Source of the DNA: an uncultured Chlorobiaceae bacterium
Lineage (GTDB): Bacteria > Bacteroidota > Chlorobiia > Chlorobiales > Chlorobiaceae
Direction: 5' to 3'
NCBI GenBank assembly: GCA_903939765.1
Contig: CAJAIK010000098.1
Span: forward strand, 1 to 64,000
DNA length: 64,000 bases
Positions 1 through 64,000 of the stretch are shown one piece after another. The notes below the pieces were generated by a model that was not told the origin of the DNA, did no database searches, and was given only the letters and a program-made list of their open reading frames with translations. Within the stretch, counting starts at the first letter, position 1. Each line of letters starts with the position of its first letter. The translations under genes and the position numbers were made by a program.

Positions 1-102
1 CGTAATGAACAAACCGGCGAGGTGCTCGTGATGCAGATGGATGCCAGTGACTTTGCGGGCAGCGTGCTCGGTAGTCTCTTGGATTCAGAGCTTTCGCACT
101 AA
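1..102 (+). CDS. C-terminal end of an unidentified protein (cut by window edge)
   Basis: The frame is open from base 1 to a TAA at 100-102 and gives 33 residues ending in SELSH. Nothing in this short tail identifies a family. The next gene on the same strand starts 99 bases later, after an inverted-repeat region, so the two are probably separate transcription units. This could be a chance open frame, but it is the only uninterrupted reading of this edge. Confidence 0.45.
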   Translation, partial: RNEQTGEVLVMQMDASDFAGSVLGSLLDSELSH

Positions 103-156
103 GTGGCACAACTCAGGAAATAATCGCTTGTTCTTTGCCCGGTATTTTTGTACTAT

Positions 157-179
157 ATACCCATACCGGGTATCGGTAT
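157..179 (+). promoter_or_regulatory. Overlapping inverted repeats upstream of the rhodanese gene
   Basis: Two dyads overlap here: ATACCC-N5-GGGTAT (157-173) and ATACCG-N5-CGGTAT (163-179). They end 22 bases before the rhodanese ATG, an expected place for an operator. A very similar dyad, ATACCG-N6-CGGTAT, occurs at 5535-5552 upstream of cysK. The binding protein cannot be named from sequence alone. Confidence 0.45.
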
Positions 180-201
180 TTTTTGATAAAAAAAATATGC
201 C

Positions 202-576
202 ATGAACAAGACTCTTGACGTCAGCCCCGCAACCGCCCTTGCAATGATTCAAAAAGGAGCATTGCTTGTCGATGTCCGCGAACCACATGAAGTTGCAATA
301 AAATCATTTGACGTACCCGGTGTTATGCTGATTCCCTTACGCGAATTTGAAAACCGGTACAAGGAAATACCCGCAGAGCGTCAAGTAATTATCGCCTGCA
401 ACCTTGGAAATCGCAGCATGATGGCAACCCGTTTTCTGATAAACCACGGATACAGCAAAGCCGTCAATATGCAGCGCGGAATTGTCAGTTGGGAAAACGA
501 AGGGCTTCCAATCAAAAAAGCAGTGAACGAAAAAAACGGATCCTGGCTGTCGCAGCAGTTCCGGAGAATGTCATGA
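202..576 (+). CDS. Single-domain rhodanese-like sulfurtransferase
   Basis: This 124-residue protein is one rhodanese domain. It has the N-terminal VDVREPHE motif (residues 23-30) and an active-site loop CNLGNR with the persulfide-carrying Cys66 and Arg71. Members move sulfane sulfur from thiosulfate, polysulfide or persulfide to acceptors in the cytoplasm. There is no signal peptide or second domain. The ATG at 202 is the only sensible start. The overlapping inverted repeats just upstream suggest individual regulation. The 3' end converges with the L,D-transpeptidase gene on the other strand. The physiological donor and acceptor are unknown; sulfur handling fits the gene run that begins at 2.4 kb. 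Confidence 0.85.
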   Translation: MNKTLDVSPATALAMIQKGALLVDVREPHEVAIKSFDVPGVMLIPLREFENRYKEIPAERQVIIACNLGNRSMMATRFLINHGYSKAVNMQRGIVSWENEGLPIKKAVNEKNGSWLSQQFRRMS

Positions 577-633
577 ATATGCTGTCCACTTACCCGATTC
601 AGGGACCAGGTATAGAGACGTTCATAAGAACAT

Positions 634-1341
634 TCACAGTTTCGTGACAACCGTGACCGGATCGCGGCGCTGCGACCAGAAGAAGAGACGTTCAGCGTCC
701 ACCTGCAGGAGCCTGACACAACCATGTGATGCGGGACGGCCGGGAAGCGACTGCTGATGTATAAAAAAACCTCTGTTGTAGTTTATTGAAAAGGGCATGG
801 GGGCGTTCTCGTACTTGAGAGAGCGCCTGAAACGCTCTTTGTAATTGACAAAATACTTTCCGGGAGGTGTCGGTTTCTGTTTTTTACCGGAAGAGACCGG
901 ACCCCAAAAAAGAAGTTTTCCCCCCTCATAGGCTCCAAAGTATTGCAGATCTATAAATATCCTGATCTCGCGCTCTCCCCTGCTGTCGGCAAGCGTTTCA
1001 GGTACGGGAGTGTAACGCATTGCTTTATTTACATCAATGGGAACGAGCGCCTCTCTTCCTGCCGGAAAGTGACGTTCGTCAACCCGGTTGACTTTCATGA
1101 AGATGATCCGGGCCGTTGAATCGGCGTTGCATATTTTTGAAAGGGTTTCGCCTTTTTTGATCACCTTTTGGACAAAACCATCCGGAATGGAGACGGTGCT
1201 GCCTCCAGATACAATCAAGGCACTTGAAGGAGTTGCCGTCTGATTTTCAGTGGCATGCAGAGGCAATGAAGAAGCCAGAAGAAGCAAAAGCGCAAGGTGA
1301 CAAAAGACCCTCTTTGCTGATAAAAATATGTTCACTTTCAC
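634..1341 (-). CDS. L,D-transpeptidase (YkuD domain) with signal peptide
   Basis: The protein starts with a hydrophobic export signal (Lys-Arg then LALLLLLASSLPLHA). A LysM-like stretch follows (KKGETLSKIC), then a C-terminal YkuD domain. The catalytic signature is seen as FIHQQ, then SHGCVRL about 15 residues later, with Cys as nucleophile. The family forms 3-3 peptidoglycan cross-links or anchors proteins to the wall. The frame stays open to a TTG at 1425, but the signal peptide fits a GTG start at 1341 or 1335; I chose 1341 (235 residues). The choice of start is uncertain. Confidence 0.85.
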   Translation of the reverse strand: MKVNIFLSAKRVFCHLALLLLLASSLPLHATENQTATPSSALIVSGGSTVSIPDGFVQKVIKKGETLSKICNADSTARIIFMKVNRVDERHFPAGREALVPIDVNKAMRYTPVPETLADSRGEREIRIFIDLQYFGAYEGGKLLFWGPVSSGKKQKPTPPGKYFVNYKERFRRSLKYENAPMPFSINYNRGFFIHQQSLPGRPASHGCVRLLQVDAERLFFWSQRRDPVTVVTKL

Positions 1342-1593
1342 TGAAATATCTTTTATTATGAAGTTCAACCGCTTTTCTCCGCGTGACACACTATGCAAAA
1401 CTTGAAACGCAAATGGAGTGTTCAACGTTGCACTGTTTTGTTTTATCCTTTACCCGTAATCACCTGGTCTTGCTGCCACGATTGCAATGCCTGAAACAAA
1501 ACGAGAGAACGATCATGCCGACACTCCACTTCAGGACTTTAACAAGCTGATTATGAACAGAAAAAGAGCAACTGCTTTGAGAGGAGTGGCCGG

Positions 1594-2403
1594 ATGAACC
1601 GCAAAAAAGAGGCAATTGGCCTTGAGGGCTCCATCTGGTTTCAGAAGGCCGAGAACAGGTTTCTTGGTGGTGACCGAATCGCCCTGCTCGAAAAAATCGA
1701 CGAACTCGGCTCCATCAGCAGTGCTGCGAAAGCCGCAGGAATCAGCTATAAAACGGCATGGCATCTGGTCAACATGATGAACAACCTCTCTGAAAAAGCT
1801 CTGGTTGAGCGCATGACCGGAGGAAAAGGGGGCGGAGGCACCGTTCTGACCAGAGAGGGAAAAAAAATTATCGAACAGTTTCGGGTTGTTCAGGAAGAGC
1901 ACCGGAAATTTCTCCAGAATCTTGAAGGGCGTCTCGGAGATGCCCGTCATCTTTATCAATTCCTTAAAAAGATATCCATGAAAATCAGTGCACGCAACGT
2001 TTTTTCAGGCACAGTCGAAAAAGTGACCAAAGGCGCAGTCAACGCAGAGGTAATCCTTTTGCTCAAAGGCGAGAGCCGCATCACCTCCATTATCACCATT
2101 GGAGCTGTCGACAACCTCGGCCTCAAAGAGGGGGTAAATGCCTATGCCATCATCAAGGCAAGCTCAATCATTATCGCCCAGGAGTTGCACGATGCCAAAC
2201 TGAGTGCACGTAACATCCTGCCCGGCAGAATCACCAAACTTATCGAAGGGCCGGTCAGCACGGAAGTTGATCTGGAAATTGCCGAGGGCAACGTTATTTC
2301 AGCCATCATCACCCACGGAAGTTCTGAAAAGCTTGCACTCAAAGAGGGTGACACGGCCTGCGCCCTCTTCAAGGCATCAAGTGTGATCATCGGGGTAAAC
2401 TGA
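1594..2403 (+). CDS. modE: ModE-type molybdate-responsive regulator with two TOBE/Mop domains
   Basis: The N-terminal half (about residues 10-110) is the ModE winged helix-turn-helix, with the family signature IDELGSISSAAKAAGISYKTAW and a glycine-rich wing (GGKGGGG). The C-terminal half holds two tandem molybdopterin-binding-like TOBE/Mop repeats (about 130-193 and 205-269), each opening with SARN. The 269-residue length is normal. ModE binds molybdate or tungstate and then DNA, repressing Mo uptake genes or activating Mo-enzyme genes. No modABC genes are visible, though they may lie to the left. The Mo cofactor and aioBA block at 30-38 kb is a plausible remote target, which is inference. Confidence 0.92.
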   Translation: MNRKKEAIGLEGSIWFQKAENRFLGGDRIALLEKIDELGSISSAAKAAGISYKTAWHLVNMMNNLSEKALVERMTGGKGGGGTVLTREGKKIIEQFRVVQEEHRKFLQNLEGRLGDARHLYQFLKKISMKISARNVFSGTVEKVTKGAVNAEVILLLKGESRITSIITIGAVDNLGLKEGVNAYAIIKASSIIIAQELHDAKLSARNILPGRITKLIEGPVSTEVDLEIAEGNVISAIITHGSSEKLALKEGDTACALFKASSVIIGVN

Positions 2404-2447
2404 TTGAAAAAAAATCACCCATTTTTTTGGAAAATTCTCGAAAAATG

Positions 2448-2463
2448 GTTAACAATCGTTAAC
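2448..2463 (+). promoter_or_regulatory. Inverted repeat GTTAAC-N4-GTTAAC, possible operator of the sulfur operon
   Basis: Two GTTAAC half-sites flank AATC, starting 44 bases after the modE stop and ending 23 bases before the leader-peptide start. A TTGGAA (2427-2432) with TAACAA 17 bases downstream is a loose sigma-70-like match overlapping the dyad. A repressor or activator site at the promoter is plausible but unproven. Confidence 0.35.
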
Positions 2464-2486
2464 TGAAACTTAAAAAAGAGCGACTG

Positions 2487-2582
2487 ATGAAATCAATGAC
2501 TTCGACAATCTTTATGATGTGCTGCTGCTGTTGCCTTTGGCAACACGCTTCTGACAGCAGGATATCGGAAAAAGGATTGTAA
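2487..2582 (+). CDS. Cysteine-run leader peptide of a putative attenuator (31 codons)
   Basis: The ORF starts at an ATG 6 bases after a good Shine-Dalgarno-like AAAGAG and encodes 31 residues with the core MMCCCCCLW. The five Cys codons (TGC, TGC, TGC, TGT, TGC) are contiguous at 2520-2534. It precedes a 14-bp intrinsic terminator hairpin and then a run of cysteine and sulfur genes. Amino-acid biosynthesis operons controlled by ribosome-mediated attenuation carry exactly this layout: a short ORF rich in codons for the end product, then a terminator. I infer that it senses charged tRNA-Cys. Five consecutive Cys codons in such a short ORF by chance are very unlikely. Confidence 0.8.
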   Translation: MKSMTSTIFMMCCCCCLWQHASDSRISEKGL

Positions 2583-2640
2583 CTCACAGATGATTTCGTG
2601 AAGTGCATCAACTCTTGAAAGCCGGTTCTGAATGTCAGAG
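2522..2640 (+). promoter_or_regulatory. Mutually exclusive RNA structures of the Cys attenuator
   Basis: The upstream structure pairs CTGCTG (2522-2527) with CAGCAG (2555-2560) around the inner hairpin GTTGCC-TTT-GGCAAC (2530-2544), and it overlaps the Cys codons. The segment TCTGACA (2550-2556) is partly buried in it. That segment is fully complementary to TGTCAGA (2633-2639), which overlaps the loop and 3' arm of the terminator. A ribosome stalled on the Cys codons would block the upstream hairpin. TCTGACA would then be free to pair downstream and disrupt the terminator. Pairings were found by eye; no free energies were calculated. Confidence 0.6.
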
Positions 2641-2651
2641 CCGGCTTTTTT
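2618..2651 (+). terminator. Strong intrinsic terminator of the Cys attenuator
   Basis: A 14-bp stem (arms 2618-2631 and 2635-2648, one T-G wobble) with the 3-nt loop ATG is followed by T residues continuing to 2651 and a further T-rich stretch. It lies 35 bases after the leader ORF stop and 51 bases before the DUF4395 ATG. It therefore terminates inside a leader rather than after a normal gene. Confidence 0.85.
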
Positions 2652-2702
2652 ATTTTCAAAAGGATCAATTATAAACGTATAACCAATAAAGAACACTCTA
2701 TC

Positions 2703-3161
2703 ATGACAACACCAACATCTGCGGCCACATGCACCGGTATACCGTTGCCGATTGTCTCACTTAACCGGGTGGTACTGCTCGCGGGCATCATTGCCGCAAT
2801 TCTGTTCCAGCAACCGCTGGTAACCACCGTGCTTTTTTTTATCATTCTTTCCGCCGTCGTGTACGGAAAAAAAGGGAGCCTTATTTTTTTTGTCGGATCA
2901 CGCCTGTTGGCCCGGCAAAACCTGAATGCAAAAACTGAAGACCAGAAGCTGATGCGCTTCAATAACTCCATTGCCGCACTTTTGCTTGGTGGTGCGCAGA
3001 TCGCCTTCCTGCTCCATGCACCGCTTGCAGGATGGATTCTTTCGGGCACCGTTGCCGTTGCTGCAGCCGTGGCCCTTGCCGGGTTCTGCTTTGGCTGCTT
3101 CCTCTTTTATCAGTTTAATTTGCAGCGTTTCAGGCTCTTCGGAAAAAATCAGCAAAATTAA
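2703..3161 (+). CDS. DUF4395 family four-helix membrane protein
   Basis: This 152-residue protein has two hydrophobic hairpins (about residues 22-60 and 98-140), giving four predicted membrane segments. It carries the family-like signature GFCFGCFLFYQ near the C-terminus, with two cysteines three residues apart. That motif and the length match DUF4395, whose function is not established. It is the first structural gene after the Cys attenuator, so its expression should follow cysteine supply. A role in transport or redox handling of a sulfur compound is an inference from position. A perfect 20-bp palindrome separates it from metY. Confidence 0.75.
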   Translation: MTTPTSAATCTGIPLPIVSLNRVVLLAGIIAAILFQQPLVTTVLFFIILSAVVYGKKGSLIFFVGSRLLARQNLNAKTEDQKLMRFNNSIAALLLGGAQIAFLLHAPLAGWILSGTVAVAAAVALAGFCFGCFLFYQFNLQRFRLFGKNQQN

Positions 3162-3171
3162 TATATCGTAA

Positions 3172-3191
3172 GGGCACGGCATGCCGTGCCC
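3172..3191. repeat. Perfect 20-bp palindrome, REP-like
   Basis: GGGCACGGCATGCCGTGCCC is completely self-complementary and lies between the DUF4395 stop and metY. GC-rich palindromes of this kind are often dispersed in multiple copies. I saw no second copy in this window. It could also form an mRNA hairpin that tunes expression within the operon. Confidence 0.6.
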
Positions 3192-3242
3192 CAAAAGTGC
3201 CCCAACCAATAAACCAAACATTAACAAAAGGAGAGTATCCCG

Positions 3243-4574
3243 ATGAGTTCAGAACACTACCGCTTTGAAACACTTGCCCTTCATGCAGGTCAGCCTGTCG
3301 ATGCAACCCTGTCGAGGGGAGTACCGGTCTACCGTACCAGCTCCTACCTCTTCAAGAGCACGGAACATGCCGCAAACCTTTTTGCCCTCAAAGAGCTGGG
3401 CAATATTTACACGAGGTTGATGAACCCGACCACCGATGTCCTTGAACAGCGCCTCACACAGCTTGAGGGCGGAGCTGCATCCGTAGCCGTTGCATCAGGC
3501 ACTGCGGCAATTTTCAATACCATTATCACACTGGCCGAAGCGGGAGACGATATTGTTGCCGCAAACAATCTCTATGGAGGCACCTACACCCAGTTCGATG
3601 CCATTCTCCCGAAACTCGGCATCAACGTTACCTTCGTCGATCCGAAAGATCCTGCCAATTTTGAACGCGCAATCACCCCTAAAACAAGGGCTCTCTTTAT
3701 TGAGACCATCGGCAACCCGGTGCTTGACTATACCGATGTCAAAGCCATTGCCGAGGTAGCTCACCGCAACGGCCTTCCGCTCATTGTGGACGCAACATTC
3801 ACCACTCCCTACCTGCTCAAAACCATTGAACTCGGAGCCGACATCGTCATCAACTCCCTCACCAAATGGCTTGGCGGACATGGCGCCGGTATCGGAGGCA
3901 TCATTACCGATGCAGGGCGTTTTAACTGGAAGGGCGGGCGCCATCCGCTCTTTACAGAACCGGACAGCAACTACCACGGACTGCGCTGGGCCATTGACTT
4001 GCCAGAACCCCTCGCACCGATAGCCTTCGCCCTTCGCGTACGCACCGTGCCGCTCAGAAACCTTGGAGCATGCATTTCGCCCGACAACTCGTGGATATTC
4101 ATTCAGGGCCTCGAAACCCTGCCTGTCCGGATGGCCCGTCATTCGGAAAATGCACTCAAAATTGCAGAGCATCTTCAGCAACACCCGGAAGTGGCTTGGG
4201 TGCGTTATCCCGGCCTGAAAAATGACCCATCTTACCCGGCGGCTTCACGAGATTTGAAAAACGGGTTTGGCGGCATGGTTGTTTTTGGCGTTAAAGGCGG
4301 CTATGATGCGGCCGTAAAAATCATCGACAACATCAAGCTCTTTTCGCACCTTGCCAATGTCGGGGATGCCAAAAGCCTCATCCTCCATCCGGCAAGCACA
4401 TCGCACAGCCAGTTGACCGAAGAGCAGAAACTCCAGAGCGGCCTTTCAGGGGATCTGATCCGCCTCTCCATTGGCCTTGAACATGCCGACGACCTGATTG
4501 AGGCTCTCGACGTTGCGCTTCAAACAGAGGAGACGCACAAAACAGGCTGGCTATCGAAACTGATTAAAAAGTAG
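3243..4574 (+). CDS. metY: O-acetylhomoserine aminocarboxypropyltransferase (sulfhydrylase)
   Basis: This 443-residue PLP enzyme of the Cys/Met metabolism family has the cofactor lysine in SLTKWLGGHG (Lys208). Its length and N-terminal FETLALHAGQ...RGVPVYRTSSY are typical of O-acetylhomoserine sulfhydrylases rather than cystathionine synthases, which are about 380 residues. The enzyme joins sulfide and O-acetylhomoserine to give homocysteine, the direct route to methionine. A good RBS (AGGAG) precedes the ATG. The neighbouring cysK and cysE make cysteine from sulfide, so the operon assimilates sulfide in two ways. O-succinyl- or O-phosphohomoserine use cannot be excluded. Confidence 0.9.
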   Translation: MSSEHYRFETLALHAGQPVDATLSRGVPVYRTSSYLFKSTEHAANLFALKELGNIYTRLMNPTTDVLEQRLTQLEGGAASVAVASGTAAIFNTIITLAEAGDDIVAANNLYGGTYTQFDAILPKLGINVTFVDPKDPANFERAITPKTRALFIETIGNPVLDYTDVKAIAEVAHRNGLPLIVDATFTTPYLLKTIELGADIVINSLTKWLGGHGAGIGGIITDAGRFNWKGGRHPLFTEPDSNYHGLRWAIDLPEPLAPIAFALRVRTVPLRNLGACISPDNSWIFIQGLETLPVRMARHSENALKIAEHLQQHPEVAWVRYPGLKNDPSYPAASRDLKNGFGGMVVFGVKGGYDAAVKIIDNIKLFSHLANVGDAKSLILHPASTSHSQLTEEQKLQSGLSGDLIRLSIGLEHADDLIEALDVALQTEETHKTGWLSKLIKK

Positions 4575-4610
4575 GAACTATTTCATTTTCCATTTTTTCA
4601 CAATAAAACC

Positions 4611-4877
4611 ATGGTGAACAAGCATCTCACAGTACAGAGAGCAGAAGGGCTCGATTTCAGGGCCCTCGCAAAAATCCTGAGGATTTCCCGCCAGCAGCAA
4701 TGCTCCGTTGTTTTTCAAAAAATCAGCGGAGAAAAAGCTAATGCAAACTCTTTTCTTGAGATGCTCTCACTCTGTTCCACTATCGGCACAACGCTTCAGG
4801 TAATGATTGATGGCAATAACCAACACAAAACACTGGCCATGATTGAGGATGTTTTTGAAAACGGAGCAGGTATCTGA
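4611..4877 (+). CDS. HPr-like protein lacking the phosphoryl-transfer histidine
   Basis: The 88-residue length, the GL-x-x-R start, the ANANSFLEMLSL stretch and the closing AL/I-x-x-VFENG match the HPr fold of the sugar phosphotransferase system. At the position of the active His15 there is Asp15 (GLDFRAL instead of the usual GLHARPA). The regulatory serine region is kept (Ser47 in ANANSF). It therefore cannot be a normal PTS phosphocarrier. It resembles Bacillus Crh, which also lacks His15 but keeps Ser46. No other PTS gene is nearby. It ends 2 bases before a response regulator, so the two are probably co-translated. The HPr assignment is from visible motifs only. Confidence 0.65.
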   Translation: MVNKHLTVQRAEGLDFRALAKILRISRQQQCSVVFQKISGEKANANSFLEMLSLCSTIGTTLQVMIDGNNQHKTLAMIEDVFENGAGI

Positions 4878-4879
4878 CC

Positions 4880-5533
4880 ATGAGCGATAAAAAATGGAAT
4901 ATCTCAGTTATACTTGCTGATATACAGTTTTTGACCAACGAGGCATTGCGGGCAATGTTGACACCGCTCTGCCGGTCGTTCGCTATGGTCTCGACCAAGG
5001 CTGGCCTGCAGCAGCATTTGCAGAAAGAGGGTATTTCACTCATTATCACTGATTATGTCCTCTTTGATTTTGGCTCAATCAGTGAACTCGGGGATTTGAG
5101 AAAAAATCATCCCGAGATCGGTATCGTCGTCCTTACGAACTTGATAACATACATAAAAATAAAGGAGTTAAATGATATCGGAATCAGAAATATTGTTCTG
5201 AAAACCGATGACCGCGATGAGATTTTTCAGGCCATTGAAGCTGCGTTGAAAGGAAAAAAATATTATTCAGGCGATGTGCTCGATATTCTTCTGAAAAAGG
5301 ATGGTCCTCTTGAAGATGCGACGATTTTGACCACTTCAGAAATCGAAATAGTCCGCATGATTTCCAGCGGCCTTTCAACTAAAGAGATTGCGGTAAAAAA
5401 GCATATCAGTTTTCACACGGTCATGACACACCGAAAAAATATTTTCCGTAAACTTGGTGTCTCAAGTACCCCTGAACTGCTCATGTATGCCATAAAAGCC
5501 GGATTGATCGACAACATCGAATACCACATCTGA
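4880..5533 (+). CDS. NarL/LuxR-type response regulator
   Basis: An N-terminal receiver domain (about residues 8-125) carries the phosphoacceptor Asp in IITDYVLFDF and the conserved Lys in VLKTDD. A C-terminal LuxR-type helix-turn-helix follows (about 145-210; LTTSEIEIVRMISSGLSTKEIAVKKHIS is split by the usual turn). The acidic pocket near the N-terminus is reduced (LADIQ). No sensor kinase is adjacent. It sits between sulfur genes, downstream of the HPr-like gene, with an operator-like palindrome 1 base after its stop. Control of cysK onward or autoregulation is possible but unproven. Confidence 0.88.
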   Translation: MSDKKWNISVILADIQFLTNEALRAMLTPLCRSFAMVSTKAGLQQHLQKEGISLIITDYVLFDFGSISELGDLRKNHPEIGIVVLTNLITYIKIKELNDIGIRNIVLKTDDRDEIFQAIEAALKGKKYYSGDVLDILLKKDGPLEDATILTTSEIEIVRMISSGLSTKEIAVKKHISFHTVMTHRKNIFRKLGVSSTPELLMYAIKAGLIDNIEYHI

Positions 5534-5534
5534 C

Positions 5535-5552
5535 ATACCGTATTTACGGTAT
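5535..5552 (+). promoter_or_regulatory. Perfect palindrome ATACCGTA-TT-TACGGTAT upstream of cysK
   Basis: The dyad has 8-bp arms and a 2-base centre and lies 87 bases before the cysK ATG, in a 106-base gap. Its outer half-sites, ATACCG and CGGTAT, match those at 163-179 upstream of the rhodanese gene. This suggests a shared regulator and an internal promoter for the cysK-cysE part. It could also act as a weak hairpin in the long transcript. Confidence 0.5.
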
Positions 5553-5639
5553 ACAAGATGACTGTTTAACGGGATTTCCATTGATGCGCTTATTAATGAT
5601 ATTAAAGTTATTTTAAACAACGAAAACCACGTAACAGCC

Positions 5640-6593
5640 ATGGGACGCATCGCAAAAAAACTGACGGATCTTATCGGTAACACTCCTCTGCTTGAGATTG
5701 GAAATTTTAGTCGTGAGCATAAGGCCGAGGCAACAATTCTTGCCAAACTTGAGTACTTCAACCCGGGTGGCAGTGTAAAGGACCGCATCGGTTTTTCAAT
5801 GATTGAGGATGCTGAAACTCGGGGACTGCTCAACAAGGAGAGCATCATTATTGAACCGACAAGCGGCAACACCGGTATTGCACTCGCATTTATTGCCGCA
5901 GCAAAAGGGTATCGGCTGATACTGACCATGCCTGAAACCATGAGTATTGAGCGCAGAAACCTGCTCAAGGCGCTTGGTGCCGAACTGGTACTGACCCCGG
6001 GCCCCGAAGGAATGAGCGGCGCAATCAGAAAAGCTGAGGCACTCAACGCGGAATATCCCAATTCATTTGTACCGCAGCAATTCAAAAACTCGGCAAATCC
6101 GGAAATCCACCGCAAAACAACCGCCGAAGAGATATGGAATGACACTGATGGAAATGTTGATATTTTTGTCAGCGGCGTCGGCACAGGCGGAACGATTACC
6201 GGTGTCGGAGAGGTACTAAAACAGCGGAACCCGGAAGTGAAAATTGTTGCGGTCGAACCATTCGATTCGCAAGTCCTTGCAGGTGGCAAACCAGGCCCGC
6301 ACAAAATACAGGGAATCGGTGCAGGCTTTATCCCCGACATCCTCAATACCGGTGTTATTGATGAAATTATCCCGGTAAAGAACGAAGATGCTCTCCGCAC
6401 GGGTCGCAAACTGGCCAAAACTGAAGGGCTCATTGTCGGCATCTCTTCAGGCGCAGCAGTCTATGCGGCGTTGCAGCTTGCACTGCGTGAGGAAAACAAG
6501 GGAAAGCGCATTGTCGTCATTCTGCCCGATACCGGAGAGCGCTACCTTTCAACACTGCTCTACCAGTCTGAAGAAGAGCCGGTCAATATCTGA
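5640..6593 (+). CDS. cysK: Cysteine synthase A (O-acetylserine sulfhydrylase)
   Basis: This 317-residue PLP enzyme carries the classical signatures: [11 protein letters not shown] at the N-terminus, the cofactor lysine in NPGGSVKDR (Lys47), the substrate loop [11 protein letters not shown], and the glycine-rich phosphate-binding [12 protein letters not shown]. It converts O-acetylserine and sulfide to cysteine in the cytoplasm. The cysE gene for its substrate follows after 60 bases, a standard pairing. It ends with the usual hydrophobic-Ile tail. The upstream palindrome at 5535-5552 may regulate it separately from the Cys attenuator. Confidence 0.96.
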
Positions 6594-6653
6594 ATCGGCA
6601 GAGCTGTTTTTATCAATACGAAGACCATCAGCAAGAGGGAGATTATAAAACAA

Positions 6654-7565
6654 ATGGAAACGAAAAGCGACTTGATCATTGAAGAGGCCATCAGGCTTTT
6701 ATCAGGCCACGGTGATGCAGAATGTGACGCTCTGGGCCATCACGAACAGTTGCTCCCCTCGATTGAAAAGCTCGAAGAGGTGGTTGAACTTCTCCGTTCG
6801 ATCATCTTTCCGGGCTATTTCGGCGGACCTGTCCTGCGGCAGCAGTCGCGCCATCACTTTCTGGGTGTGCGCATAGAAAAACTTTATGGATTGCTTGCAG
6901 GACAGATTCTCAGTGTTCAGCATTTCGACACGGAAAATAACGGTTCGGCCAACGCGGCAGAAAAAGCCTCCGAGTCCGCAAGCCAGTTCATAGGACTACT
7001 GCCTGACATCAGGCGGAAATTGTGCACGGATGTCAAGGCCATATACGACGGGGACCCGGCAGCAAAAAACTATGGAGAGATCATCTTCTGCTATCCCTCC
7101 ATCAGGGCCATGATCAATTACCGGGCGGCACATACCCTGCTTTCGCTCGGTGTGCCCCTGATTCCGAGAATCATTGCTGAAATGGCCCATTCGGAAACGG
7201 GCATCGACATTCATCCCGGAGCCCATATCGGCGACCATTTCTGCATTGATCACGGTACCGGTGTAGTCATTGGTGAAACCTGCATTATCGGCAACCACGT
7301 GCGGCTCTACCAGGGGGTAACACTTGGCGCGAAAAAGTTTGCCCTCGACGACGACGGCAACCCGGTCAAGAACCTGCCGCGCCATCCAATTATTGAAGAC
7401 AACGTCGTCATTTACTCGAACGCCAACATTCTCGGACGAATAACCATCGGCAAAAACTCGGTTATCGGAGGCAACGTCTGGCAGACCGTGAGCGTACCAC
7501 CAAATTCGAGGGTACTCCAGCAGAAAGCTGTTGAAAGCAGCTTTACTGACGGACTCGGTATATGA
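6654..7565 (+). CDS. cysE: Serine O-acetyltransferase
   Basis: The 303-residue protein has an alpha-helical N-terminal region and a C-terminal left-handed beta-helix built from hexapeptide repeats (about residues 185-285; GIDIHPGAHIGDHFCIDHG and GVVIGETCIIGN). It acetylates serine with acetyl-CoA, the first step of cysteine synthesis. The catalytic His region is seen in AHSETGIDIHPGA and DHGTGVVIGE. It lies between cysK and a cystathionine enzyme. The N-terminal extension is longer than in the E. coli enzyme, as in the epsilon-type members. The tail may mediate feedback or CysK binding, but this cannot be judged here. Confidence 0.95.
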   Translation: METKSDLIIEEAIRLLSGHGDAECDALGHHEQLLPSIEKLEEVVELLRSIIFPGYFGGPVLRQQSRHHFLGVRIEKLYGLLAGQILSVQHFDTENNGSANAAEKASESASQFIGLLPDIRRKLCTDVKAIYDGDPAAKNYGEIIFCYPSIRAMINYRAAHTLLSLGVPLIPRIIAEMAHSETGIDIHPGAHIGDHFCIDHGTGVVIGETCIIGNHVRLYQGVTLGAKKFALDDDGNPVKNLPRHPIIEDNVVIYSNANILGRITIGKNSVIGGNVWQTVSVPPNSRVLQQKAVESSFTDGLGI

Positions 7566-7591
7566 TAATCAGAGAAGTTTAAAAAGAGGAC

Positions 7592-8728
7592 ATGCAATTC
7601 GAAACCCTTGCCATTCATGACGGACAGGCTCCAGACCCCCATACAGGATCGGTAACCTTTCCTATTTACCAAACATCCACCTTCGAGCGCGAAGACTTGC
7701 AGCATCACGGCGAATTCTTTTACTCAAGAATCGGCAATCCTACCCGGAAAGCGCTCGAATCAACCCTTGCCCTGCTCGAAAACGGACGCTACGGCCTCGC
7801 CTTCGCCTCCGGAGTTGCCGCCACACTCGCGGCTCTCCAGGTGGTGAAACCCGGAGAACATATTGTTGCAAGCAGCGATATCTACGGCGGGAGTTACCGC
7901 ATTTTTGAGCAACTCCTCCGCCCTCTGGGAATCACAACAACCTACGCGGAAAGTGAAGCTACCCGGAGTTATGAAGCGGCTATCACCCCGGCAACCCGGC
8001 TGATCTGGATTGAAACACCAAGCAATCCGCTCCTCCAGCTCTCTGACATCCGGGCTCTTGCCTCGCTGGCAAAAGAGCGCGGTATTTTGCTCGCTGTCGA
8101 CAACACCTTTTTAAGCCCCTACTTCCAGCGTCCGCTTGAACTGGGTGCCGATATTGTTGTCCACAGCACGACCAAATATCTTGGCGGCCACAGCGACGTC
8201 ATCGGCGGTGCCGTCGTAACCTCGGACGCAGCGCTCCATACCATCATCAAAAACTACCAGGCAACAGCGGGGGCCATACCGGCTCCCTGGGACTGCTGGC
8301 TTATTCTCCGCGGTCTGAAAACGCTCAAAATCCGCATGAAAGAGCATGAAGCGAGTGCCCTGCACCTCGCCACAATCCTTGAACAGCACCCGGCGGTAGA
8401 ACGGGTCATCTATCCGGGCCTCACTTCCCACCCGCAGCATGAACTGGCCAAAGAGCAGATGAGCGGCTTCGGAGGCATGGTCACTTTTGCACTGAAAGGG
8501 GGACTTCCGGCTGTCGAACAACTGGTATCGCGAATCAAACTCTTTGTTTTGGCCGACAGCCTCGGCGGTGTGGAGTCGCTCATCGCCTCTCCGGCGAAAA
8601 TGACGCTCGGGGCCCTCTCCAGGGAAGAGCGTGCACGGAGAAAATGTACCGACAACCTCGTGCGCCTCTCCGTCGGTCTCGAAAATGCCGGGGATCTTGA
8701 GGCTGATCTGTTGAACGCGATTGCATGA
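7592..8728 (+). CDS. Cystathionine gamma-synthase / gamma-lyase family enzyme
   Basis: The 378-residue PLP enzyme has the family pattern FETLAIHDGQAPDP at the start and the cofactor lysine in STTKYLGGHSD (Lys195). The length fits MetB or MetC/CGL rather than MetY. Sequence alone does not firmly separate gamma-synthase (cysteine to methionine direction) from gamma-lyase (cystathionine to cysteine). Its place after cysE, with metY upstream, lets it link the cysteine and homocysteine pools. It starts 26 bases after the cysE stop and is likely cotranscribed. Confidence 0.88.
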   Translation: MQFETLAIHDGQAPDPHTGSVTFPIYQTSTFEREDLQHHGEFFYSRIGNPTRKALESTLALLENGRYGLAFASGVAATLAALQVVKPGEHIVASSDIYGGSYRIFEQLLRPLGITTTYAESEATRSYEAAITPATRLIWIETPSNPLLQLSDIRALASLAKERGILLAVDNTFLSPYFQRPLELGADIVVHSTTKYLGGHSDVIGGAVVTSDAALHTIIKNYQATAGAIPAPWDCWLILRGLKTLKIRMKEHEASALHLATILEQHPAVERVIYPGLTSHPQHELAKEQMSGFGGMVTFALKGGLPAVEQLVSRIKLFVLADSLGGVESLIASPAKMTLGALSREERARRKCTDNLVRLSVGLENAGDLEADLLNAIA

Positions 8729-8777
8729 CCAGATATGATGCCGTGCATAATTTGACGACAAAAGAAATAATGAAGAA

Positions 8778-8990
8778 ATGTCACAAATGATTACTATTGA
8801 GCTGAACGGACAACAACAGCCACTCCCGACCGGTTCGGCCGTAAGCGATATGCTTTCGATCATCGGCTCCGACGGAAAAAGCGTGGCCGTACTGGTCAAC
8901 CAGCAGATCATCCGCCCCGAAAACCGCCCAGCCCGCATACTGCAAGAGGGTGATCAGGTTGAACTTCTCATTTTCGCTGGCGGTGGCTAA
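8778..8990 (+). CDS. thiS: Thiamine biosynthesis sulfur carrier protein ThiS
   Basis: This 70-residue ubiquitin-like protein ends in FAGGG, exposing the C-terminal Gly-Gly that ThiF adenylates and that is converted to thiocarboxylate. The sulfur goes to thiazole synthase ThiG. The ATG at 8778 gives MSQMITIELNG; a second ATG at 8787 is also possible and would match typical short starts. The gene opens a tight thiS-thiG-thiH-thiF run. No TPP riboswitch is visible in the 49 bases upstream. Confidence 0.93.
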   Translation: MSQMITIELNGQQQPLPTGSAVSDMLSIIGSDGKSVAVLVNQQIIRPENRPARILQEGDQVELLIFAGGG

Positions 8991-9005
8991 CCGATTATAT
9001 TTATT

Positions 9006-9785
9006 ATGGATTTGTTACAACTTGGCTCTTACACCTTCTCCTCCCGCCTGATTCTCGGAACAGGAAAATTCAGCAGTGCAGCAGTGATGCTTCAGGCCGT
9101 CAGGGCATCCGGCGCGCAGCTCGTTACTGTGGCGCTGCGGCGCTTCAACCGGGAACAGGCCGAAGATGACCTTTTTGGCCCTCTTTCAGCAATCGAAGGG
9201 GTAACCCTTATGCCCAACACATCGGGAGCGTCAACCGCGGCCGAAGCGGTCCGTGCGGCCCATATTGCCCGTGAACTCTCCGGCAGCCCCTTTATCAAGG
9301 TAGAAATTCACCCGAACCCGCAGCATCTGATGCCCGACCCGATTGAGACATTCGAAGCCGCCCGGATTCTGGCAAAAGAGGGCTTTCTGGTCATGCCCTA
9401 CATCACCGCAGACCCGGTGCTGGCCAAACGGCTCGAGGAGGTCGGATGCGCCGCAGTGATGCCTCTCGGATCGGCCATCGGCAGCGGTCAGGGGCTCGCC
9501 AGTGCCGCGATGATTGAACTCATCATCCGTGAAAGCTCCATTCCGGTCATCGTTGACGCCGGACTGCGCTCCCCTTCCGAAGCCGCCCACGCCATGGAGA
9601 TGGGATGCGAAGCCGTGCTGGTCAACAGTGCCGTAGCGGTCGCAGGCAATCCGCCTGAGATGGCCGAGGCCTTTGCCGAAGCGGTTGCAGCAGGAAGAAA
9701 GGCATTCCGGGCCGGACTCATGCAAAAAAGCGGCTCAGCCATAGCGACCAGTCCCCTCACCTCCTTTCTGGGGGCAAACGGATGA
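9006..9785 (+). CDS. thiG: Thiazole synthase ThiG
   Basis: The 259-residue TIM-barrel protein contains the Schiff-base lysine in [10 protein letters not shown] (Lys98) and the phosphate-binding loops [12 protein letters not shown] and [17 protein letters not shown]. It condenses deoxyxylulose phosphate, dehydroglycine and ThiS thiocarboxylate to the thiazole of thiamine. Its stop overlaps the thiH ATG (ATGA), so translation of the two is coupled. Length is normal for the family. Confidence 0.96.
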
Positions 9786-10879
9786 GTTTACCCGATTGGC
9801 TCACCAACGACCGGGAGACGGCTGCACTTGCCGCCATGCTTTCACCCGATTCATCAAGCTCCCTTGAAGCGCTTGCGGCCGAATCGAGAGCAATCACCCT
9901 GCGCCGTTTCGGTCGCACCATGACGCTCTACGCCCCGCTCTACCTCTCCAACTACTGCTCAAGCGGCTGCGTCTACTGCGGCTTTGCCTCCGACCGCAAA
10001 ACAGTGCGCCACCGTCTTGAACCCGACGAAACCAGCCGGGAGCTGGCGGCCATGAAAAAGCTCGGCATCAGCGACATCCTTCTGCTGACCGGTGAACGCA
10101 CCGCCGCTGCCGACTTTGACTATCTGCGGCGAAGTGTCGAAATTGCCGCCAAAACGATGCAGCGCGTCTCGGTTGAGGCCTTTCCCATGAGTGTCGCCGA
10201 ATACCGTGCTCTTGCCGACTGCGGCTGCACCGGCATCACCATCTACCAGGAAACCTACAACCGCAAACGGTACGAAGCGCTGCACCGCTGGGGACCGAAA
10301 AAAGATTTTATCGACCGGCTTGAAACCCCGGCAAGGGCACTGGAGGGTGGCATTAAAAACGTCGGGCTCGGCGTCCTGCTCGGCCTATCCGATCCGGTTG
10401 AGGATGCACTCTGCCTCTATCGCCACCTGCGCCACCTCGGACGCACCTGGTGGCGCGCCGGCATGTCGATCTCCTTCCCGCGCATGAGGCCCCAGACCGG
10501 CGGCTATGAGCCCCCCTTCCCCGTTGACGATCACCTGCTTGCCCGCATGATCTTTGCCTTCCGCATAGCGCTTCCGGATACCGAGCTGGTACTCTCAACA
10601 AGGGAGAGCGCCGCCTACCGCGACGGCATGAGCAGCCTTGGCATTACCAGAATGAGCATTGAAAGCCGCACCACCGTTGGCGGCTACCATGATACAGAGA
10701 ACAAGGAACAGGGGCAGTTTGAAATTTTTGATGACCGCACGGCCAAAGAGTTCTGCCTGGCCCTGCGCAAAAAAAACATCGAACCGGTTTTTAAAAACTG
10801 GGAACCAGCCTATAACGGCCCTTCAAAAGAGCAAAACAGTACAACGACTAACCCTTCAGAAACAAAACCATGCCATTGA
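9782..10879 (+). CDS. thiH: 2-iminoacetate synthase (radical SAM tyrosine lyase) ThiH
   Basis: The 365-residue radical SAM enzyme has the [4Fe-4S] motif CSSGCVYC (Cys59, Cys63, Cys66). It cleaves tyrosine to dehydroglycine and p-cresol, giving ThiG its glycine-derived unit without oxygen. Aerobes usually have the oxidase ThiO instead, so this choice points to an anaerobic or facultative lifestyle. It overlaps thiG by 4 bases and thiF by 10. The last 15-20 residues are Ser/Thr-rich and look disordered. Confidence 0.95.
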
Positions 10880-11622
10880 CCGACAAACAGCGGGAGCGAT
10901 ACGCTCGCCACCTTGCATTGCAGGAAATCGGCGAAAAGGGACAGGAAAAACTGCTTGACGCAAAAGTGCTGGTGATCGGTGCCGGAGGGCTCGGCTCCCC
11001 TGTCGCCTTCTATCTTGCGGCTGCGGGCATCGGCACCATCGGCCTCATGGATGGAGACAAGGTCGATCTCAGCAACCTTCAGCGCCAGATTCTCCATACC
11101 ACTGACTCCATCGGGCAGGAGAAGGTCAATTCTGCCGAAGAGAGGCTGCACGACCTCGACCCCGACATAAAACTCACGCTTTACCCCTTCCGCCTCACCG
11201 CTGAAAACGCACCGGAGATCCTCGCCGATTACGACTTCGTGATTGACGCCACCGATAATTTCGATTCAAAATTCCTGATTGCGCGAGCCTGCCACAACGC
11301 ATCAAAACCCTACTCCCATGCCGGTATCAGGGAGTTTCACGGCCAGACCATGACCGTTCATCCCGGCAAAACCGCCTGCTACCAGTGTGTTTTCCACGAA
11401 GAAGGGGTGCCCGCCCCGGCCATGCCAAAAGGGCCACTTGGAGCGCTCCCCGGCCTTATCGGCTCCATACAGGCCACCGAAGCGATAAAAGAGATTCTCT
11501 CTATCGGAACACCCCTTGTCAATACACTCCTGACCTGCGATGCCCTCTCCATGACCATCCGCAAAGTAAGCATCCAGCGGGACCCCTCCTGCCCGGTCTG
11601 CGGAACCTTGCAGCCTGAATAA
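10870..11622 (+). CDS. thiF: ThiF/MoeB/HesA-type adenylyltransferase
   Basis: This 250-residue E1-like enzyme has the nucleotide-binding VIGAGGLGSP, the LSNLQRQ loop, a catalytic-Cys region and paired zinc cysteines (CYQC and CPVC). It adenylates the C-terminal glycine of a ubiquitin-like sulfur carrier. Overlap with thiH and the ThiS gene in the same run make ThiS the likely partner. MoaD of the molybdopterin pathway is a second possible partner, because no separate moeB is seen in the molybdenum block at 30-38 kb. Confidence 0.92.
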   Translation: MPLTDKQRERYARHLALQEIGEKGQEKLLDAKVLVIGAGGLGSPVAFYLAAAGIGTIGLMDGDKVDLSNLQRQILHTTDSIGQEKVNSAEERLHDLDPDIKLTLYPFRLTAENAPEILADYDFVIDATDNFDSKFLIARACHNASKPYSHAGIREFHGQTMTVHPGKTACYQCVFHEEGVPAPAMPKGPLGALPGLIGSIQATEAIKEILSIGTPLVNTLLTCDALSMTIRKVSIQRDPSCPVCGTLQPE

Positions 11623-11667
11623 AGGCCTCTTCAGGCCATTCCGGACGTTGCAGGAGTGGGGTAACGA

Positions 11668-12438
11668 ATGTACATTAGCAATGACCGGCACACCTCCACA
11701 GAACGGCCCGCATTACAGGAACGATATGCCAATCCAAAAAAAACGGTAGCAATGGAAAAAATAGCCGCAATACTTATTGCAGCCCATGTCATTGGTGACT
11801 TTTTTCTCCAGCCAAAAAAAATGGTGCGCAACAAGCGGCTGCCGATCATGCTCATTTTGCATGGCACCATACACGCCGGAACCTCCTGGATGCTGCTGCA
11901 GCTCTGGAACTGCTGGGAGGCCCCGCTCGCTGTTTTCGTCCTTCATACCATCATTGACCTCATCAAACAGCGCTACGGGGATGAGCGTGTCACCACCTTT
12001 ATTGCCGACCAGACGGCGCATCTCTTCAGCCTCATCATGCTTGCCAGTTTTCTCACCCAGGGTACGCATGGATCAGTATTCTCCGGTGCCGGATACCAGC
12101 TCTTTACAGGGTTTGCCGGCTTTGTCGCAACCATCAGGGGGGCAGGTTTTCTCATCACACTCTTCAACAGAGAACTCATCAGCAAAAACAATCTCAAACT
12201 TGACGGGCTGCAAAACGGAGAGGCACTCATCGGTCAACTGGAACGAGGGCTGATCTTCCTCTTTTTTCTGGCCAATCAACCCTCAATCATCGGTTTTCTT
12301 CTTGTGGCCAAAGCAATCCTGCGCCTGGAAGAGTCAAAAAAACAGAAACAGGCCGAATTCATTCTTGTCGGCACCCTGCTCAGCTTTGCGTCAGCCATAG
12401 CGATCTCTTTACTCACCCTCTGGGCCATGCAGCTCTGA
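11668..12438 (+). CDS. DUF3307 family integral membrane protein
   Basis: Multiple hydrophobic segments and the conserved pattern AHVIGDFFLQPKKMVRNKR, followed by a His-containing helix (ILHGTIHAG) and LHTIIDLIKQR, match DUF3307, whose function is unknown. The frame opens at 11668 after a GGAG. The conserved family start corresponds to the ATG at 11752 (MEKIAAIL), which would give 228 residues, and the first 28 residues look unlike the family. Its place after thiF suggests it is the last gene of the sulfur run, but linkage to sulfur metabolism is not shown. Confidence 0.7.
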   Translation: MYISNDRHTSTERPALQERYANPKKTVAMEKIAAILIAAHVIGDFFLQPKKMVRNKRLPIMLILHGTIHAGTSWMLLQLWNCWEAPLAVFVLHTIIDLIKQRYGDERVTTFIADQTAHLFSLIMLASFLTQGTHGSVFSGAGYQLFTGFAGFVATIRGAGFLITLFNRELISKNNLKLDGLQNGEALIGQLERGLIFLFFLANQPSIIGFLLVAKAILRLEESKKQKQAEFILVGTLLSFASAIAISLLTLWAMQL

Positions 12439-12544
12439 AAAAGAGTACGATTCCGACGAAACCGACGCATGAAGCAACATCTTGTGCAAGAACAGGATGA
12501 ACCCGGCTGGCAACATCCATTGAACCCCTTTCTCTACCTGAGAG

Positions 12545-13222
12545 TCACTTGGCTTTAGGCGAAAGAGTCTCGAATATAGACGCGAACTTGTTCACAAGAT
12601 AGGGCGCAAACAAAGTCAATCCTCCGCTCAGGAACTTGATGACCATATCGGTAGAGAGAGGCATCTCTCCCGTAAAGGCATAGGAGTAGAGGGTGAATGT
12701 CCCGAATCCGATAAAAATGAAGAGAATGACCATCATACCCATCATGGCTATCAGGCGGCTCACGCTTGCACGCATTACGGTAACCATCGTCGGCTTGCCT
12801 GAAGCATCCAGCTTTACCTCTTCTTTTCCATCTGTATTCGTGGTGAGACTGAGCTCAACGTCCTCAGAGAGGGCATCCCCCAATTTCCAACTGATCGTAC
12901 TGAGAGCTTTACGAATAAAAAGAATCGCTAAAATCGATCCAAACAAGACAACGCCGATAATGGTATAAACAAACCACTGGGATGGCGCTTTCCACTTATT
13001 CGGCTTCTCTTCTGCCTTTTGCACTGTGGCGGCCGTTTCCTTTACATTGTTGCCTTTTACCGCAACTCCTTGTGCAGCAGATCCTTGTGCGCTAACCCCT
13101 TGTGTGGCAGTTCCTGCCGATACGGAAGGATCCGGTGATGCGGCCATTATCGCAAGAGATGAAAATATGATTATCAAAAAAGCAATCATAGCGGTGCAAA
13201 TTTTTCGATAAAGCGTTTTCAT
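12545..13222 (-). CDS. Unrecognised membrane protein with signal peptide and low-complexity linker
   Basis: From the ATG at 13222 (good GGGGG-rich RBS) the 225-residue protein has a signal peptide or first helix (MIAFLIIIFSSLAIMAAS). A Gln/Gly/Ala-rich linker with degenerate QGV/QGS repeats follows (about residues 35-60). Three more hydrophobic segments lie near 92-112, 165-187 and about 198-215. The first two flank a polar domain rich in Asp, Glu and Thr. I recognise no family. A MotA/TolQ-like channel was considered but no signature was found. The frame continues upstream to 13291, but that extension lacks sense. It stands alone on the minus strand between two plus-strand operons. Confidence 0.6.
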   Translation of the reverse strand: MKTLYRKICTAMIAFLIIIFSSLAIMAASPDPSVSAGTATQGVSAQGSAAQGVAVKGNNVKETAATVQKAEEKPNKWKAPSQWFVYTIIGVVLFGSILAILFIRKALSTISWKLGDALSEDVELSLTTNTDGKEEVKLDASGKPTMVTVMRASVSRLIAMMGMMVILFIFIGFGTFTLYSYAFTGEMPLSTDMVIKFLSGGLTLFAPYLVNKFASIFETLSPKAK

Positions 13223-13598
13223 ACCACCCCCTGTTTTAATTGCTGAAATAGCGCTGAAGAAACCGTAAAAATAATAAATCACGCGAAACAATTAAAACCG
13301 TGTTCATTGGTGAGTATCCGTTTTGGAAGGATGTACCGTGCTGGAATGATGTGAATTTTGTTCTGCTTTATTTTGTGAATTTCTTCGCAATAAGCCCCGA
13401 GATGTCTTATACTTCAGTCTCAATCACTGTCTGAGTAAACAGTCCTGAAAAAAGGATGGATCAATCAGTATTCCCCTTTTCCCCTGCCTTAAACGGGAAA
13501 AGCTCTTTACCTCTCCTCTGTTCCGAACACGGAAAATTTCTCCACGGCCAATTCAGCAACAATCCTTTCGAACTTTTCGAAGACAAGCCCATCAAACC
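13223..13598. other. Intergenic region upstream of sucA
   Basis: The 376-base gap separates two divergently read genes and probably holds both promoters. Small dyads are visible, such as TCCTGAAAAAAGGA near 13446, but no long hairpin, terminator or convincing short gene. Minus-strand frames at 13461-13791 run into sucA and have no family features. Confidence 0.5.
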
Positions 13599-16427
13599 AT
13601 GATGCAGCAGTATAGCAGCAGCTCCTATCTTTTTGGAGGCAATGCCCCTTATATCGAAGATCTTTACGAAGCCTATCTCGACAATCCCGGTTCTGTTGCT
13701 GAAAGCTGGCGAGCCTATTTTGACGCCATGCAGAATGTGCCGGGCGCCAACGGCGACGGTCCGGATATTGCGCACTCCCCTGTACAGGCATCGTTTGCTG
13801 AACGAGCGCGCCTTGGCCCTATCTGCCGGGTGCTGGCCAGCCCTGATGCGGAACTGGGGCGCAAGCGGGTTTCGGTGCAGCAGCTTATTGCCGCCTACCG
13901 CAACATCGGTTCCCGCTGGGCCAACCTTGATCCGCTGAAGCGCCAGGAGCGGCCTGCACTGCCCGATCTTGAGCCCTCGTTTTACGGTTTTTCCGATACC
14001 GACATGGATATTGTCTTCAACACGAGCAATACCTATTTCGGCAACGAGAGCATGCCGCTGCGCGAACTGTTGCAGAATCTGCGCGAAACCTACTGCGGCA
14101 CCCTCGGCATAGAGTTCATGTACATTACCGACCAGACAGAAAAACGGTGGTGGCAGGCAAAACTGGAGACCATCCGCTCAAAGCCGGATTTCAGTGCGGA
14201 TAAGAAAAAGCATATTCTTGAACGACTTACGGCGGCTGAAGGGTTCGAGCGCTATCTGCATACCCGCTTTATCGGCCAGAAACGTTTCTCCCTTGAGGGT
14301 GGCGACAGCTTTATTGCCTCGATGGATGAGCTGATTCAGCGTGCCGGCAAGGCGGGAGTGCAGGAGATTGTCATCGGCATGGCGCACCGCGGAAGGCTCA
14401 ATGTGCTGGTCAACATCATGGGGAAAAATCCGCTCGACCTCTTTGCAGAGTTCGAGGGCAAACATGCTGACGATCTCCCTTCGGGCGACGTCAAGTATCA
14501 CCAGGGATTTACCAGTGACCTTGCCACTCCGGGAGGCCCGATCAATCTCTCGCTGGCCTTCAACCCCTCACACCTTGAAATTGTCAATCCCGTTGTTGAA
14601 GGGGCGGTAAAGGCGCGGCAGGTGCGCCGTGGCGACCGGGATGGCTCACAGGTGCTGCCGATACTGGTTCACGGCGATGCGGCATTCTCGGGCCAGGGTG
14701 TGATCATGGAGACCCTCAACCTTGCGCTTACCCGAGGGTACGGCACGGGAGGAACCGTCCATATTGTCATCAACAACCAGATCGGCTTCACCACCTCCGA
14801 CCCGCGCGACAGCCGTTCAACCACCTACTGCACCGATGTTGTCAAGATGATTGAGGCTCCGGTGCTCCACGTCAATGGTGACGACCCCGAATCGGTTGTG
14901 CTTGCAACACAGATGGCGCTCGATTACCGGCAGACCTTCAAGCGTGATGTGGTGATCGACATTATCTGCTTCCGCAAGCTTGGCCACAATGAGCAGGATA
15001 CACCGGCCATGACCCAGCCGCTGATGTACAAAAAAATAGCGCTGCATCCCGGCACCCGCAAACTCTATGCGGAGAGACTGGAATCGCAGGGCGTCATCAG
15101 CAAGGAATATGCCACCGCGCTCAGCAAGCAGTTCCGCAAAGATCTTGACGAGGGAAAGTACAGCACCAATCCGGTACTGGTCAATAAAACAATCTTTACG
15201 GCCGATCCGGCTGCCGGACACAATGAGGCCTCCGAAACCGGCGTTCCTACGGCGGAGCTGAGACGGCTCTCGGAGATGATTACAAAGATTCCTGAAGGGT
15301 TCCAGCTTCACCCTCTCGTTGAAAAAGTGGTGAACGACCGTGCCCGCATGGGTCGCGGCGAACAGCCTCTCGACTGGGGTATGGGTGAACACCTGGCCTT
15401 CGCCTCACTGGTTGCCGGAGGCTACCCGATCCGCATTACCGGCCAGGACTGCGGCAGGGGAACATTTTCACACCGCCACGCGGTATTCCACGACCAGAAG
15501 CGCGAAAAATGGGACTCGGGCACCTACATACCGCTTCAGAATGTGGCCGACAACCAGGCCGCCTTTACCGTCATCGATTCGGTGCTCTCCGAAGAGGCGG
15601 TGCTCGGCTTTGAGTATGGCTACTCCATCTCGGCACCCGATACACTGGTGATCTGGGAGGCGCAGTTTGGCGACTTTGCCAACGGAGCGCAGGTGCTGAT
15701 CGACCAGTTCATCACCTCCGGCGAGGTGAAGTGGGGGCTGGCCTCGGGCCTCACCCTCATGCTGCCCCACGGCTACGAAGGGCAGGGGCCGGAACACTCT
15801 TCCGCCCGTCCCGAGCGCTTTTTGCAACTCTGCGCCGAAAACAATATCGAGGTGTGCCAGCCGACCAACCCGGCCCAGATTTTTCATCTGCTCCGCCGCC
15901 AGATAACGACGATGAAGCGCAAGCCGCTGGTGATTCTCACCCCCAAATCGCTGCTCCGCAACAAGGAGGCGGTCTCACCGCTTGCCGATCTCTCTCAGGG
16001 GAATTTCCGGAACATTATCAGCGATGACTCAGCCTCTCCTGAGCATGTGCGCCGTCTCCTCGCCTGCTCCGGCAAAGTCTACTACGACCTCATCAACCGG
16101 CGCCGGGAAAACACGCAGGAAAATGTGGCCATTATCCGTATCGAACAACTGTACCCCTTCCCTTCCGAGGAGTTCCAGAGAGAGCTTGCACGCTACGCGC
16201 AACTGAAAGAGATTGTCTGGTGCCAGGACGAACCAAAAAATCAGGGGTACTGGCGTTTTCTCCAGCACTATATCATGAACGTGATGAGCCCGGGCCAGCA
16301 GTTCGGCTATGCAGGCAGGCTTGCATCGGCCTCTACCGCATGTGGCTACGGCGCAACCCATGCCATACAGCAGAAAGCTTTGCTCGATCAGGCTTTCGGT
16401 GAGTTCAGCCTTTTTTTCAATAAATAA
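13599..16427 (+). CDS. sucA: 2-oxoglutarate dehydrogenase E1 component
   Basis: The 942-residue length and N-terminal YLFGGNAPYIEDLYEAYLDN match the E1o family. Visible hallmarks are GMAHRGRLNVLVN, the ThDP/Mg site GDAAFSGQGV...NNQIGFTTSDPRDSRST and the transketolase-like C-terminal region HGYEGQGPEHSSARPERFLQ. It decarboxylates 2-oxoglutarate and passes succinyl to the E2 lipoyl domain. sucB follows after 9 bases and lpd after that, so the complete oxidative complex is encoded together. The start has a weak RBS; an immediately adjacent second ATG (13602) is equally possible. Oxidative use would be notable if this organism runs a reductive TCA cycle. Confidence 0.95.
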   Translation: MMQQYSSSSYLFGGNAPYIEDLYEAYLDNPGSVAESWRAYFDAMQNVPGANGDGPDIAHSPVQASFAERARLGPICRVLASPDAELGRKRVSVQQLIAAYRNIGSRWANLDPLKRQERPALPDLEPSFYGFSDTDMDIVFNTSNTYFGNESMPLRELLQNLRETYCGTLGIEFMYITDQTEKRWWQAKLETIRSKPDFSADKKKHILERLTAAEGFERYLHTRFIGQKRFSLEGGDSFIASMDELIQRAGKAGVQEIVIGMAHRGRLNVLVNIMGKNPLDLFAEFEGKHADDLPSGDVKYHQGFTSDLATPGGPINLSLAFNPSHLEIVNPVVEGAVKARQVRRGDRDGSQVLPILVHGDAAFSGQGVIMETLNLALTRGYGTGGTVHIVINNQIGFTTSDPRDSRSTTYCTDVVKMIEAPVLHVNGDDPESVVLATQMALDYRQTFKRDVVIDIICFRKLGHNEQDTPAMTQPLMYKKIALHPGTRKLYAERLESQGVISKEYATALSKQFRKDLDEGKYSTNPVLVNKTIFTADPAAGHNEASETGVPTAELRRLSEMITKIPEGFQLHPLVEKVVNDRARMGRGEQPLDWGMGEHLAFASLVAGGYPIRITGQDCGRGTFSHRHAVFHDQKREKWDSGTYIPLQNVADNQAAFTVIDSVLSEEAVLGFEYGYSISAPDTLVIWEAQFGDFANGAQVLIDQFITSGEVKWGLASGLTLMLPHGYEGQGPEHSSARPERFLQLCAENNIEVCQPTNPAQIFHLLRRQITTMKRKPLVILTPKSLLRNKEAVSPLADLSQGNFRNIISDDSASPEHVRRLLACSGKVYYDLINRRRENTQENVAIIRIEQLYPFPSEEFQRELARYAQLKEIVWCQDEPKNQGYWRFLQHYIMNVMSPGQQFGYAGRLASASTACGYGATHAIQQKALLDQAFGEFSLFFNK

Positions 16428-16436
16428 TATCCACGA

Positions 16437-17696
16437 ATGGCAATCATTGACGTCACCATATCCCAGTTGTCGGAATCCGTTGCCGAGGCAACGCTGCTGA
16501 ACTGGAAAAAAAAGCCCGGAGACGGCGTTGTTGAAGATGAAATACTGTTTGAAATTGAGACCGACAAGGTGGTCTTTGATGTTCCCTCACCCTCATCCGG
16601 TGTGCTCGTTGAAATTCTTGTCGGCGATGGCGGAACCGTTCTGCCCAATCAGGTTCTGGCACGCATCGACAGCGAAGCAAAGCCCATGGCTACCGCCCAG
16701 GAGGAAGCTATCCGCAACGTCAGTGCGCCTCAAGAAGCAACCGCGACACCTGAAGAGAGCATTGTCATGCCCGCAGCGGCAAAACTGATGGCCGAAAGCG
16801 GAATCAAGCTCTCACAGGTTGAGGGCACAGGACGAGATGGAAGAGTAACCAAGGGCGACGTACTGCAAGCCATTGCGGCGGAGGCAGAACCCTCTTCGCC
16901 TCCCCCACCTGCTCCGCCCGAGCCCAAGCCCGCGCCGACTCCTGCACAGAAGCCCAAACCGGTAGAAGCACACCGTGAAGCGCCGCTGATGACCGACCGA
17001 CCGGAACAGCGCGTCCCGATGACCAGGCTAAGAGCACGCATTGCCGAACGCCTGCTTCAATCGCAGGCCACCAACGCCATTCTGACGACCTTCAACGAGG
17101 TCAACATGCAGGGAATCATTGAGTTGCGCAACCGCTACAAGGCCACCTTTGAAAAAGAGCACGGCGTCAAACTCGGTTTTGTCTCCTTCTTTGTCAAAGC
17201 CACGGTGCACGCACTGCGCAAGTATCCCGTCCTGAATGCCTCGGTGGACGGCAAAGACATTATCTATCACGGCTATTTCGACATAGGCATTGCCGTCAGC
17301 TCACCCAGAGGGCTTGTTGTGCCCATCCTGCGCAATGCCGACCAGATGACCATTGCCGATATCGAACGCAAAATTGCCGACTACTCCACCAAGGCAAAAC
17401 TGGGCAACCTCTCGCTCGAAGAGCTGACCGGCGGCACCTTCTCCATTTCCAATGGCGGCGTTTTCGGCTCCATGCTCTCAACACCCATTATCAACCCGCC
17501 CCAGTCGGCCATTCTCGGCATTCACGCCACCAAAGAGCGTGCTGTTGTTGAAGACGGCCAGATTGTAATCCGGCCAATGAATTATCTGGCAATGTCATAC
17601 GACCACCGCATCATCGACGGCCGCGAAGCGGTACTTGGCTTGTCAGCAATCAAGGATGCGCTTGAAGATCCGGCGCGTCTCTTACTTGATCTTTAA
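16437..17696 (+). CDS. sucB: Dihydrolipoamide succinyltransferase (E2) of 2-oxoglutarate dehydrogenase
   Basis: The 419-residue protein has an N-terminal lipoyl domain with the modified lysine in [13 protein letters not shown] subunit-binding domain follows ([13 protein letters not shown]...DGRVTKGDV), then a Pro/Ala-rich linker (about residues 155-180) and the C-terminal catalytic domain. The catalytic domain carries [11 protein letters not shown] and the active-site [13 protein letters not shown]. One lipoyl domain is the usual number for E2o. It transfers succinyl to CoA. Placement between sucA and lpd settles the 2-oxoglutarate rather than pyruvate specificity. Confidence 0.95.
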
Positions 17697-17715
17697 GGAG
17701 CGAACCATCATCATC

Positions 17716-19152
17716 ATGAGCAAACAGTTTGATATTCTTGTTATCGGAGCAGGGCCCGGCGGCTACATTGCCGCAATCCGTGCAGCCCAGCTCGGTTTTT
17801 CAGTAGCCTGCTGCGAATTCAGCGCCTACGACGACCCGGCCGCAGAGCCCCGGCTTGGCGGAACCTGCCTCAATGCAGGCTGTATTCCCCTGAAAGCACT
17901 GGTCGCCTCCTCGGAACTCTTTGAAAAAGCTGCGCACCACCTCGAAGAGCATGGCATCACCTTTGGCGGGATCAGCATGGATGTTGCAAACATGCAGAAG
18001 CGCAAAGAGGCCATTGTTACCAAAATGACCGCAGGGGTAAAATTCCTCTTCCGCAAAAACAAGGTTACCCTTCTCAAGGGGCGAGGCTCTTTTGCCGGAA
18101 GAACCGATGCCGGTTACCGAATCATCATCAGCGGAAAAGAGGGCGAAGAGGAGATTCTTGCACAAAAGGTCATTATCGCCACCGGCTCCAAGGCGCGTCA
18201 AATCCCCAATATTGCCGTCGATAATGTGACGATCTGCGATAATGAGGGTGCGCTGAAATTCACTGAGGCGCCGAAAAAACTGGGCGTCATCGGCGCAGGA
18301 GTTATCGGGCTTGAAGTTGGCTCGGTCTGGCGCAGGCTCGGCGCAGAGGTAACCGTTCTTGAAGTGATGACCTCATTCCTCGGCGCCGCCGATGAGAGCG
18401 TTTCGAGAGAGGCCTCAAAGCTCTTTTTAAAGCAGGGGCTGCACATCAAGCTCGGCGTTAAAATCGGCCAGGCAAAACTGACCGGGAACGGCGTCAGCAT
18501 TGCCTATACCGATGACCAGGGCTCCGAGCACCGCCTCGAATGCGACAAACTGATTGTCTCCGTTGGCCGGACTCCGAACACTGAAAAACTCAACCTTGAG
18601 GCAATCGGGCTGCAAACCGATGAGCGGGGCTTTATTCCCGTCAACGACCATTGCGCCACCGCTGCACCGGGAGTCTACGCCATCGGCGACGTGGTACGCG
18701 GCCCCATGCTGGCCCACAAGGCGGAGGATGAGGGCGTTATGGTGGCCGAACTGATTGCCAATCAGAAGCCGCACATCGACTACAACTGCATGCCCTGGGT
18801 TATCTACACCACCCCCGAAATAGCCTGGGTAGGCAAAACGGAGCAGCAGCTCCGTGCCGAAGGGCATGACTACAAAACCGGACAGTTTCCCTTTGCCGCC
18901 AACGGGCGTGCACTTGGCCTTGGTGACAGCGAAGGATTTATAAAAATGCTCGCCGATGCAAAAACCGACGAAATCCTCGGCGTTCACATTATCGGGGCCA
19001 ACGCCTCCGACCTGATTGCCGAAGCCGCGCTTGCCATGGAGTTCCACGCCTCATCCGAAGACGTAGCCCGCACCTGCCACCCGCACCCGAGCCTTTCTGA
19101 AGTGATGCGCGAAGCAGCCCTCGCCATCGAAAAACGGTCGTTGAATATGTAA
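17716..19152 (+). CDS. lpd: Dihydrolipoamide dehydrogenase (E3)
   Basis: The flavoprotein starts at the ATG at 17716, 15 bases downstream of AAGGAG, giving 478 residues. The open frame extends upstream into sucB but without meaning. It has the FAD-binding VIGAGPGGYIAAIRAAQLG, the redox disulfide GGTCLNAGCIP, the NAD-binding VIGAGVIGLEVGSVW and the C-terminal HPHPSLSE active-site loop. It reoxidises the E2 lipoyl groups with NAD. It is a typical full-length member closing the odh operon. Confidence 0.95.
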   Translation: MSKQFDILVIGAGPGGYIAAIRAAQLGFSVACCEFSAYDDPAAEPRLGGTCLNAGCIPLKALVASSELFEKAAHHLEEHGITFGGISMDVANMQKRKEAIVTKMTAGVKFLFRKNKVTLLKGRGSFAGRTDAGYRIIISGKEGEEEILAQKVIIATGSKARQIPNIAVDNVTICDNEGALKFTEAPKKLGVIGAGVIGLEVGSVWRRLGAEVTVLEVMTSFLGAADESVSREASKLFLKQGLHIKLGVKIGQAKLTGNGVSIAYTDDQGSEHRLECDKLIVSVGRTPNTEKLNLEAIGLQTDERGFIPVNDHCATAAPGVYAIGDVVRGPMLAHKAEDEGVMVAELIANQKPHIDYNCMPWVIYTTPEIAWVGKTEQQLRAEGHDYKTGQFPFAANGRALGLGDSEGFIKMLADAKTDEILGVHIIGANASDLIAEAALAMEFHASSEDVARTCHPHPSLSEVMREAALAIEKRSLNM

Positions 19153-19615
19153 AGCCAACAAAAAGCGCAATACCAAGGTTGGAATCTGCAGGAGAACATG
19201 CGCCTTCGATAACGACGCTCAGAAAGTATGCCGAAGCTGTTTGTTGAGCGCTGGAAATCAAGCTGACACCGAAAAAAACAGCTCTCCGTCCTTGATAGAG
19301 GTACCCGCTATTTTTTCGTTGTTCAACACCCGGCCACGCATCACCCTCTTCATTGCTGACAGTGCAGGAAACTTCACTCCGCGCTCGTGTATAAAAAACA
19401 AATGAACAGCTTAACTTTGTAGCAATGCAGAAAACTGTGTTGCCGGGCACCGGAGGAAGGCGCAATCCGCAACTGGCTGTTCGGGGGGTGTCGGCTGACT
19501 ACTGGATGAATCTCCAACAGCGACGGGATCTCTACCATGACAGAAAATCAGAGGACAAAACTGAAGACAGCCTCAGTGTCAAGCAATGCGCACCATTGAA
19601 AAATTCTCGTCTCTG
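19153..19615. other. Degraded intergenic region between lpd and the phosphorylase gene
   Basis: The 463-base gap has no intact gene. A short antitoxin-like coding scrap lies at 19485-19547. The rest shows no terminator or clear promoter. Neighbouring remnants at 23.1-23.4 kb indicate that this end of the accessory patch has lost genes. Confidence 0.5.
19485..19547 (+). pseudogene. Remnant resembling the C-terminus of a HigA-type antitoxin
   Basis: One frame reads VSADYWMNLQQRRDLYHDRK. It matches the typical end of the HigA helix-turn-helix domain, in which a residue pair is followed by FWLNLQ-x-x-YDL. The upstream helix-turn-helix part is missing and the flanking frame is not protein-like. 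No HigB toxin is visible next to it. The match is short, so confidence is low. Confidence 0.35.
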
Positions 19616-22600
19616 TCAGGAGGTTGTTTCGATCGTGACGTTTGATCTATTGTTTTTCAATTGAAACACACGGGTAGTATTGCTGACAAATTCGCAGATC
19701 GTATCATCGACACACAAAGAGATGGGTGGCGCAGTCTTACTACTCCCTCGTACCGTGAGAGAGTCATGCGTCAACCGCATATTGAGTGAATGCCCCCGGT
19801 AGTGGATGCGCATGTCAAGTCGTTCTATTGCCTGGGGTAATTCAGGACAGAGTCGAAGCACATTGTCTCTTGCTTCTATACCGGTCAAAACGCGCGTTAC
19901 CAGATCAATAGTGCCGGCCATAGCTCCAAGATGGACGCCCTCCGCTGTTGTTCCATGCTGAATATCGTTCACGTCGCTCTGCAGCGCCTCTGTAAAAAAA
20001 TGTATCGCACGTTGCCGGTCGGAACGTGCAAGTACCCAGGCAGATACGACACGCGATAGTGTGGAACCTTGACTGGAACGATCAATATAGTAGGCGATGT
20101 TTCGCGGAATGGTTTCGTATTCGAACGGATAGCCCAGACGATGAAACAATTCACCGATCTCCTCAGCCGAAAAGAGGTAAAATAACATCAGTACATCTGG
20201 CTGTTTGGATAGCTTGTAACGATTGGGAGTATCGTTCTCCTGCTCGAGAATCAGATCGAGACGCTGAATATTTCCGTACCGGTTTTGGTAATCATCAAGG
20301 TCAATCTCAAGCAGTTTTTCGTAGCCCTCGAACTGACTGATGATGCCATTATCCTGGAACGGCACATAGATCCGGCGGCTGATATCGTCCCAGCGCACGA
20401 TTTCCTCCGCCGATAAGCAAAGCCGTGTTGTTAATTCAGCACGACGGACATCGGAGAGCAGATCAAGGAGCTCAAGAGCCCGGCACAAGACCCATACTGC
20501 CATGATATTGGTATAGGCATTGTTATTGAGGCCAGGCACTGCTGAATCCGGATAGGCATCGTGAAACTCGTCAGGACCCATCACGCCATGGATCTCATAG
20601 CGCTCTCTATCGGGATTGAAGAGAGCGATGCTCGACCAGAAAACAGCGACATCAAGGATGAGTTCTGCACCGTAAGAATAAAGAAACTCTACATCATGCG
20701 TGACCTGATAGTAGTGCCATACATTATGAACTATGGCACTGCCGACGTGGCGCTGCAAAAAAGAGTTGTCGGGCATCCAGCGTTGCGAGAGTGGATTAAG
20801 GTTGAACTTCTGTGTCTCTTCCTGACCATCGCTGCCACTTTGCCAGGGGAACATCGCCCCTTTATATCCTGCCTCAGCGGCAGCCGCGCGAGCCTCATTC
20901 AAGCGTCGATAGCGATACATCAAAAGCGAACGGGTAATTTCGGGCATGCGATAATTGAAAACAGGGAAGATGAAGATTTCGTCCCAGAATATATGGCCCT
21001 GATAAGCTTCTCCTGTCCAGCCGCGGGCCGGTATTCCTATATCGAGCCCTATTGAGTTGGGGGATACGGCTTGCAAAAGGTGAAACATGTTCAATCGAAG
21101 CAGCATCGGGATGTTTAACGGTAAGGCGTGGGTGGTCCTGATATGAAGGTCAAAACGACGCCATAGAGAGCTCCATGCGAAGAGATGGTCCGCCAGGATG
21201 GAGTCGAAGCGACCTGCATGAGCGATCAACCTGAGTGCATCAACTCCGCACTCTGAAATGGCAAGGTCGCGGGATGTATAGAAAGAGGCAATTTTTTCCA
21301 GAATCAGCGTCTCGCCTTGTTTGAGCTCGAAAGCAAGTTCCTCGCCGATATATCCCGATTCTTCAAAATGACGACGCTCAACATCAAGAAACTCTCCATT
21401 CAGAAATGCTTGTGTTCTCGTCACCACTGCAACATGAATATTCGACTGGTTGGTACGCACCTGCAGGTACACACTATCGTTACCAACAGAGGAACTGGCA
21501 ACGGTTTCCAGGTGCTTTTTATTGAATTTTTGGTAAAGCTTGGCACCCGCGTTGATGATGCCTCCATCGATTCCCGATTGTACGGTAACGCCAGCCGACC
21601 AGTTTTCAGCGGTTAACATCAGTTCCACGGCACCCAGATGCATATTGCTCATTGAAACAAGAGAGCGCTCTTGGAGCGTTGTGCGTCGGCCCTGAGCATC
21701 CTCGAAGCAGATGCTCCGCAACAACATTCCCCCTCTCAGATCGACTTCCTGGTGGTACCATAAAAGTCTTGTTCTTCCGGTGTCGAACCACTCCTCTCCA
21801 TCAAGACGAAAGCGGAGCATAAGCCAGTTGGGGCAATTCACAATATCCTCATTCTCAACTGCACGACCAGCAATATTGGTTCGCAATCGATTGTAGCCTC
21901 CGGCGAAATAGGTTCCCGGATAGTGAATGCCATCAGCCACCGTCCCAACGGCCGCTCCGCGAATGGTGACATAGCCATTGCCAAGGGAGCACAATGCTTC
22001 ACGGATACCTTCCCTGGTCGGCTCAAAGCCATCAAACCCGAGAGTCCAGGATGATGAAGCGTCTTCTGTCACCGTGACTTGAGCAAGGTCTGACACCACT
22101 GCATCAGCCCCTGCCTCACGAAGAGCCTCTGCATGCCCGTTACGATCGACACCTATGACGCAGCCGAATAAACCAGCATGTCCAGCCTCAATACCTGCAA
22201 TCGCATCCTCTATAACAACGGCACGCGCAGGTTCTACCCCGACAAGCCTTGACGCTTCAAAAAAACCATCAGGTGCCGGCTTACCCTTGATTTTGAGACG
22301 GATGATGTCCATGCCGTCGATATTCGCGTCAAAAAGCTGTGATATACCCGCAGCCTCAAGCACTTCTCTGCAATTATTGCTGGAAGAGGTTACCGCAGTC
22401 TTTATGTTGAGTGCACGAAGTTTTTGCACCAGGGCTATCGATGATGCATAAACCTCGACACCCTCCGTCTTCAATTGTAACATAAAATAAAGGTCTTTCA
22501 GATTGCCCAGTGCGCAGACACTTTGCACATCCGGACCATCTTCCGCTGCTCCCCATGGGAGAGCAATCCCCCGTGAACTGAGAAAAGCGGATGCGCCATC

Positions 22601-22840
22601 GTAACGCGGCTTGCCATCAACATATCGAATGTAGTCACGGTCAATATCAAAGGGGATGAAAAGCGACCCTGTTTTTGTGGCGTATTGTTCGAGAAAATTA
22701 TCGAACAACTTTTTCCATGCTGAAGCATGCACTTGAGCTGTTTTTGTCAGTACGCCATCAAGATCAAACAGAACGGCTCCATAGTCCTGGGGAGAGAGTG
22801 TGATGGCAACATTCATCGTGCCACATGCTTGATGCCCCAT
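19616..22840 (-). CDS. Beta-phosphoglucomutase / GH65 disaccharide phosphorylase fusion
   Basis: Residues about 10-260 form a HAD-type beta-phosphoglucomutase: the nucleophile motif VLFDLDGVLTKT, then the Thr/Ser motif VTSSSNNC and the acidic motif VIEDAIAGIEAG. Residues about 270-1070 are a glycoside hydrolase family 65 phosphorylase with the catalytic Glu in HGVMGPDEFHD. The pair would split a disaccharide (maltose, trehalose, kojibiose or nigerose) with phosphate. The beta-glucose 1-phosphate formed would be converted to glucose 6-phosphate. Substrate cannot be read from sequence. I chose the ATG at 22840 (GGGA upstream); TTG 22855 and ATG 22816 are alternatives. No sugar transporter is adjacent, which suits an intracellular reserve. 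Confidence 0.9.
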   Translation of the reverse strand: MGHQACGTMNVAITLSPQDYGAVLFDLDGVLTKTAQVHASAWKKLFDNFLEQYATKTGSLFIPFDIDRDYIRYVDGKPRYDGASAFLSSRGIALPWGAAEDGPDVQSVCALGNLKDLYFMLQLKTEGVEVYASSIALVQKLRALNIKTAVTSSSNNCREVLEAAGISQLFDANIDGMDIIRLKIKGKPAPDGFFEASRLVGVEPARAVVIEDAIAGIEAGHAGLFGCVIGVDRNGHAEALREAGADAVVSDLAQVTVTEDASSSWTLGFDGFEPTREGIREALCSLGNGYVTIRGAAVGTVADGIHYPGTYFAGGYNRLRTNIAGRAVENEDIVNCPNWLMLRFRLDGEEWFDTGRTRLLWYHQEVDLRGGMLLRSICFEDAQGRRTTLQERSLVSMSNMHLGAVELMLTAENWSAGVTVQSGIDGGIINAGAKLYQKFNKKHLETVASSSVGNDSVYLQVRTNQSNIHVAVVTRTQAFLNGEFLDVERRHFEESGYIGEELAFELKQGETLILEKIASFYTSRDLAISECGVDALRLIAHAGRFDSILADHLFAWSSLWRRFDLHIRTTHALPLNIPMLLRLNMFHLLQAVSPNSIGLDIGIPARGWTGEAYQGHIFWDEIFIFPVFNYRMPEITRSLLMYRYRRLNEARAAAAEAGYKGAMFPWQSGSDGQEETQKFNLNPLSQRWMPDNSFLQRHVGSAIVHNVWHYYQVTHDVEFLYSYGAELILDVAVFWSSIALFNPDRERYEIHGVMGPDEFHDAYPDSAVPGLNNNAYTNIMAVWVLCRALELLDLLSDVRRAELTTRLCLSAEEIVRWDDISRRIYVPFQDNGIISQFEGYEKLLEIDLDDYQNRYGNIQRLDLILEQENDTPNRYKLSKQPDVLMLFYLFSAEEIGELFHRLGYPFEYETIPRNIAYYIDRSSQGSTLSRVVSAWVLARSDRQRAIHFFTEALQSDVNDIQHGTTAEGVHLGAMAGTIDLVTRVLTGIEARDNVLRLCPELPQAIERLDMRIHYRGHSLNMRLTHDSLTVRGSSKTAPPISLCVDDTICEFVSNTTRVFQLKNNRSNVTIETTS

Positions 22841-23107
22841 GTATAACGTTCCCAATCCATATCCCGGTTAGTCTGTGTAAAGCGGTATTCGCAATGAGTC
22901 ACGGCGATGCAAGCAGTCTTCAACTGGAAACTACAGAAGATGATGCAATACTGCTATAACGTCATTTTCAGCATGTTAATTCTTTTAATTCTGATCCCTG
23001 AAATCACGTCAAACTTGATGCGCATCGCCGTATAGCGGGAATGATGTTTTTTCTTGGACGATCGCGGCCATTCAGATTTTCTGAACCATGCCGGTAAACG
23101 TGTTTTG

Positions 23108-23401
23108 ATGGGAGAAGACAAACTGACGCATCAGGATTTGGGGCAGATGCAAATGTATGTCAACTATTTTGACCGCTATGTCAAAACGGAGGATGAACTG
23201 CCGACCATCGGCATTCTGTTTTGCCATCGCAAGCATGATGCGTTGGTTGAGCTTACTCTCCCAAAGGATTCAAATATCTTCGCTTCGAAGTATCAGCTCT
23301 ATCTACCATCTAAAGAGGAGCTGAAGAGGCAATTGGAGGAGGCTGCAGGTATTGATAGCCCGCAAAATCAAGACCAGGAGGGTATGAACGATGTTCGATA
23401 A
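23108..23401 (+). pseudogene. C-terminal remnant of a DUF1016/YhcG-type PDDEXK nuclease
   Basis: The stretch KLTHQDLGQMQMYVNYFDRY, followed by PTIGILFC, VELTLPKDSN and ASKYQLYLPSKEEL, matches the end of DUF1016 proteins. Those are normally about 340 residues, with the nuclease core just before this piece. Only about 98 residues remain. Upstream bases do not continue the family, so the 5' two-thirds is deleted. The catalytic acidic residues are absent, so it should be inactive. It lies beside an intact toxin-antitoxin pair. Confidence 0.75.
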
Positions 23402-23511
23402 ATGGTTCATGACCAGTACGAACGATCTTTGCTTGCCGCTGCCTGAATTACACGTCCCTCAATCATTGATTGCAACGCCTCACTGGAAAAGGAAATGATA
23501 TCCCCCATTAA

Positions 23512-23535
23512 GCAATGATTGCTAAAGGTTGCAAT
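23512..23535 (+). promoter_or_regulatory. Repeated GCAAT/ATTGC half-sites upstream of the antitoxin gene
   Basis: GCAAT-N1-ATTGC (23512-23522) is followed 8 bases later by another GCAAT (23531-23535). All lie 34-57 bases before the antitoxin ATG. Antitoxins with ribbon-helix-helix domains usually repress their own operon through such short repeated half-sites. Autoregulation here is inferred. Confidence 0.4.
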
Positions 23536-23568
23536 AAGTGTTACCTTACATCAAAAGGAGAGTTGGTT

Positions 23569-23838
23569 ATGTCACAGACAAAAGGCGTCAAGTTAGACGA
23601 CACCACCCGGCAGCGGCTCGCTGCTTTGGCTCGTATCCGCGACAGATCACCGCACTGGCTCATGTGCAAAGCAATCGAAACCTTTCTGGATCGTGAAGAA
23701 CATTACGAGCGAGAAAAACGCGAGGATATGGAGCGTTGGGAACGTTATCAATTAACCGGCGAGGCGATACCCCATGACAAAGCGGCTGCATGGATTGAAA
23801 ATCTGGCGCAAGGGAAGGTGACGACTTGCCCCAAATAA
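23569..23838 (+). CDS. CopG/RHH-type antitoxin of a ParE-like toxin pair
   Basis: From the ATG at 23569, 6 bases after AAAGGAGAG, the 89-residue protein begins GVKLDDTTRQRLAALARIRDRSPHWLMCKAIETFL. This is a ribbon-helix-helix domain like those of CopG and ParD-like antitoxins. The C-terminal half is charged and likely wraps the toxin. Its 3' end overlaps the toxin gene by 13 bases. It should bind DNA as a dimer and neutralise the toxin. Confidence 0.85.
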   Translation: MSQTKGVKLDDTTRQRLAALARIRDRSPHWLMCKAIETFLDREEHYEREKREDMERWERYQLTGEAIPHDKAAAWIENLAQGKVTTCPK

Positions 23839-24116
23839 AATGGCTTCCTGAAGCATTGGCAGATGTTGAGCGGCTTCATGCCTTCTTCTATGAAAAAAGC
23901 CCCGTTGCAGCAGCACGAGCGGCAAAGACCATTCTGGACGGTGCGGGTTTATTACAATCAATACCGGACATTGGGCGCCCGATGGGCGATGACACCGGCA
24001 GACGCGAATTGGTCGCATCTTTTGCGTCCGGGGCTTTTGTTCTTCGCTACATGCGGGACAACAATGATACGATTGTTATTATTCGTGTCTGGCATAGCAA
24101 AGAAAACAGAACGTAG
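23826..24116 (+). CDS. RelE/ParE family toxin
   Basis: The 96-residue protein has the family pattern IKWLPEALADVERLHAFF, AAKTILDGAGLLQSIPDIGRPM, RREL and a terminal VIIRVWHSKENR. It starts at TTG 23826, supported by AAGGGAAGGTG upstream; there is no in-frame ATG. ParE members poison gyrase and RelE members cut mRNA at the ribosome; which applies is not decided by sequence. It is apparently intact, with its antitoxin immediately upstream. Confidence 0.87.
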   Translation: MPQIKWLPEALADVERLHAFFYEKSPVAAARAAKTILDGAGLLQSIPDIGRPMGDDTGRRELVASFASGAFVLRYMRDNNDTIVIIRVWHSKENRT

Positions 24117-24221
24117 AACCCGTTAAAAGGCAATACCACGACGAGGAAGAGAACATCGTCAAATCGCCACGGCGCCAAGTAATGTGCACTATAACGTGGT
24201 TGATGTTACAGGTAATCCGCG

Positions 24222-25265
24222 TCAGCAAATCCTCGGCAGTTGTTCGCCGGGGGGCAGGTCAATGATGCGCTGGCTGCCGAAGGCGGTGCGCATAACCACC
24301 ATACCGGGATGAAGGTCAACCACTGATCCGATGATGACGGCGTCGCGGCCATGCTCGAAGGAGTGCATCACCTCAAGAAGACGATCGGCATCGGCGGCGG
24401 CAACGGCCACAACCAGTTTGCCTTCGTTGGCCACGTGGAGAGGGTCGATGCCAAGCAACTCACAGGCGCCGCGCACATCCGCTTTTACGGGGATGGTGGT
24501 TTCATTGATGGCAATTCCCACGCCGGAGGAGACGGCAAGCTCATTCAGTGTGGCGGCCACGCCTCCCCTTGTGGGGTCGCGCATGGCATGGATTGCGGGC
24601 ACCACGTCGAGCATGGCGGCAATCATGCCACTGAGCGCAGCACAATCGCTCGTTATGCGTGACTGGAATGAGAGCCCTTCGCGCGAGGTCATGATGGCCA
24701 TGCCGTGATCGCCCACCGTGCCTGAAAGAATGATGCTGTCGCCCGGAGCCAGGTTGCGGCATGAGAGGTTGACCCCCTCCCTGATGACGCCAATTCCCGA
24801 GGTGTTGATGAAGAGCTTGTCGCACTGCCCTTTGCCGACCACCTTGGTGTCACCGGTCACCATCATCACCCCGGCTTTTCGTCCGGCCTCGGCCATGCTG
24901 ACCACAATGGTTTCAAGCTCGGCGAGCGAAAATCCCTCTTCGATGATAAACCCGGCGCTGAGGTAGAGGGGACGCGCCCCGCCAACCGCCAGGTCGTTGA
25001 CCGTGCCGTTGACGGCAAGTTCACCAATGTTCCCGCCGGGAAAAAAAATCGGGCTCACCACATAGCTGTCGGTGGTAAAGGCCACCATACCGGGAGGCAG
25101 GTCAAGCTTCGCCTGGTCGTCAAGCAGGTCAAGATAGGAGTTGTGGATATGCGGCATGAAGACCCGCTGCATGAGTGACTGGGAGAGGCGTCCGCCGGCA
25201 CCATGGGCCATTTGAACTGTTTCATGCTGCAAAATCGGTGTCGGGCAGAGAGGGGCGATGGTCAT
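24222..25265 (-). CDS. hypE: Hydrogenase maturation protein HypE
   Basis: From the ATG at 25265, which overlaps the hypD stop by 4 bases, the protein has 347 residues. It shows the PurM/AIRS-like fold signature AHGAGGR...LDDQA and TTDSYVV, and the required C-terminal PRIC, whose terminal Cys becomes the thiocyanate that supplies the CN ligands. It dehydrates the carbamoyl group received from HypF. It is the last gene of the hyp run. Confidence 0.95.
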
Positions 25266-26356
25266 AAGGCAAAATTTCGGTGATAGTTGTAATAGGCGGC
25301 ACAGGCCCCTTCGGAGGAGACCATGGTGGCGCCGAGCGGGTGCTCCGGAGTGCACTCCCGGCCAAATGCCGGGCAGCCGTCGGGCTTCAGAACCCCCTGC
25401 AGCACACTGCCACTCATGCAGAGCGGTGATTCGGCGGCAGAGATATGCGACACATGAAACTTTTTTTCGGCATCATAGTCAGCGAACGCCTCCCTCAGAG
25501 CAAGTCCGCTTCCGGGGATAAGGCCGATCCCCCGCCACTGCCGGTCGGTGACCTCAAAGACCTCGCTGATAATTTTCTGCGCCACACGGTTCCCTTCACG
25601 GCTTACCACCCGCCCATAGCGGTTCACCACCTCTGCGCGCCCCTCTTCGAGCAGCTCGACAGTTTTGAGAATTCCTGCAAGCAGGTCAACCGGCTCAAAA
25701 CCGGTCGGCACTATCGGCACCTGAAACTCACGGGCTACCGGCTCATACTCCTCATAGCCCATCACCGCGCAAACGTGGCCCGCCGCAAGGAAGCCCTGAA
25801 CCCGGTTGGCTGGCGAGGAGAGAATAGCGCGCATGGCTGGCGGCACCATCACCTGACTGACCAGAACGCTGAAGTTTTTGATCCCTTCACGCGCCGCCTG
25901 CCAGACCGCCATGGCATTGGCTGGCGCGGTAGTCTCAAAGCCTACAGCAAAAAAGACCACCTCTTTTGAGGGGTTGTCGCGGGCAATCTGGAGGGCATCG
26001 AGCGGGGAGAAGAGGATGCGCACATCTCCCCCTTCACTGCGCACCATAAAGAGATCTTTTGCACTGCCGGGCACACGCAGCATGTCGCCGAAACTGGTGA
26101 AGATCACCTCTTTTCTTGCTGCAATAAGGAGCGCCCGCTCAATGGATTCAAGCGGCGTGACGCAGACCGGGCAACCGGGGCCATGCACCAGCTCTATGGT
26201 ATCTGGCAACAGTTGATCGATGCCGTTGCGCATAATCGAGTGGGTCTGCCCTCCGCAGATCTCCATGATGGTCCAGTGACGGGTGGCTCTGCGGCGGATC
26301 TCATCAAGCAGCTTTCGGGCAAGCTCGGGGTCCCGGAATTCGTCGATATATTTCAT
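25262..26356 (-). CDS. hypD: Hydrogenase maturation protein HypD
   Basis: This 364-residue iron-sulfur protein carries the conserved [13 protein letters not shown], the [10 protein letters not shown] motif and C-terminal cysteines (CPAFGREC). With HypC it forms the scaffold where the Fe(CN)2CO centre of [NiFe]-hydrogenases is assembled. It is separated by 11 bases from hypC upstream and overlaps hypE by 4 downstream. Length is normal. Confidence 0.96.
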
Positions 26357-26367
26357 GCAGCTCTGAT

Positions 26368-26649
26368 TTACAGCGATTCGAAGGTCGGTGGCTCCCGATC
26401 AGGCTCATCAGGCTGAAATGCTCCGCTTTCGATAAGCTCCTGCCACAGTTTCAGGCTTTCAGCCGCATCCTCTTCGTCAATGATTTTGAGGGCGAAACCG
26501 GCATGAACGATGGTGAACTGCCCGATCTTGATGTCGGGCACATATTCGAGGCAGGCCCTTGTTTTTGAACCGTTCACATCAACAATGCCCATTTTGAGGC
26601 CGTTTTCATTGGAGAGTTCAACAAGTTTTCCGGGAATGGCGAGGCACAT
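26368..26649 (-). CDS. hypC: Hydrogenase maturation chaperone HypC
   Basis: The 93-residue protein begins [12 protein letters not shown], with the essential Cys2 that binds iron and contacts HypD and the hydrogenase large subunit. The OB-fold pattern continues with [21 protein letters not shown]. An 83-base gap separates it from hypF upstream, unlike the tight spacing elsewhere in the run, so a secondary promoter is possible. Confidence 0.95.
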
Positions 26650-26732
26650 CAGGCTTGGTGTTTTTTTTGAAAGATGTTGGAATATAGGGCTTATCGGGGT
26701 TATATGACACCATAGGAGCTATAACAAAAAAA

Positions 26733-29096
26733 TTATTGCACTCCGGAATAGTTGCCTTTCAGGTACTCCCGGCCGATGACGGCCTGGCCAAGGGAGAGAC
26801 CGCCATCGCCGGAGGGCACAAGTGCGTGGGTCAGCACCTTGTAACCGGCTGCTTGCAGTTCACTGACGAGGGTTTCAAAGAGTATCTCGTTCTGGAAAAC
26901 TCCGCCGCTGAGTGCTACGGTTTTCAGGCCGGTCGCTTTGGATGCTTTTTCGATTAACTCGTAAAAGCTGGTTACAAGAGTGCGGTGGAACCTCTGGCTG
27001 ATTTCACTGGTGGCCATCCCCTGTTGCAGTGCCTCGGCTACATCCTGAATAAGTGGTGAGAGCAGCATAATCCAGCGACCTTTTTGCTCATGCATCTCAC
27101 AGCGAAACGACTTATGGCCAATTTTTCCCCCAGCGGCGTGCATGAGCGCTATGGCCGCCTCCCCCTCATAGGTGATCTCGCCCCGCAGGTTGCAGAGGGC
27201 GGCAACGGCGTCGAAAAGCCTGCCGCAGCTTGAAGTTTCAACAACATTGACCCTCTTTTCAAGTAACTCAAGCACCGGCCCAATCTCGCGCTCTTTCATG
27301 AAGGGCAGGTCAGGCAGATCGTGACAACTTCGGTGAAGATAACCGAGTGCGGCCCGCCATGGCTGCGTGACCGCACTCTCCCCTCCCGGCAATGGCATAA
27401 GCTCAAACGAGGCAAAGCGTTCCACACTGGCAGCGTCGCCGATGAGCAGCTCTCCGCCCCAGATTGCTGCATCAGTTCCGTAGCCCGTACCATCGAGTAT
27501 AAGGCCAATGGCCGGACCTTCCTCCCTGTTTTCGGCCAGACATGCCGCAAGATGGGCATGATGGTGCTGGACACCAAGCAACGGGATATGCTGCTTCATC
27601 GCCCACTGCGTTGTCATGTAACCGGGATGCAGATCGTGCACCAGAAGCTCGGGCGTGGCTTGAAAGAGGTGCTGCAGATGGGCGACAACCTGCTCAAAAT
27701 GGCGGTATGCTTCAAAGTTTTTCATGTCGCCGATATGCTGGCTCATCAGCGCATGGGTACCCTTCAGGAGTGTAATCGTGTTTTTCAGTTCACCTCCGGT
27801 ACCAAGTACGATGGCTCCCCCTTTACACAGATAAATCGGTGCAGGCACATATCCCCTGCTCCGCCTGATCTGGCGCAACGCTCCTGCAAGGTGGATGGTG
27901 ACCGAATCGTCGCATTTAAGCCAGATGGGACGGTCATGCACAAGAAAAGCGTCGGCAATGCCCTTGAGCCGCAAGAGTGCCTCCTCATTCTCGCTCGCAA
28001 TCGGCTCCTCACTGAAATTAGCGCTCGTCATCACAAGGATATCAAGATCACCTTCAAAAAGCAGGACGTGCAAGGGAGTATAGGGCAGCATGACACCAAG
28101 CCGCTCATTGCCCGGCGCTATTGATGGAGCAAGGAGGGCACACTCCCTCTTTTTCAGGAGCACAATGGGCGCCTGGGCGGAGCTCAAAGCGGCAAGTTCA
28201 CCTTCGCTCACCTCGCAGCAGCTCCGCACAAGCTCCACATCGCGCATCATGACGGCAAATGGTTTTGCTTCACGTCCCTTCCTCTCCCGCAACCGCCGAA
28301 CCGCTCGCTCATTTCGACCGTCAACGGCCAGATGAAAGCCCCCGACCCCTTTCAGCGCAACAATAAGTCCCTTTTCAAGAAGCGCCAGAGCTGCGGCGAC
28401 CGCATCAACCGGCGAGGATACCGCACGCTCCTTGTCAAACATCGAACACTCAGGAAGAAGAGGCGCATGGAGCGCCTCTCCAGACTCTGCAACAGCATCA
28501 CACAAGCTATGCGCACCGCTTGACGAGCTATAATCACCGTGCTCATGGCCTGCGCCAGCGTCAACCAGGGCAAGAGATGGACCGCACACCGGGCAGGCGT
28601 TAGGCTGTGCGTGAAAGCGGCGGTCGAGCGGGTCATGGTACTCCTGCTCACACGTACGACACAGGGTGAAGCCGTGCATCGAAGTAAAGGGGCGGTCATA
28701 AGGGAGACGCCCCACAATGGTGTAGCGCGGGCCGCAATTGGTGCAGTTGATGAAAGGGTAACGGAAGCGGCGGTTTGCCGAATCGAGCATCTCCCGACGG
28801 CAATCGCTGCAGAGCGCAATATCAGGCGGAATGAGTGTCTCGACCCCGCCACCGGAAGAGGAATCCCCGATAACAAAACCTTCATCAACCTCGGGGTCAA
28901 TGATGCTCTCCTCAATGGACTCTATGGCGGCAAGCGGCGGACGCTCAACCAAAATGCGCCGGGAAAACTCTTCGAGGAGTGCAATCGGCCCCTGCACCTC
29001 AATCAGCACACCGGAGGCCGTATTGCGAATAAACCCCTTGAGGCCAATGCCAACGGCGAGGCGGTAAACAAAGGGACGGAAGCCGACGCCCTGCAC
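26733..29096 (-). CDS. hypF: Carbamoyltransferase HypF (true N-terminus probably further upstream)
   Basis: Visible domains are an N-terminal acylphosphatase (VQGVGFRPFVYRLA), two zinc-finger-like Cys clusters (CSDCRREM...CTNCGPRYT and CRTCEQEYHD...CPVCGPS), a YrdC-like domain (GVGGFHLAVDG) and a C-terminal Kae1-like carbamoyltransferase domain (HHAHLAACLAE). It makes carbamoyl-AMP and transfers it to HypE. The first ATG/GTG/TTG in frame is the GTG at 29096, but that would cut the first acylphosphatase strand. The same frame upstream reads RRRLRVNGIVQGVG, as the family does. It is open back to a CTG at 29153, which overlaps the hypB stop as CTGA. Confidence 0.93.
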   Translation of the reverse strand: MQGVGFRPFVYRLAVGIGLKGFIRNTASGVLIEVQGPIALLEEFSRRILVERPPLAAIESIEESIIDPEVDEGFVIGDSSSGGGVETLIPPDIALCSDCRREMLDSANRRFRYPFINCTNCGPRYTIVGRLPYDRPFTSMHGFTLCRTCEQEYHDPLDRRFHAQPNACPVCGPSLALVDAGAGHEHGDYSSSSGAHSLCDAVAESGEALHAPLLPECSMFDKERAVSSPVDAVAAALALLEKGLIVALKGVGGFHLAVDGRNERAVRRLRERKGREAKPFAVMMRDVELVRSCCEVSEGELAALSSAQAPIVLLKKRECALLAPSIAPGNERLGVMLPYTPLHVLLFEGDLDILVMTSANFSEEPIASENEEALLRLKGIADAFLVHDRPIWLKCDDSVTIHLAGALRQIRRSRGYVPAPIYLCKGGAIVLGTGGELKNTITLLKGTHALMSQHIGDMKNFEAYRHFEQVVAHLQHLFQATPELLVHDLHPGYMTTQWAMKQHIPLLGVQHHHAHLAACLAENREEGPAIGLILDGTGYGTDAAIWGGELLIGDAASVERFASFELMPLPGGESAVTQPWRAALGYLHRSCHDLPDLPFMKEREIGPVLELLEKRVNVVETSSCGRLFDAVAALCNLRGEITYEGEAAIALMHAAGGKIGHKSFRCEMHEQKGRWIMLLSPLIQDVAEALQQGMATSEISQRFHRTLVTSFYELIEKASKATGLKTVALSGGVFQNEILFETLVSELQAAGYKVLTHALVPSGDGGLSLGQAVIGREYLKGNYSGVQ

Positions 29097-29149
29097 GATA
29101 CCGTTGACCCGTAAACGCCTCCGCTCCTCAGCGCTTTTACTGCGGCAGC

Positions 29150-29956
29150 TCAGTGCTGTTCCATTTTACCTTCGAGCCACTCCTGCAATGCCGCAAGCCC
29201 GTCTCCGGTTTTGGCCGAGAGTTCAAACCATTCGAGATGGTGGTTGACCCGCATGGAATTCTCGCGGCACCGGGCAACATCAAACTCCACATAAGGCAGA
29301 AGGTCGATCTTGTTGAGAATGCAGATATCAGCCTCATGAAACATGGTCGGATACTTCAGCGGCTTGTCGTCTCCCTCCGTCACACTGATAATGACCACTT
29401 TCAGCGCCTCACCGAGGTCAAAGAGTGCCGGACAGACCAGATTTCCGACATTTTCGATACAGAGCAGCGAATTATCCTGCATCTCAAGCTCCCTCATGGC
29501 GCGGTTGACCATCAGGGCATCAAGATGGCATCCCGAACCGGTATTGATCTGTATCACCGGCACACCGAGCGCCTGAATCCGAACGGCATCATTGGTGGTT
29601 TGCTGGTCGCCCTCAATGACTGCCACCGGAAAACGCTGCTTCAGGGCCGGAATGATTTTTTCGAGCAACGAAGTTTTGCCCGAGCCTGGAGAGCTGAGAA
29701 AATTGAGCGCAAAGATCTTTCTTGCCTCAAAAAATCCCCGGTTTCTTTCAGCAAGCAGATTGTTTTTCAGGAGCACATCCTGTTCAAGCAGAACCTTCCG
29801 GCCAGAGCCCTCATGATGATGATCGCCATGCTCATGGCTGTGATGATGCTCCCCATGAGCGTGTTCGTGCTCGTTGACATGGACATGATAGTCACTCTGG
29901 CCGGGTTTGCGGAGCACGGCCCCGCCTTCAGTTGAACAACCGCAGGTATCACACAT
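29150..29956 (-). CDS. hypB: Hydrogenase nickel incorporation GTPase HypB
   Basis: The 268-residue protein starts with the high-affinity nickel motif MCDTCGCS. A His-rich store follows (about residues 23-50; many His and Glu), then a G domain with the P-loop SSPGSGKTSLLE, the switch aspartates and NKIDLLPY. It delivers nickel to the hydrogenase precursor together with HypA, whose gene ends 3 bases upstream. The long His tract suggests nickel storage as well as delivery. Confidence 0.96.
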   Translation of the reverse strand: MCDTCGCSTEGGAVLRKPGQSDYHVHVNEHEHAHGEHHHSHEHGDHHHEGSGRKVLLEQDVLLKNNLLAERNRGFFEARKIFALNFLSSPGSGKTSLLEKIIPALKQRFPVAVIEGDQQTTNDAVRIQALGVPVIQINTGSGCHLDALMVNRAMRELEMQDNSLLCIENVGNLVCPALFDLGEALKVVIISVTEGDDKPLKYPTMFHEADICILNKIDLLPYVEFDVARCRENSMRVNHHLEWFELSAKTGDGLAALQEWLEGKMEQH

Positions 29957-29959
29957 TGT

Positions 29960-30313
29960 TTATTCTTCCTCTTCTTCTATGGTCATTGATTGAATCAAAA
30001 ATTCCTCACCCGAAATAATCTTCACCCTGAGCGACCGGCAAGCGGGGCACTCTGCATAATAAAAGTTGACCGGAAAGGTCAGGCCGCACTCGCCGCACTC
30101 GCCAACCCCTTCCGGCTCCTCAATGGCGAGTAGCGCTCTGGCAGCAAGGGTGCCTGCCGCCGCCGCTGAAAAACAGAATTTCAGCGACTCTGGCTCAATA
30201 CCGGCAAGCTTGCCAACAAGCAACTCAATTTCTGAAATCCATCCCGCCCCCTCCTGCCGCGCCCTCTCCTCCACTGCTTCAACAATGGAGAGCGCAATAC
30301 TCATTTCATGCAT
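29960..30313 (-). CDS. hypA: Hydrogenase nickel chaperone HypA
   Basis: The 117-residue protein begins MHEMSIALSIVEAV, with the nickel ligand His2. It has a zinc site of two CxxC pairs (CGEC and CPAC). It ends in an acidic run (TIEEEEE). It heads the minus-strand hyp operon, divergent from the molybdenum cofactor genes with a 160-base shared upstream region. Confidence 0.95.
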   Translation of the reverse strand: MHEMSIALSIVEAVEERARQEGAGWISEIELLVGKLAGIEPESLKFCFSAAAAGTLAARALLAIEEPEGVGECGECGLTFPVNFYYAECPACRSLRVKIISGEEFLIQSMTIEEEEE

Positions 30314-30473
30314 TGAAATAACCCTGAAAAAAGGAGATTGATCGATTATTTATTTTCATGTATTTATACCAAGTTCCATAGATTAACAAAAATCTTTCAA
30401 AAGAATCCCCCCATTTCACCAGGAAGGGGTTGGATAGAGATCATAACGCAGGTGCAAACCAGGGATAAACGTG
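30314..30473. promoter_or_regulatory. Divergent promoter region between hypA and the moaC-moaB fusion
   Basis: The 160-base gap must drive hyp leftward and the molybdenum genes rightward. It is AT-rich in its first half and has a C-run/G-run pair (CCCC within 30407-30412 and GGGG 30426-30429) that could fold near the moa start. I could not match it to the known Moco riboswitch motif. Confidence 0.4.
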
Positions 30474-31415
30474 ATGGATTTTAGCCATATTGACAATAAC
30501 GGAAACATTGCCATGGTCGATGTTTCCGCGAAACCCGGCACGCTCAGGAGTGCGAGGGCCTCCGGTTCCATACTCATGCAGCCGGAAACCATTGAACTGC
30601 TCTGCCGTGACGGTTTGCCCAAGGGCAATGTGCTGACAACGGCCAAACTTGCCGGTATTCTGGCAGCAAAAAATACCGCTCACCTTATTCCCCTCTGCCA
30701 CCAGCTCAACCTCTCCTGGGCGGATATTGCCTTTGACGTCCAGAAAGAGCGCATCAACATTGTTGCGACGGTGAAAACAAAAGAGGCTACCGGTGTGGAG
30801 ATGGAGGCTTTGACGGCAGTATCGGTTGCCGCACTGACCATCTATGACATGTGCAAGGCGGTAGACAAGAGTATGGAGATCGGCTCAATAATACTCGAAA
30901 ATAAAACCGGCGGAAAGTCTCATCAAACTGACGGGTACAGGCCAAAAACATCTATTCTGGTCTTGTCTGACTCCATCTCTTCCGGGCGAGGAGTCGACCG
31001 GTCGGGCCAACTGCTGCGTGAAGGGTTTGAGGCTGCCGGATGCCCGATAGGAGAGGTGAGGGTTATTGCCGACAATGAGGAGGAGATTGTCGCGGTTATT
31101 GATGAGTGGACAAAGGAAGGTATAGAGCTTATTGTCACGACCGGAGGAACGGGTCTCGGGCCCCGTGATGTGACGGTCGATGCACTGATTCCAAAATTTT
31201 CCCGTAAATTACCGGGAATTGAGGCGGCGCTTTTCAACTGGGGACAGGGAAAAACGAGAACGGCCATGCTTTCGAGGCTTGCGGCAGGCATGGTGGGCTC
31301 TTCGATGGTGATTTGCCTGCCCGGAAGCAGCGGGGCGGCGAGTGATGCCATTGAGCTTCTTGTGCCTGCGCTGTTTCACGCTTTTGCCATGATGAAAGGA
31401 GAGGGGCACGCATGA
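30474..31415 (+). CDS. MoaC-MoaB (MogA-like) fusion for molybdopterin synthesis
   Basis: Residues about 1-155 are MoaC (cyclic pyranopterin monophosphate synthase), with MVDVSAKP, LIPLCHQL and the catalytic-lysine region VKTKEATGVEMEALTAVSVAALTIYDM (split by the usual turn). Residues about 158-313 are a MoaB/MogA molybdopterin adenylyltransferase with SDSISSGRGVDRSG and the loop TTGGTGLGPRD. The fusion couples an early and a late step of cofactor synthesis in one chain. ATG 30474 is preferred over the adjoining GTG 30471. The stop overlaps the moeA start. Confidence 0.93.
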   Translation: MDFSHIDNNGNIAMVDVSAKPGTLRSARASGSILMQPETIELLCRDGLPKGNVLTTAKLAGILAAKNTAHLIPLCHQLNLSWADIAFDVQKERINIVATVKTKEATGVEMEALTAVSVAALTIYDMCKAVDKSMEIGSIILENKTGGKSHQTDGYRPKTSILVLSDSISSGRGVDRSGQLLREGFEAAGCPIGEVRVIADNEEEIVAVIDEWTKEGIELIVTTGGTGLGPRDVTVDALIPKFSRKLPGIEAALFNWGQGKTRTAMLSRLAAGMVGSSMVICLPGSSGAASDAIELLVPALFHAFAMMKGEGHA

Positions 31416-32635
31416 TGATAACCGTTCAGGAGGCCCACAGCCTCATCAGCCAGTCAGTTACAGTGTCGGGCACTGAGCAACTGCCGCTTGGCCAGCTTCA
31501 GGGGATGGTGCTTGCCCAGGAGGTGAGAGCACCATTTGCGCTTCCGCAGTTTACCAATGCGGCAATGGATGGCTTTGCCCTTACATGGAGCGATATCTCC
31601 ACCGCTTCGAAGGAAAGCCCGGCTCGCCTCAAGGTGACACAGAAGATACCGGCGGGCACTCTCTCCACGTTGCCGGTTGTTTCCGGCGAGTGTGCGGAGA
31701 TCATGACCGGTGCGCCTGTGCCGGAAGGAGCTGATACGGTCGTGGCATTTGAAGAGAGCAGCGGCTTTGGCCGGGAATTTGTTGAAATCTTCAAGGCGCC
31801 GAAAAAGGGGGCCAATGTGCGTTACAGCGGTGAAGAGGTGGCCCTGGGTGAAATCGTTCTCCATAAAGGGGCAATCCTCTCTCCCTCTGAAATTGCCGTG
31901 CTTGCCTCATTCGGTTTAGCCTCGGCCGCAGTGCACAAAAAACCGAAAGTTGCAATTGTCACCGTTGGTGATGAGGTGCGCAACCCCGGTGAAGAGCTTT
32001 CCGGTGCCGAGATCTATAACTGCAACCGCTCTTTGCTTGAATCGGCCTGCCGATCAATCGGCATTGAGCCAGTCATGGTTTGTCATGCCCCTGACAAGAA
32101 AGAGCTGTTGCGTGAAGTGCTTGCCCTTGCGCTCGGTGCATGTGACCTGCTCATTACGGCAGGAGGTATCTCATCGGGAGAGTATGACTTTGTCCAGGAG
32201 GAGCTCTCGGTACTCGGTGTAACAAAAAAGTTCTGGAAGATTGCTCAAAAGCCGGGTAAACCCCTCTATTTCGGCTCTTCCGCCGAAGGAAAAGTGGTTT
32301 TTTCCCTTCCCGGCAACCCGGTTTCAGCGCTGGTTTGTTTTGTTGAGTATTGCGTGCCCGCTCTCTCTGCCCTGGCGGGAAAACCGGCGCCTGTAAAATT
32401 TTGTGCAGCGCTTGCCGAACCTTTCCCTTCCGATAAAAAGCGCCACCGCTTTCTTCTCGGTCGGGTGTGGAGTGAAGAGGGCGCGCTGTGGTGCAAAACA
32501 TCACCGAAAGTTGAATCACACATGATCACGGCCGTTGTCGGTTCAAACTGCCTGATTGAAGCGGAACCATCTGAGGAGGCGCTTTTGAAAGGTTCGCGGG
32601 TTCTTTGCACCATGCTCCCCTGGTCAAGCCGGTAA
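31412..32635 (+). CDS. moeA: Molybdopterin molybdenumtransferase MoeA
   Basis: The 407-residue protein has the family order: N-terminal VQEAHSLI, the FTNAAMDGFAL motif, the ITAGGISSGEYDFV loop of the molybdopterin-binding domain and the LPGNPVSALV motif. A C-terminal beta-barrel domain closes it. It inserts molybdate into adenylylated molybdopterin made by the MoaB/MogA domain encoded just upstream. It overlaps that gene by 4 bases (ATGA) and is followed after 4 bases by mobB-mobA, so the three form one operon. Confidence 0.95.
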   Translation: MMITVQEAHSLISQSVTVSGTEQLPLGQLQGMVLAQEVRAPFALPQFTNAAMDGFALTWSDISTASKESPARLKVTQKIPAGTLSTLPVVSGECAEIMTGAPVPEGADTVVAFEESSGFGREFVEIFKAPKKGANVRYSGEEVALGEIVLHKGAILSPSEIAVLASFGLASAAVHKKPKVAIVTVGDEVRNPGEELSGAEIYNCNRSLLESACRSIGIEPVMVCHAPDKKELLREVLALALGACDLLITAGGISSGEYDFVQEELSVLGVTKKFWKIAQKPGKPLYFGSSAEGKVVFSLPGNPVSALVCFVEYCVPALSALAGKPAPVKFCAALAEPFPSDKKRHRFLLGRVWSEEGALWCKTSPKVESHMITAVVGSNCLIEAEPSEEALLKGSRVLCTMLPWSSR

Positions 32636-32639
32636 CATC

Positions 32640-33731
32640 ATGCTTTTTCACCCTTTTGAAATAGCCTTTTGCGGGTATTCCGGTTCAGGAAAAACAACCC
32701 TCATCAAGGAAGTTGTGCGCCACCTCTCTGCACGACTTTCGATTGCCTACTACAAACATGGCTGCCACCGCTTTGATATCGACCGGGAAGGAAAGGACTC
32801 CCAGGTAGTCCGTCAGGCGGGAGCAGAGAGCGTCATGATTTCTGATCCTGAAAAAAAAGCGCTTGTCACCGGTTCTGGCACGGATACACTGCTTGAGCGT
32901 CACGCATTTGCAGAGCACGACCTGCTCATTGTTGAGGGGCTTAAAGAGTTGCCGCTGCAAAAACTTCTTATGGTCGACTCCGAACGCAAGATACTCGATC
33001 TCGTCAATCGTGGCCGCATCACCAACGTTGCGGCACTCATCGTACCGGACGATCCGGCGAGCTATCCCGCTTTCGGTATTCCCCTGTTTCAGCGGGATAC
33101 TATCGTCGCCATTGCGAGCTTTATTGAAACCCTTCTGCTTGACCGCGCGTTGAAAAAGAGACCACTGCATGGTCTGGTACTGGCCGGAGGACGCAGTTCG
33201 CGCATGGGGTGCGACAAGGCGCTGCTTGCATACCATGCAAGCAACCAGCTTGTTCACACAGCGAAGTTGTTGCAAGAGCAATGCTCTGAAGTCTTTGTTT
33301 CCTGCCGGGAGGATCAGGCGGAAGCATACCGCAATTTCGGCCTTCCGCTCATCACCGATGCTTACCTGGGAATCGGGCCTCTGGGGGGGCTGCTCTCCGC
33401 TCAACGCTTCATGCCCGACGCAGCCTGGATTGTTGCCGCATGTGACCTCCCCTTTCTTGATGAGGCGATCATCCGGCAACTCTCTTCAGAGCGCGATCCG
33501 TTGCGCTTCGCAACAGCTTTCCGCGATCCCCGGTCCTGCCGCATTGAACCGCTCTCTGCCTGTTATGAACCAAAATCACGCAACCGACTTTTGCTCCGAC
33601 ATAGTAGTGGAGAAAATTCACTCTCGGCTTTTCTCAACGAGTCGCGCATCAGGGAGCTTGTGCTGCATAAGAGCGATGCACTGCAAAACATTAACAATCC
33701 TGACGAAAGGCGAGGTGTTCGTTTTTCATGA
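32640..33731 (+). CDS. MobB-MobA fusion for MGD cofactor synthesis
   Basis: Residues about 1-165 match MobB, a P-loop protein (FCGYSGSGKTTLIKEVV) that assists guanylation. Residues about 178-363 are MobA, the molybdenum cofactor guanylyltransferase, with the signature LVLAGGRSSRMGCDKALL and the metal-binding VAACDLPFLDE. MobA attaches GMP to make the bis-MGD cofactor needed by DMSO-reductase-family enzymes such as AioA, encoded 760 bases downstream. Fusions of the two are known in some bacteria. The start follows the moeA stop by 4 bases. Confidence 0.94.
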   Translation: MLFHPFEIAFCGYSGSGKTTLIKEVVRHLSARLSIAYYKHGCHRFDIDREGKDSQVVRQAGAESVMISDPEKKALVTGSGTDTLLERHAFAEHDLLIVEGLKELPLQKLLMVDSERKILDLVNRGRITNVAALIVPDDPASYPAFGIPLFQRDTIVAIASFIETLLLDRALKKRPLHGLVLAGGRSSRMGCDKALLAYHASNQLVHTAKLLQEQCSEVFVSCREDQAEAYRNFGLPLITDAYLGIGPLGGLLSAQRFMPDAAWIVAACDLPFLDEAIIRQLSSERDPLRFATAFRDPRSCRIEPLSACYEPKSRNRLLLRHSSGENSLSAFLNESRIRELVLHKSDALQNINNPDERRGVRFS

Positions 33732-33819
33732 AAAGAGGCCAAAAAAGCTCCCCGAAATTACTGCAAGCGTTCCTTTTTTCCCGCTTGTCGACATGGCAAC
33801 CTGCCGACATCTTAAAGCA

Positions 33820-33987
33820 AGCTTAAAATAAGCTCAAATTGAACGTTAAAAGATTATCGCCCAAAAGGTTTTCGGCTGAATCTATTGCAAAGAACATGAA
33901 AAAAGGTGTAAATTAGCAATAAGTAAAAATGTTCCGGGCGGCCTGGAACTTAACGATTGCTACCATCAACCCACGCAGGAGGACGTT
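33820..33987 (+). promoter_or_regulatory. Promoter and operator-like region of aioBA
   Basis: The 256-base gap before aioB contains a dyad AGCTTA-AAA-TAAGCT (33820-33834) and a TTGCAA followed 18 bases later by TAAATT that loosely resembles a sigma-70 promoter. A near-perfect 19-base dyad, GTTCCGGGCGGCCTGGAAC, lies at 33931-33949, ending 38 bases before the ATG. The last could be an operator or an mRNA hairpin. A strong GGAGG lies 6 bases before the start. No AioX, AioS or AioR homologue is nearby. Confidence 0.45.
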
Positions 33988-34479
33988 ATGTCGGACATTT
34001 CTCGAAGAAAATTTCTTCAAACAACATCTGCTTCAGCCCTTCTCTTCTTTTCCGGACTGAACAACACCCAAGCCGCCGCTGCGCCAAAGGCCTACCCGTC
34101 CAAAAAAATTGGCAACATCAAGAATCTAAAGCCGAACGAACCTCTTGCGTTCAACTATCCTGATGAGCAGTCTCCCTGTCTTTTGGTAAAAGTTGATAAC
34201 GAAACCATAGGCGGAGTGGGCCCTCAAAAAAACGTCGTCTCCTTCTCTACACTCTGTACACACATGGGCTGCCCGTTAACCTACAGCAAAGGACGCCTTG
34301 TCTGCAAATGTCACTACTCCATGTTTGATGTCTCCCGGAACGGCCAAACCTTTCAGGGTCTTGCCTCCCAGTGGGTAGCACAAATTGTGCTGCGTATGGA
34401 TGCTGCAACCGGCAATATTTATGCCGAAGGGGTTGAAGGTCTTATTTACGGAAGAATCGGTAATCTTAAATTGAGCTAA
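33988..34479 (+). CDS. aioB: Arsenite oxidase small subunit (Rieske protein) with Tat signal
   Basis: The 163-residue precursor begins with the twin-arginine signal SRRKFLQTTSASALLFF, directing folded export with its partner. The Rieske [2Fe-2S] ligands are in CTHMGC and CKCH, followed by YSMFD. This is the form seen in AioB, with the extra Met and the FD after the second box. It relays electrons from the AioA molybdenum site to a periplasmic acceptor. aioA starts 14 bases later. No cytochrome c gene is adjacent, so the electron acceptor is encoded elsewhere. Confidence 0.93.
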   Translation: MSDISRRKFLQTTSASALLFFSGLNNTQAAAAPKAYPSKKIGNIKNLKPNEPLAFNYPDEQSPCLLVKVDNETIGGVGPQKNVVSFSTLCTHMGCPLTYSKGRLVCKCHYSMFDVSRNGQTFQGLASQWVAQIVLRMDAATGNIYAEGVEGLIYGRIGNLKLS

Positions 34480-34493
34480 GGAGAAAACGAGCT

Positions 34494-37061
34494 ATGTCAC
34501 TCTTCAAAAGAAAAGACTCCCTTCCCATTCCTCCGCTGGATGCGGAAAAATATACCACGGTCTGTCAGTACTGCAGCGCCGGTTGCGGTTACAACGTCTT
34601 TGTCTGGCCTGAAAAAAGAAGCGGAACGGCAAAATCGAATGCATTTCAGGTCGATCTGTCGCAGCAGAGTCAATTACTGTCAGGGTTTTCGTACACCGAA
34701 ACCATGCATAACGTCATCACCCGCAAAAATGGCAACCGCTACAATCTTGCCATCATTCCAGCAAAAGAGTCACGCATCAACAAGGGCAATTACTCCATCA
34801 GGGGCGGCACCAATGCCCTGACAGCCTACACGCCAACCGGCCAGACCAAAGATCGCCTGAAAGATCCCCTGCTCAGAAAAGAGAACGGTTTTGTGGCCAT
34901 CTCCTGGGATGATGCCGTTGAAATCATAGCAACGGTGACCAAAAGCTCCATCGACAAGTACGGAGCCGACAGTATTGCCATGAAATTTTATGACCACGGA
35001 AGTTCGGGCCTTGGATTTGAAGATAACTGGGGTGCCGGCAAGCTCTTTTTAAGCGGCATACAGACACACTATCTCTCGATTCACAACCGTCCGGCATACA
35101 ATTCCGAAGTATGGGGATCAAGAGAGCGTGGCATGCATGAGCTCAACTACGATGTTGATGATGCTCGTCTGGCCGATACCATTGTGCTCTGGGGAGCAAA
35201 TGCCTACGAAGGCGCCACGGTTTTTTTCACCGAGCACATGATGCCGAACCTTCAGGGTGGCTCTGTTGAAGAGAAACAGAAGGAATTTGATGCTGGAGAG
35301 CCAGCCGAAGAGGGGCGCATCATCATTATTGACCCTCGCAAAAATGCCACGATAACGGTCAGCCAGGAAATTAACGCCGAGCGGGTGCTGCATCTTCGTC
35401 CAAACCTTGGCACAGACTGGATTCTGGCCAATGCCCTTGCAAGAATTGCGTGGGAAAACAAGTGGTACGACAATGACTATCTCCAGAAGCGCACCGACAT
35501 GGTGACTTTTGAAGCGTACAAGAGCAAATCTCTTCAGCTTGCAAAGTCGCTCGACGCCGTGCTTGCTGAGGCCGAAAAGATTACGGGAATTTCCAGAAAA
35601 GAGATGGAAGAGGCGGCCGGATGGATTGCAAAACCCAAAACAGGTGGTTTCAAACGCAGAACCCTCACCCTGTATGAAAAAGGCATCATCTGGAACATGA
35701 AGAACTATGACCAGGTTGCCGCCATAGCACAGCTCAATGTACTTACCAGCAATGTCGGACGGCCGGGTACCGGATGCGGACGGCTTGGCGGTCACCAGGA
35801 GGGATATGTCAGACCGGGCGCTCCAACACCTGGTTCCATCTATGCCGGCGGCCCTCCGAAAAATGTTGACAACTATATCACCGGCGGTGGAGGAAAGATC
35901 TATTGGGTAGGCGCAACAGACCCCTATCTCTCAACACCGAACAGCAAGTTCTTCAAAAAATCGGTGAAAAAACGGGCAACCAACCTGCTTGATTATCTGG
36001 ATAACGGCGGTATTCCTTCTGACCCCAAAGCTTATATCGCAAAAGTTCTTGAGGCATTTGAGAAAACTGACGGTCTCTTCATGATTGTCCAGGACATCTA
36101 CAGGACGCACACCTCCGAGGATGCCATGCTGATCCTTCCTGCCGCAGGATGGGGTGAAGCGGTTGACACCTCGATAAACTGTCACAGCCGTCTGTTGAGA
36201 ATTTATGACAAATTCCTCGATGCGCCTGGAGAGGCTCTGCCTGACTGGAAGATTCTGGCACTTGTTGGCAACAAACTCAAGGCACTCTATGAAGCCGAAG
36301 GCAACAAAGTGATGGCAGAGCGCTTCGGCGGTATGGAGTGGAAAACTGATGCCGAGGTCTTTGAGGCCGGGTCGCACGAATTCGGCGACAACAAGGCCGC
36401 AGAAATCGATGAGGCAAAACTTTCAGCGGAGTGCTTCAAAGGAGTTACCCATGAGATGCTGCGCAAACTTGGCAACGAGGGCATACAGACTCCGGTTCGG
36501 CAAGATCCAGCAAGCGGCAAGCTGATCGGGACCAAACGCCGGTACAAGTACAGCTTTGCATCAAAAGATGGCCTTTTTAAATGGTACGGCACCGATGCCT
36601 GGACAGGCTATCCGGCTGAAGTGGCAAAGTATGTCGACAATCCGACCTACCCATTCTGGTTTACCACAGGCCGATCCCAGCATGTGTGGCAGACCATGTA
36701 CAACGACAAGAGAATTCCTGAGAAGCTGTTGACGCTGCCACTCCCTTATCTGGAAATTCATCCGGATGATGCCGCCAGGCTCAATCTGAAAACCGGTGAA
36801 ATGGCTGAGGTCTTCAATGAGGAGGGTTCATGTCTGGCCCTTGTCTATGTCAATGATGCAACAAAACCGGGGCTGGTCTTTGGACTCATGTACCATGCGA
36901 AGGGGACAATGAATAACCTGACCTCTTCGTATACCGATCCAAAAACCACAATTCCGTGGTACAAGGGGACGAAGGTTGCCGTGAAAAAGTATACCGGCAA
37001 GCTTGATGATGCCATTAAAACAGTAAGTCTTCTGTCGAACAACGATTTCACCACCGGATAA
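34494..37061 (+). CDS. aioA: Arsenite oxidase large subunit (bis-MGD molybdenum enzyme)
   Basis: The 855-residue protein belongs to the DMSO reductase family. The N-terminal cluster motif is CQYCSAGC (Cys24, Cys27, Cys31). The fourth position is Ser101 (NYSIRGG), as in AioA, where a [3Fe-4S] cluster is bound; Arx and most relatives have a fourth Cys. Other AioA-like stretches are the IHNRPAYNSE motif, YEKGIIW and GTGCGRLGGHQEGY. It oxidises arsenite to arsenate in the periplasm, travelling with AioB because it has no signal of its own. Substrate is inferred from family. The length is near the usual 825-850. A terminator follows. Confidence 0.93.
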   Translation: MSLFKRKDSLPIPPLDAEKYTTVCQYCSAGCGYNVFVWPEKRSGTAKSNAFQVDLSQQSQLLSGFSYTETMHNVITRKNGNRYNLAIIPAKESRINKGNYSIRGGTNALTAYTPTGQTKDRLKDPLLRKENGFVAISWDDAVEIIATVTKSSIDKYGADSIAMKFYDHGSSGLGFEDNWGAGKLFLSGIQTHYLSIHNRPAYNSEVWGSRERGMHELNYDVDDARLADTIVLWGANAYEGATVFFTEHMMPNLQGGSVEEKQKEFDAGEPAEEGRIIIIDPRKNATITVSQEINAERVLHLRPNLGTDWILANALARIAWENKWYDNDYLQKRTDMVTFEAYKSKSLQLAKSLDAVLAEAEKITGISRKEMEEAAGWIAKPKTGGFKRRTLTLYEKGIIWNMKNYDQVAAIAQLNVLTSNVGRPGTGCGRLGGHQEGYVRPGAPTPGSIYAGGPPKNVDNYITGGGGKIYWVGATDPYLSTPNSKFFKKSVKKRATNLLDYLDNGGIPSDPKAYIAKVLEAFEKTDGLFMIVQDIYRTHTSEDAMLILPAAGWGEAVDTSINCHSRLLRIYDKFLDAPGEALPDWKILALVGNKLKALYEAEGNKVMAERFGGMEWKTDAEVFEAGSHEFGDNKAAEIDEAKLSAECFKGVTHEMLRKLGNEGIQTPVRQDPASGKLIGTKRRYKYSFASKDGLFKWYGTDAWTGYPAEVAKYVDNPTYPFWFTTGRSQHVWQTMYNDKRIPEKLLTLPLPYLEIHPDDAARLNLKTGEMAEVFNEEGSCLALVYVNDATKPGLVFGLMYHAKGTMNNLTSSYTDPKTTIPWYKGTKVAVKKYTGKLDDAIKTVSLLSNNDFTTG

Positions 37062-37085
37062 CGACTGGTGAGCTCTCTTGCTGTG

Positions 37086-37126
37086 AAAAAGGCGCTGGCT
37101 CATGAAAAAAGAGCGGCGCCTTTTTT
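37086..37126 (+). terminator. Intrinsic terminator after aioA
   Basis: The arms AAAAAGGCGC and GCGCCTTTTT (37086-37095 and 37116-37125) enclose a 20-base loop and end in a T run. It separates aioBA from moaA. Confidence 0.85.
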
Positions 37127-37163
37127 ATCTTGACGCGTCTTATTCCAAATTTTCCCCTTCAGC

Positions 37164-38159
37164 ATGAGCACTGCCTCACAGAGTTCCCTTGTCGATACGT
37201 TTCACCGGCCTGTAGACTATGTCCGCATTGCCGTCACTTCGCAGTGCAACCTCAGATGCTCCTACTGCATGAGTGAAGCACATGAAGAGCGGTCAACGAC
37301 GCTCTCACAGTTAAGCAAAGAGGAGATTATCACCACCATAAAAGTGCTGGCGAGCCTTGGCGTTACAAAGGTGCGTTTTACCGGTGGCGAACCCCTTCTG
37401 CGCAAGGATATTGCAGAGCTGGTGGGTGAGGCAAAAAAAAACAGCGCCATTAAAACCGCAGGCCTTACAACAAACGGCCTTCTGCTCGACCGTTTTCTTC
37501 CCGCCCTGATTGATGCTGGTCTCGACGCCATCAACTTCAGTATCGACACGCTTGACCGCCGGAAATATCACGCCATAACACGACGAGATGAGTTCATGCG
37601 GGTGCGGAAGAATCTCAACCGACTGCTCCGTACAGGGCACATTGCCACAAAACTCAACGTGGTGCTCATGCGGGATATCAACAGTGATGAAATAAGCCGC
37701 TTTGTTGAGCTCACCAGAGATCACAATGTGACGGTGCGATTTATGGAGCTGCAACCCTTTGACGACCATCAAATCTGGCGAACCGGCCGATTTCTCAGCG
37801 CCGATAAAATCCGGGAGTTGCTGAACGCTCACTACACTGATCTTCAGACCCTCACAGGCTCTGCAACCGAGTATTTCAGCTACACCTTGCCGGGGTACAA
37901 GGGCTCAATTGCCATCATACCCGCATTTACACGAAATTTTTGCAGTCAATGCAACAAGATTCGCATCACTTCGGACGGAAAAATAATCAGTTGCCTCTAT
38001 GACAAAGAGGGGTTGGAGCTGCTTCCGCTGCTTCGCAATAACGCCAGCGATCAGGTTCTTGCCGATCTCTTCAGAAAAGCGGTATCACTGAAACCCGAAG
38101 ACGGCAAACATTCCGCCAGAGATGCTGTCAGAACAAGCATGTCGGAGATTGGAGGCTAA
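37164..38159 (+). CDS. moaA: GTP 3',8-cyclase MoaA
   Basis: The 331-residue radical SAM enzyme has the N-terminal cluster motif CNLRCSYC, the FTGGEPLLR motif, a second cluster site near the C-terminus (FCSQCNKIRITSDG...SCLYD) and the essential C-terminal Gly-Gly (SEIGG). It makes the first molybdopterin intermediate from GTP with the MoaC domain encoded at 30.5 kb. Separation from the moaC fusion by aioBA is unusual and supports a purpose-built gene block. moaD and moaE are not in the window. Confidence 0.95.
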   Translation: MSTASQSSLVDTFHRPVDYVRIAVTSQCNLRCSYCMSEAHEERSTTLSQLSKEEIITTIKVLASLGVTKVRFTGGEPLLRKDIAELVGEAKKNSAIKTAGLTTNGLLLDRFLPALIDAGLDAINFSIDTLDRRKYHAITRRDEFMRVRKNLNRLLRTGHIATKLNVVLMRDINSDEISRFVELTRDHNVTVRFMELQPFDDHQIWRTGRFLSADKIRELLNAHYTDLQTLTGSATEYFSYTLPGYKGSIAIIPAFTRNFCSQCNKIRITSDGKIISCLYDKEGLELLPLLRNNASDQVLADLFRKAVSLKPEDGKHSARDAVRTSMSEIGG

Positions 38160-38164
38160 GAGAT

Positions 38165-38593
38165 TTATCTGACCGCCATACCCGGCACAATCGTCCCGCC
38201 CTGCACGACCCGGCAGAAAATCCCCTCTTTTGGCATGATACACTCACCTGTTGCCACTTTTATGGCACACCCCGAATTATGGCACTCCTTGCCTATCTGG
38301 GTAATCTCAAGGAGAACCGCATCGCCAACCCGAAGAGAGTCACCAACGATGAGGCCCGAAAGATTGACGCCCCTTGTCACAATATTTTCAGCGAACATAC
38401 CATGATCAAGCTCCGCCATTTTTGTGCGCATCCGGTCAATACTCTCGCCCGCAAGAATTGAGACCTGCCGATGCCAATCCCCTGCGTGAGCATCACCCTC
38501 TATTCCCCACTCAGGCCTCAGAACGATCTGGCTGACAACTTTTTTTACGGTTCCCTTTTCTGTACTGATACAGACTGCTTCTACCAAACCCAT
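38165..38593 (-). CDS. MOSC domain protein
   Basis: From the ATG at 38593 (AAGAAG upstream) the 142-residue protein is a single MOSC domain, the C-terminal domain of molybdenum cofactor sulfurases and of YiiM-type proteins. Visible features are GIEGDAHAGDWHRQVS, ENIVTRGV, VGDSLRVGDAVLLEITQIG and the conserved cysteine CHNSGC. The open frame extends to 38668 but the extra residues look unrelated. MOSC proteins bind or pass sulfur and handle Moco. Its 3' end is 5 bases from that of moaA, on the opposite strand. Confidence 0.88.
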   Translation of the reverse strand: MGLVEAVCISTEKGTVKKVVSQIVLRPEWGIEGDAHAGDWHRQVSILAGESIDRMRTKMAELDHGMFAENIVTRGVNLSGLIVGDSLRVGDAVLLEITQIGKECHNSGCAIKVATGECIMPKEGIFCRVVQGGTIVPGMAVR

Positions 38594-38816
38594 AACTTCT
38601 TGTGAGTTAAGTGTTAACCCTGTTCTGAGCATCAATGAACAGAAGCAAAAAGAAATGCTCTCTCCCATCCCGACCGGAGTGAACCCGCCGGAAATATAAG
38701 AGATGATTCCGCAAAATCAGTAACCGCTTTGTCATAACTTATGCAAGGTTGTTTTTGATCATCAATTTTTTTGTACCTTTCGAAGAAATATCTTTCTGAA
38801 AAGACACTACGACCTG

Positions 38817-39749
38817 TTGGATTTGAAACACCTTACTGGATTATGCCATGTCCCGGCCAGTGACATCACCGGCATACTCGACATGGCCACCGGATTTAAA
38901 AAGGAGTTGATTACCGCCAACCCCTCTTTTGAACCCTCTCTTCGGAACAAACGCATTGCGCTGGTTTTTTTTGAAAACTCAACCCGTACCCGATTTTCTT
39001 TTGAAATAGCCGCTCGCCATCTGGGCGCAGGAACACTGAACTTCAGTGCCTCATCAAGCAGCGTCAGCAAGGGGGAGAGCCTGAGCGATACGATCAAAAA
39101 CCTTGAGGCGATGCAGGTGGATGCCTTTGTTTTGCGCCATCCCTCATCAGGAGCAGCCGACCTCATTACAGGAATTACCTCGAAAAATGTCATCAATGCA
39201 GGAGACGGATCGCATGAGCACCCTACTCAGGCGCTGCTCGACATGTTTACGCTTCGCGACCATTTTGGAAAAATTGAAGGACTCAAGGTGATCATTATCG
39301 GTGACGTCCTGCACAGCAGGGTCGCCCGTTCAAATATTTACGGTCTCCTTGCTGCCGGTGCAGAGGTTGGCCTCTGCTGTCCGGTGACCCTCATGCCTCC
39401 CGATGCTGACCGGCTCGGCGTAGCCCTCTTTACCGATCTCGATTTGGCTATTGCCTGGGCTGATTCTGCAATCGTGCTTCGGCTCCAGCTTGAACGGGCT
39501 ACAGGAGGCTACCTGCCCTCTCTTGAAGAGTATTCTGTCCATTACGGCCTGACCGACGAACGGCTTGAACGGGTACAGAAACATCTGCTGGTGCTTCATC
39601 CAGGGCCGATTAACCGGGAAATCGAAATATCAAATAATGTTGCCGACCGCATACAGCCACCTGGCTATTCAAAAAGCATGTTGCTGGAACAGGTGACCAA
39701 CGGTGTCGCAGTCCGCATGGCGGTGCTGAAAACCCTGCTTGCCAAGTAA
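38817..39749 (+). CDS. pyrB: Aspartate carbamoyltransferase catalytic chain
   Basis: The 310-residue protein carries the carbamoyl phosphate motif FENSTRTRFSFE, the GSHEHPTQALLDM motif and LHPGPINREIE. It makes N-carbamoyl-aspartate, an early step of pyrimidine synthesis. No ATG occurs before the conserved start, so TTG 38817 is the likely initiation codon. No pyrI regulatory chain is seen nearby. Confidence 0.94.
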   Translation: MDLKHLTGLCHVPASDITGILDMATGFKKELITANPSFEPSLRNKRIALVFFENSTRTRFSFEIAARHLGAGTLNFSASSSSVSKGESLSDTIKNLEAMQVDAFVLRHPSSGAADLITGITSKNVINAGDGSHEHPTQALLDMFTLRDHFGKIEGLKVIIIGDVLHSRVARSNIYGLLAAGAEVGLCCPVTLMPPDADRLGVALFTDLDLAIAWADSAIVLRLQLERATGGYLPSLEEYSVHYGLTDERLERVQKHLLVLHPGPINREIEISNNVADRIQPPGYSKSMLLEQVTNGVAVRMAVLKTLLAK

Positions 39750-39764
39750 AACAACTCCATTACC

Positions 39765-40676
39765 ATGACTGTTCGCTCGCTAACCCATCAACTCTTCGCC
39801 ATGAAAAACAGATTCCACGTCAAAAAGGCGCTTTTCATTCTGACAGCGATGCTCTTGATCACCATGAGCAACGCCACGGCAGAACCGCTGCTGCACCCTA
39901 CCTTCAACACACTTTTCAAGCCACTCCTTGCCGACCCGACAGAGCCGAGAATTGCCGTCATGCCCTGGCTTGAAAAGAGCCATCTGCAACTCGATATCGG
40001 CAGCTCGGTCGATCTCTACCAGAGCGACAGCAAGAATTTTGCGGCAGGTGTTGATTTCGCCACCTGGTCTCTTTTAAACCGTGACGATAATTTCAAGTTC
40101 CCGGTTGACGCCATCGATTATCTCTTTGGTATCAACGCAAGCTGGAAACAACCAGTCAGCATCGGCGCGCTCCCTTTTGACGAGTTGAGCGGAAAAATCC
40201 GGCTCAGCCACATCTCGGCCCATTTTGAAGATGGTCACTATGATGCAGCAACCCACGACTGGATTCAGGATGACTGCCCGTTCAACATACCCTTTACCTA
40301 CAGCCGGGAGTTTGTAAACCTCGTTGTGGCGCTCAGCTCACCCCAGCACCGCCTCTATGCCGGATATCAGTACATATACCACACCATCCCTGACGGGATC
40401 AATCCACACTCATTCCAGGCTGGCGTTGAACTCTCCACGCCCTGCAACACCTACCTCGCCGCAGACTTCAAGCTGCTGCCGATCTGGCAGCCATCGCTTG
40501 ACGAGACGAGAGGATACCGCGGAACATGGAATCTGCAGGCCGGGATGCGTCTTAATGGGATAGGGCTTGACAACATCAGGGTTGCATGCAACTATTTTTC
40601 AGGGATGAGCCGCCACGGCATGTACTTCTACCGTCCCGAAAGCTATACAACCGTAGGAATAATTGTCGGACTCTGA
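39765..40676 (+). CDS. DUF1207-like exported (outer membrane) protein
   Basis: After a short N-terminal tail the protein has a signal peptide starting at the internal ATG 39801 (MKNRFHVKKALFILTAMLLITM). A conserved PLLADPTEPRIAV motif follows, typical of DUF1207 proteins. Alternating aromatic and polar residues and the final YTTVGIIVGL suggest a beta-barrel. The function is unknown. I keep the 39765 start as the longest, but 39801 is likelier biologically. It starts 15 bases after pyrB, so readthrough is possible, yet a functional link is not evident. Confidence 0.72.
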   Translation: MTVRSLTHQLFAMKNRFHVKKALFILTAMLLITMSNATAEPLLHPTFNTLFKPLLADPTEPRIAVMPWLEKSHLQLDIGSSVDLYQSDSKNFAAGVDFATWSLLNRDDNFKFPVDAIDYLFGINASWKQPVSIGALPFDELSGKIRLSHISAHFEDGHYDAATHDWIQDDCPFNIPFTYSREFVNLVVALSSPQHRLYAGYQYIYHTIPDGINPHSFQAGVELSTPCNTYLAADFKLLPIWQPSLDETRGYRGTWNLQAGMRLNGIGLDNIRVACNYFSGMSRHGMYFYRPESYTTVGIIVGL

Positions 40677-40782
40677 AAACAGCAGGAAAAAAGTGATCTC
40701 TGCGTATATCAACAACAATAAATAAGGTTTATGAATAAAACAGAGTTCACTGAGGGGATAAAAATATCGCACTTGTTCGTTT

Positions 40783-40800
40783 TGTAATATTTTTATTACA
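40783..40800 (+). promoter_or_regulatory. AT-rich perfect dyad TGTAATA-N4-TATTACA upstream of the porin gene
   Basis: Two 7-base arms flank TTTT within the 250-base gap before the porin, 127 bases upstream of its ATG. Its size and symmetry resemble a repressor or activator site. Downstream, a CA-rich tract (40888-40911) and a GGAG precede the start. The regulator is unknown. Confidence 0.4.
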
Positions 40801-40927
40801 TTTACCCATGTTAGTAAATACAATATTCAGGTTTCTGGTTCCGTTCCGCACCTTTTCAATAAGGCTATGGACCCTTTTTCTTGTTAACACGCACACAAAC
40901 ACACACACAACCTAACGGAGAACACTG

Positions 40928-41992
40928 ATGAAAAAAATGCTTTCGCTTGCTGCAATGCTTGCAGTACTCTCTTATGCCTCACCGGCATCGGCTGAGCTGA
41001 AAATCGGCGGAGACGCTTCTGTACGCCTGAGAAGCGAGTTCAACGATGGCGAAATAAATAATGTCCATGTCTCGGACAGCGAGGATCTCAAGTTCCAGTA
41101 CAGGATCCGCCTGAAAGCTTCGGCAGACCTTGGTGACGGCTACTTCTTCAAGACTTTGATACAGAATGAAGAGAATGCTGGAAGCTGGGCAACCGTTGCG
41201 AACGACTACACTGAAAAATATGGTCTTGAAGTTTCAAACTTCTACTTCGGCCGGGTAATGGAAAGCAGCCACTATCAGATCGGTCGTCTTCCGCTAAACA
41301 GCTTCAACAACCCGATTTTTGATTTGGCCCTTTACGCACCGCAGCCTCTTGATATACCGGTTTACACCTATAACTATGACCGTATCTTCGGCCTCAACTA
41401 CGGCACCAAGGTCGGCAACGGTGATCTCAACGCAACCCTTGTTGTTCTTGACAATAACAGCAACACGACAGTCGATAAAGGCCTCTTAAACGATGGCTAT
41501 GTACTCCATGTCGACTACAAAACCACTCTCGGCAATGTCACGGTTGAACCACAGGCGCTTATCGCTTTGACTGATCTGAGCGGTCCCGATTTCAGCAATA
41601 TATCGCCAAACACCTTCGGCGCAAATGCAGTTATTCCGGCAGGCAGCGCAAAGATCGGCCTGAGCGCATTCTACACCGTCTGTGATGACACCAATCCCGA
41701 CACAAATCTCCATGTCGACTACAACGGCTACCTCCTGAGGCTCAAGGGTGAATCCGGTCCGGTCATGGCCTGGATTGACTACAACAGAACCAGCGTTAAT
41801 TCACCAAAGGATGCAACTTATAACAACCTCTTTGTCTGGGCACAGTACAATGTCAAGGTGCATGAGTCAGCTCTTGGTACCTTCAGTGTAACTCCAACCA
41901 TTCGCTACCGTGCGTCAGGCCTGGATTGGTCTGGTATTAAATTTGACAACAGCCAGCTTCGCGCCGAGCTCTATGCAACCGTGACCTTCTAA
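40928..41992 (+). CDS. Outer membrane porin-like beta-barrel protein
   Basis: The 354-residue precursor has a clear signal peptide (KKMLSLAAMLAVLSYASPASA). The mature part begins KIGGDASVRLRSEF and shows repeated amphipathic strands. It ends in TVTF, with the C-terminal Phe recognised by the outer-membrane assembly machinery. This is typical of a porin of unknown substrate. It is a single gene followed by a strong terminator. The dyad at 40783-40800 may control it. Confidence 0.82.
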   Translation: MKKMLSLAAMLAVLSYASPASAELKIGGDASVRLRSEFNDGEINNVHVSDSEDLKFQYRIRLKASADLGDGYFFKTLIQNEENAGSWATVANDYTEKYGLEVSNFYFGRVMESSHYQIGRLPLNSFNNPIFDLALYAPQPLDIPVYTYNYDRIFGLNYGTKVGNGDLNATLVVLDNNSNTTVDKGLLNDGYVLHVDYKTTLGNVTVEPQALIALTDLSGPDFSNISPNTFGANAVIPAGSAKIGLSAFYTVCDDTNPDTNLHVDYNGYLLRLKGESGPVMAWIDYNRTSVNSPKDATYNNLFVWAQYNVKVHESALGTFSVTPTIRYRASGLDWSGIKFDNSQLRAELYATVTF

Positions 41993-42011
41993 GTCACTCT
42001 TTACCTGTCTT

Positions 42012-42044
42012 AAAAAAAGCCGCAGGCAACTGCGGCTTTTTTTT
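42012..42044 (+). terminator. Intrinsic terminator after the porin gene
   Basis: The arms AAAAAAAGCCGCAG and CTGCGGCTTTTTTT enclose the 4-base loop GCAA, followed by a further T. Confidence 0.92.
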
Positions 42045-42354
42045 AACTTGCGTTCCTGATTGCGTATTTTTGTTTTACAGGCTCCAATCCTGCTGATAAC
42101 AATTGATACATCACGAATTTTTCACGATATTAGTTTGAAAAATTCCTGACCGAGTACAAAAACAGACCGCTCTCTTTATTCTACAGCGGTGATGGTTGTT
42201 CCTTTTTCTTGTCGAAGTTCAGTTTTTCGTCTTGAATAGACGGCTTGCATGGGCAAGCACCATGAGTGTCTGACTGGAAGACCAGTTTTACTGTTCTTTT
42301 TTGCAATACGACATTAACTCTATTATTCCATAATTTAAACACAACAGCGGTACT
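42045..42354. other. Intergenic region before the universal stress protein gene
   Basis: The 310 bases contain two small hairpins (GCTTGC-ATGG-GCAAGC and ACTGG-AAGA-CCAGT) in the last 110 bases and AT-rich sequence before the start. No convincing small gene was found. The promoter of the usp-transporter group should lie here. Confidence 0.45.
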
Positions 42355-42792
42355 ATGATTACCATTAAAAAAATCATCTGCCCGGTTGATTTCTCTGGTT
42401 TGTCGCGCAAGGCGCTGCAATACGCCAACGAGTTTGCAAAGCTCTCCAACGGGAAAGTCTTTCTTGTTGGCGTTATCGAGAACGACCCAACCATCACCTA
42501 TTCTCGTGGTCTTGAAAAGGAGCGTGCGGAAGAAGAACAAAAACTTGTTGCGCTGATCGAAGAGGAGAAGATGGCGGGCATTGTGGCCGATTATGTCATC
42601 TACGAAGGATTTGCCGAAGAGTGCATTCTTGACTATGCAAAACGGCAGGAGGCCGACCTCATCATCATGGGCTCACACGGTCGCCGCGGCCTGAAACGGA
42701 TGATCCTCGGCAGCGTTGCAGAACATGTGATCCGCCGTTCTCCATGCCCGGTGCTTGTCGTCAAGGAGAACGAGCATGAGTTTATCAATTAA
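42355..42792 (+). CDS. Universal stress protein (UspA family)
   Basis: The 145-residue cytoplasmic protein has the N-terminal IICPVDFSGLSRKAL and the ATP-binding signature GSHGRRGLKRMILGSVAEHV, followed by RRSPCPVLVV. Members bind ATP and aid survival under stress; exact functions differ. It is followed after 77 bases by an MHS-type transporter, and the two may be cotranscribed. Confidence 0.93.
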   Translation: MITIKKIICPVDFSGLSRKALQYANEFAKLSNGKVFLVGVIENDPTITYSRGLEKERAEEEQKLVALIEEEKMAGIVADYVIYEGFAEECILDYAKRQEADLIIMGSHGRRGLKRMILGSVAEHVIRRSPCPVLVVKENEHEFIN

Positions 42793-42869
42793 GAGGGCGC
42801 TTCATACTTGAAGCAACGAAGAGGCAAGTTACCTGCATTTCATTTTTTTAACAATCAAAGAAAACTTTT

Positions 42870-44447
42870 ATGGCACAAAATGTCACAAACGTTTCCCAAA
42901 CCGAAGAGGTCTCCAGCACCCGCAGGGTTATTGCTGCTTCCTCGGTCGGGACGCTTATCGAGTGGTATGACTTTTATATTTTCGGTACCCTTGCAAAAAT
43001 CATTTCCGAACAGTTTTTTCCAAAAGATAACCCGACAGCGGCACTGCTTGCCACGTTGGCTACCTTTGCCGCAGGTTTTGTTATCAGACCATTCGGCGCA
43101 CTCTTTTTCGGGCGCCTTGGTGACCTTATCGGACGGAAGTACACCTTTCTTGTGACACTGGTGATCATGGGCGGTTCCACTTTCGCCATCGGTCTTGTTC
43201 CCGGCTATAAGACGATCGGCTTTTTTGCTCCGGCGATTGTCTTTGCTTTGCGGTTACTGCAGGGTCTTGCTCTTGGAGGTGAGTATGGTGGCGCGGCCAC
43301 TTATGTCGCCGAACACTCTCCTGCCGGGCATAGGGGATTCTGGACAAGCTTTATCCAGACAACGGCCACCCTTGGTCTCTTTCTTGCGCTCGGAGTCATT
43401 CTTATTGTCCGCCAGACGCTTGGTGTAGAAACATTCTCTGACTGGGGATGGCGCATTCCCTTCATCCTTTCGTCGCTATTGGTCGGAGTTTCGATCTTTA
43501 TCCGCATGAGGATGTCGGAGTCACCGATGTTTGTGAAAATGAAAAAAGAGGGCAAAACCTCCGCAAACCCGCTGGCCGAGAGCTTCAAGAAAAAGGATAA
43601 CCTGAAAATGGTGCTGATCGCCCTTCTTGGCGCAACCGCCGGTCAGGGTGTGGTCTGGTACACCGGTCAGTTCTATGCACTCTCCTTTTTGCAGAATGCC
43701 TGTAACGTTGAATTTGTGCAGAGCAACCTGATCATTTCGATAGCCCTGCTTATCGGCACACCATTCTTCATTGTCTTCGGTGCGCTTTCTGACAAGATCG
43801 GACGCAAGTACATCATGATGGCCGGTATGCTTATCGCCGTCATTGCCTACAAGCCGATTTACCAGGCCATGTATGACGAAGCGACACTCAAAACGAAAGT
43901 TGAGATTGTTGATAAAACAACTGTCGAAACCAAAGAGGCTGTGAAAGGCACCGACACCATCACCACAAAGATTACAAAAAAATCTTATGAAGATGGCACA
44001 ACCTACAAGGAGACCGTCAAAACAACCATCCCGCTCGACCCGGTAAAAAAAGCTGAACTTGCGGCTGCCGACAAACTGAAACCTGAAACCAAAAAGGAAG
44101 TAACCCTTCCCTCGAACTCCTACTACAAGATGATTGGCTTTGTCTTGATTCAGGTTATTTTTGTCACCATGGTCTACGGCCCGATTGCTGCGTTCCTGGT
44201 TGAAATTTTCCCGACCCGCATCCGCTACACCTCGATGTCTTTGCCATACCATATCGGCAACGGTGTCTTTGGCGGACTGGTGCCGCTTATTTCAACCCGT
44301 CTTGTTGAAGCAACCCGCCCGGCGCCAGGCCTTCCTCCTGCGGATCCTCTTGCCGGCCTCATGTACCCGATACTGATTGCCAGTGTCAGCTTCGTGATTG
44401 GAATGCTCTACATCTCCAACAAAACCAACAACATGGACGTTGAATAA
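42870..44447 (+). CDS. MFS transporter of the metabolite:H+ symporter (MHS) type with a soluble insert
   Basis: The 525-residue protein begins with the MHS signature SVGTLIEWYDFYIFG and the loop FGRLGDLIGRKYTF, then a normal set of membrane helices. Between two late helices (about residues 335-417) there is an insert of about 80 residues rich in Lys, Thr and Glu, which is not part of the usual fold. The family imports organic acids, osmolytes or amino acids with protons; the substrate is not clear here. A small two-helix protein gene follows after 26 bases and may be a partner. Confidence 0.88.
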   Translation: MAQNVTNVSQTEEVSSTRRVIAASSVGTLIEWYDFYIFGTLAKIISEQFFPKDNPTAALLATLATFAAGFVIRPFGALFFGRLGDLIGRKYTFLVTLVIMGGSTFAIGLVPGYKTIGFFAPAIVFALRLLQGLALGGEYGGAATYVAEHSPAGHRGFWTSFIQTTATLGLFLALGVILIVRQTLGVETFSDWGWRIPFILSSLLVGVSIFIRMRMSESPMFVKMKKEGKTSANPLAESFKKKDNLKMVLIALLGATAGQGVVWYTGQFYALSFLQNACNVEFVQSNLIISIALLIGTPFFIVFGALSDKIGRKYIMMAGMLIAVIAYKPIYQAMYDEATLKTKVEIVDKTTVETKEAVKGTDTITTKITKKSYEDGTTYKETVKTTIPLDPVKKAELAAADKLKPETKKEVTLPSNSYYKMIGFVLIQVIFVTMVYGPIAAFLVEIFPTRIRYTSMSLPYHIGNGVFGGLVPLISTRLVEATRPAPGLPPADPLAGLMYPILIASVSFVIGMLYISNKTNNMDVE

Positions 44448-44473
44448 CCAAGAACCTTTTAATTTCATCCATT

Positions 44474-44698
44474 ATGTCAGCAATAAAAAAGTTGTTCGGA
44501 ATTGTCTGGTCACTCATGGGGATAGGAATTATCCCTCTGGTGATCATGCAAGCCATGAAAGAGATCGCCGCAAAACCCAGTGAAGAGAACTGGATTTTCT
44601 GGTCGATCGTCATTGTCGTCCTTATGCCTATTATCGCATTCAGTCTGATTACCTTCGGGATCTTTGCCCTGAAAGGTGAGTATGATGTTCTTGAATAG
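44474..44698 (+). CDS. Small two-helix membrane protein beside the MHS transporter
   Basis: The 74-residue protein has hydrophobic helices at about residues 7-25 and 42-66, joined by a short charged loop (KEIAAKPSEENW). I recognise no named function. It lies 26 bases after the transporter and before a shared terminator, so it is probably cotranscribed and may stabilise the transporter. Confidence 0.7.
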   Translation: MSAIKKLFGIVWSLMGIGIIPLVIMQAMKEIAAKPSEENWIFWSIVIVVLMPIIAFSLITFGIFALKGEYDVLE

Positions 44699-44730
44699 GC
44701 ATTAAAACCCATACCTGTTCTTTTTTCTCC

Positions 44731-44767
44731 AGGAAAAGCCGCATCTTTCGTGCGGCTTTTCCTTTTT
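44731..44767 (+). terminator. Intrinsic terminator after the transporter group
   Basis: The arms AGGAAAAGCCGCA and TGCGGCTTTTCCT enclose a 7-base loop, followed by T residues. Confidence 0.9.
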
Positions 44768-44801
44768 CAGACAAACACGAAAAACAACTCCAATTTGACC
44801 G

Positions 44802-46655
44802 ATGGATATTCAGGATGAGCTTGCTGCCCGCACCGATATTAAAAAGGCTCTCGCGGAAAAACTTGCCACACTTCCAACCTCTCCAGGTGTCTACCAGTTC
44901 AGGAATGCAAGTGGCCGGGTAATCTATGTCGGCAAGGCAAAAAACCTCCGCAACCGGGTTCGCTCCTATTTCAGGAGTGCACAGCAGCTCTACGGCAAAA
45001 CGCTGGTGCTTGTTACCCACATTGCGGATTTTGAGATCATTATCACCTCTTCGGAGGTCGAAGCGCTGATTCTTGAGAACAACATGATCAAGGAGCTGAA
45101 ACCACGCTACAACGTAAATTTGAAGGATGACAAAACCTACCCTTATCTGGTCATTACCAATGAGCCATTCCCTCGAATCCTCATCAGTCGCCAGCGAAGA
45201 AAGGATGGCTCCACGTGGTTCGGTCCCTATACTGAATCCCGTCAGCTCCACTCCATTCTTGACCTTATCGGTTCTATTTTTCCGGTACGGAGCTGCAAAT
45301 TCCGCCTGAGCGAGGAGAATATTGCTGCAAAAAAATACAAGGTCTGCCTCGACTACCACATTCACAAGTGCAAGGGGCCATGTGAAGGGCTACAGACGGA
45401 AGAGGAGTATCTCTTCATGATCGAAGAGATTACGCGCATCCTGAAAGGAAAGACTGTCACCATGATACGCTCGCTCACCAGCACCATGCAGCTCTATGCC
45501 CGCGAGCTGAAGTTCGAGCAGGCGGCGGAGATTAAGGTGCAGCTTGAGAGCCTGAAGCGCTATGCTGAACGGCAGAAGGTTATGGCGGGTGACGGTCTCG
45601 ACAGAGATGTGTTTGCCGTTGCCACCGGTGAGGAGGATGGCTGCGGCGTTATCTTCAAGATTCGGGAGGGCAAACTGCTCGGCTCGCAGCACATTTACAT
45701 GAACAACACCGCAGGAGAGAGCGACGCCGGACTACAGGCAAGGGTGATGGAAAAATATTATCTCGAAACCCTTGAGCTTTTGCCTGATGAAATTTTACTC
45801 CAGGAGCCACTTGGTACCGACGAAGAGGAGATGTTGAGAGCCTTTATGCAGAAAGCCATTCGCTTTGTGGTACCACAAATCGGCGAAAAGGCTCACCTGG
45901 TCGAGATGTGCCGCCAGAATGCCCGGCACCATCTGGAGGAGTACCTGATACAGAAACAGAAACGGGGCGAAGCCGTGCGCGAGCACTACGGCCTTACCGC
46001 GCTCCGGGAGTTGCTGCACCTGCCGAAACTCCCCCAGCGGATCGAGTGTTTCGACAACTCCCATCTTCAGGGCACCGATTATGTGAGCTCAATGGTCTGT
46101 TTTGAGAAGGGAAAACCAAAAAAAGCGGATTACCGGAAATTTAAAATGAAGAGCTTCGAAGGGTCAGACGACTATGCTGCCATGGAGGAGGTGATACGGC
46201 GGCGGTACAGCGGCTCGCTTTCAACAACGCTCCCCTTGCCTGACCTTATTGTGGTCGATGGCGGCAAAGGGCAGGTCAATACCGCTTTTCACACGCTGAA
46301 CACCCTCGGACTCTCCATCCCGGTTATCGGTCTGGCAAAACGCATTGAGGAGATCTTTACGCCGCAGGCCAGCGACCCCTTCAATCTGCCAAAAACCTCT
46401 CCGGCACTCAAACTGCTCCAGCAACTGCGCGATGAGGCGCACCGCTTTGCCATCACCTATCACCGTCAACTGAGATCGGAAAGAACTCTGAAAACAGAAC
46501 TTACAACGATCAAGGGAATTGGTGAGAAAACCGCATTCATGCTGCTTGAACGCTTCGGCTCCGTTGACGGTGTGGCGCAGGCAACCCTTGAGGAGCTGAC
46601 GGCAGCAGCAGGCAAAAAAACAGCGGAGGCTCTCTACCATTTTTACAGGCCATGA
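44802..46655 (+). CDS. uvrC: UvrABC system protein C
   Basis: The 617-residue nucleotide-excision repair subunit has an N-terminal GIY-YIG nuclease (GVYQFRN...VIYVGKAKNL), a UVR motif (ELKFEQAAEIKVQLESL), an RNase H-like domain (CFDNSHLQGTD) and C-terminal helix-hairpin-helix repeats (IKGIGEKTA). It makes the dual incisions around lesions marked by UvrA and UvrB. Length and order are normal, and the gene appears monocistronic. Confidence 0.96.
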   Translation: MDIQDELAARTDIKKALAEKLATLPTSPGVYQFRNASGRVIYVGKAKNLRNRVRSYFRSAQQLYGKTLVLVTHIADFEIIITSSEVEALILENNMIKELKPRYNVNLKDDKTYPYLVITNEPFPRILISRQRRKDGSTWFGPYTESRQLHSILDLIGSIFPVRSCKFRLSEENIAAKKYKVCLDYHIHKCKGPCEGLQTEEEYLFMIEEITRILKGKTVTMIRSLTSTMQLYARELKFEQAAEIKVQLESLKRYAERQKVMAGDGLDRDVFAVATGEEDGCGVIFKIREGKLLGSQHIYMNNTAGESDAGLQARVMEKYYLETLELLPDEILLQEPLGTDEEEMLRAFMQKAIRFVVPQIGEKAHLVEMCRQNARHHLEEYLIQKQKRGEAVREHYGLTALRELLHLPKLPQRIECFDNSHLQGTDYVSSMVCFEKGKPKKADYRKFKMKSFEGSDDYAAMEEVIRRRYSGSLSTTLPLPDLIVVDGGKGQVNTAFHTLNTLGLSIPVIGLAKRIEEIFTPQASDPFNLPKTSPALKLLQQLRDEAHRFAITYHRQLRSERTLKTELTTIKGIGEKTAFMLLERFGSVDGVAQATLEELTAAAGKKTAEALYHFYRP

Positions 46656-46771
46656 ATGTTCCCTTTCTCACCCCTGCCCGAGCTCTGGAATGTTTTTGTT
46701 AAGAAAATTCTGTTATATTTGAGCTTGTGTACCGCGACGCGGTGAACTGAAGAAACTCTTTACGATTGCTT

Positions 46772-48169
46772 ATGAATGTGCCTGATTTTTTCGACGATAA
46801 CCACCATTACCCAACGGGTGCATCAGGAAAAGAACAGCCCGACCTTGATGGTCTTGATTCGATGTTTGATTCGGAGGATCTGCTTGACCGGATCATCCAA
46901 TATAATGAAGAGGGGTTTCAGCTTGAAGCACTTGCTGTTGCCCGGCGTCTTGCTGTAATAGCGCCCTCTAATACGGAGAGCTGGTTCTACCTCGGAAACT
47001 GCCTGACCCTCAACGGCTCTTTTGAAGAGGCTCTCGAAGCGTTCCGGATGGCTGCGGTATTCAGCCCGATGGATAGCGAAATGCGCCTGAATCTGGCGCT
47101 TGCCTGGTTTAACACCGGCGACCACGAAGAGGCAATCAGGGAGCTTGATGATATGATTGTTGACTCCTCGATTGAAAAAGAGTACCACTACTACCGCGGC
47201 ATCATTCTGCAGCGGCTTGAGCAGATTGTAGAAGCTGAATCAAACTTCGAATATGCTCTTGAGCTTGATGCCGAGTTTGCCGATGCCTGGTATGAACTTG
47301 CCTACTGCAAGGATGTTCTGGGCAAGCTTGAGGAGAGCACCGCATGCTATCGCAAAACGCACGATCACGACCCCTACAATATTAATGCGTGGTACAATAA
47401 TGGCCTCGTACTGAGCAAAATGAAGCGCTACGACGAGGCGCTCGACTGTTACGACATGGCCATCGCCATTTCTGATGATTTCAGCTCGGCCTGGTATAAC
47501 CGGGCAAACGTTCTTGCCATCACCGGGCGTATTGAGGAGGCGGCCGAAAGCTATCTGAAAACGCTGGAGTATGACCCTGACGATATCAACGCCCTCTATA
47601 ATCTTGGCATAGCCTACGAAGAGCTTGAGGAGTACACCGAGGGTATTATCTGCTACCGCCGCTGCATTGAGCTGAGCAGTGATTTCAGTGACGCATGGTT
47701 TGCCCTTGCCTGTTGCCATGAAGCGCTTGATGAGTACGATGAGGCATTTACGGCCACAAAGGAGGCATTGAAGTTAGCGCCTGAGAGCATTGAGTTCCTG
47801 CTGCTCAAGGCGGAGATTGAGTACAATCTTAACGATCTTGAGCACTCCATTGCGACCTACCAGCAGATCATGACACTTGATCCTGAAAATCCGCAGATAT
47901 GGGTTGATTTTGCCATTGTACTCAGGGAGGCAGGCCAAATAAATGCATCAATTGATGCGCTGCAGCAATCGCTGAAACTTCAGCCGCTGTCGGCCGATGC
48001 CCACTTTGAAATCGCCGCCGCCTATTTTGCCATGGGCGATAAACTCAGTACGCTCAAGGCACTGAGCAAGGCATTCAAGATAGACCCGGAGAAAAAAGAG
48101 CTGTTTCAGAGCACCTTTCCGGAGCTCTATCAGCAGGATTCCGTCCGTCGGATGCTCGGAATTGCATGA
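46772..48169 (+). CDS. Tetratricopeptide repeat protein
   Basis: From the ATG at 46772 the 465-residue protein consists almost wholly of tandem 34-residue TPR units (about ten or eleven), with recurring W/Y-x-x-LG, A-x-x-x-F/Y and P positions. There is no signal peptide, so it is a cytoplasmic scaffold. The partner is unknown. It overlaps aroE by 4 bases, making co-translation likely, but this says little about its role. A TTG at 46766 is an alternative start. Confidence 0.85.
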
Positions 48170-49020
48170 AGAGAGCAACAAAAATCCTCGGCCTTATCGG
48201 TTGTGCCGTTGATTATTCCTACTCCCCGCTCATCCATAACAGGGCGTGCGGGCTGCTTGGGCTTGATTACCATTATACCATCTTCAACATCGCAGATCCC
48301 TCCATGATCGGTGACGCCCTTTGCGGGGCAAAAGCGCTCGGGATTGCAGGCTTTAATGTCACGATCCCCTACAAAAAAACCGTCGTCCCTTTTCTCGACG
48401 CCCTCTCCGAGGAGGCAGCCTCCATTCAGGCGGTCAACACCATTGTTAACGACGGGGGAAAACTGATCGGCTATAACACCGATATTGCCGGATTTGCCGC
48501 TCCCCTTCTCCCATACCGGGAGAGCATGACGGGCAAAACACTCTCCATTTTTGGTGGCGGTGGAGCAGCTTTGGCGGCCATCGAAGCCCTTAACCGTTTT
48601 TTTGCTCCAAAGGAGATTTTGCTCTTTGTGCGTGACCCTGAGAAAACCCGCACACTGCTTGAAGAGTGCAGTCATAAAAACTATGTTCCGGTCACCATAC
48701 TCCACTCCGGCACTCCCGCAAAAATGAGGGAGTGCCGCCTTATTGTCAATGCTACGCCAATCGGTACCAGAGGCCGTAACGCTTCTTTTCTCCCCTTTGA
48801 GGGGGAGTTGCTCCATTCAGGCCAGATTGTCTATGACATGGTCTACAACCCCGTTGAGACTCCCCTCCTGCTGGCGGCAAAACAGGCGGGAGCGACAACC
48901 ATATCGGGCATTGAGATGCTGATCGGCCAGGCTGAACGCTCATTCACCCTCTGGACTGGTATGCAGATGCCAACCATGGCCGTAAGAGAGAGTCTTCTGC
49001 AAGAGATTCATCAACCATAA
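48166..49020 (+). CDS. aroE: Shikimate dehydrogenase
   Basis: The 284-residue NADPH enzyme has the substrate motif SYSPLIHN, the catalytic lysine in NVTIPYKK, the partner aspartate in YNTDIAGF and the dinucleotide motif IFGGGGAA. It reduces 3-dehydroshikimate in the aromatic amino acid pathway. It begins at an ATGA overlap with the TPR gene, and lspA follows after 25 bases. Confidence 0.95.
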
Positions 49021-49045
49021 CCCTCTGCCCGCGGGCATCTGACCC

Positions 49046-49555
49046 ATGAAACTCTTTTTTTCCCTTATTCTTCTCGTCATCACGCTTGACCAGTGGACCA
49101 AAAAACTTGCCGTCACTTTTCTCCGCGATGGCGTGCAAAGCATCACCATCATCCCGAATTTTTTTTCCCTCACCTACGCTGAAAACCGGGGAGTTGCCTT
49201 CGGGCTTGAATTCGCTCCGCCAGCGGTTCTCCTCCTTTTGACCGGGCTCATTACAGCAATCGTACTCTTCTATGTCATCCGCTCAAAAAACCGGAGCGCT
49301 CTTTTTCTGCTACCCTTTGCCCTCATTACCGGCGGAGGGATTGGTAACATGATTGACCGTATCACGCTCGGCAGGGTTGTTGACTTTATCTACTTCGATC
49401 TCTATCACGGCCATATTTTCGGCACGTACCTCTCTTTGTGGCCTATTTTCAATATTGCAGATTCATCCATCACCATCGGAGCCTGCATGTTGATCCTCTT
49501 TCATGACAAGCTCTTTCCAGTCGGGAGCCCTGAAGTGAACAGCGATGTTCGTTGA
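49046..49555 (+). CDS. lspA: Lipoprotein signal peptidase (signal peptidase II)
   Basis: The 169-residue protein has four membrane segments, the [11 protein letters not shown] motif, and the two catalytic aspartates in NMIDRI...GRVVDFI and FNIADSSI. It removes signal peptides from prolipoproteins in the inner membrane. Its last 11 bases overlap tatD. Confidence 0.96.
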
Positions 49556-50315
49556 TATCCACTGCCACCTCTCCTTCCCGGAGTTCGATATCGATCGAAT
49601 CGAGGTGATCAATCGTCTGACCGAAGAGGGTGTAGGTCTACTCATCGATCCGGGCGTTGACGTTGCTTCAAGCAAAAAATCGATTGAACTGGCCCGCGAT
49701 TTTGATTTTATTTACGCCAACGTAGGCCTTCACCCCCATGAAGCGGCCCTCGCGGTTGAAGAGAGCGTTTTCGGAGAGCTGCTCGCTCTTGCCCGCTCGC
49801 CGAAAGTGGTTGCCATAGGAGAGATCGGCCTCGACTATCACTATCCCGACTATAACCGTTCTGCCCAGCAGGGCGCATTCCGTGAAATGCTGAAGATGGC
49901 CCGCTCACTCGATATGCCGGTGGTTATCCATTGCCGCGATGCGTGGGAAGATATGCTGCAGATCCTGACAGAAGAGAGCCATTCAGCCATGCGTGGCGTG
50001 ATGCACTGCTTTTCAGGTGACACCCTTATCGCGCAGGAGTGTATCCGCAAAGGGTTCAAGCTCTCCATTCCAGGCACGGTAACCTACAAGCGCTCTCTCT
50101 TGCCGGAGGTTGTCAGAACGGTTTCTCTTGATGATCTTCTCACGGAGACCGATGCCCCTTATCTTGCACCCGTGCCATACCGGGGTAAAAGGAATGAACC
50201 GGCCTTTGTCACCACGGTCACGACGGCCATAGCCCGTATCAAGGAGATCTCCCTCAAAGAGGCGGCAGAAGGCATTGCAAAGAATAGCGTTGAATTGTTT
50301 AGATTACCGGGTTGA
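49545..50315 (+). CDS. tatD: TatD family metal-dependent deoxyribonuclease
   Basis: The 256-residue TIM-barrel hydrolase has the metal ligands in VDIHCHLSF, the EIGLDYHY motif, the VIHCRDAWE motif and [18 protein letters not shown]. Members act as 3'-5' exonucleases or deacylases; cellular roles vary. It overlaps lspA and is likely cotranscribed with aroE and lspA. Confidence 0.93.
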
Positions 50316-50392
50316 CCATATTTTGAAAATCACGCAAACTTGCTTAGGTTGAGGGCCGACCGTAACCGATGCAGCAACCATAACTACGAGCC

Positions 50393-51085
50393 ATGAACGA
50401 TAGACAGACCTCCACTCCCGTCACTCAGAGCATAAAACCCTCTACAGAAGACAATCTGCTCTACATTGCCATCAAGTATAAATCGGCAATTATCAGCGCA
50501 CTCATCCTCATCATCTGCCTTGGAGCCGGCACCTTTTTCTGGATTCGCTACCAGCAGACACGTGAGCTTGATGCGGCAATGGAACTCTCAAGGATCGCCC
50601 CCTTTCTTGACCGAGGAGAGTACAAAATCGCCATCGACGGTGATGGAAAGATTACCGGACTGAAAAAAATTGCTGATGAATACGCAGGCAAATATGCGGG
50701 CACCCCGAGTGGCAATATGGCCAATCTGCTGCTTGCCAATGCGTACTACTCCAGCAATGAGTTTGACACGGCCCTGAAGGTTTTCAAGAGCGTATCAATC
50801 AAAAATGACGATCTTGCCGCCGCAGCCCTGGCTGGAGCCGGCGACTGTTACGTTGGTAAAAATCTGTTTGCGCCAGCAGCCGACAGCTATCAGGAAGCAT
50901 CAAAACAGGCTGAAAACAAGGTTCTGAAGGCTCAGTACCTCGCTCGTGCTGCCAACTGTTTCCGGCAGACTAACCAGCTTAAAAAGGCGTCTGAGCTTTA
51001 TACAAAAATCGTCGCGGACTATCCCGGCACAACAGGAGCGGCTACCGCACAGCGCTCACTCTGGCAAATTTCCGGAATCCTTTAA
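50393..51085 (+). CDS. Membrane-anchored TPR protein (YfgM-like)
   Basis: The 230-residue protein has a cytoplasmic N-terminus of about 30 residues and a single helix (SAIISALILIICLGAGTFFW). A periplasmic domain with degenerate TPR units follows (FDTALKVFKSV, FAPAADSYQEA, LKKASELYTKIV). This layout resembles YfgM-type ancillary proteins of the Sec translocon; the link is by architecture only. The cyclophilin gene follows after 33 bases, which would fit a periplasm- or folding-related unit. Confidence 0.75.
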   Translation: MNDRQTSTPVTQSIKPSTEDNLLYIAIKYKSAIISALILIICLGAGTFFWIRYQQTRELDAAMELSRIAPFLDRGEYKIAIDGDGKITGLKKIADEYAGKYAGTPSGNMANLLLANAYYSSNEFDTALKVFKSVSIKNDDLAAAALAGAGDCYVGKNLFAPAADSYQEASKQAENKVLKAQYLARAANCFRQTNQLKKASELYTKIVADYPGTTGAATAQRSLWQISGIL

Positions 51086-51118
51086 GAAGCAGCAACCATT
51101 ATCTAAATATTTTTCAGC

Positions 51119-51610
51119 ATGCCTGAACAGTTTATTATCAAGACAAGCCATGGCGACATTACCATCAGCCTCTACGACGATACCCCGCTGCACCGCGACA
51201 ACTTCGTGAAGCTCACTGGCGAGAATTACTACGACGGCATCCGCTTTCACCGCGTTATTGAAGGGTTTATGATTCAGACCGGCGATCCCCTGTCGCGCCA
51301 TGAGGAGAAACGCTCCCTGCATGGAACCGGCGGCCCCTCGACTCGCATCCCGGCCGAAATCAAACATCCGAACAAAAAAGGAACACTTGCTGCGGCAAGG
51401 GACAACAATCCACAGAAAGCCTCATCCGGCAGCCAGTTCTATATCAACCACTCAGACAATGGATTTCTTGACGGGCAATACACCGTCTTCGGCGTCATTG
51501 AAGCCGGTATGGATGTGGTGGAAAAAATCGCTGCGGTCAAGACCGATCCTAACGACAACCCGCTTATTCCCGTCGTCATAGAGTCGATCGTTCCAGTCGC
51601 AAAGTCCTGA
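51119..51610 (+). CDS. Cyclophilin-type peptidyl-prolyl isomerase
   Basis: The 163-residue single-domain protein shows FHRVIEGFMIQTGDP, a shortened KGTLAAARDNNPQKASSGSQFYI block (read in two pieces) and LDGQYTVFGVI. It has no signal peptide and is probably cytoplasmic. It speeds cis-trans isomerisation of prolyl bonds. The gene lies between the YfgM-like and yggS genes, all on the same strand with small gaps. Confidence 0.93.
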   Translation: MPEQFIIKTSHGDITISLYDDTPLHRDNFVKLTGENYYDGIRFHRVIEGFMIQTGDPLSRHEEKRSLHGTGGPSTRIPAEIKHPNKKGTLAAARDNNPQKASSGSQFYINHSDNGFLDGQYTVFGVIEAGMDVVEKIAAVKTDPNDNPLIPVVIESIVPVAKS

Positions 51611-51627
51611 ACGGCTGAAACACGCAC

Positions 51628-52317
51628 ATGGAGAGTATTGCGGCCAACATAGAGGATATCCGGGAACAGATCGCCGCGGCCTGTATTGAGGCTGGCCGCG
51701 ACAGGCAGGAAGTGCGTCTGATCGCCGTCTCAAAAAACCACCCGGCTTCTCTTGTCCGGGAGGCATTCGATGCTGGCCAAATCGAGTTCGGGGAGAGCTA
51801 TGTGCAGGAGTTTCTCGAAAAGTACGACGACCGCCTGCTTGAAGATCAGGGAATTGAGTGGCACTTTATCGGCCACCTGCAATCGAACAAGATTCGCTCG
51901 ATTATCGGCAAGGTGAGCCTGATTCACGGCATCGACAAACTCTCAACGGCTGAAGAGCTCTCAAAACGGGCTCTCCAGCACAACCTGCAGGTCAACTATC
52001 TTCTTGAAGTCAACACCTCCGGCGAAGCATCCAAATACGGCATGGCGCCGGAGGAAATTCTTTCATCGGCAGTCGCCCTCTTCACGCTCCCCAACATCAC
52101 GCTCCGTGGTCTGATGACCATCGCCTCACCGGAGATAGCCAAGGCGCGGGAGGAGTTCCGCCAACTGCGTATGCTGCTTGAAGCACTGAAAGCGGTTGCA
52201 CCAGATCCATCAAAACTTGCCGAGCTCTCCATGGGCATGAGCGGCGACTTCAGGGAGGCCATTCATGAGGGAGCAACCATGATCCGTGTCGGCACGGCAA
52301 TCTTTGGCTGGCGATGA
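51628..52317 (+). CDS. YggS family PLP homeostasis protein
   Basis: The 229-residue protein has the PLP lysine in LIAVSKNHP, the FGESYVQEF motif, WHFIGHLQSNK and the C-terminal LSMGMSGDF...IRVGTAIFG. The family carries bound PLP with no known catalytic activity and helps PLP balance. Starts at ATG 51628 after the cyclophilin stop. Confidence 0.93.
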   Translation: MESIAANIEDIREQIAAACIEAGRDRQEVRLIAVSKNHPASLVREAFDAGQIEFGESYVQEFLEKYDDRLLEDQGIEWHFIGHLQSNKIRSIIGKVSLIHGIDKLSTAEELSKRALQHNLQVNYLLEVNTSGEASKYGMAPEEILSSAVALFTLPNITLRGLMTIASPEIAKAREEFRQLRMLLEALKAVAPDPSKLAELSMGMSGDFREAIHEGATMIRVGTAIFGWR

Positions 52318-52388
52318 CACAAACAGCTTTCTGGCTGGCTCAAACACTCTTTGTATACTTGTCAATTAACCTGTAAAACAACCCCATC

Positions 52389-53210
52389 ATGATCTCACAG
52401 AAGGCAAAAATCCAGGAAGCAGTCGCCTTTATCAGAAATAAAACATCCCTCGACTACCCTGTCGGAATTGTTCTGGGAACAGGCCTCGGCGCCCTTGTCA
52501 AGGAGATTGATATTGATTTTTCCCTCGACTACAGTGATATTCCAAACTTTCCGGTCTCTACGGTTGAAACCCACCACGGCAAACTGATTTTCGGAACTCT
52601 TTCGGGCAAAAATGTTGTGGCCATGCAGGGGCGCTTCCACTTCTACGAAGGCTACTCCATGCACCAGATTGTCTTTCCAGTCAGGGTCATGAAGCATCTC
52701 GGCGTTAAAACCCTCGGCATCACCAATGCCTGCGGCGGCCTCAATCCTGCCTACAAAAAAGGCGAAATCATGCTGATTGACGACCACATCAACCTGCTCG
52801 GCACCAACCCGCTTATCGGACCAAACGACCCTGAAGTCGGCTCACGCTTTACCGACCTTTGCGCACCCTACTCTCCCCGCATTCTTGCCCTGGCCGAGCA
52901 AGTCGCCCTCGACCATAGAATCAAGGTACAGCGTGGCGTCTATGTCGCACTCACCGGCCCCTGCCTTGAGACCCGTGCAGAATATCGCATGTTACGCATC
53001 CTTGGCGCCGATGTCGTCGGCATGTCAACCGTACCGGAGGTGATCGCCGCCGTCCATCAGGGCACAGAGGTCTTCGGCATGTCCATCATTACCGACGAGT
53101 GCTTCCCCGACTGCCTCAAATCGGTCAGCATTGAAGAGATTATCGAAGTCTCCAACCATGCCGAGCCAAAAATGACCTCCATTTTCAAGTCTATTGTAGC
53201 AAACCTTTAA
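52389..53210 (+). CDS. Purine nucleoside phosphorylase
   Basis: The 273-residue enzyme is of the trimeric PNP type, with LGTGLGALV, the phosphate site ETHHGKLIFG, QGRFHFYEGYSMHQIVFP and TNACGGLN, and the purine site GPCLETRAEYRML. It splits purine nucleosides with phosphate. mtnA follows after 15 bases, so 5'-methylthioadenosine may be the real substrate (MtnP-like). Sequence alone does not settle between inosine/guanosine and methylthioadenosine. Confidence 0.93.
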   Translation: MISQKAKIQEAVAFIRNKTSLDYPVGIVLGTGLGALVKEIDIDFSLDYSDIPNFPVSTVETHHGKLIFGTLSGKNVVAMQGRFHFYEGYSMHQIVFPVRVMKHLGVKTLGITNACGGLNPAYKKGEIMLIDDHINLLGTNPLIGPNDPEVGSRFTDLCAPYSPRILALAEQVALDHRIKVQRGVYVALTGPCLETRAEYRMLRILGADVVGMSTVPEVIAAVHQGTEVFGMSIITDECFPDCLKSVSIEEIIEVSNHAEPKMTSIFKSIVANL

Positions 53211-53225
53211 TTCCAATAAACGAGT

Positions 53226-54290
53226 ATGATAGACGCCATCTCATTCAATGACAGCACCCTGCGCTACCTCGACCAGCGTTATCTGCCGCTCAGGGAAAAT
53301 CATGTTGCAACAAAAGATTACAGGGAGGCCATAGAGGCAATCAAAACACTTGCCGTGCGCGGTGCACCACTGATTGGCGTTGCTGCAGCCTACACCATCA
53401 TCCTCGGCATCAACAGCTTCAAAGGCACAAAAGAGGAGTTTCCTCCTTTTTTCAAGGCGCTTGTTGCAGAAGTTGAAGCGTCACGACCGACCGCTGTCAA
53501 CCTCTTTTTTGCAGCGGCCAGGATGAAAAAGGTCTATAATGAAAATTTTGAGGCCGACACCATTGAGGTGCTCTTTGCAAAAATGAGCGCTGCCGCCAGC
53601 AAAATTCACACCGATGAAATTGCCAACTGCGATGCCATGTCGCGCCACGGTGTTGAACAGATCAAGTCCGACCTGGCCCACATCCTCAAAACCCGCAAGC
53701 TCAACGTTCTGACCCACTGCAACACCGGCACCCTTGCCTGCTGTGGCACTGGTTCTGCGCTTGGCGTCATCAGGCTTGCCTGGCAGGAGGGGCTGATTGA
53801 ACGCGTCATCACCTCCGAAAGCCGCCCACTTTTGCAGGGACTCCGTCTTACAGCATGGGAACTTGAGCAGGATGGCATACCCTTTGTCTCCATCTCCGAC
53901 TCCTCATCAGCGTTTCTGATGCAGCGCGGGATGATTGATTTCGGTATTGTCGGCGCAGACCGGATTGCCGCCAACGGCGATACCGCCAACAAAATCGGTA
54001 CCTGTGCCCACGCAATCAGCGCCTGGCACCACAACCTGCCCTTCTACATCGCCGCGCCGGTATCAACCATTGATATCACGATTCCTGACGGTACACATAT
54101 CCCGATTGAAGAGCGCAACGCCGATGAGCTGAGAACCATTTTCGGGACTCAAGTGGCCTCACCAACCACGCCGGTGCTCAACTACGCCTTCGACGTTACC
54201 CCTGGCAAATTATTAAGGGGGATCATTACCGATAAAAAAGCGGTTGTCGGCGATTATGTGACGGGGCTTGCTGCATTGATGGAGGAATAA
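53226..54290 (+). CDS. mtnA: Methylthioribose-1-phosphate isomerase
   Basis: The 354-residue protein has the catalytic cysteine region THCNTGTLACCGTGSALG and the aspartate in VGADRIAANGDTANKIGT, both typical of MtnA rather than eIF2B. It converts methylthioribose 1-phosphate to methylthioribulose 1-phosphate in the methionine salvage pathway. Pairing with a purine nucleoside phosphorylase gives the first two steps. The later steps are not in the window. Confidence 0.93.
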   Translation: MIDAISFNDSTLRYLDQRYLPLRENHVATKDYREAIEAIKTLAVRGAPLIGVAAAYTIILGINSFKGTKEEFPPFFKALVAEVEASRPTAVNLFFAAARMKKVYNENFEADTIEVLFAKMSAAASKIHTDEIANCDAMSRHGVEQIKSDLAHILKTRKLNVLTHCNTGTLACCGTGSALGVIRLAWQEGLIERVITSESRPLLQGLRLTAWELEQDGIPFVSISDSSSAFLMQRGMIDFGIVGADRIAANGDTANKIGTCAHAISAWHHNLPFYIAAPVSTIDITIPDGTHIPIEERNADELRTIFGTQVASPTTPVLNYAFDVTPGKLLRGIITDKKAVVGDYVTGLAALMEE

Positions 54291-54335
54291 ACGCTGAACA
54301 CTCTTCAAACGCGGTAAATGAGCAAGATCAACAAT

Positions 54336-54373
54336 GCTCACCGGGAACACAAAGCTCCGGTGAGCGTTTTTTT
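54336..54373 (+). terminator. Intrinsic terminator after mtnA
   Basis: The arms GCTCACCGG and CCGGTGAGC (54336-54344 and 54357-54365) are followed by G and a run of T. Confidence 0.9.
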
Positions 54374-54506
54374 ATGCGTACTCGTTTACTCAAGCCCTCA
54401 CCGCTCTTTGGGGCAACACTCTCTTTCACCTGACAACATTCCATAATTCTCGTTACATTCCTCTTACAAATCAAACAACGATCAGAAAGGAATACAAAAG
54501 GGCTTT

Positions 54507-55862
54507 ATGGACACACTTTTTCTGGCGCGCTCCCAGTTTGCCTTCACCTCGATTTTTCATTTTTTCTTTATTCCGCTGACGCTCGGGCTTTCCATCTTTA
54601 CGGCTATTCTTGAAACGGCCTATGTGAGAACCGGCAAGGAGAAGTACCGCCAACTGACAAAATTCTGGGGCACTCTTTTTTTGATCAACTTTGCGGTCGG
54701 GGTGGTCACCGGCATAGTGATGGAATTTCAGTTCGGCATGAACTGGTCGCAATATGCGCGATTTGTCGGCGATATTTTTGGTGTACCGCTCGCCGTTGAG
54801 ACACTCCTTGCTTTTTTTGTTGAATCAACCTTTCTTGGCCTCTGGGTTTTCGGATGGGATAAGCTTTCCAAGCCGCTCCATGCCGCATCAATCTGGATTG
54901 TCGCTTTTGGCTCTACGATGTCTGCCTTCTGGATTCTGGTTGCCAACTCCTTTATGCAGTCCCCCACAGGATACACCATGGCCGCAGGGGGAACTCGCCC
55001 TGAACTGGTCGATATTATGGCACTCCTGTTCAACCACAATGTGTGGCAACAGTTTCCCCACGTCCTTGCTGGTGGAATTGTCACCGCAGGATTTCTCGTG
55101 ATTGCTCTCAGTTCATGGCATCTCGGCAGAGGCACAACAGAGCGAAGTGCTTTTGAAACCTCCTTCAAGTTCGGCGCCATCTTTGCCTTTATCGGCACAA
55201 TTCTGGTCATTCTGGCAGGCCACTCCCAGATGCAGAACCTGCTCAAAACCCAGCCGATGAAAGTTGCTGCGGCTGAAGCGCTCTGGGAGAGTGAAAACCC
55301 CGCAAGTTTCTCCCTCTTCACCATTGGTGATGAAGAAGGGCTCAAGGACGTGTTTTCAATACGGGTGCCGAAACTCCTCTCCTTTCTTGCCTACAACTCG
55401 TTTGAGGGTGAAGTAAAGGGAATCAAGAACCTGCAAAAAGAGTATGAAAAACGATATGGCCCCGGCAACTACATGCCCTCCATTGTTACCGCCTACTGGA
55501 GCTTCCGGTTCATGGTCGGTGCGGGCACACTGATGCTCTTCATTGCACTACTGGCTCTCTACAAGGTCATCAAAGAGAACTACACTTTTTCTCCGCTGGT
55601 CGGCGCCCTGCTCTTCTGGTCGATGCTGCTCCCCTGGATAGCCAACTCATCGGGGTGGATTCTTGCGGAGATGGGTCGTCAACCCTGGATTGTGTTTGGC
55701 CTGCTGAAAACTGAACAGGGCATTTCACCCGCAACGGTGGTCAGCAGCACCGAGCTGATCATCTCACTTGCGCTCTTTGTAACACTCTATGCTGCGCTTG
55801 CCGTAACCGATCTTCTGCTGATGAAAAAGTATGCATCCGCAGGCATCAAAAATGCTGAATAA
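54507..55862 (+). CDS. cydA: Cytochrome bd quinol oxidase subunit I
   Basis: The 451-residue membrane protein has the N-terminal ARSQFAFTSIFHFFFIPLTLG with the heme-ligand His, the FQFGMNW region, and TVLG-like helices with WGT. The Q loop is of the short type. It oxidises quinol and reduces oxygen with high affinity. cydB lies 252 bases downstream instead of adjoining. Anaerobes use the enzyme to remove oxygen. Confidence 0.94.
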   Translation: MDTLFLARSQFAFTSIFHFFFIPLTLGLSIFTAILETAYVRTGKEKYRQLTKFWGTLFLINFAVGVVTGIVMEFQFGMNWSQYARFVGDIFGVPLAVETLLAFFVESTFLGLWVFGWDKLSKPLHAASIWIVAFGSTMSAFWILVANSFMQSPTGYTMAAGGTRPELVDIMALLFNHNVWQQFPHVLAGGIVTAGFLVIALSSWHLGRGTTERSAFETSFKFGAIFAFIGTILVILAGHSQMQNLLKTQPMKVAAAEALWESENPASFSLFTIGDEEGLKDVFSIRVPKLLSFLAYNSFEGEVKGIKNLQKEYEKRYGPGNYMPSIVTAYWSFRFMVGAGTLMLFIALLALYKVIKENYTFSPLVGALLFWSMLLPWIANSSGWILAEMGRQPWIVFGLLKTEQGISPATVVSSTELIISLALFVTLYAALAVTDLLLMKKYASAGIKNAE

Positions 55863-56003
55863 TCTATGAAAAAGGGACGCCCTGAACGTATTCTCCTGAA
55901 AAAGTATTTGACTACCAACATTTGACACGATTCAAGAAAAGCTCCATCACCTGCGGGAAGCATCAACCCCCTGGAGAGAAAATTCCATAACACAGATAAA
56001 AGC

Positions 56004-56061
56004 GCCCTGTGATGCCTGGAAGTACCTGCCTATCGATAAGAAAATAGTGGCAGCACAGGGC
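56004..56061 (+). promoter_or_regulatory. Long imperfect hairpin between cydA and cydB
   Basis: GCCCTGTG-A-TGCC (56004-56016) can pair with GGCA-G-CACAGGGC (56049-56061), giving 12 base pairs and one mismatch around a 32-base loop. There is no T-run, so it is not a plain terminator. An RNA processing or stability element, or a regulator site for a separate cydB promoter, is possible. Confidence 0.45.
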
Positions 56062-56114
56062 CACCCTGAAAATAAGCATACCCTGACTAAACTGTAAAAG
56101 AGAGCATTACAACA

Positions 56115-57128
56115 ATGGATTTGCAAACACTCTGGTTCATAGTCATAGCATTTCTCTTCACCGGCTTTTTTGTGCTCGAAGGATTTGATTTTGGTGTCGG
56201 AATTCTGCTCCCCTTCATGAGCCGGGACGACCGTGAACGACGCACCGTCATAAACACTATCGGCCCCTTCTGGGACGGCAATGAGGTGTGGCTGATCGCC
56301 GCCGTCAGCGGCATGTTTGCAGCATTTCCTGACTGGTACGCCACTCTCTTCAGCGCCCTCTATCTGCCAGTCGTGATCATGATTGTGGCCCTTATATTCC
56401 GTGGTGCCGCCTTCGAGTTCCGCAGCAAGCGCGACAATCCGGCATGGCGCAGCTTCTGGGACTGGAGCATTTTCGGGGGAAGCCTCATCCCTGCGCTGCT
56501 CTGGGGCGTGGCCCTCGCAAATTTTATCCGGGGTGTGCCCGTTGACGGTTCCATGAATTATACCGGTGCTCTTCTGAACCTCGCAAACCCCTACGCCCTG
56601 CTCTGCGGCATAACCTCATTGTTGATTTTCACGCTCCACGGAGCCATCTTTCTTGCCCTTAAAACGACCGCAGACCTCCAGAAAAAAGCGATGAGCTTCG
56701 CCAAAAAGCTCTGGGCTCCGGCGACCCTCCTCTGCATCCTCTTCATGGCCTCAACCGGCACCGAAACGGACCTCTTCAGCCACCTCGGCATCAATCCCGG
56801 CGTCATTCCGGTCTTCAGCGTGCTGGCCCTCGTCTCGGTGATCTTTCTGCTGCAAAAAAATGCGGCTGGATGGGCTTTTGCCATGACCTCTATCGCCATC
56901 GCTTTCTCCACCATCACCATCTTTATGGCACTCTACCCGCGCCTGCTTGTTTCGAACCTCAACCCGGCATGGAGCCTCACCATCTACAACAGCTCAGCAT
57001 CCGACTACTCCCTCAGCCTTCTTTCCGTGGTTGCCCTGATTTTTATTCCCGTTATTCTCATCTGTCAGTGGTGGAGCTACCGGGTTTTCCGTCAGCGGAT
57101 AACGGTGGATTCGAAGCTGGAGTACTGA
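56115..57128 (+). CDS. cydB: Cytochrome bd quinol oxidase subunit II
   Basis: The 337-residue membrane protein begins with the family pattern TLWFIVIAFLFTGFFVLEGFD followed by FGVG, then GPFWDGNEVWLI. It pairs with CydA to form the bd oxidase core. No CydX-like small subunit was recognised nearby. The length is normal. Confidence 0.95.
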   Translation: MDLQTLWFIVIAFLFTGFFVLEGFDFGVGILLPFMSRDDRERRTVINTIGPFWDGNEVWLIAAVSGMFAAFPDWYATLFSALYLPVVIMIVALIFRGAAFEFRSKRDNPAWRSFWDWSIFGGSLIPALLWGVALANFIRGVPVDGSMNYTGALLNLANPYALLCGITSLLIFTLHGAIFLALKTTADLQKKAMSFAKKLWAPATLLCILFMASTGTETDLFSHLGINPGVIPVFSVLALVSVIFLLQKNAAGWAFAMTSIAIAFSTITIFMALYPRLLVSNLNPAWSLTIYNSSASDYSLSLLSVVALIFIPVILICQWWSYRVFRQRITVDSKLEY

Positions 57129-57211
57129 ACAGTTGACAATGGACAATGGAGCGTTCATCGTTAAAATTCGGAGGGATGAATTTTATTGTGGAAAAGAGCG
57201 ATCACTTTTCA

Positions 57212-57227
57212 CTATATTTTCATATAG
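57212..57227 (+). promoter_or_regulatory. Palindrome CTATAT-N4-ATATAG upstream of ccoN
   Basis: The perfect 6-base arms lie 88 bases before the ccoN ATG, inside the 186-base gap that should carry the promoter. No FNR-type TTGAT-N4-ATCAA site was seen. The palindrome may be an operator or part of an AT-rich promoter. Confidence 0.3.
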
Positions 57228-57314
57228 ATGGTGTTTGCGGCTTTTATGCGATTTACGACTGTGGACGCCACGTTGTTTTGCGTTTATTTCCCCTAACATG
57301 ATCCGGAGGAAGGC

Positions 57315-58706
57315 ATGAACGAAGCAGGGTACAACTACAGGGTAGTGCGCGGGTTTGCCTTTTCAGCGTTATTCTGGCTTGTTATTGGTTTGGTGGTAGG
57401 GCTCTGGATGGCTGTTGAAATGTTCTATCCGGCACTGAATCTTACCCCATGGCTCAGCTTCGGACGTCTTCGGGTTGTTCATACCAACGGTCTGGGGCTC
57501 GGGTTTGCCCTCGCAGCCATTTTTGCTGCATCATACTATATCCTGCAACGCCTTAACAGGATAGCGCTCCCCTTTCCCCGCCTTGCCCAGGCTCATCTCT
57601 ACCTCTTCAATACGGCAATAGCCTTGGCGGCTCTAAGCCTTTTTGCCGGAATGAATACCACAAAAGAGTATGCCGAACTTGAATGGCCGCTTGATATAGG
57701 CGTCGTGATCATGTGGGTCATGTTTGCCATCAATGTCTTTGGCACGCTGATCAAACGCAAGGAACAGCAGATGTACATCTCTTTGTGGTACATCATAGCC
57801 ATGACGGTTGCCATTGCCATACTCTATATCGTCAACAACCTTGAAGTTCCCATCAACCTCTTCAAGTCTTACTCCATCTATGCTGGAGCAAACGATGCAA
57901 ATGTCGAGTGGTGGTACGGTCACAACATCGTAGGCTTCATCTTTACGGTGCCGATACTGGCGATGTTCTACTATTTTCTTCCCAAAGCAACAGGGCTTCC
58001 CATTTACAGCCACCGCCTCTCCATCGTCTCTTTCTGGGCGCTTAACTTTGCCTACCTCTGGACAGGAGCGCACCACCTCATGCTGACCCCGCTGCCGGAA
58101 TGGATTCAGACGGTTGCGATGGCGTTCAGCATCTTCCTGATTGCCCCATCATGGGGTTCCGTGGTCAACGGTTATTATACGCTTCAGGGAAACTGGGATC
58201 AGATGCGCAGCAATTATCTGGTTAAATTCTTTATTGCCGGCATTACCTTTTACGGTCTCCAGACCATTCAGGGGCCGCTTCAGGGATTACGGACCCTGAA
58301 CGCTTTCTTTCACTATACCGACTGGGTTGTGGGCCATGTGCACATGGGAACCATGGGATGGGTTACCATGGTCGTTGCAGGATCATTTTACTACATGATT
58401 CCGCATATTTCCAATAGAGAGCTCTACAGCATCAAGCTTGCCAACATACAGTTCTGGCTGACACTGTTCGGTCAGGTGATATGGACCGTCGCCATGTGGA
58501 TCGCGGGCATCCAGCAGGGAGCCATGTGGAAAGCCACTAACCCTGACGGCTCGCTGATGTACAATTTTCTTGACACCGTCTCATCTCTCTACCCATTTTA
58601 CAAACTGCGATTTGCGGCGGGGCTCATCTTCTTTATAGGCATACTGATTTTTGTCTGGAATCTGGTCATGACGGTCAGGAAGCATCCACGCACGGCTGAA
58701 GCATAA
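57315..58706 (+). CDS. ccoN: cbb3-type cytochrome c oxidase subunit I (CcoN)
   Basis: The 463-residue heme-copper oxidase core has the low-spin heme ligand in VVHTNGLGLG, the CuB ligands in WWYGHNIV and TGAHHLML, and the heme pair in VGHVHMGTMGW. The active-site tyrosine is placed in a later helix (ITFYGLQT), as in cbb3 oxidases rather than aa3. It reduces oxygen at very low concentration. A strong GGAGGAAGG precedes the ATG. It opens the locus ccoNOQP-G-H-x-I. Confidence 0.95.
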   Translation: MNEAGYNYRVVRGFAFSALFWLVIGLVVGLWMAVEMFYPALNLTPWLSFGRLRVVHTNGLGLGFALAAIFAASYYILQRLNRIALPFPRLAQAHLYLFNTAIALAALSLFAGMNTTKEYAELEWPLDIGVVIMWVMFAINVFGTLIKRKEQQMYISLWYIIAMTVAIAILYIVNNLEVPINLFKSYSIYAGANDANVEWWYGHNIVGFIFTVPILAMFYYFLPKATGLPIYSHRLSIVSFWALNFAYLWTGAHHLMLTPLPEWIQTVAMAFSIFLIAPSWGSVVNGYYTLQGNWDQMRSNYLVKFFIAGITFYGLQTIQGPLQGLRTLNAFFHYTDWVVGHVHMGTMGWVTMVVAGSFYYMIPHISNRELYSIKLANIQFWLTLFGQVIWTVAMWIAGIQQGAMWKATNPDGSLMYNFLDTVSSLYPFYKLRFAAGLIFFIGILIFVWNLVMTVRKHPRTAEA

Positions 58707-58733
58707 TTGAGATAACAAACAGGAGCTGCAATC

Positions 58734-59405
58734 ATGGGTATCTCTTCAAAACCGGTTGTTTTTGCTGTTCTTTCAGCCGCAGTCATACTGATCGGCACAA
58801 CGGCAACCGTCTTTATTCCTCTTTTCATGCCTTCGACACAGCCGGTAAGCGCCTTCATAAAACCTTACACTGCGGTTGAACAGGAGGGGCGCGACATCTA
58901 CATGCGTGAAGGATGCAACAACTGCCACACGCAGACCGTACGGCCACTGAGAACCGAAGTGCTTCGGTACGGCGAATACTCAAAACCGGAAGAGTTCGCC
59001 TACGACAGGCCCTTCCTCTGGGGTTCCCGCCGCACCGGGCCTGATTTGAACCGGGTCGGAGGAAAGTATCCCGACTCCTGGCACTACACCCATTTGATGA
59101 GTCCCCAGGGGATGTTCGAAAAATCCAATATGCCCCCTTATGCCTGGCTTGCAAAGAACAAGCTTGATACCGGGTACTCATATAAAAAGTGCTCCGTGCT
59201 CGGCTATGGCTATTCGGAAAGCGAAGTCCAGCAGCAGATCAGCCAATACCAGGCAACCGTGACCGATGGCGCCTATCCCTCAAAAGCAAGCCGAGACAAG
59301 GTAACACCGCCGGAACTGCGCAAGGAGCTCACCGAGATGGATGCGCTGATTGCATACCTTCAGAAGCTGGGACGGGATGTCAAACAAATGGAGGCTAAAA
59401 AATGA
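58734..59405 (+). CDS. ccoO: cbb3 oxidase monoheme cytochrome c subunit (CcoO)
   Basis: The 223-residue protein has an N-terminal membrane anchor (FAVLSAAVILIGTTATVFIPLF) and one covalent heme site, CNNCH, at about residue 63, followed by TQTVRPL as is typical of CcoO. A distal Met ligand is likely in SNMPPYAWL. It passes electrons to CcoN. It overlaps the next small gene by 4 bases. Confidence 0.95.
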   Translation: MGISSKPVVFAVLSAAVILIGTTATVFIPLFMPSTQPVSAFIKPYTAVEQEGRDIYMREGCNNCHTQTVRPLRTEVLRYGEYSKPEEFAYDRPFLWGSRRTGPDLNRVGGKYPDSWHYTHLMSPQGMFEKSNMPPYAWLAKNKLDTGYSYKKCSVLGYGYSESEVQQQISQYQATVTDGAYPSKASRDKVTPPELRKELTEMDALIAYLQKLGRDVKQMEAKK

Positions 59406-59545
59406 CCTTTTCCGGTCTGGCATACGTCCTCTTTACCCTGCTTCTCGCTATCGTTATGGGAGGAATAATTGTTTATTACTTCAATCCGAAGCGCAAACAG
59501 AAGGTTGAGGAGCCAAAACGCAGAATGCTTGATGATGAGCAATGA
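59402..59545 (+). CDS. ccoQ: Small CcoQ/FixQ-like subunit
   Basis: This 47-residue ORF has a single hydrophobic helix (about residues 4-26), then Y-F-x-P-K-R and a charged tail. That is the layout of CcoQ proteins, which stabilise the cbb3 complex. It overlaps ccoO by 4 bases (ATGA) at its start and a possible ccoP start at its end. The position between ccoO and ccoP is the standard ccoNOQP order. Confidence 0.8.
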   Translation: MTFSGLAYVLFTLLLAIVMGGIIVYYFNPKRKQKVEEPKRRMLDDEQ

Positions 59546-59574
59546 ATAACCGAATCCGCCAAAAGGAGCGCTCT

Positions 59575-60036
59575 ATGTATGAAACCGAAGAACCCCGGGA
59601 TGGCCATAACAAAATCCCCAAAGGATGGCTGCTCTTTTTTTTCGCGGGAATTATTTTTTTGATCGGCTATATTGTCTCTTATACTCCGGCCATTTCCGGC
59701 TGGTCATTCTATAAAGAGTTTGACAAGGAGATGGCAACTGCGGCCAAAGCCGAGAAACAGGTTGTCATGAAGGAGTATTCCGACGACAAGGAGGCAATTC
59801 ATGAGGGTAAGGAGATTTTTGCCAACACCTGTGCCCCGTGCCACAACGCTGATGCAACCGGAGGAATAGGCCCCAATCTGACCGCTCCCAAGCTCAAATA
59901 CGGCTCGACACAAAAGGATCTTTATGAAACGGTTACCAAAGGCCGACCCAACGGAATGCCATCATTCCTTCCGCAGATTGGTGCAGAGAAAATAAGCAAG
60001 GTGATAGCCTTTGTGGAAACCCTGAGAAAAAAATAA
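59575..60036 (+). CDS. ccoP: Short monoheme CcoP-like cytochrome c subunit
   Basis: From the ATG at 59575, 6 bases after AAAAGGAG, the 153-residue protein has one membrane helix (KGWLLFFFAGIIFLIGYIVS) and one heme site, CAPCH, with a likely Met ligand in GMPSFLP. CcoP proteins usually have about 290 residues and two CxxCH motifs; the second cytochrome domain is absent. The ATG at 59542 overlaps ccoQ and is an alternative start adding 11 residues. The gene is otherwise intact. Confidence 0.87.
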   Translation: MYETEEPRDGHNKIPKGWLLFFFAGIIFLIGYIVSYTPAISGWSFYKEFDKEMATAAKAEKQVVMKEYSDDKEAIHEGKEIFANTCAPCHNADATGGIGPNLTAPKLKYGSTQKDLYETVTKGRPNGMPSFLPQIGAEKISKVIAFVETLRKK

Positions 60037-60063
60037 TTTCCACCAATTCCGGAGTATGCCATT

Positions 60064-61167
60064 GTGTGGAGAAAACAGAGAAGAGTCGTTGAAATCCTGC
60101 AAGCCGCGGTCGTAACCGGCCTGCCGTTTGTTATCATAAATGGCGAAAGTGCGCTCCGGTTCGACATTCCGACCCTCAAACTCCATCTTTTCGGCTCGGT
60201 TTTATGGATGCGGGAGTTTTATCTCATCCTTGCCGCCACCCTCTTTTTTCTGCTCTTCACTGGCTTTGTTACGATCACCCTGGGAAGAGTCTGGTGCGGC
60301 TGGTTCTGCCCGCAGACCGTCCTGCTTGACCTGAGTGAAAGCATCACAGCCATGGCCGGGAAAAAGCACCGAAAACTTTTGCAGAAACTCATTCTGATCC
60401 CGCTCTCTGCCCTGGTGTCAGTCACCATGATCTGGTATTTCATCCCGCCTGCTGAGACACTGAGAACCCTGTTTGTTGAGCCAACCATCACCGCTTTTTT
60501 TCTTGTTCTGTGGCTGCTGGTCTACCTTGAACTTGCTTTTCTCGGAAGAGGATTCTGCATCTCGATCTGTCCCTATGCCATGCTGCAGAATCTCATGTTC
60601 GACAAGGATACCCTTGTGATTGAGTATGATGTTTCGAGAGACTCGACCTGCATGAAATGCGACGCATGCGTTCATGTCTGCCCTGTCGGCATCGACATCA
60701 AAAAAGGGTTGAGTTCTGCCTGCATTGCCTGCGCCGAATGTATCGACGCCTGCCGGAGTATGACGGCAAAAAGAGGGATGCTCCCGTTCCCGAATTACAG
60801 GGGGCAGGTGCTGCGCCCGAAAACATACTGGCTCGGTGGCGCAACCGCCATTGCAGCCATCGCTCTTGCACTGCTGCTATGGAGCCGTCCACCGGTTGAT
60901 TTTCTTGTCATCCGAGACAATTCTTCACTGCCACCGGGACTGAACCGTTACTCTTTGATCATTTATAACAACAGCGGAAAACAACTTGCGCTTGAACTCT
61001 CCTCATCTGACCAGGTAACCCTTATCGGCGAGCACAGGCTCAGTTTGCAGCCATTTTCAGCCATTCATGGAAGTATTCTGGTTAAGTCGATCGGCAAGCT
61101 GGAGCACCTCCATCTCAGAATTTCCGGTGAGGGCATTTCAATCAACAGGGAAACCGGTTTTCTATGA
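60064..61167 (+). CDS. ccoG: CcoG/RdxA-FixG family iron-sulfur membrane protein
   Basis: Several membrane helices, the conserved VWCGWFCPQTV, and two 4Fe-4S ferredoxin motifs (CMKCDACVHVCP and CIACAECIDAC) mark CcoG. The family is thought to reduce copper for cbb3 assembly. At 367 residues it is shorter than the usual 450-480, mainly in the C-terminal region, although the Fe-S core is complete. It starts with GTG and ends with an ATGA overlap with ccoH. Confidence 0.9.
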   Translation: MWRKQRRVVEILQAAVVTGLPFVIINGESALRFDIPTLKLHLFGSVLWMREFYLILAATLFFLLFTGFVTITLGRVWCGWFCPQTVLLDLSESITAMAGKKHRKLLQKLILIPLSALVSVTMIWYFIPPAETLRTLFVEPTITAFFLVLWLLVYLELAFLGRGFCISICPYAMLQNLMFDKDTLVIEYDVSRDSTCMKCDACVHVCPVGIDIKKGLSSACIACAECIDACRSMTAKRGMLPFPNYRGQVLRPKTYWLGGATAIAAIALALLLWSRPPVDFLVIRDNSSLPPGLNRYSLIIYNNSGKQLALELSSSDQVTLIGEHRLSLQPFSAIHGSILVKSIGKLEHLHLRISGEGISINRETGFL

Positions 61168-61604
61168 AGCTTTTTTTCTGCATCATGTATCCGCTTTTTT
61201 TCTTTGCCATGGGTTGCGGAATCTATGTGGCATTCAGGGATGCCGAAGGGTTTGTGGACAACAACTACTATGAAAACAGCACACGCTATTTTCAGGCAAA
61301 AGCTCTTGAAGAGAAGCTTGGCATCGAGGTGAGCAAACCTGATTCGCTGAAAAAGGGATACAACATCATCCGTATCAAGGCAACAACTCACGGCAAACCG
61401 CTCGAAAATGCCACGCTCTCTCTCTTCACAGGAAACCTGTCGAGCACCGGTTACGACTCCACCATAACCATGAGGGAATTCTCTCCGGGAATCTATCAGG
61501 CAACCGCCGCCATTCCCTTCAAAGGGGTCTGGCTTGCAAAAGTTGACCTGCGGCAGCAACAGCAACTCATCACAACAAAAAAATGGTTTTTCGACGTAAA
61601 ATGA
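61164..61604 (+). CDS. ccoH: FixH/CcoH-like cbb3 assembly protein
   Basis: The 146-residue protein has one N-terminal membrane helix (LFFCIMYPLFFFAMGCGIYVAF), the FVDNNYYENSTRY stretch and a periplasmic FixH domain ending in KVDLRQQQQLITTKKWFFDV. It is needed for cbb3 maturation in other bacteria. The overlaps with ccoG and with the following unnamed gene indicate a single operon. Confidence 0.85.
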   Translation: MKLFFCIMYPLFFFAMGCGIYVAFRDAEGFVDNNYYENSTRYFQAKALEEKLGIEVSKPDSLKKGYNIIRIKATTHGKPLENATLSLFTGNLSSTGYDSTITMREFSPGIYQATAAIPFKGVWLAKVDLRQQQQLITTKKWFFDVK

Positions 61605-62026
61605 AGGGGTACAGCTTTGCCCTGACAATCCTCGCATTGTTGCTCATCAACAGCAACATGCTCGCCGGAACGCTCATCGGCCAAGAGAGGGAGTGTAACA
61701 TCCACCAGGGGCCCTGCACCATCACGGAAGGCCGCCATAACGTCACCCTGAACATTGAGCCGAAACCGGTGAGCGCCATGAAAGAGCTCACCTTCAGCCT
61801 TACGGTGACGCCATGCGACAAACTGCCCGGCACCCTGCTCCTTGACCTTTCCATGCCGGGCATGGAGATGGGCAAAAATCAGGTCACCCTTGTCAGAAAA
61901 AGCGGCTGCATATACGAAGGAAAAGGAATCATTGTCCGGTGCATGAGCGGGCGGACGCTCTGGAGGGTGACGATTCTTTCCGACGAACTGAAAAATCCGG
62001 CCTTTACCTTTCATGTCAGGGAGTGA
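61601..62026 (+). CDS. Unrecognised periplasmic protein between ccoH and ccoI
   Basis: From the ATG at 61601 (overlapping the ccoH stop) the 141-residue protein has a signal peptide or anchor (SFALTILALLLINSNMLAG). The mature domain has four cysteines (ECNIHQGPC, TPCD, KSGC, VRC; five with the last) and a Met-rich SMPGMEMGKN. The fold looks like the FixH/YtkA beta-sandwich. Usual ccoGHIS loci have no gene here. The MPGMEMG motif and the copper ATPase gene that overlaps it suggest a copper-related role in cbb3 assembly. This is inference. Confidence 0.65.
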   Translation: MKGYSFALTILALLLINSNMLAGTLIGQERECNIHQGPCTITEGRHNVTLNIEPKPVSAMKELTFSLTVTPCDKLPGTLLLDLSMPGMEMGKNQVTLVRKSGCIYEGKGIIVRCMSGRTLWRVTILSDELKNPAFTFHVRE

Positions 62027-64000
62027 GCAATCATCTCCCGAGAGGGTGCGGTGCGACCATTGCAGCCAGGAGACGGGCAGGGCATCAGCCATTACTGCGC
62101 TCATCGACGGTGAAACAAAGTACTTCTGCTGCCACGGCTGTCTCGGAGTCTACGAGCTGGTTCACAGCAACTCGCTCGATGCCTTCTACAACCAGCGGTG
62201 CGATTGGCAACCGGGAGCGCCGGTAACTGAGGTAAAGCTTCAGGCCTCAGCCTTTCGCGACACCGTAACCATTACCGGCAACGAGAGCCGAATTGATCTC
62301 ATGCTCTCAGGCATCAGATGCGCCTCATGCATCTGGCTCATCGAAAAGTTTCTGATGAAGCACGAAGGCCTCCTTTCGGCAAGGGTCAATTATGCCACCC
62401 ACAAGGCCACCATCACCTGGGAGTCCGAAAAAATCGCTCTCGATACCATCCTGAATGCCATCCAATCCATAGGCTACCTGCCCCATCCCTCCCGTCACAA
62501 CAGCAGCGCTGAACTCTTTGCGCATGAAAAACAGGAACTGCTCCTGCGCTTCGGCACCGCCGGTTTTTTTTCCATGCAACTCATGCTCTTCACCGCCGCG
62601 CTCTATGCCGGTTTTTTCGAAGGGATGGAAGAGCGGTACCGGCTTGCCTTTCAGCTCATTTCATGGGCTCTGGCCACACCGGTACTCTTCTACTCAGGCT
62701 ACCCCTTTCTCTCCAGCGCTTTCCGCTCACTGAGACGGTTGACGCTCAACATGGATGTGCTCGTCGCCCTCGGCTCGCTCTCGGCCTATGGATACAGCAT
62801 TGCCATGATTTTTTTTGGAGGAGAGGTGTTTTTCGACACCTCCGCCATGATTATTACCTTCATTTTGCTTGGCCGATTTCTCGAAGCGGGGTCGCGCCTC
62901 AAAGCGGGCAACGCCATGGCCGAACTGGCTGAACTTCAGCCGCACGAAGCGCTGCTGCTCTCCGAAAGCGGCGAAACAACCATGGTGGCAATTGCCGCCG
63001 TGAAGATCGGCGACCGGATAGAGATCATTCCGGGCGACAGAATCCCGCTTGACGGCACCGTTGTGGAGGGCGAAGCAGAAGTGAACGAAGCGATGCTCAC
63101 CGGAGAGTCAAACCCGATACTGAAAGAACCTGGCTGCAATGTTTTTGCCGGAAGCTTTTCGATGAACGGGCGGCTCAGCATCCGGGTTACCGGCAATGCT
63201 GGAAACACCCTTCTGGCGCGAATTATCAGCACGGTAGAGGAGGCGCAGGCACGCAAGGCCCCAATTCAGGGGGTGGCCGACAAAACCGCAGGCTACTTCG
63301 TCCCTGCCACCATCATCCTCGCCCTCGCGACCTTTCTCTATTGGAAACTCACTGGGGGCGGCACCGTCACCGCCCTGATGAACGCTGTATCGGTGCTCGT
63401 CATCGCCTGCCCCTGTGCACTTGGTCTCGCCACCCCGCTCGCCATTCTGGTGGGCACAACGGCTGCCGGAAAAAGAGGCATTCTCATTAAAGGGGGAGAT
63501 ATTTTTGAGACCGTCTCAAAAACCACCACCGTTGTGCTCGACAAAACCGGCACCCTCACCACCGGCAAAACCTCTATAACCGACATCCACGACTACGACC
63601 TCACTCCGTCATTCATGCAGCATCTCGCCTCGCTTGAAGCCGCCTCGGAGCACCCCACCGGACGCGCCATTCTGGCCGCATGGAAGGGAGAACTCCTCAA
63701 AACCACGCAGTTCCGCGCAACACCGGGCAGAGGAGTTTCAGGAATAATCGAGGGAGAAATATGGCGGGCAGGGTCGAGAGTCTTCATGGCGGAGGAGCTG
63801 GTTGAGCTTCAGCCTTTCCATGAAAACTGCACCTCTGCGCTCGAAGCTGAAGGAAAAACCGTCGTAATGGTCGCCTGCGGTCACAAACTTGCCGGTATCA
63901 TCGGCCTGATTGACGACCTGCGTGAAGATGCACTTCCCCTGATAGCCGGGCTGCGCAAAAAAGGGCTTTCGCTGAAAATCCTCACGGGCGACAACCAGGG
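62013..64000 (+). CDS. ccoI: Copper-exporting P-type ATPase for cbb3 oxidase (CcoI), truncated by window edge
   Basis: The frame starts at ATG 62013, overlapping the previous gene by 14 bases, and runs off the window after 662 residues. It has the N-terminal Cys motifs CDHC and CCHGC and a heavy-metal-associated domain (GIRCASCIW). It also has the TGES motif, the intramembrane CPC in IACPCALGLATP (about residue 465), the phosphorylated DKTGTLT (Asp510), SEHPTGRAI and LTGDN at the edge. It supplies copper for the CcoN CuB site. The C-terminal helices lie outside the window. Confidence 0.95.
   Translation, partial: MSGSEQSSPERVRCDHCSQETGRASAITALIDGETKYFCCHGCLGVYELVHSNSLDAFYNQRCDWQPGAPVTEVKLQASAFRDTVTITGNESRIDLMLSGIRCASCIWLIEKFLMKHEGLLSARVNYATHKATITWESEKIALDTILNAIQSIGYLPHPSRHNSSAELFAHEKQELLLRFGTAGFFSMQLMLFTAALYAGFFEGMEERYRLAFQLISWALATPVLFYSGYPFLSSAFRSLRRLTLNMDVLVALGSLSAYGYSIAMIFFGGEVFFDTSAMIITFILLGRFLEAGSRLKAGNAMAELAELQPHEALLLSESGETTMVAIAAVKIGDRIEIIPGDRIPLDGTVVEGEAEVNEAMLTGESNPILKEPGCNVFAGSFSMNGRLSIRVTGNAGNTLLARIISTVEEAQARKAPIQGVADKTAGYFVPATIILALATFLYWKLTGGGTVTALMNAVSVLVIACPCALGLATPLAILVGTTAAGKRGILIKGGDIFETVSKTTTVVLDKTGTLTTGKTSITDIHDYDLTPSFMQHLASLEAASEHPTGRAILAAWKGELLKTTQFRATPGRGVSGIIEGEIWRAGSRVFMAEELVELQPFHENCTSALEAEGKTVVMVACGHKLAGIIGLIDDLREDALPLIAGLRKKGLSLKILTGDNQ

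Follow-up and report, generated by a model that had tools for sequence, protein, structure and literature searches.

A run of five cysteine codons within an open reading frame (ORF) of 31 codons, standing ahead of a series of sulfur genes, raises the question of how these genes are controlled in the uncultured Chlorobiaceae bacterium that provided the window analyzed here, a 64,000-nucleotide stretch of DNA. The genome is 2.98 Mb in size and its nearest named relatives are Chlorobium and uncultured Chlorobiaceae. A first-pass annotation had interpreted the site as a Cys-tRNA attenuator of the trp/his type, in which stalling at the Cys codons favors antitermination. This is the reading best supported by the sequence, covariation, geometry and gene context, and it is widened below to include a larger antiterminator and a family of leaders. 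We estimate at roughly 0.86 the probability that positions 2449-2651 are a ribosome-mediated transcription attenuator responding to Cys-tRNA supply, and from the same evidence we infer stalling, readthrough, a response to cysteine and the role of a stem at the start codon. The elements of the site and the annotated genes behind it are as follows.

2449-2462, plus strand: palindromic box TTAACAATCGTTAA, conserved upstream of the leader and probably serving as an operator or promoter element in a sulfur regulon.
2487-2582, plus strand: leader ORF of 31 codons, MKSMTSTIFMMCCCCCLWQHASDSRISEKGL, with an orthologous Cys-rich ORF in relatives.
2520-2534, plus strand: region 1 (the sensor), five consecutive Cys codons TGC TGC TGC TGT TGC, read from the sequence, Cys being kept in relatives.
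2617-2649, plus strand: intrinsic terminator hairpin followed by a T tract, from the fold (15 pairs) and covariation.
2703-3161, plus strand: DUF4395 membrane protein, the first gene past the attenuator (PF14340, E 2.3e-22).
3243-4574, plus strand: O-acetylhomoserine/O-acetylserine sulfhydrylase (TIGR01326, 589.5 bits, cut-off 495.1).
5640-6593, plus strand: cysK, cysteine synthase A (TIGR01139, 468 bits, cut-off 351).
6654-7565, plus strand: serine O-acetyltransferase of the EpsC/CysE type (NF041874, 154 bits, cut-off 150).
7592-8728, plus strand: cystathionine gamma-synthase/lyase family enzyme (PF01053; NF005871 is the best NCBIfam match, below its cut-off).

The genes lie on the same strand in the order DUF4395, sulfhydrylase, HPr-like protein, LuxR-type regulator, CysK, serine O-acetyltransferase, cystathionine gamma-synthase-family enzyme, ThiH-like and ThiF-like, and would form one transcript. 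The cysteine and methionine enzymes are assigned by profile matches and are followed by the ThiH- and ThiF-like genes, and the structural genes are ones that make or acquire the amino acid that would be sensed. In four relatives a tRNA-Cys gene (anticodon GCA) adjoins the DUF4395 gene on the same strand (L021:1391-1464, L026:1353-1430, L027:1359-1435 and L029:1326-1401). The DUF4395 protein encoded at 2703-3161 is found downstream of the leader in the relatives examined; given this tie to cysteine supply, it may take part in transporting or handling sulfur.

The leader ORF runs from an ATG at 2487 to a TAA stop at 2580-2582, and the positions first assigned to it, to its Cys codons and to the two complementary heptamers considered below (TCTGACA, 2550-2556, and TGTCAGA, 2633-2639) are all correct. 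The ribosome-binding site that had been noted is present (GAGCGACTG-ATG) but is weak and poorly conserved among relatives. The ORF itself is conserved, as had been proposed as a check: an orthologous Cys-rich mini-ORF is found at 30/30 DUF4395 loci with full upstream sequence. In Chlorobium ferrooxidans DSM 13031 the leader 5' of the DUF4395 gene reads MKAMTSNIICTSCCCCGMQSNSDTGIYRRRL. In a codon alignment the main Cys columns have a pN/pS of 0.26, compared with 0.67 before the run and 0.81 after it, and at the upstream Cys positions TGC and TGT are exchanged synonymously while Cys itself is retained. The final two Cys codons (TGT TGC) are almost fixed in their nucleotides across relatives, which suggests an additional constraint on the RNA. 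A translatable leader ORF with consecutive codons for the amino acid that the pathway makes, one element of a leader-peptide attenuator, is conserved here together with its Cys codons.

Cys-rich upstream ORFs before some copper genes have been proposed to sense metal or redox state directly. A nascent Cys-rich peptide acting in this way at the present locus, with translation stalling or continuing accordingly, is an unlikely alternative to codon sensing. Runs of three to six Cys could bind metal or become oxidized, and redox was also considered by the authors of work on mycobacterial leaders (PMC4633059), but the amino acids flanking the run change freely and are entirely different from one leader family or genus to the next, as codon sensing would predict, and the downstream genes are mostly those of sulfur assimilation, with tRNA-Cys sometimes co-located.

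As expected of a codon-sensing attenuator, an intrinsic terminator separates the leader ORF from the first structural gene. The hairpin had been described as 14 bp at 2618-2648 and is found to have 15 pairs (2617-2649) with a T tract. Its cells are paired in 97.4% of cases and five pairs show compensatory change (0/500 shuffles), while the covariation amounts to 13 cells against 2.7 in shuffles (0/500). The fold calculation that had been called for gave -65.6 kcal/mol for the RNA 2485-2655, far more stable than shuffled sequences (z = -6.5, equally stable shuffles 0/200). The mycobacterial type of leader, in which no conserved terminator stands between leader ORF and gene, thus does not describe this site, where a covarying intrinsic terminator is present.

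The competing structure was not evident from an alignment of all relatives (MAFFT, then RNAalifold), which recovered the terminator only; it emerged once truncated leaders were folded one sequence at a time. When the RNA that would be left free by a stall on the Cys run was folded, with the outer terminator arm not yet made, one architecture appeared in nearly all relatives, with the following parts.

2550-2556, plus strand: region 2, the 5' outer strand of the antiterminator, TCTGACA, pairing with 2633-2639.
2558-2568, plus strand: antiterminator inner strand CAGGATATCGG, pairing with the terminator 5' arm CCGGTTCTG (2622-2630) in truncated-leader folds.
2573-2615, plus strand: antiterminator inner stem and hairpin, with the leader stop codon (2580-2582) inside (helices 3-5, 80-82% of cells paired).
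2633-2639, plus strand: antiterminator 3' outer strand TGTCAGA, which is also the terminator loop and inner 3' arm (27 aligned leaders).

The first-pass annotation had proposed the TCTGACA:TGTCAGA pairing alone as antiterminator. Its complementarity is exact and conserved, but the proposed element was too small: its 7 bp form only the outermost helix of a more extensive structure (2550-2639), in which the terminator 5' arm is captured as well. The kinetic argument against an element that pairs with the 3' arm only therefore no longer applies. Over 27 sequences, 92% of cells are paired in the outer helix and 86% in the second helix (GGA.ATCGG:CCGGT.TCT), which occupies the terminator 5' arm; for the whole antiterminator the figure is 85%, compared with at most 40.5% when the strands are slid by one to three columns. 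The TG of TGTCAGA sits in the loop of the terminator and is dispensable for that hairpin, yet it is invariant in the 27 aligned leaders. Covarying stems had likewise been suggested as a check, and in addition to the terminator the antiterminator has a covariation score matched by only 1/500 shuffles, with 18 cells changed on both sides against 7.4 in shuffles. The number of antiterminator pairs with such change is no higher than in shuffles (6 vs 4.5, 112/500, 27 sequences), and shuffling of the free antiterminator segment gives a mean z of -1.76, moderate for single sequences. The antiterminator energies in relatives are about -22 to -34 kcal/mol, compared with -16 to -24 kcal/mol for the terminator. 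A conserved and mutually exclusive antiterminator that would be free on stalling is thus predicted, kinetic competition being assumed.

Another reading, which we regard as very unlikely, is that the leader works mainly through translation, by reinitiation or coupling, or through Rho, the intrinsic terminator being secondary. Mycobacterial poly-Cys uORFs are cited as cysteine-responsive translational attenuators (PMC13236596), and known poly-Cys uORFs have been proposed to be Rho-dependent (PMC1262725). Against this, a strong covarying terminator with a T tract lies between leader and gene and is opposed by the conserved antiterminator, while the DUF4395 start is about 120 nt past the leader stop, too far for simple coupling.

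Transcription attenuation also fits the spacing of the elements. In most relatives 18 nt separate the first base of the run's final Cys codon from the start of region 2, and the leader stop codon follows 30 nt after region 2; these distances, as read from the aligned leaders, are the geometry expected of ribosome-mediated attenuation. If a Cys codon occupied the A site, the ribosome would reach to just short of region 2, whereas a ribosome positioned at the stop would lie over the ATCGG strand and the inner stem, masking the latter because the stop is inside it. In models of 29 leaders, a stall on the Cys run sequesters 8.1 of the 13.4 nt of the terminator 5' arm (-28 kcal/mol), compared with 2.6 nt for a ribosome at the stop (-6.9 kcal/mol) and 3.3 nt for the untranslated leader. 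By computation, therefore, a ribosome at the stop codon would prevent the antiterminator from forming. At equilibrium the completed terminator still prevails in most species, even when a stalled ribosome is included in the model, so that antitermination would have to be kinetic, the choice being made during transcription as in known attenuators.

According to the proposed mechanism, a ribosome would translate the 31-codon ORF as RNA polymerase moves along the leader. Ample Cys-tRNA would let the ribosome reach the stop at 2580 and cover the inner antiterminator, leaving the terminator 5' arm free, and the 2617-2649 hairpin would form and stop transcription. With scarce Cys-tRNA the ribosome would stall on the Cys run with its front edge just short of TCTGACA (2550), so that 2550-2616 could fold while the terminator is still incomplete; the freed segment would then capture the terminator 5' arm (2622-2630) together with the loop and inner 3' arm (2633-2639), and with the terminator blocked the polymerase would read into the DUF4395-OAHS-...-cysK-cysE-metB/C-thi genes.

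A leader that is not translated at all is addressed by a further stem, formed by two strands.

2487-2495, plus strand: 5' strand of the long-range stem, start codon region ATGAAATCA, pairing with 2591-2599 and covarying.
2591-2599, plus strand: 3' strand of the long-range stem, TGATTTCGT, just past the leader stop, from pairing counts.

This stem joins ATGAAATCA, at the start of the leader, to TGATTTCAT, immediately 3' of the leader stop (duplex mean z -2.4). In it 85% of cells are paired, compared with at most 48% when slid, and changes on both sides affect eight cells where shuffles give 2.8 (0/500). Such double changes include ATGAATTCA:TGAATTCAT and, in the relative L028, ATGAAACA:TGTTTCAT, read straight from the sequences. 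This stem would conflict with the inner hairpin of the antiterminator, and by disrupting the latter it would make termination the default for an untranslated leader. It is better supported than the hairpin over the Cys codons that had been suggested from the window alone. That hairpin, the classical pairing of the Cys codons with region 2, is strong in some species (TGTTGC:GCARCA) and absent in others (mean z -0.9), and was rejected as a general feature.

A protein search found DUF4395 orthologues in 34/61 genomes. The 30 loci with full upstream DNA all have a short ORF with two to seven Cys, region 2 or a variant of it, a stop and a GCCGG-type terminator. Three further orthologues are without a complete leader, one being near a contig end, where the terminator alone remains, and two having no such terminator. 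Lack of conservation of the mini-ORF or of the alternative stems in relatives would have spoken against attenuation; instead the ORF is present at every such locus and the stems are conserved. A covariance model built from 27 leaders matched in 47/65 genomes of the genus at E <= 5.1e-11, and several genomes of the genus are without the leader. Among divergent relatives (L028-L030) some have only two or three Cys codons and an altered region 2. In the sister genus the Cys runs and terminator are kept before DUF4395 (PCCCD and TCCHCC), the sulfate-binding protein and a porin, while the peptides are otherwise unlike. Weak model matches outside the family were not accepted as leaders, the single one inspected (L236) having no Cys leader. 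An Rfam search of the window gave no family at gathering score and nothing credible at relaxed thresholds.

The window's genome contains at least five poly-Cys leaders with terminators, including the 2487-2651 site. They were enumerated with a pattern (a GGCTTTTT terminator behind a Cys run) together with the covariance model, an incomplete search that misses other terminator endings, and the further leaders found in this way are listed here.

L202 and L227: leader of the sulfate-binding protein-CysT-CysW-CysA operon.
L170: leader of a porin.
L171: leader of a radical-SAM/ABC-transporter cluster with an SsuA-like binding protein.
L169 (G000:C117): leader of a BadF-ATPase/HGD-D cluster.

The sulfate-binding protein scores above its NCBIfam cut-off, and across the genus a Cys-rich leader ORF is correctly placed at 28/30 of its loci, the other two being near a contig end or having a doubtful start. 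The peptides of different operons have no evident similarity beyond Cys. In the leaders of the sulfate-binding protein and porin genes the contrast in folding between stall and stop is the same as at the 2487-2651 leader, and their modelled state with no ribosome does not free the terminator arm. Directly upstream of a second gene resembling that of the sulfate-binding protein (G000:C100), no such leader is present.

Several neighborhoods of these leaders have features of their own. A BadF/BadG-type ATPase and a 2-hydroxyglutaryl-CoA dehydratase-like protein are encoded under or near Cys leaders at L169, L176 and L179, with SsuA-like binding proteins near the clusters at L176 and L179, and the pair is possibly a reductive route that releases sulfur from organosulfur compounds. 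The cluster at L171:779-4861 combines a taurine/sulfonate-type ABC transporter with radical SAM proteins assigned to the NF045502 variant family, and lies behind a Cys leader. The porin leaders (L109-L116, L126, L128) share an upstream ACCATA..TATGGTATATGCTTG block that recurs before some leaders of the sulfate-binding protein and sulfonate-type genes and is likely to be another putative operator or promoter.

The box at 2449, with the leader ATG about 25 nt 3' of it, is found as TTAACAAT(C/T)GTTAA, exactly or as a close variant, in nearly all relatives. The palindrome TTAACAAT(C/T)GT(T/G)AA has only three exact sites in the genome (2449-2462, L227:1075 and L227:9739), which precede the leader at 2487, the operon for sulfate transport and a convergent operon interpreted as cysND/cysH/sulfite reductase. 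Since each copy stands before a sulfur-assimilation operon, a shared transcription factor is suggested, and the box is probably the operator of a regulator. The operon of this genome interpreted as cysH/cysD/cysN-sir has the box, and no Cys leader was seen in its sequence. The box also bears on the proposal that the hairpin merely terminates the upstream modE-type gene, which ends at 2403 on the same strand about 215 bp 5' of it and has modE-like counterparts before the leader in several relatives, the mini-ORF being fortuitous or an unrelated small gene; this is extremely improbable, given that the box and a conserved promoter-like block separate modE from the leader, that other relatives keep the leader behind different upstream sequence, that the antiterminator and Cys codons are conserved, and that Cys leaders recur before unrelated genes.

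We consider it reasonably likely that the poly-Cys leaders form a Chlorobiaceae cysteine-starvation regulon. It would consist of at least five separate poly-Cys transcription attenuators, controlling sulfate transport, porins, sulfonate-type uptake, radical-SAM and BadF/HGD-D clusters, and Cys/Met synthesis, independent of the actinobacterial ones and with the TTAACAAT-palindrome operator common to some. Charged tRNA-Cys would then serve as a genome-wide sulfur signal, a part comparable to that of CysB or CymR elsewhere. Such a regulon around the 2487-2651 site is a larger finding than a single attenuator.

Like the trp/his/leu-type attenuators, the proposed device has a leader peptide with a run of codons for the regulated amino acid, a choice of terminator or antiterminator set by ribosome position, and an intrinsic terminator before a biosynthetic operon. 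It differs from them in its signal, cysteine, and its host, the Chlorobiota, in an antiterminator that takes the terminator 5' arm together with the loop and inner 3' arm, in a region 2 that lies inside the leader ORF, in the stem between the start codon and the region past the stop, and in being repeated before transporters and porins as well as enzymes. Poly-Cys leaders in mycobacteria are reportedly cysteine-responsive (Canestrari, 2020). Actinobacterial leaders are similar in that small Cys-run ORFs, several per genome, precede operons for cysteine and sulfur, but those ORFs are leaderless and their mode is described as translational, in contrast to the full terminator/antiterminator pair of Chlorobiaceae. 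Cys-run leaders with no conserved terminators were predicted in Actinobacteria (Seliverstov, 2005, PMC1262725), and mycobacterial ones were proposed from profiling (Shell, 2015, PMC4633059), in agreement with the earlier remark that such leaders are reported for actinobacteria. The SAM-Chlorobi RNA motif (RF01724) is also a predicted cis-regulatory RNA of sulfur metabolism in Chlorobi, but it lies upstream of metK/ahcY and has no leader peptide described. A broad survey of attenuators mentions Chlorobia for a T-box alone (PMC2965389). As the first-pass annotation had supposed, no report of cysteine attenuation in Chlorobi/Chlorobiota was found in the literature searched, which did not cover the survey of Lopatovskaya (2010).

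If correct, this reading would add a cysteine attenuator complete with terminator and antiterminator, in a phylum where the literature search turned up none, and a regulon-wide sulfur sensor that is not confined to one biosynthetic operon. It would also point to DUF4395, the BadF/HGD-D and radical-SAM clusters and the porins as sulfur-acquisition genes and serve as a test case for the convergent evolution of Cys-codon sensing. For the organisms themselves, it would help to explain how assimilatory sulfur uptake is controlled in green sulfur bacteria, iron-oxidizing relatives such as Chlorobium ferrooxidans among them.
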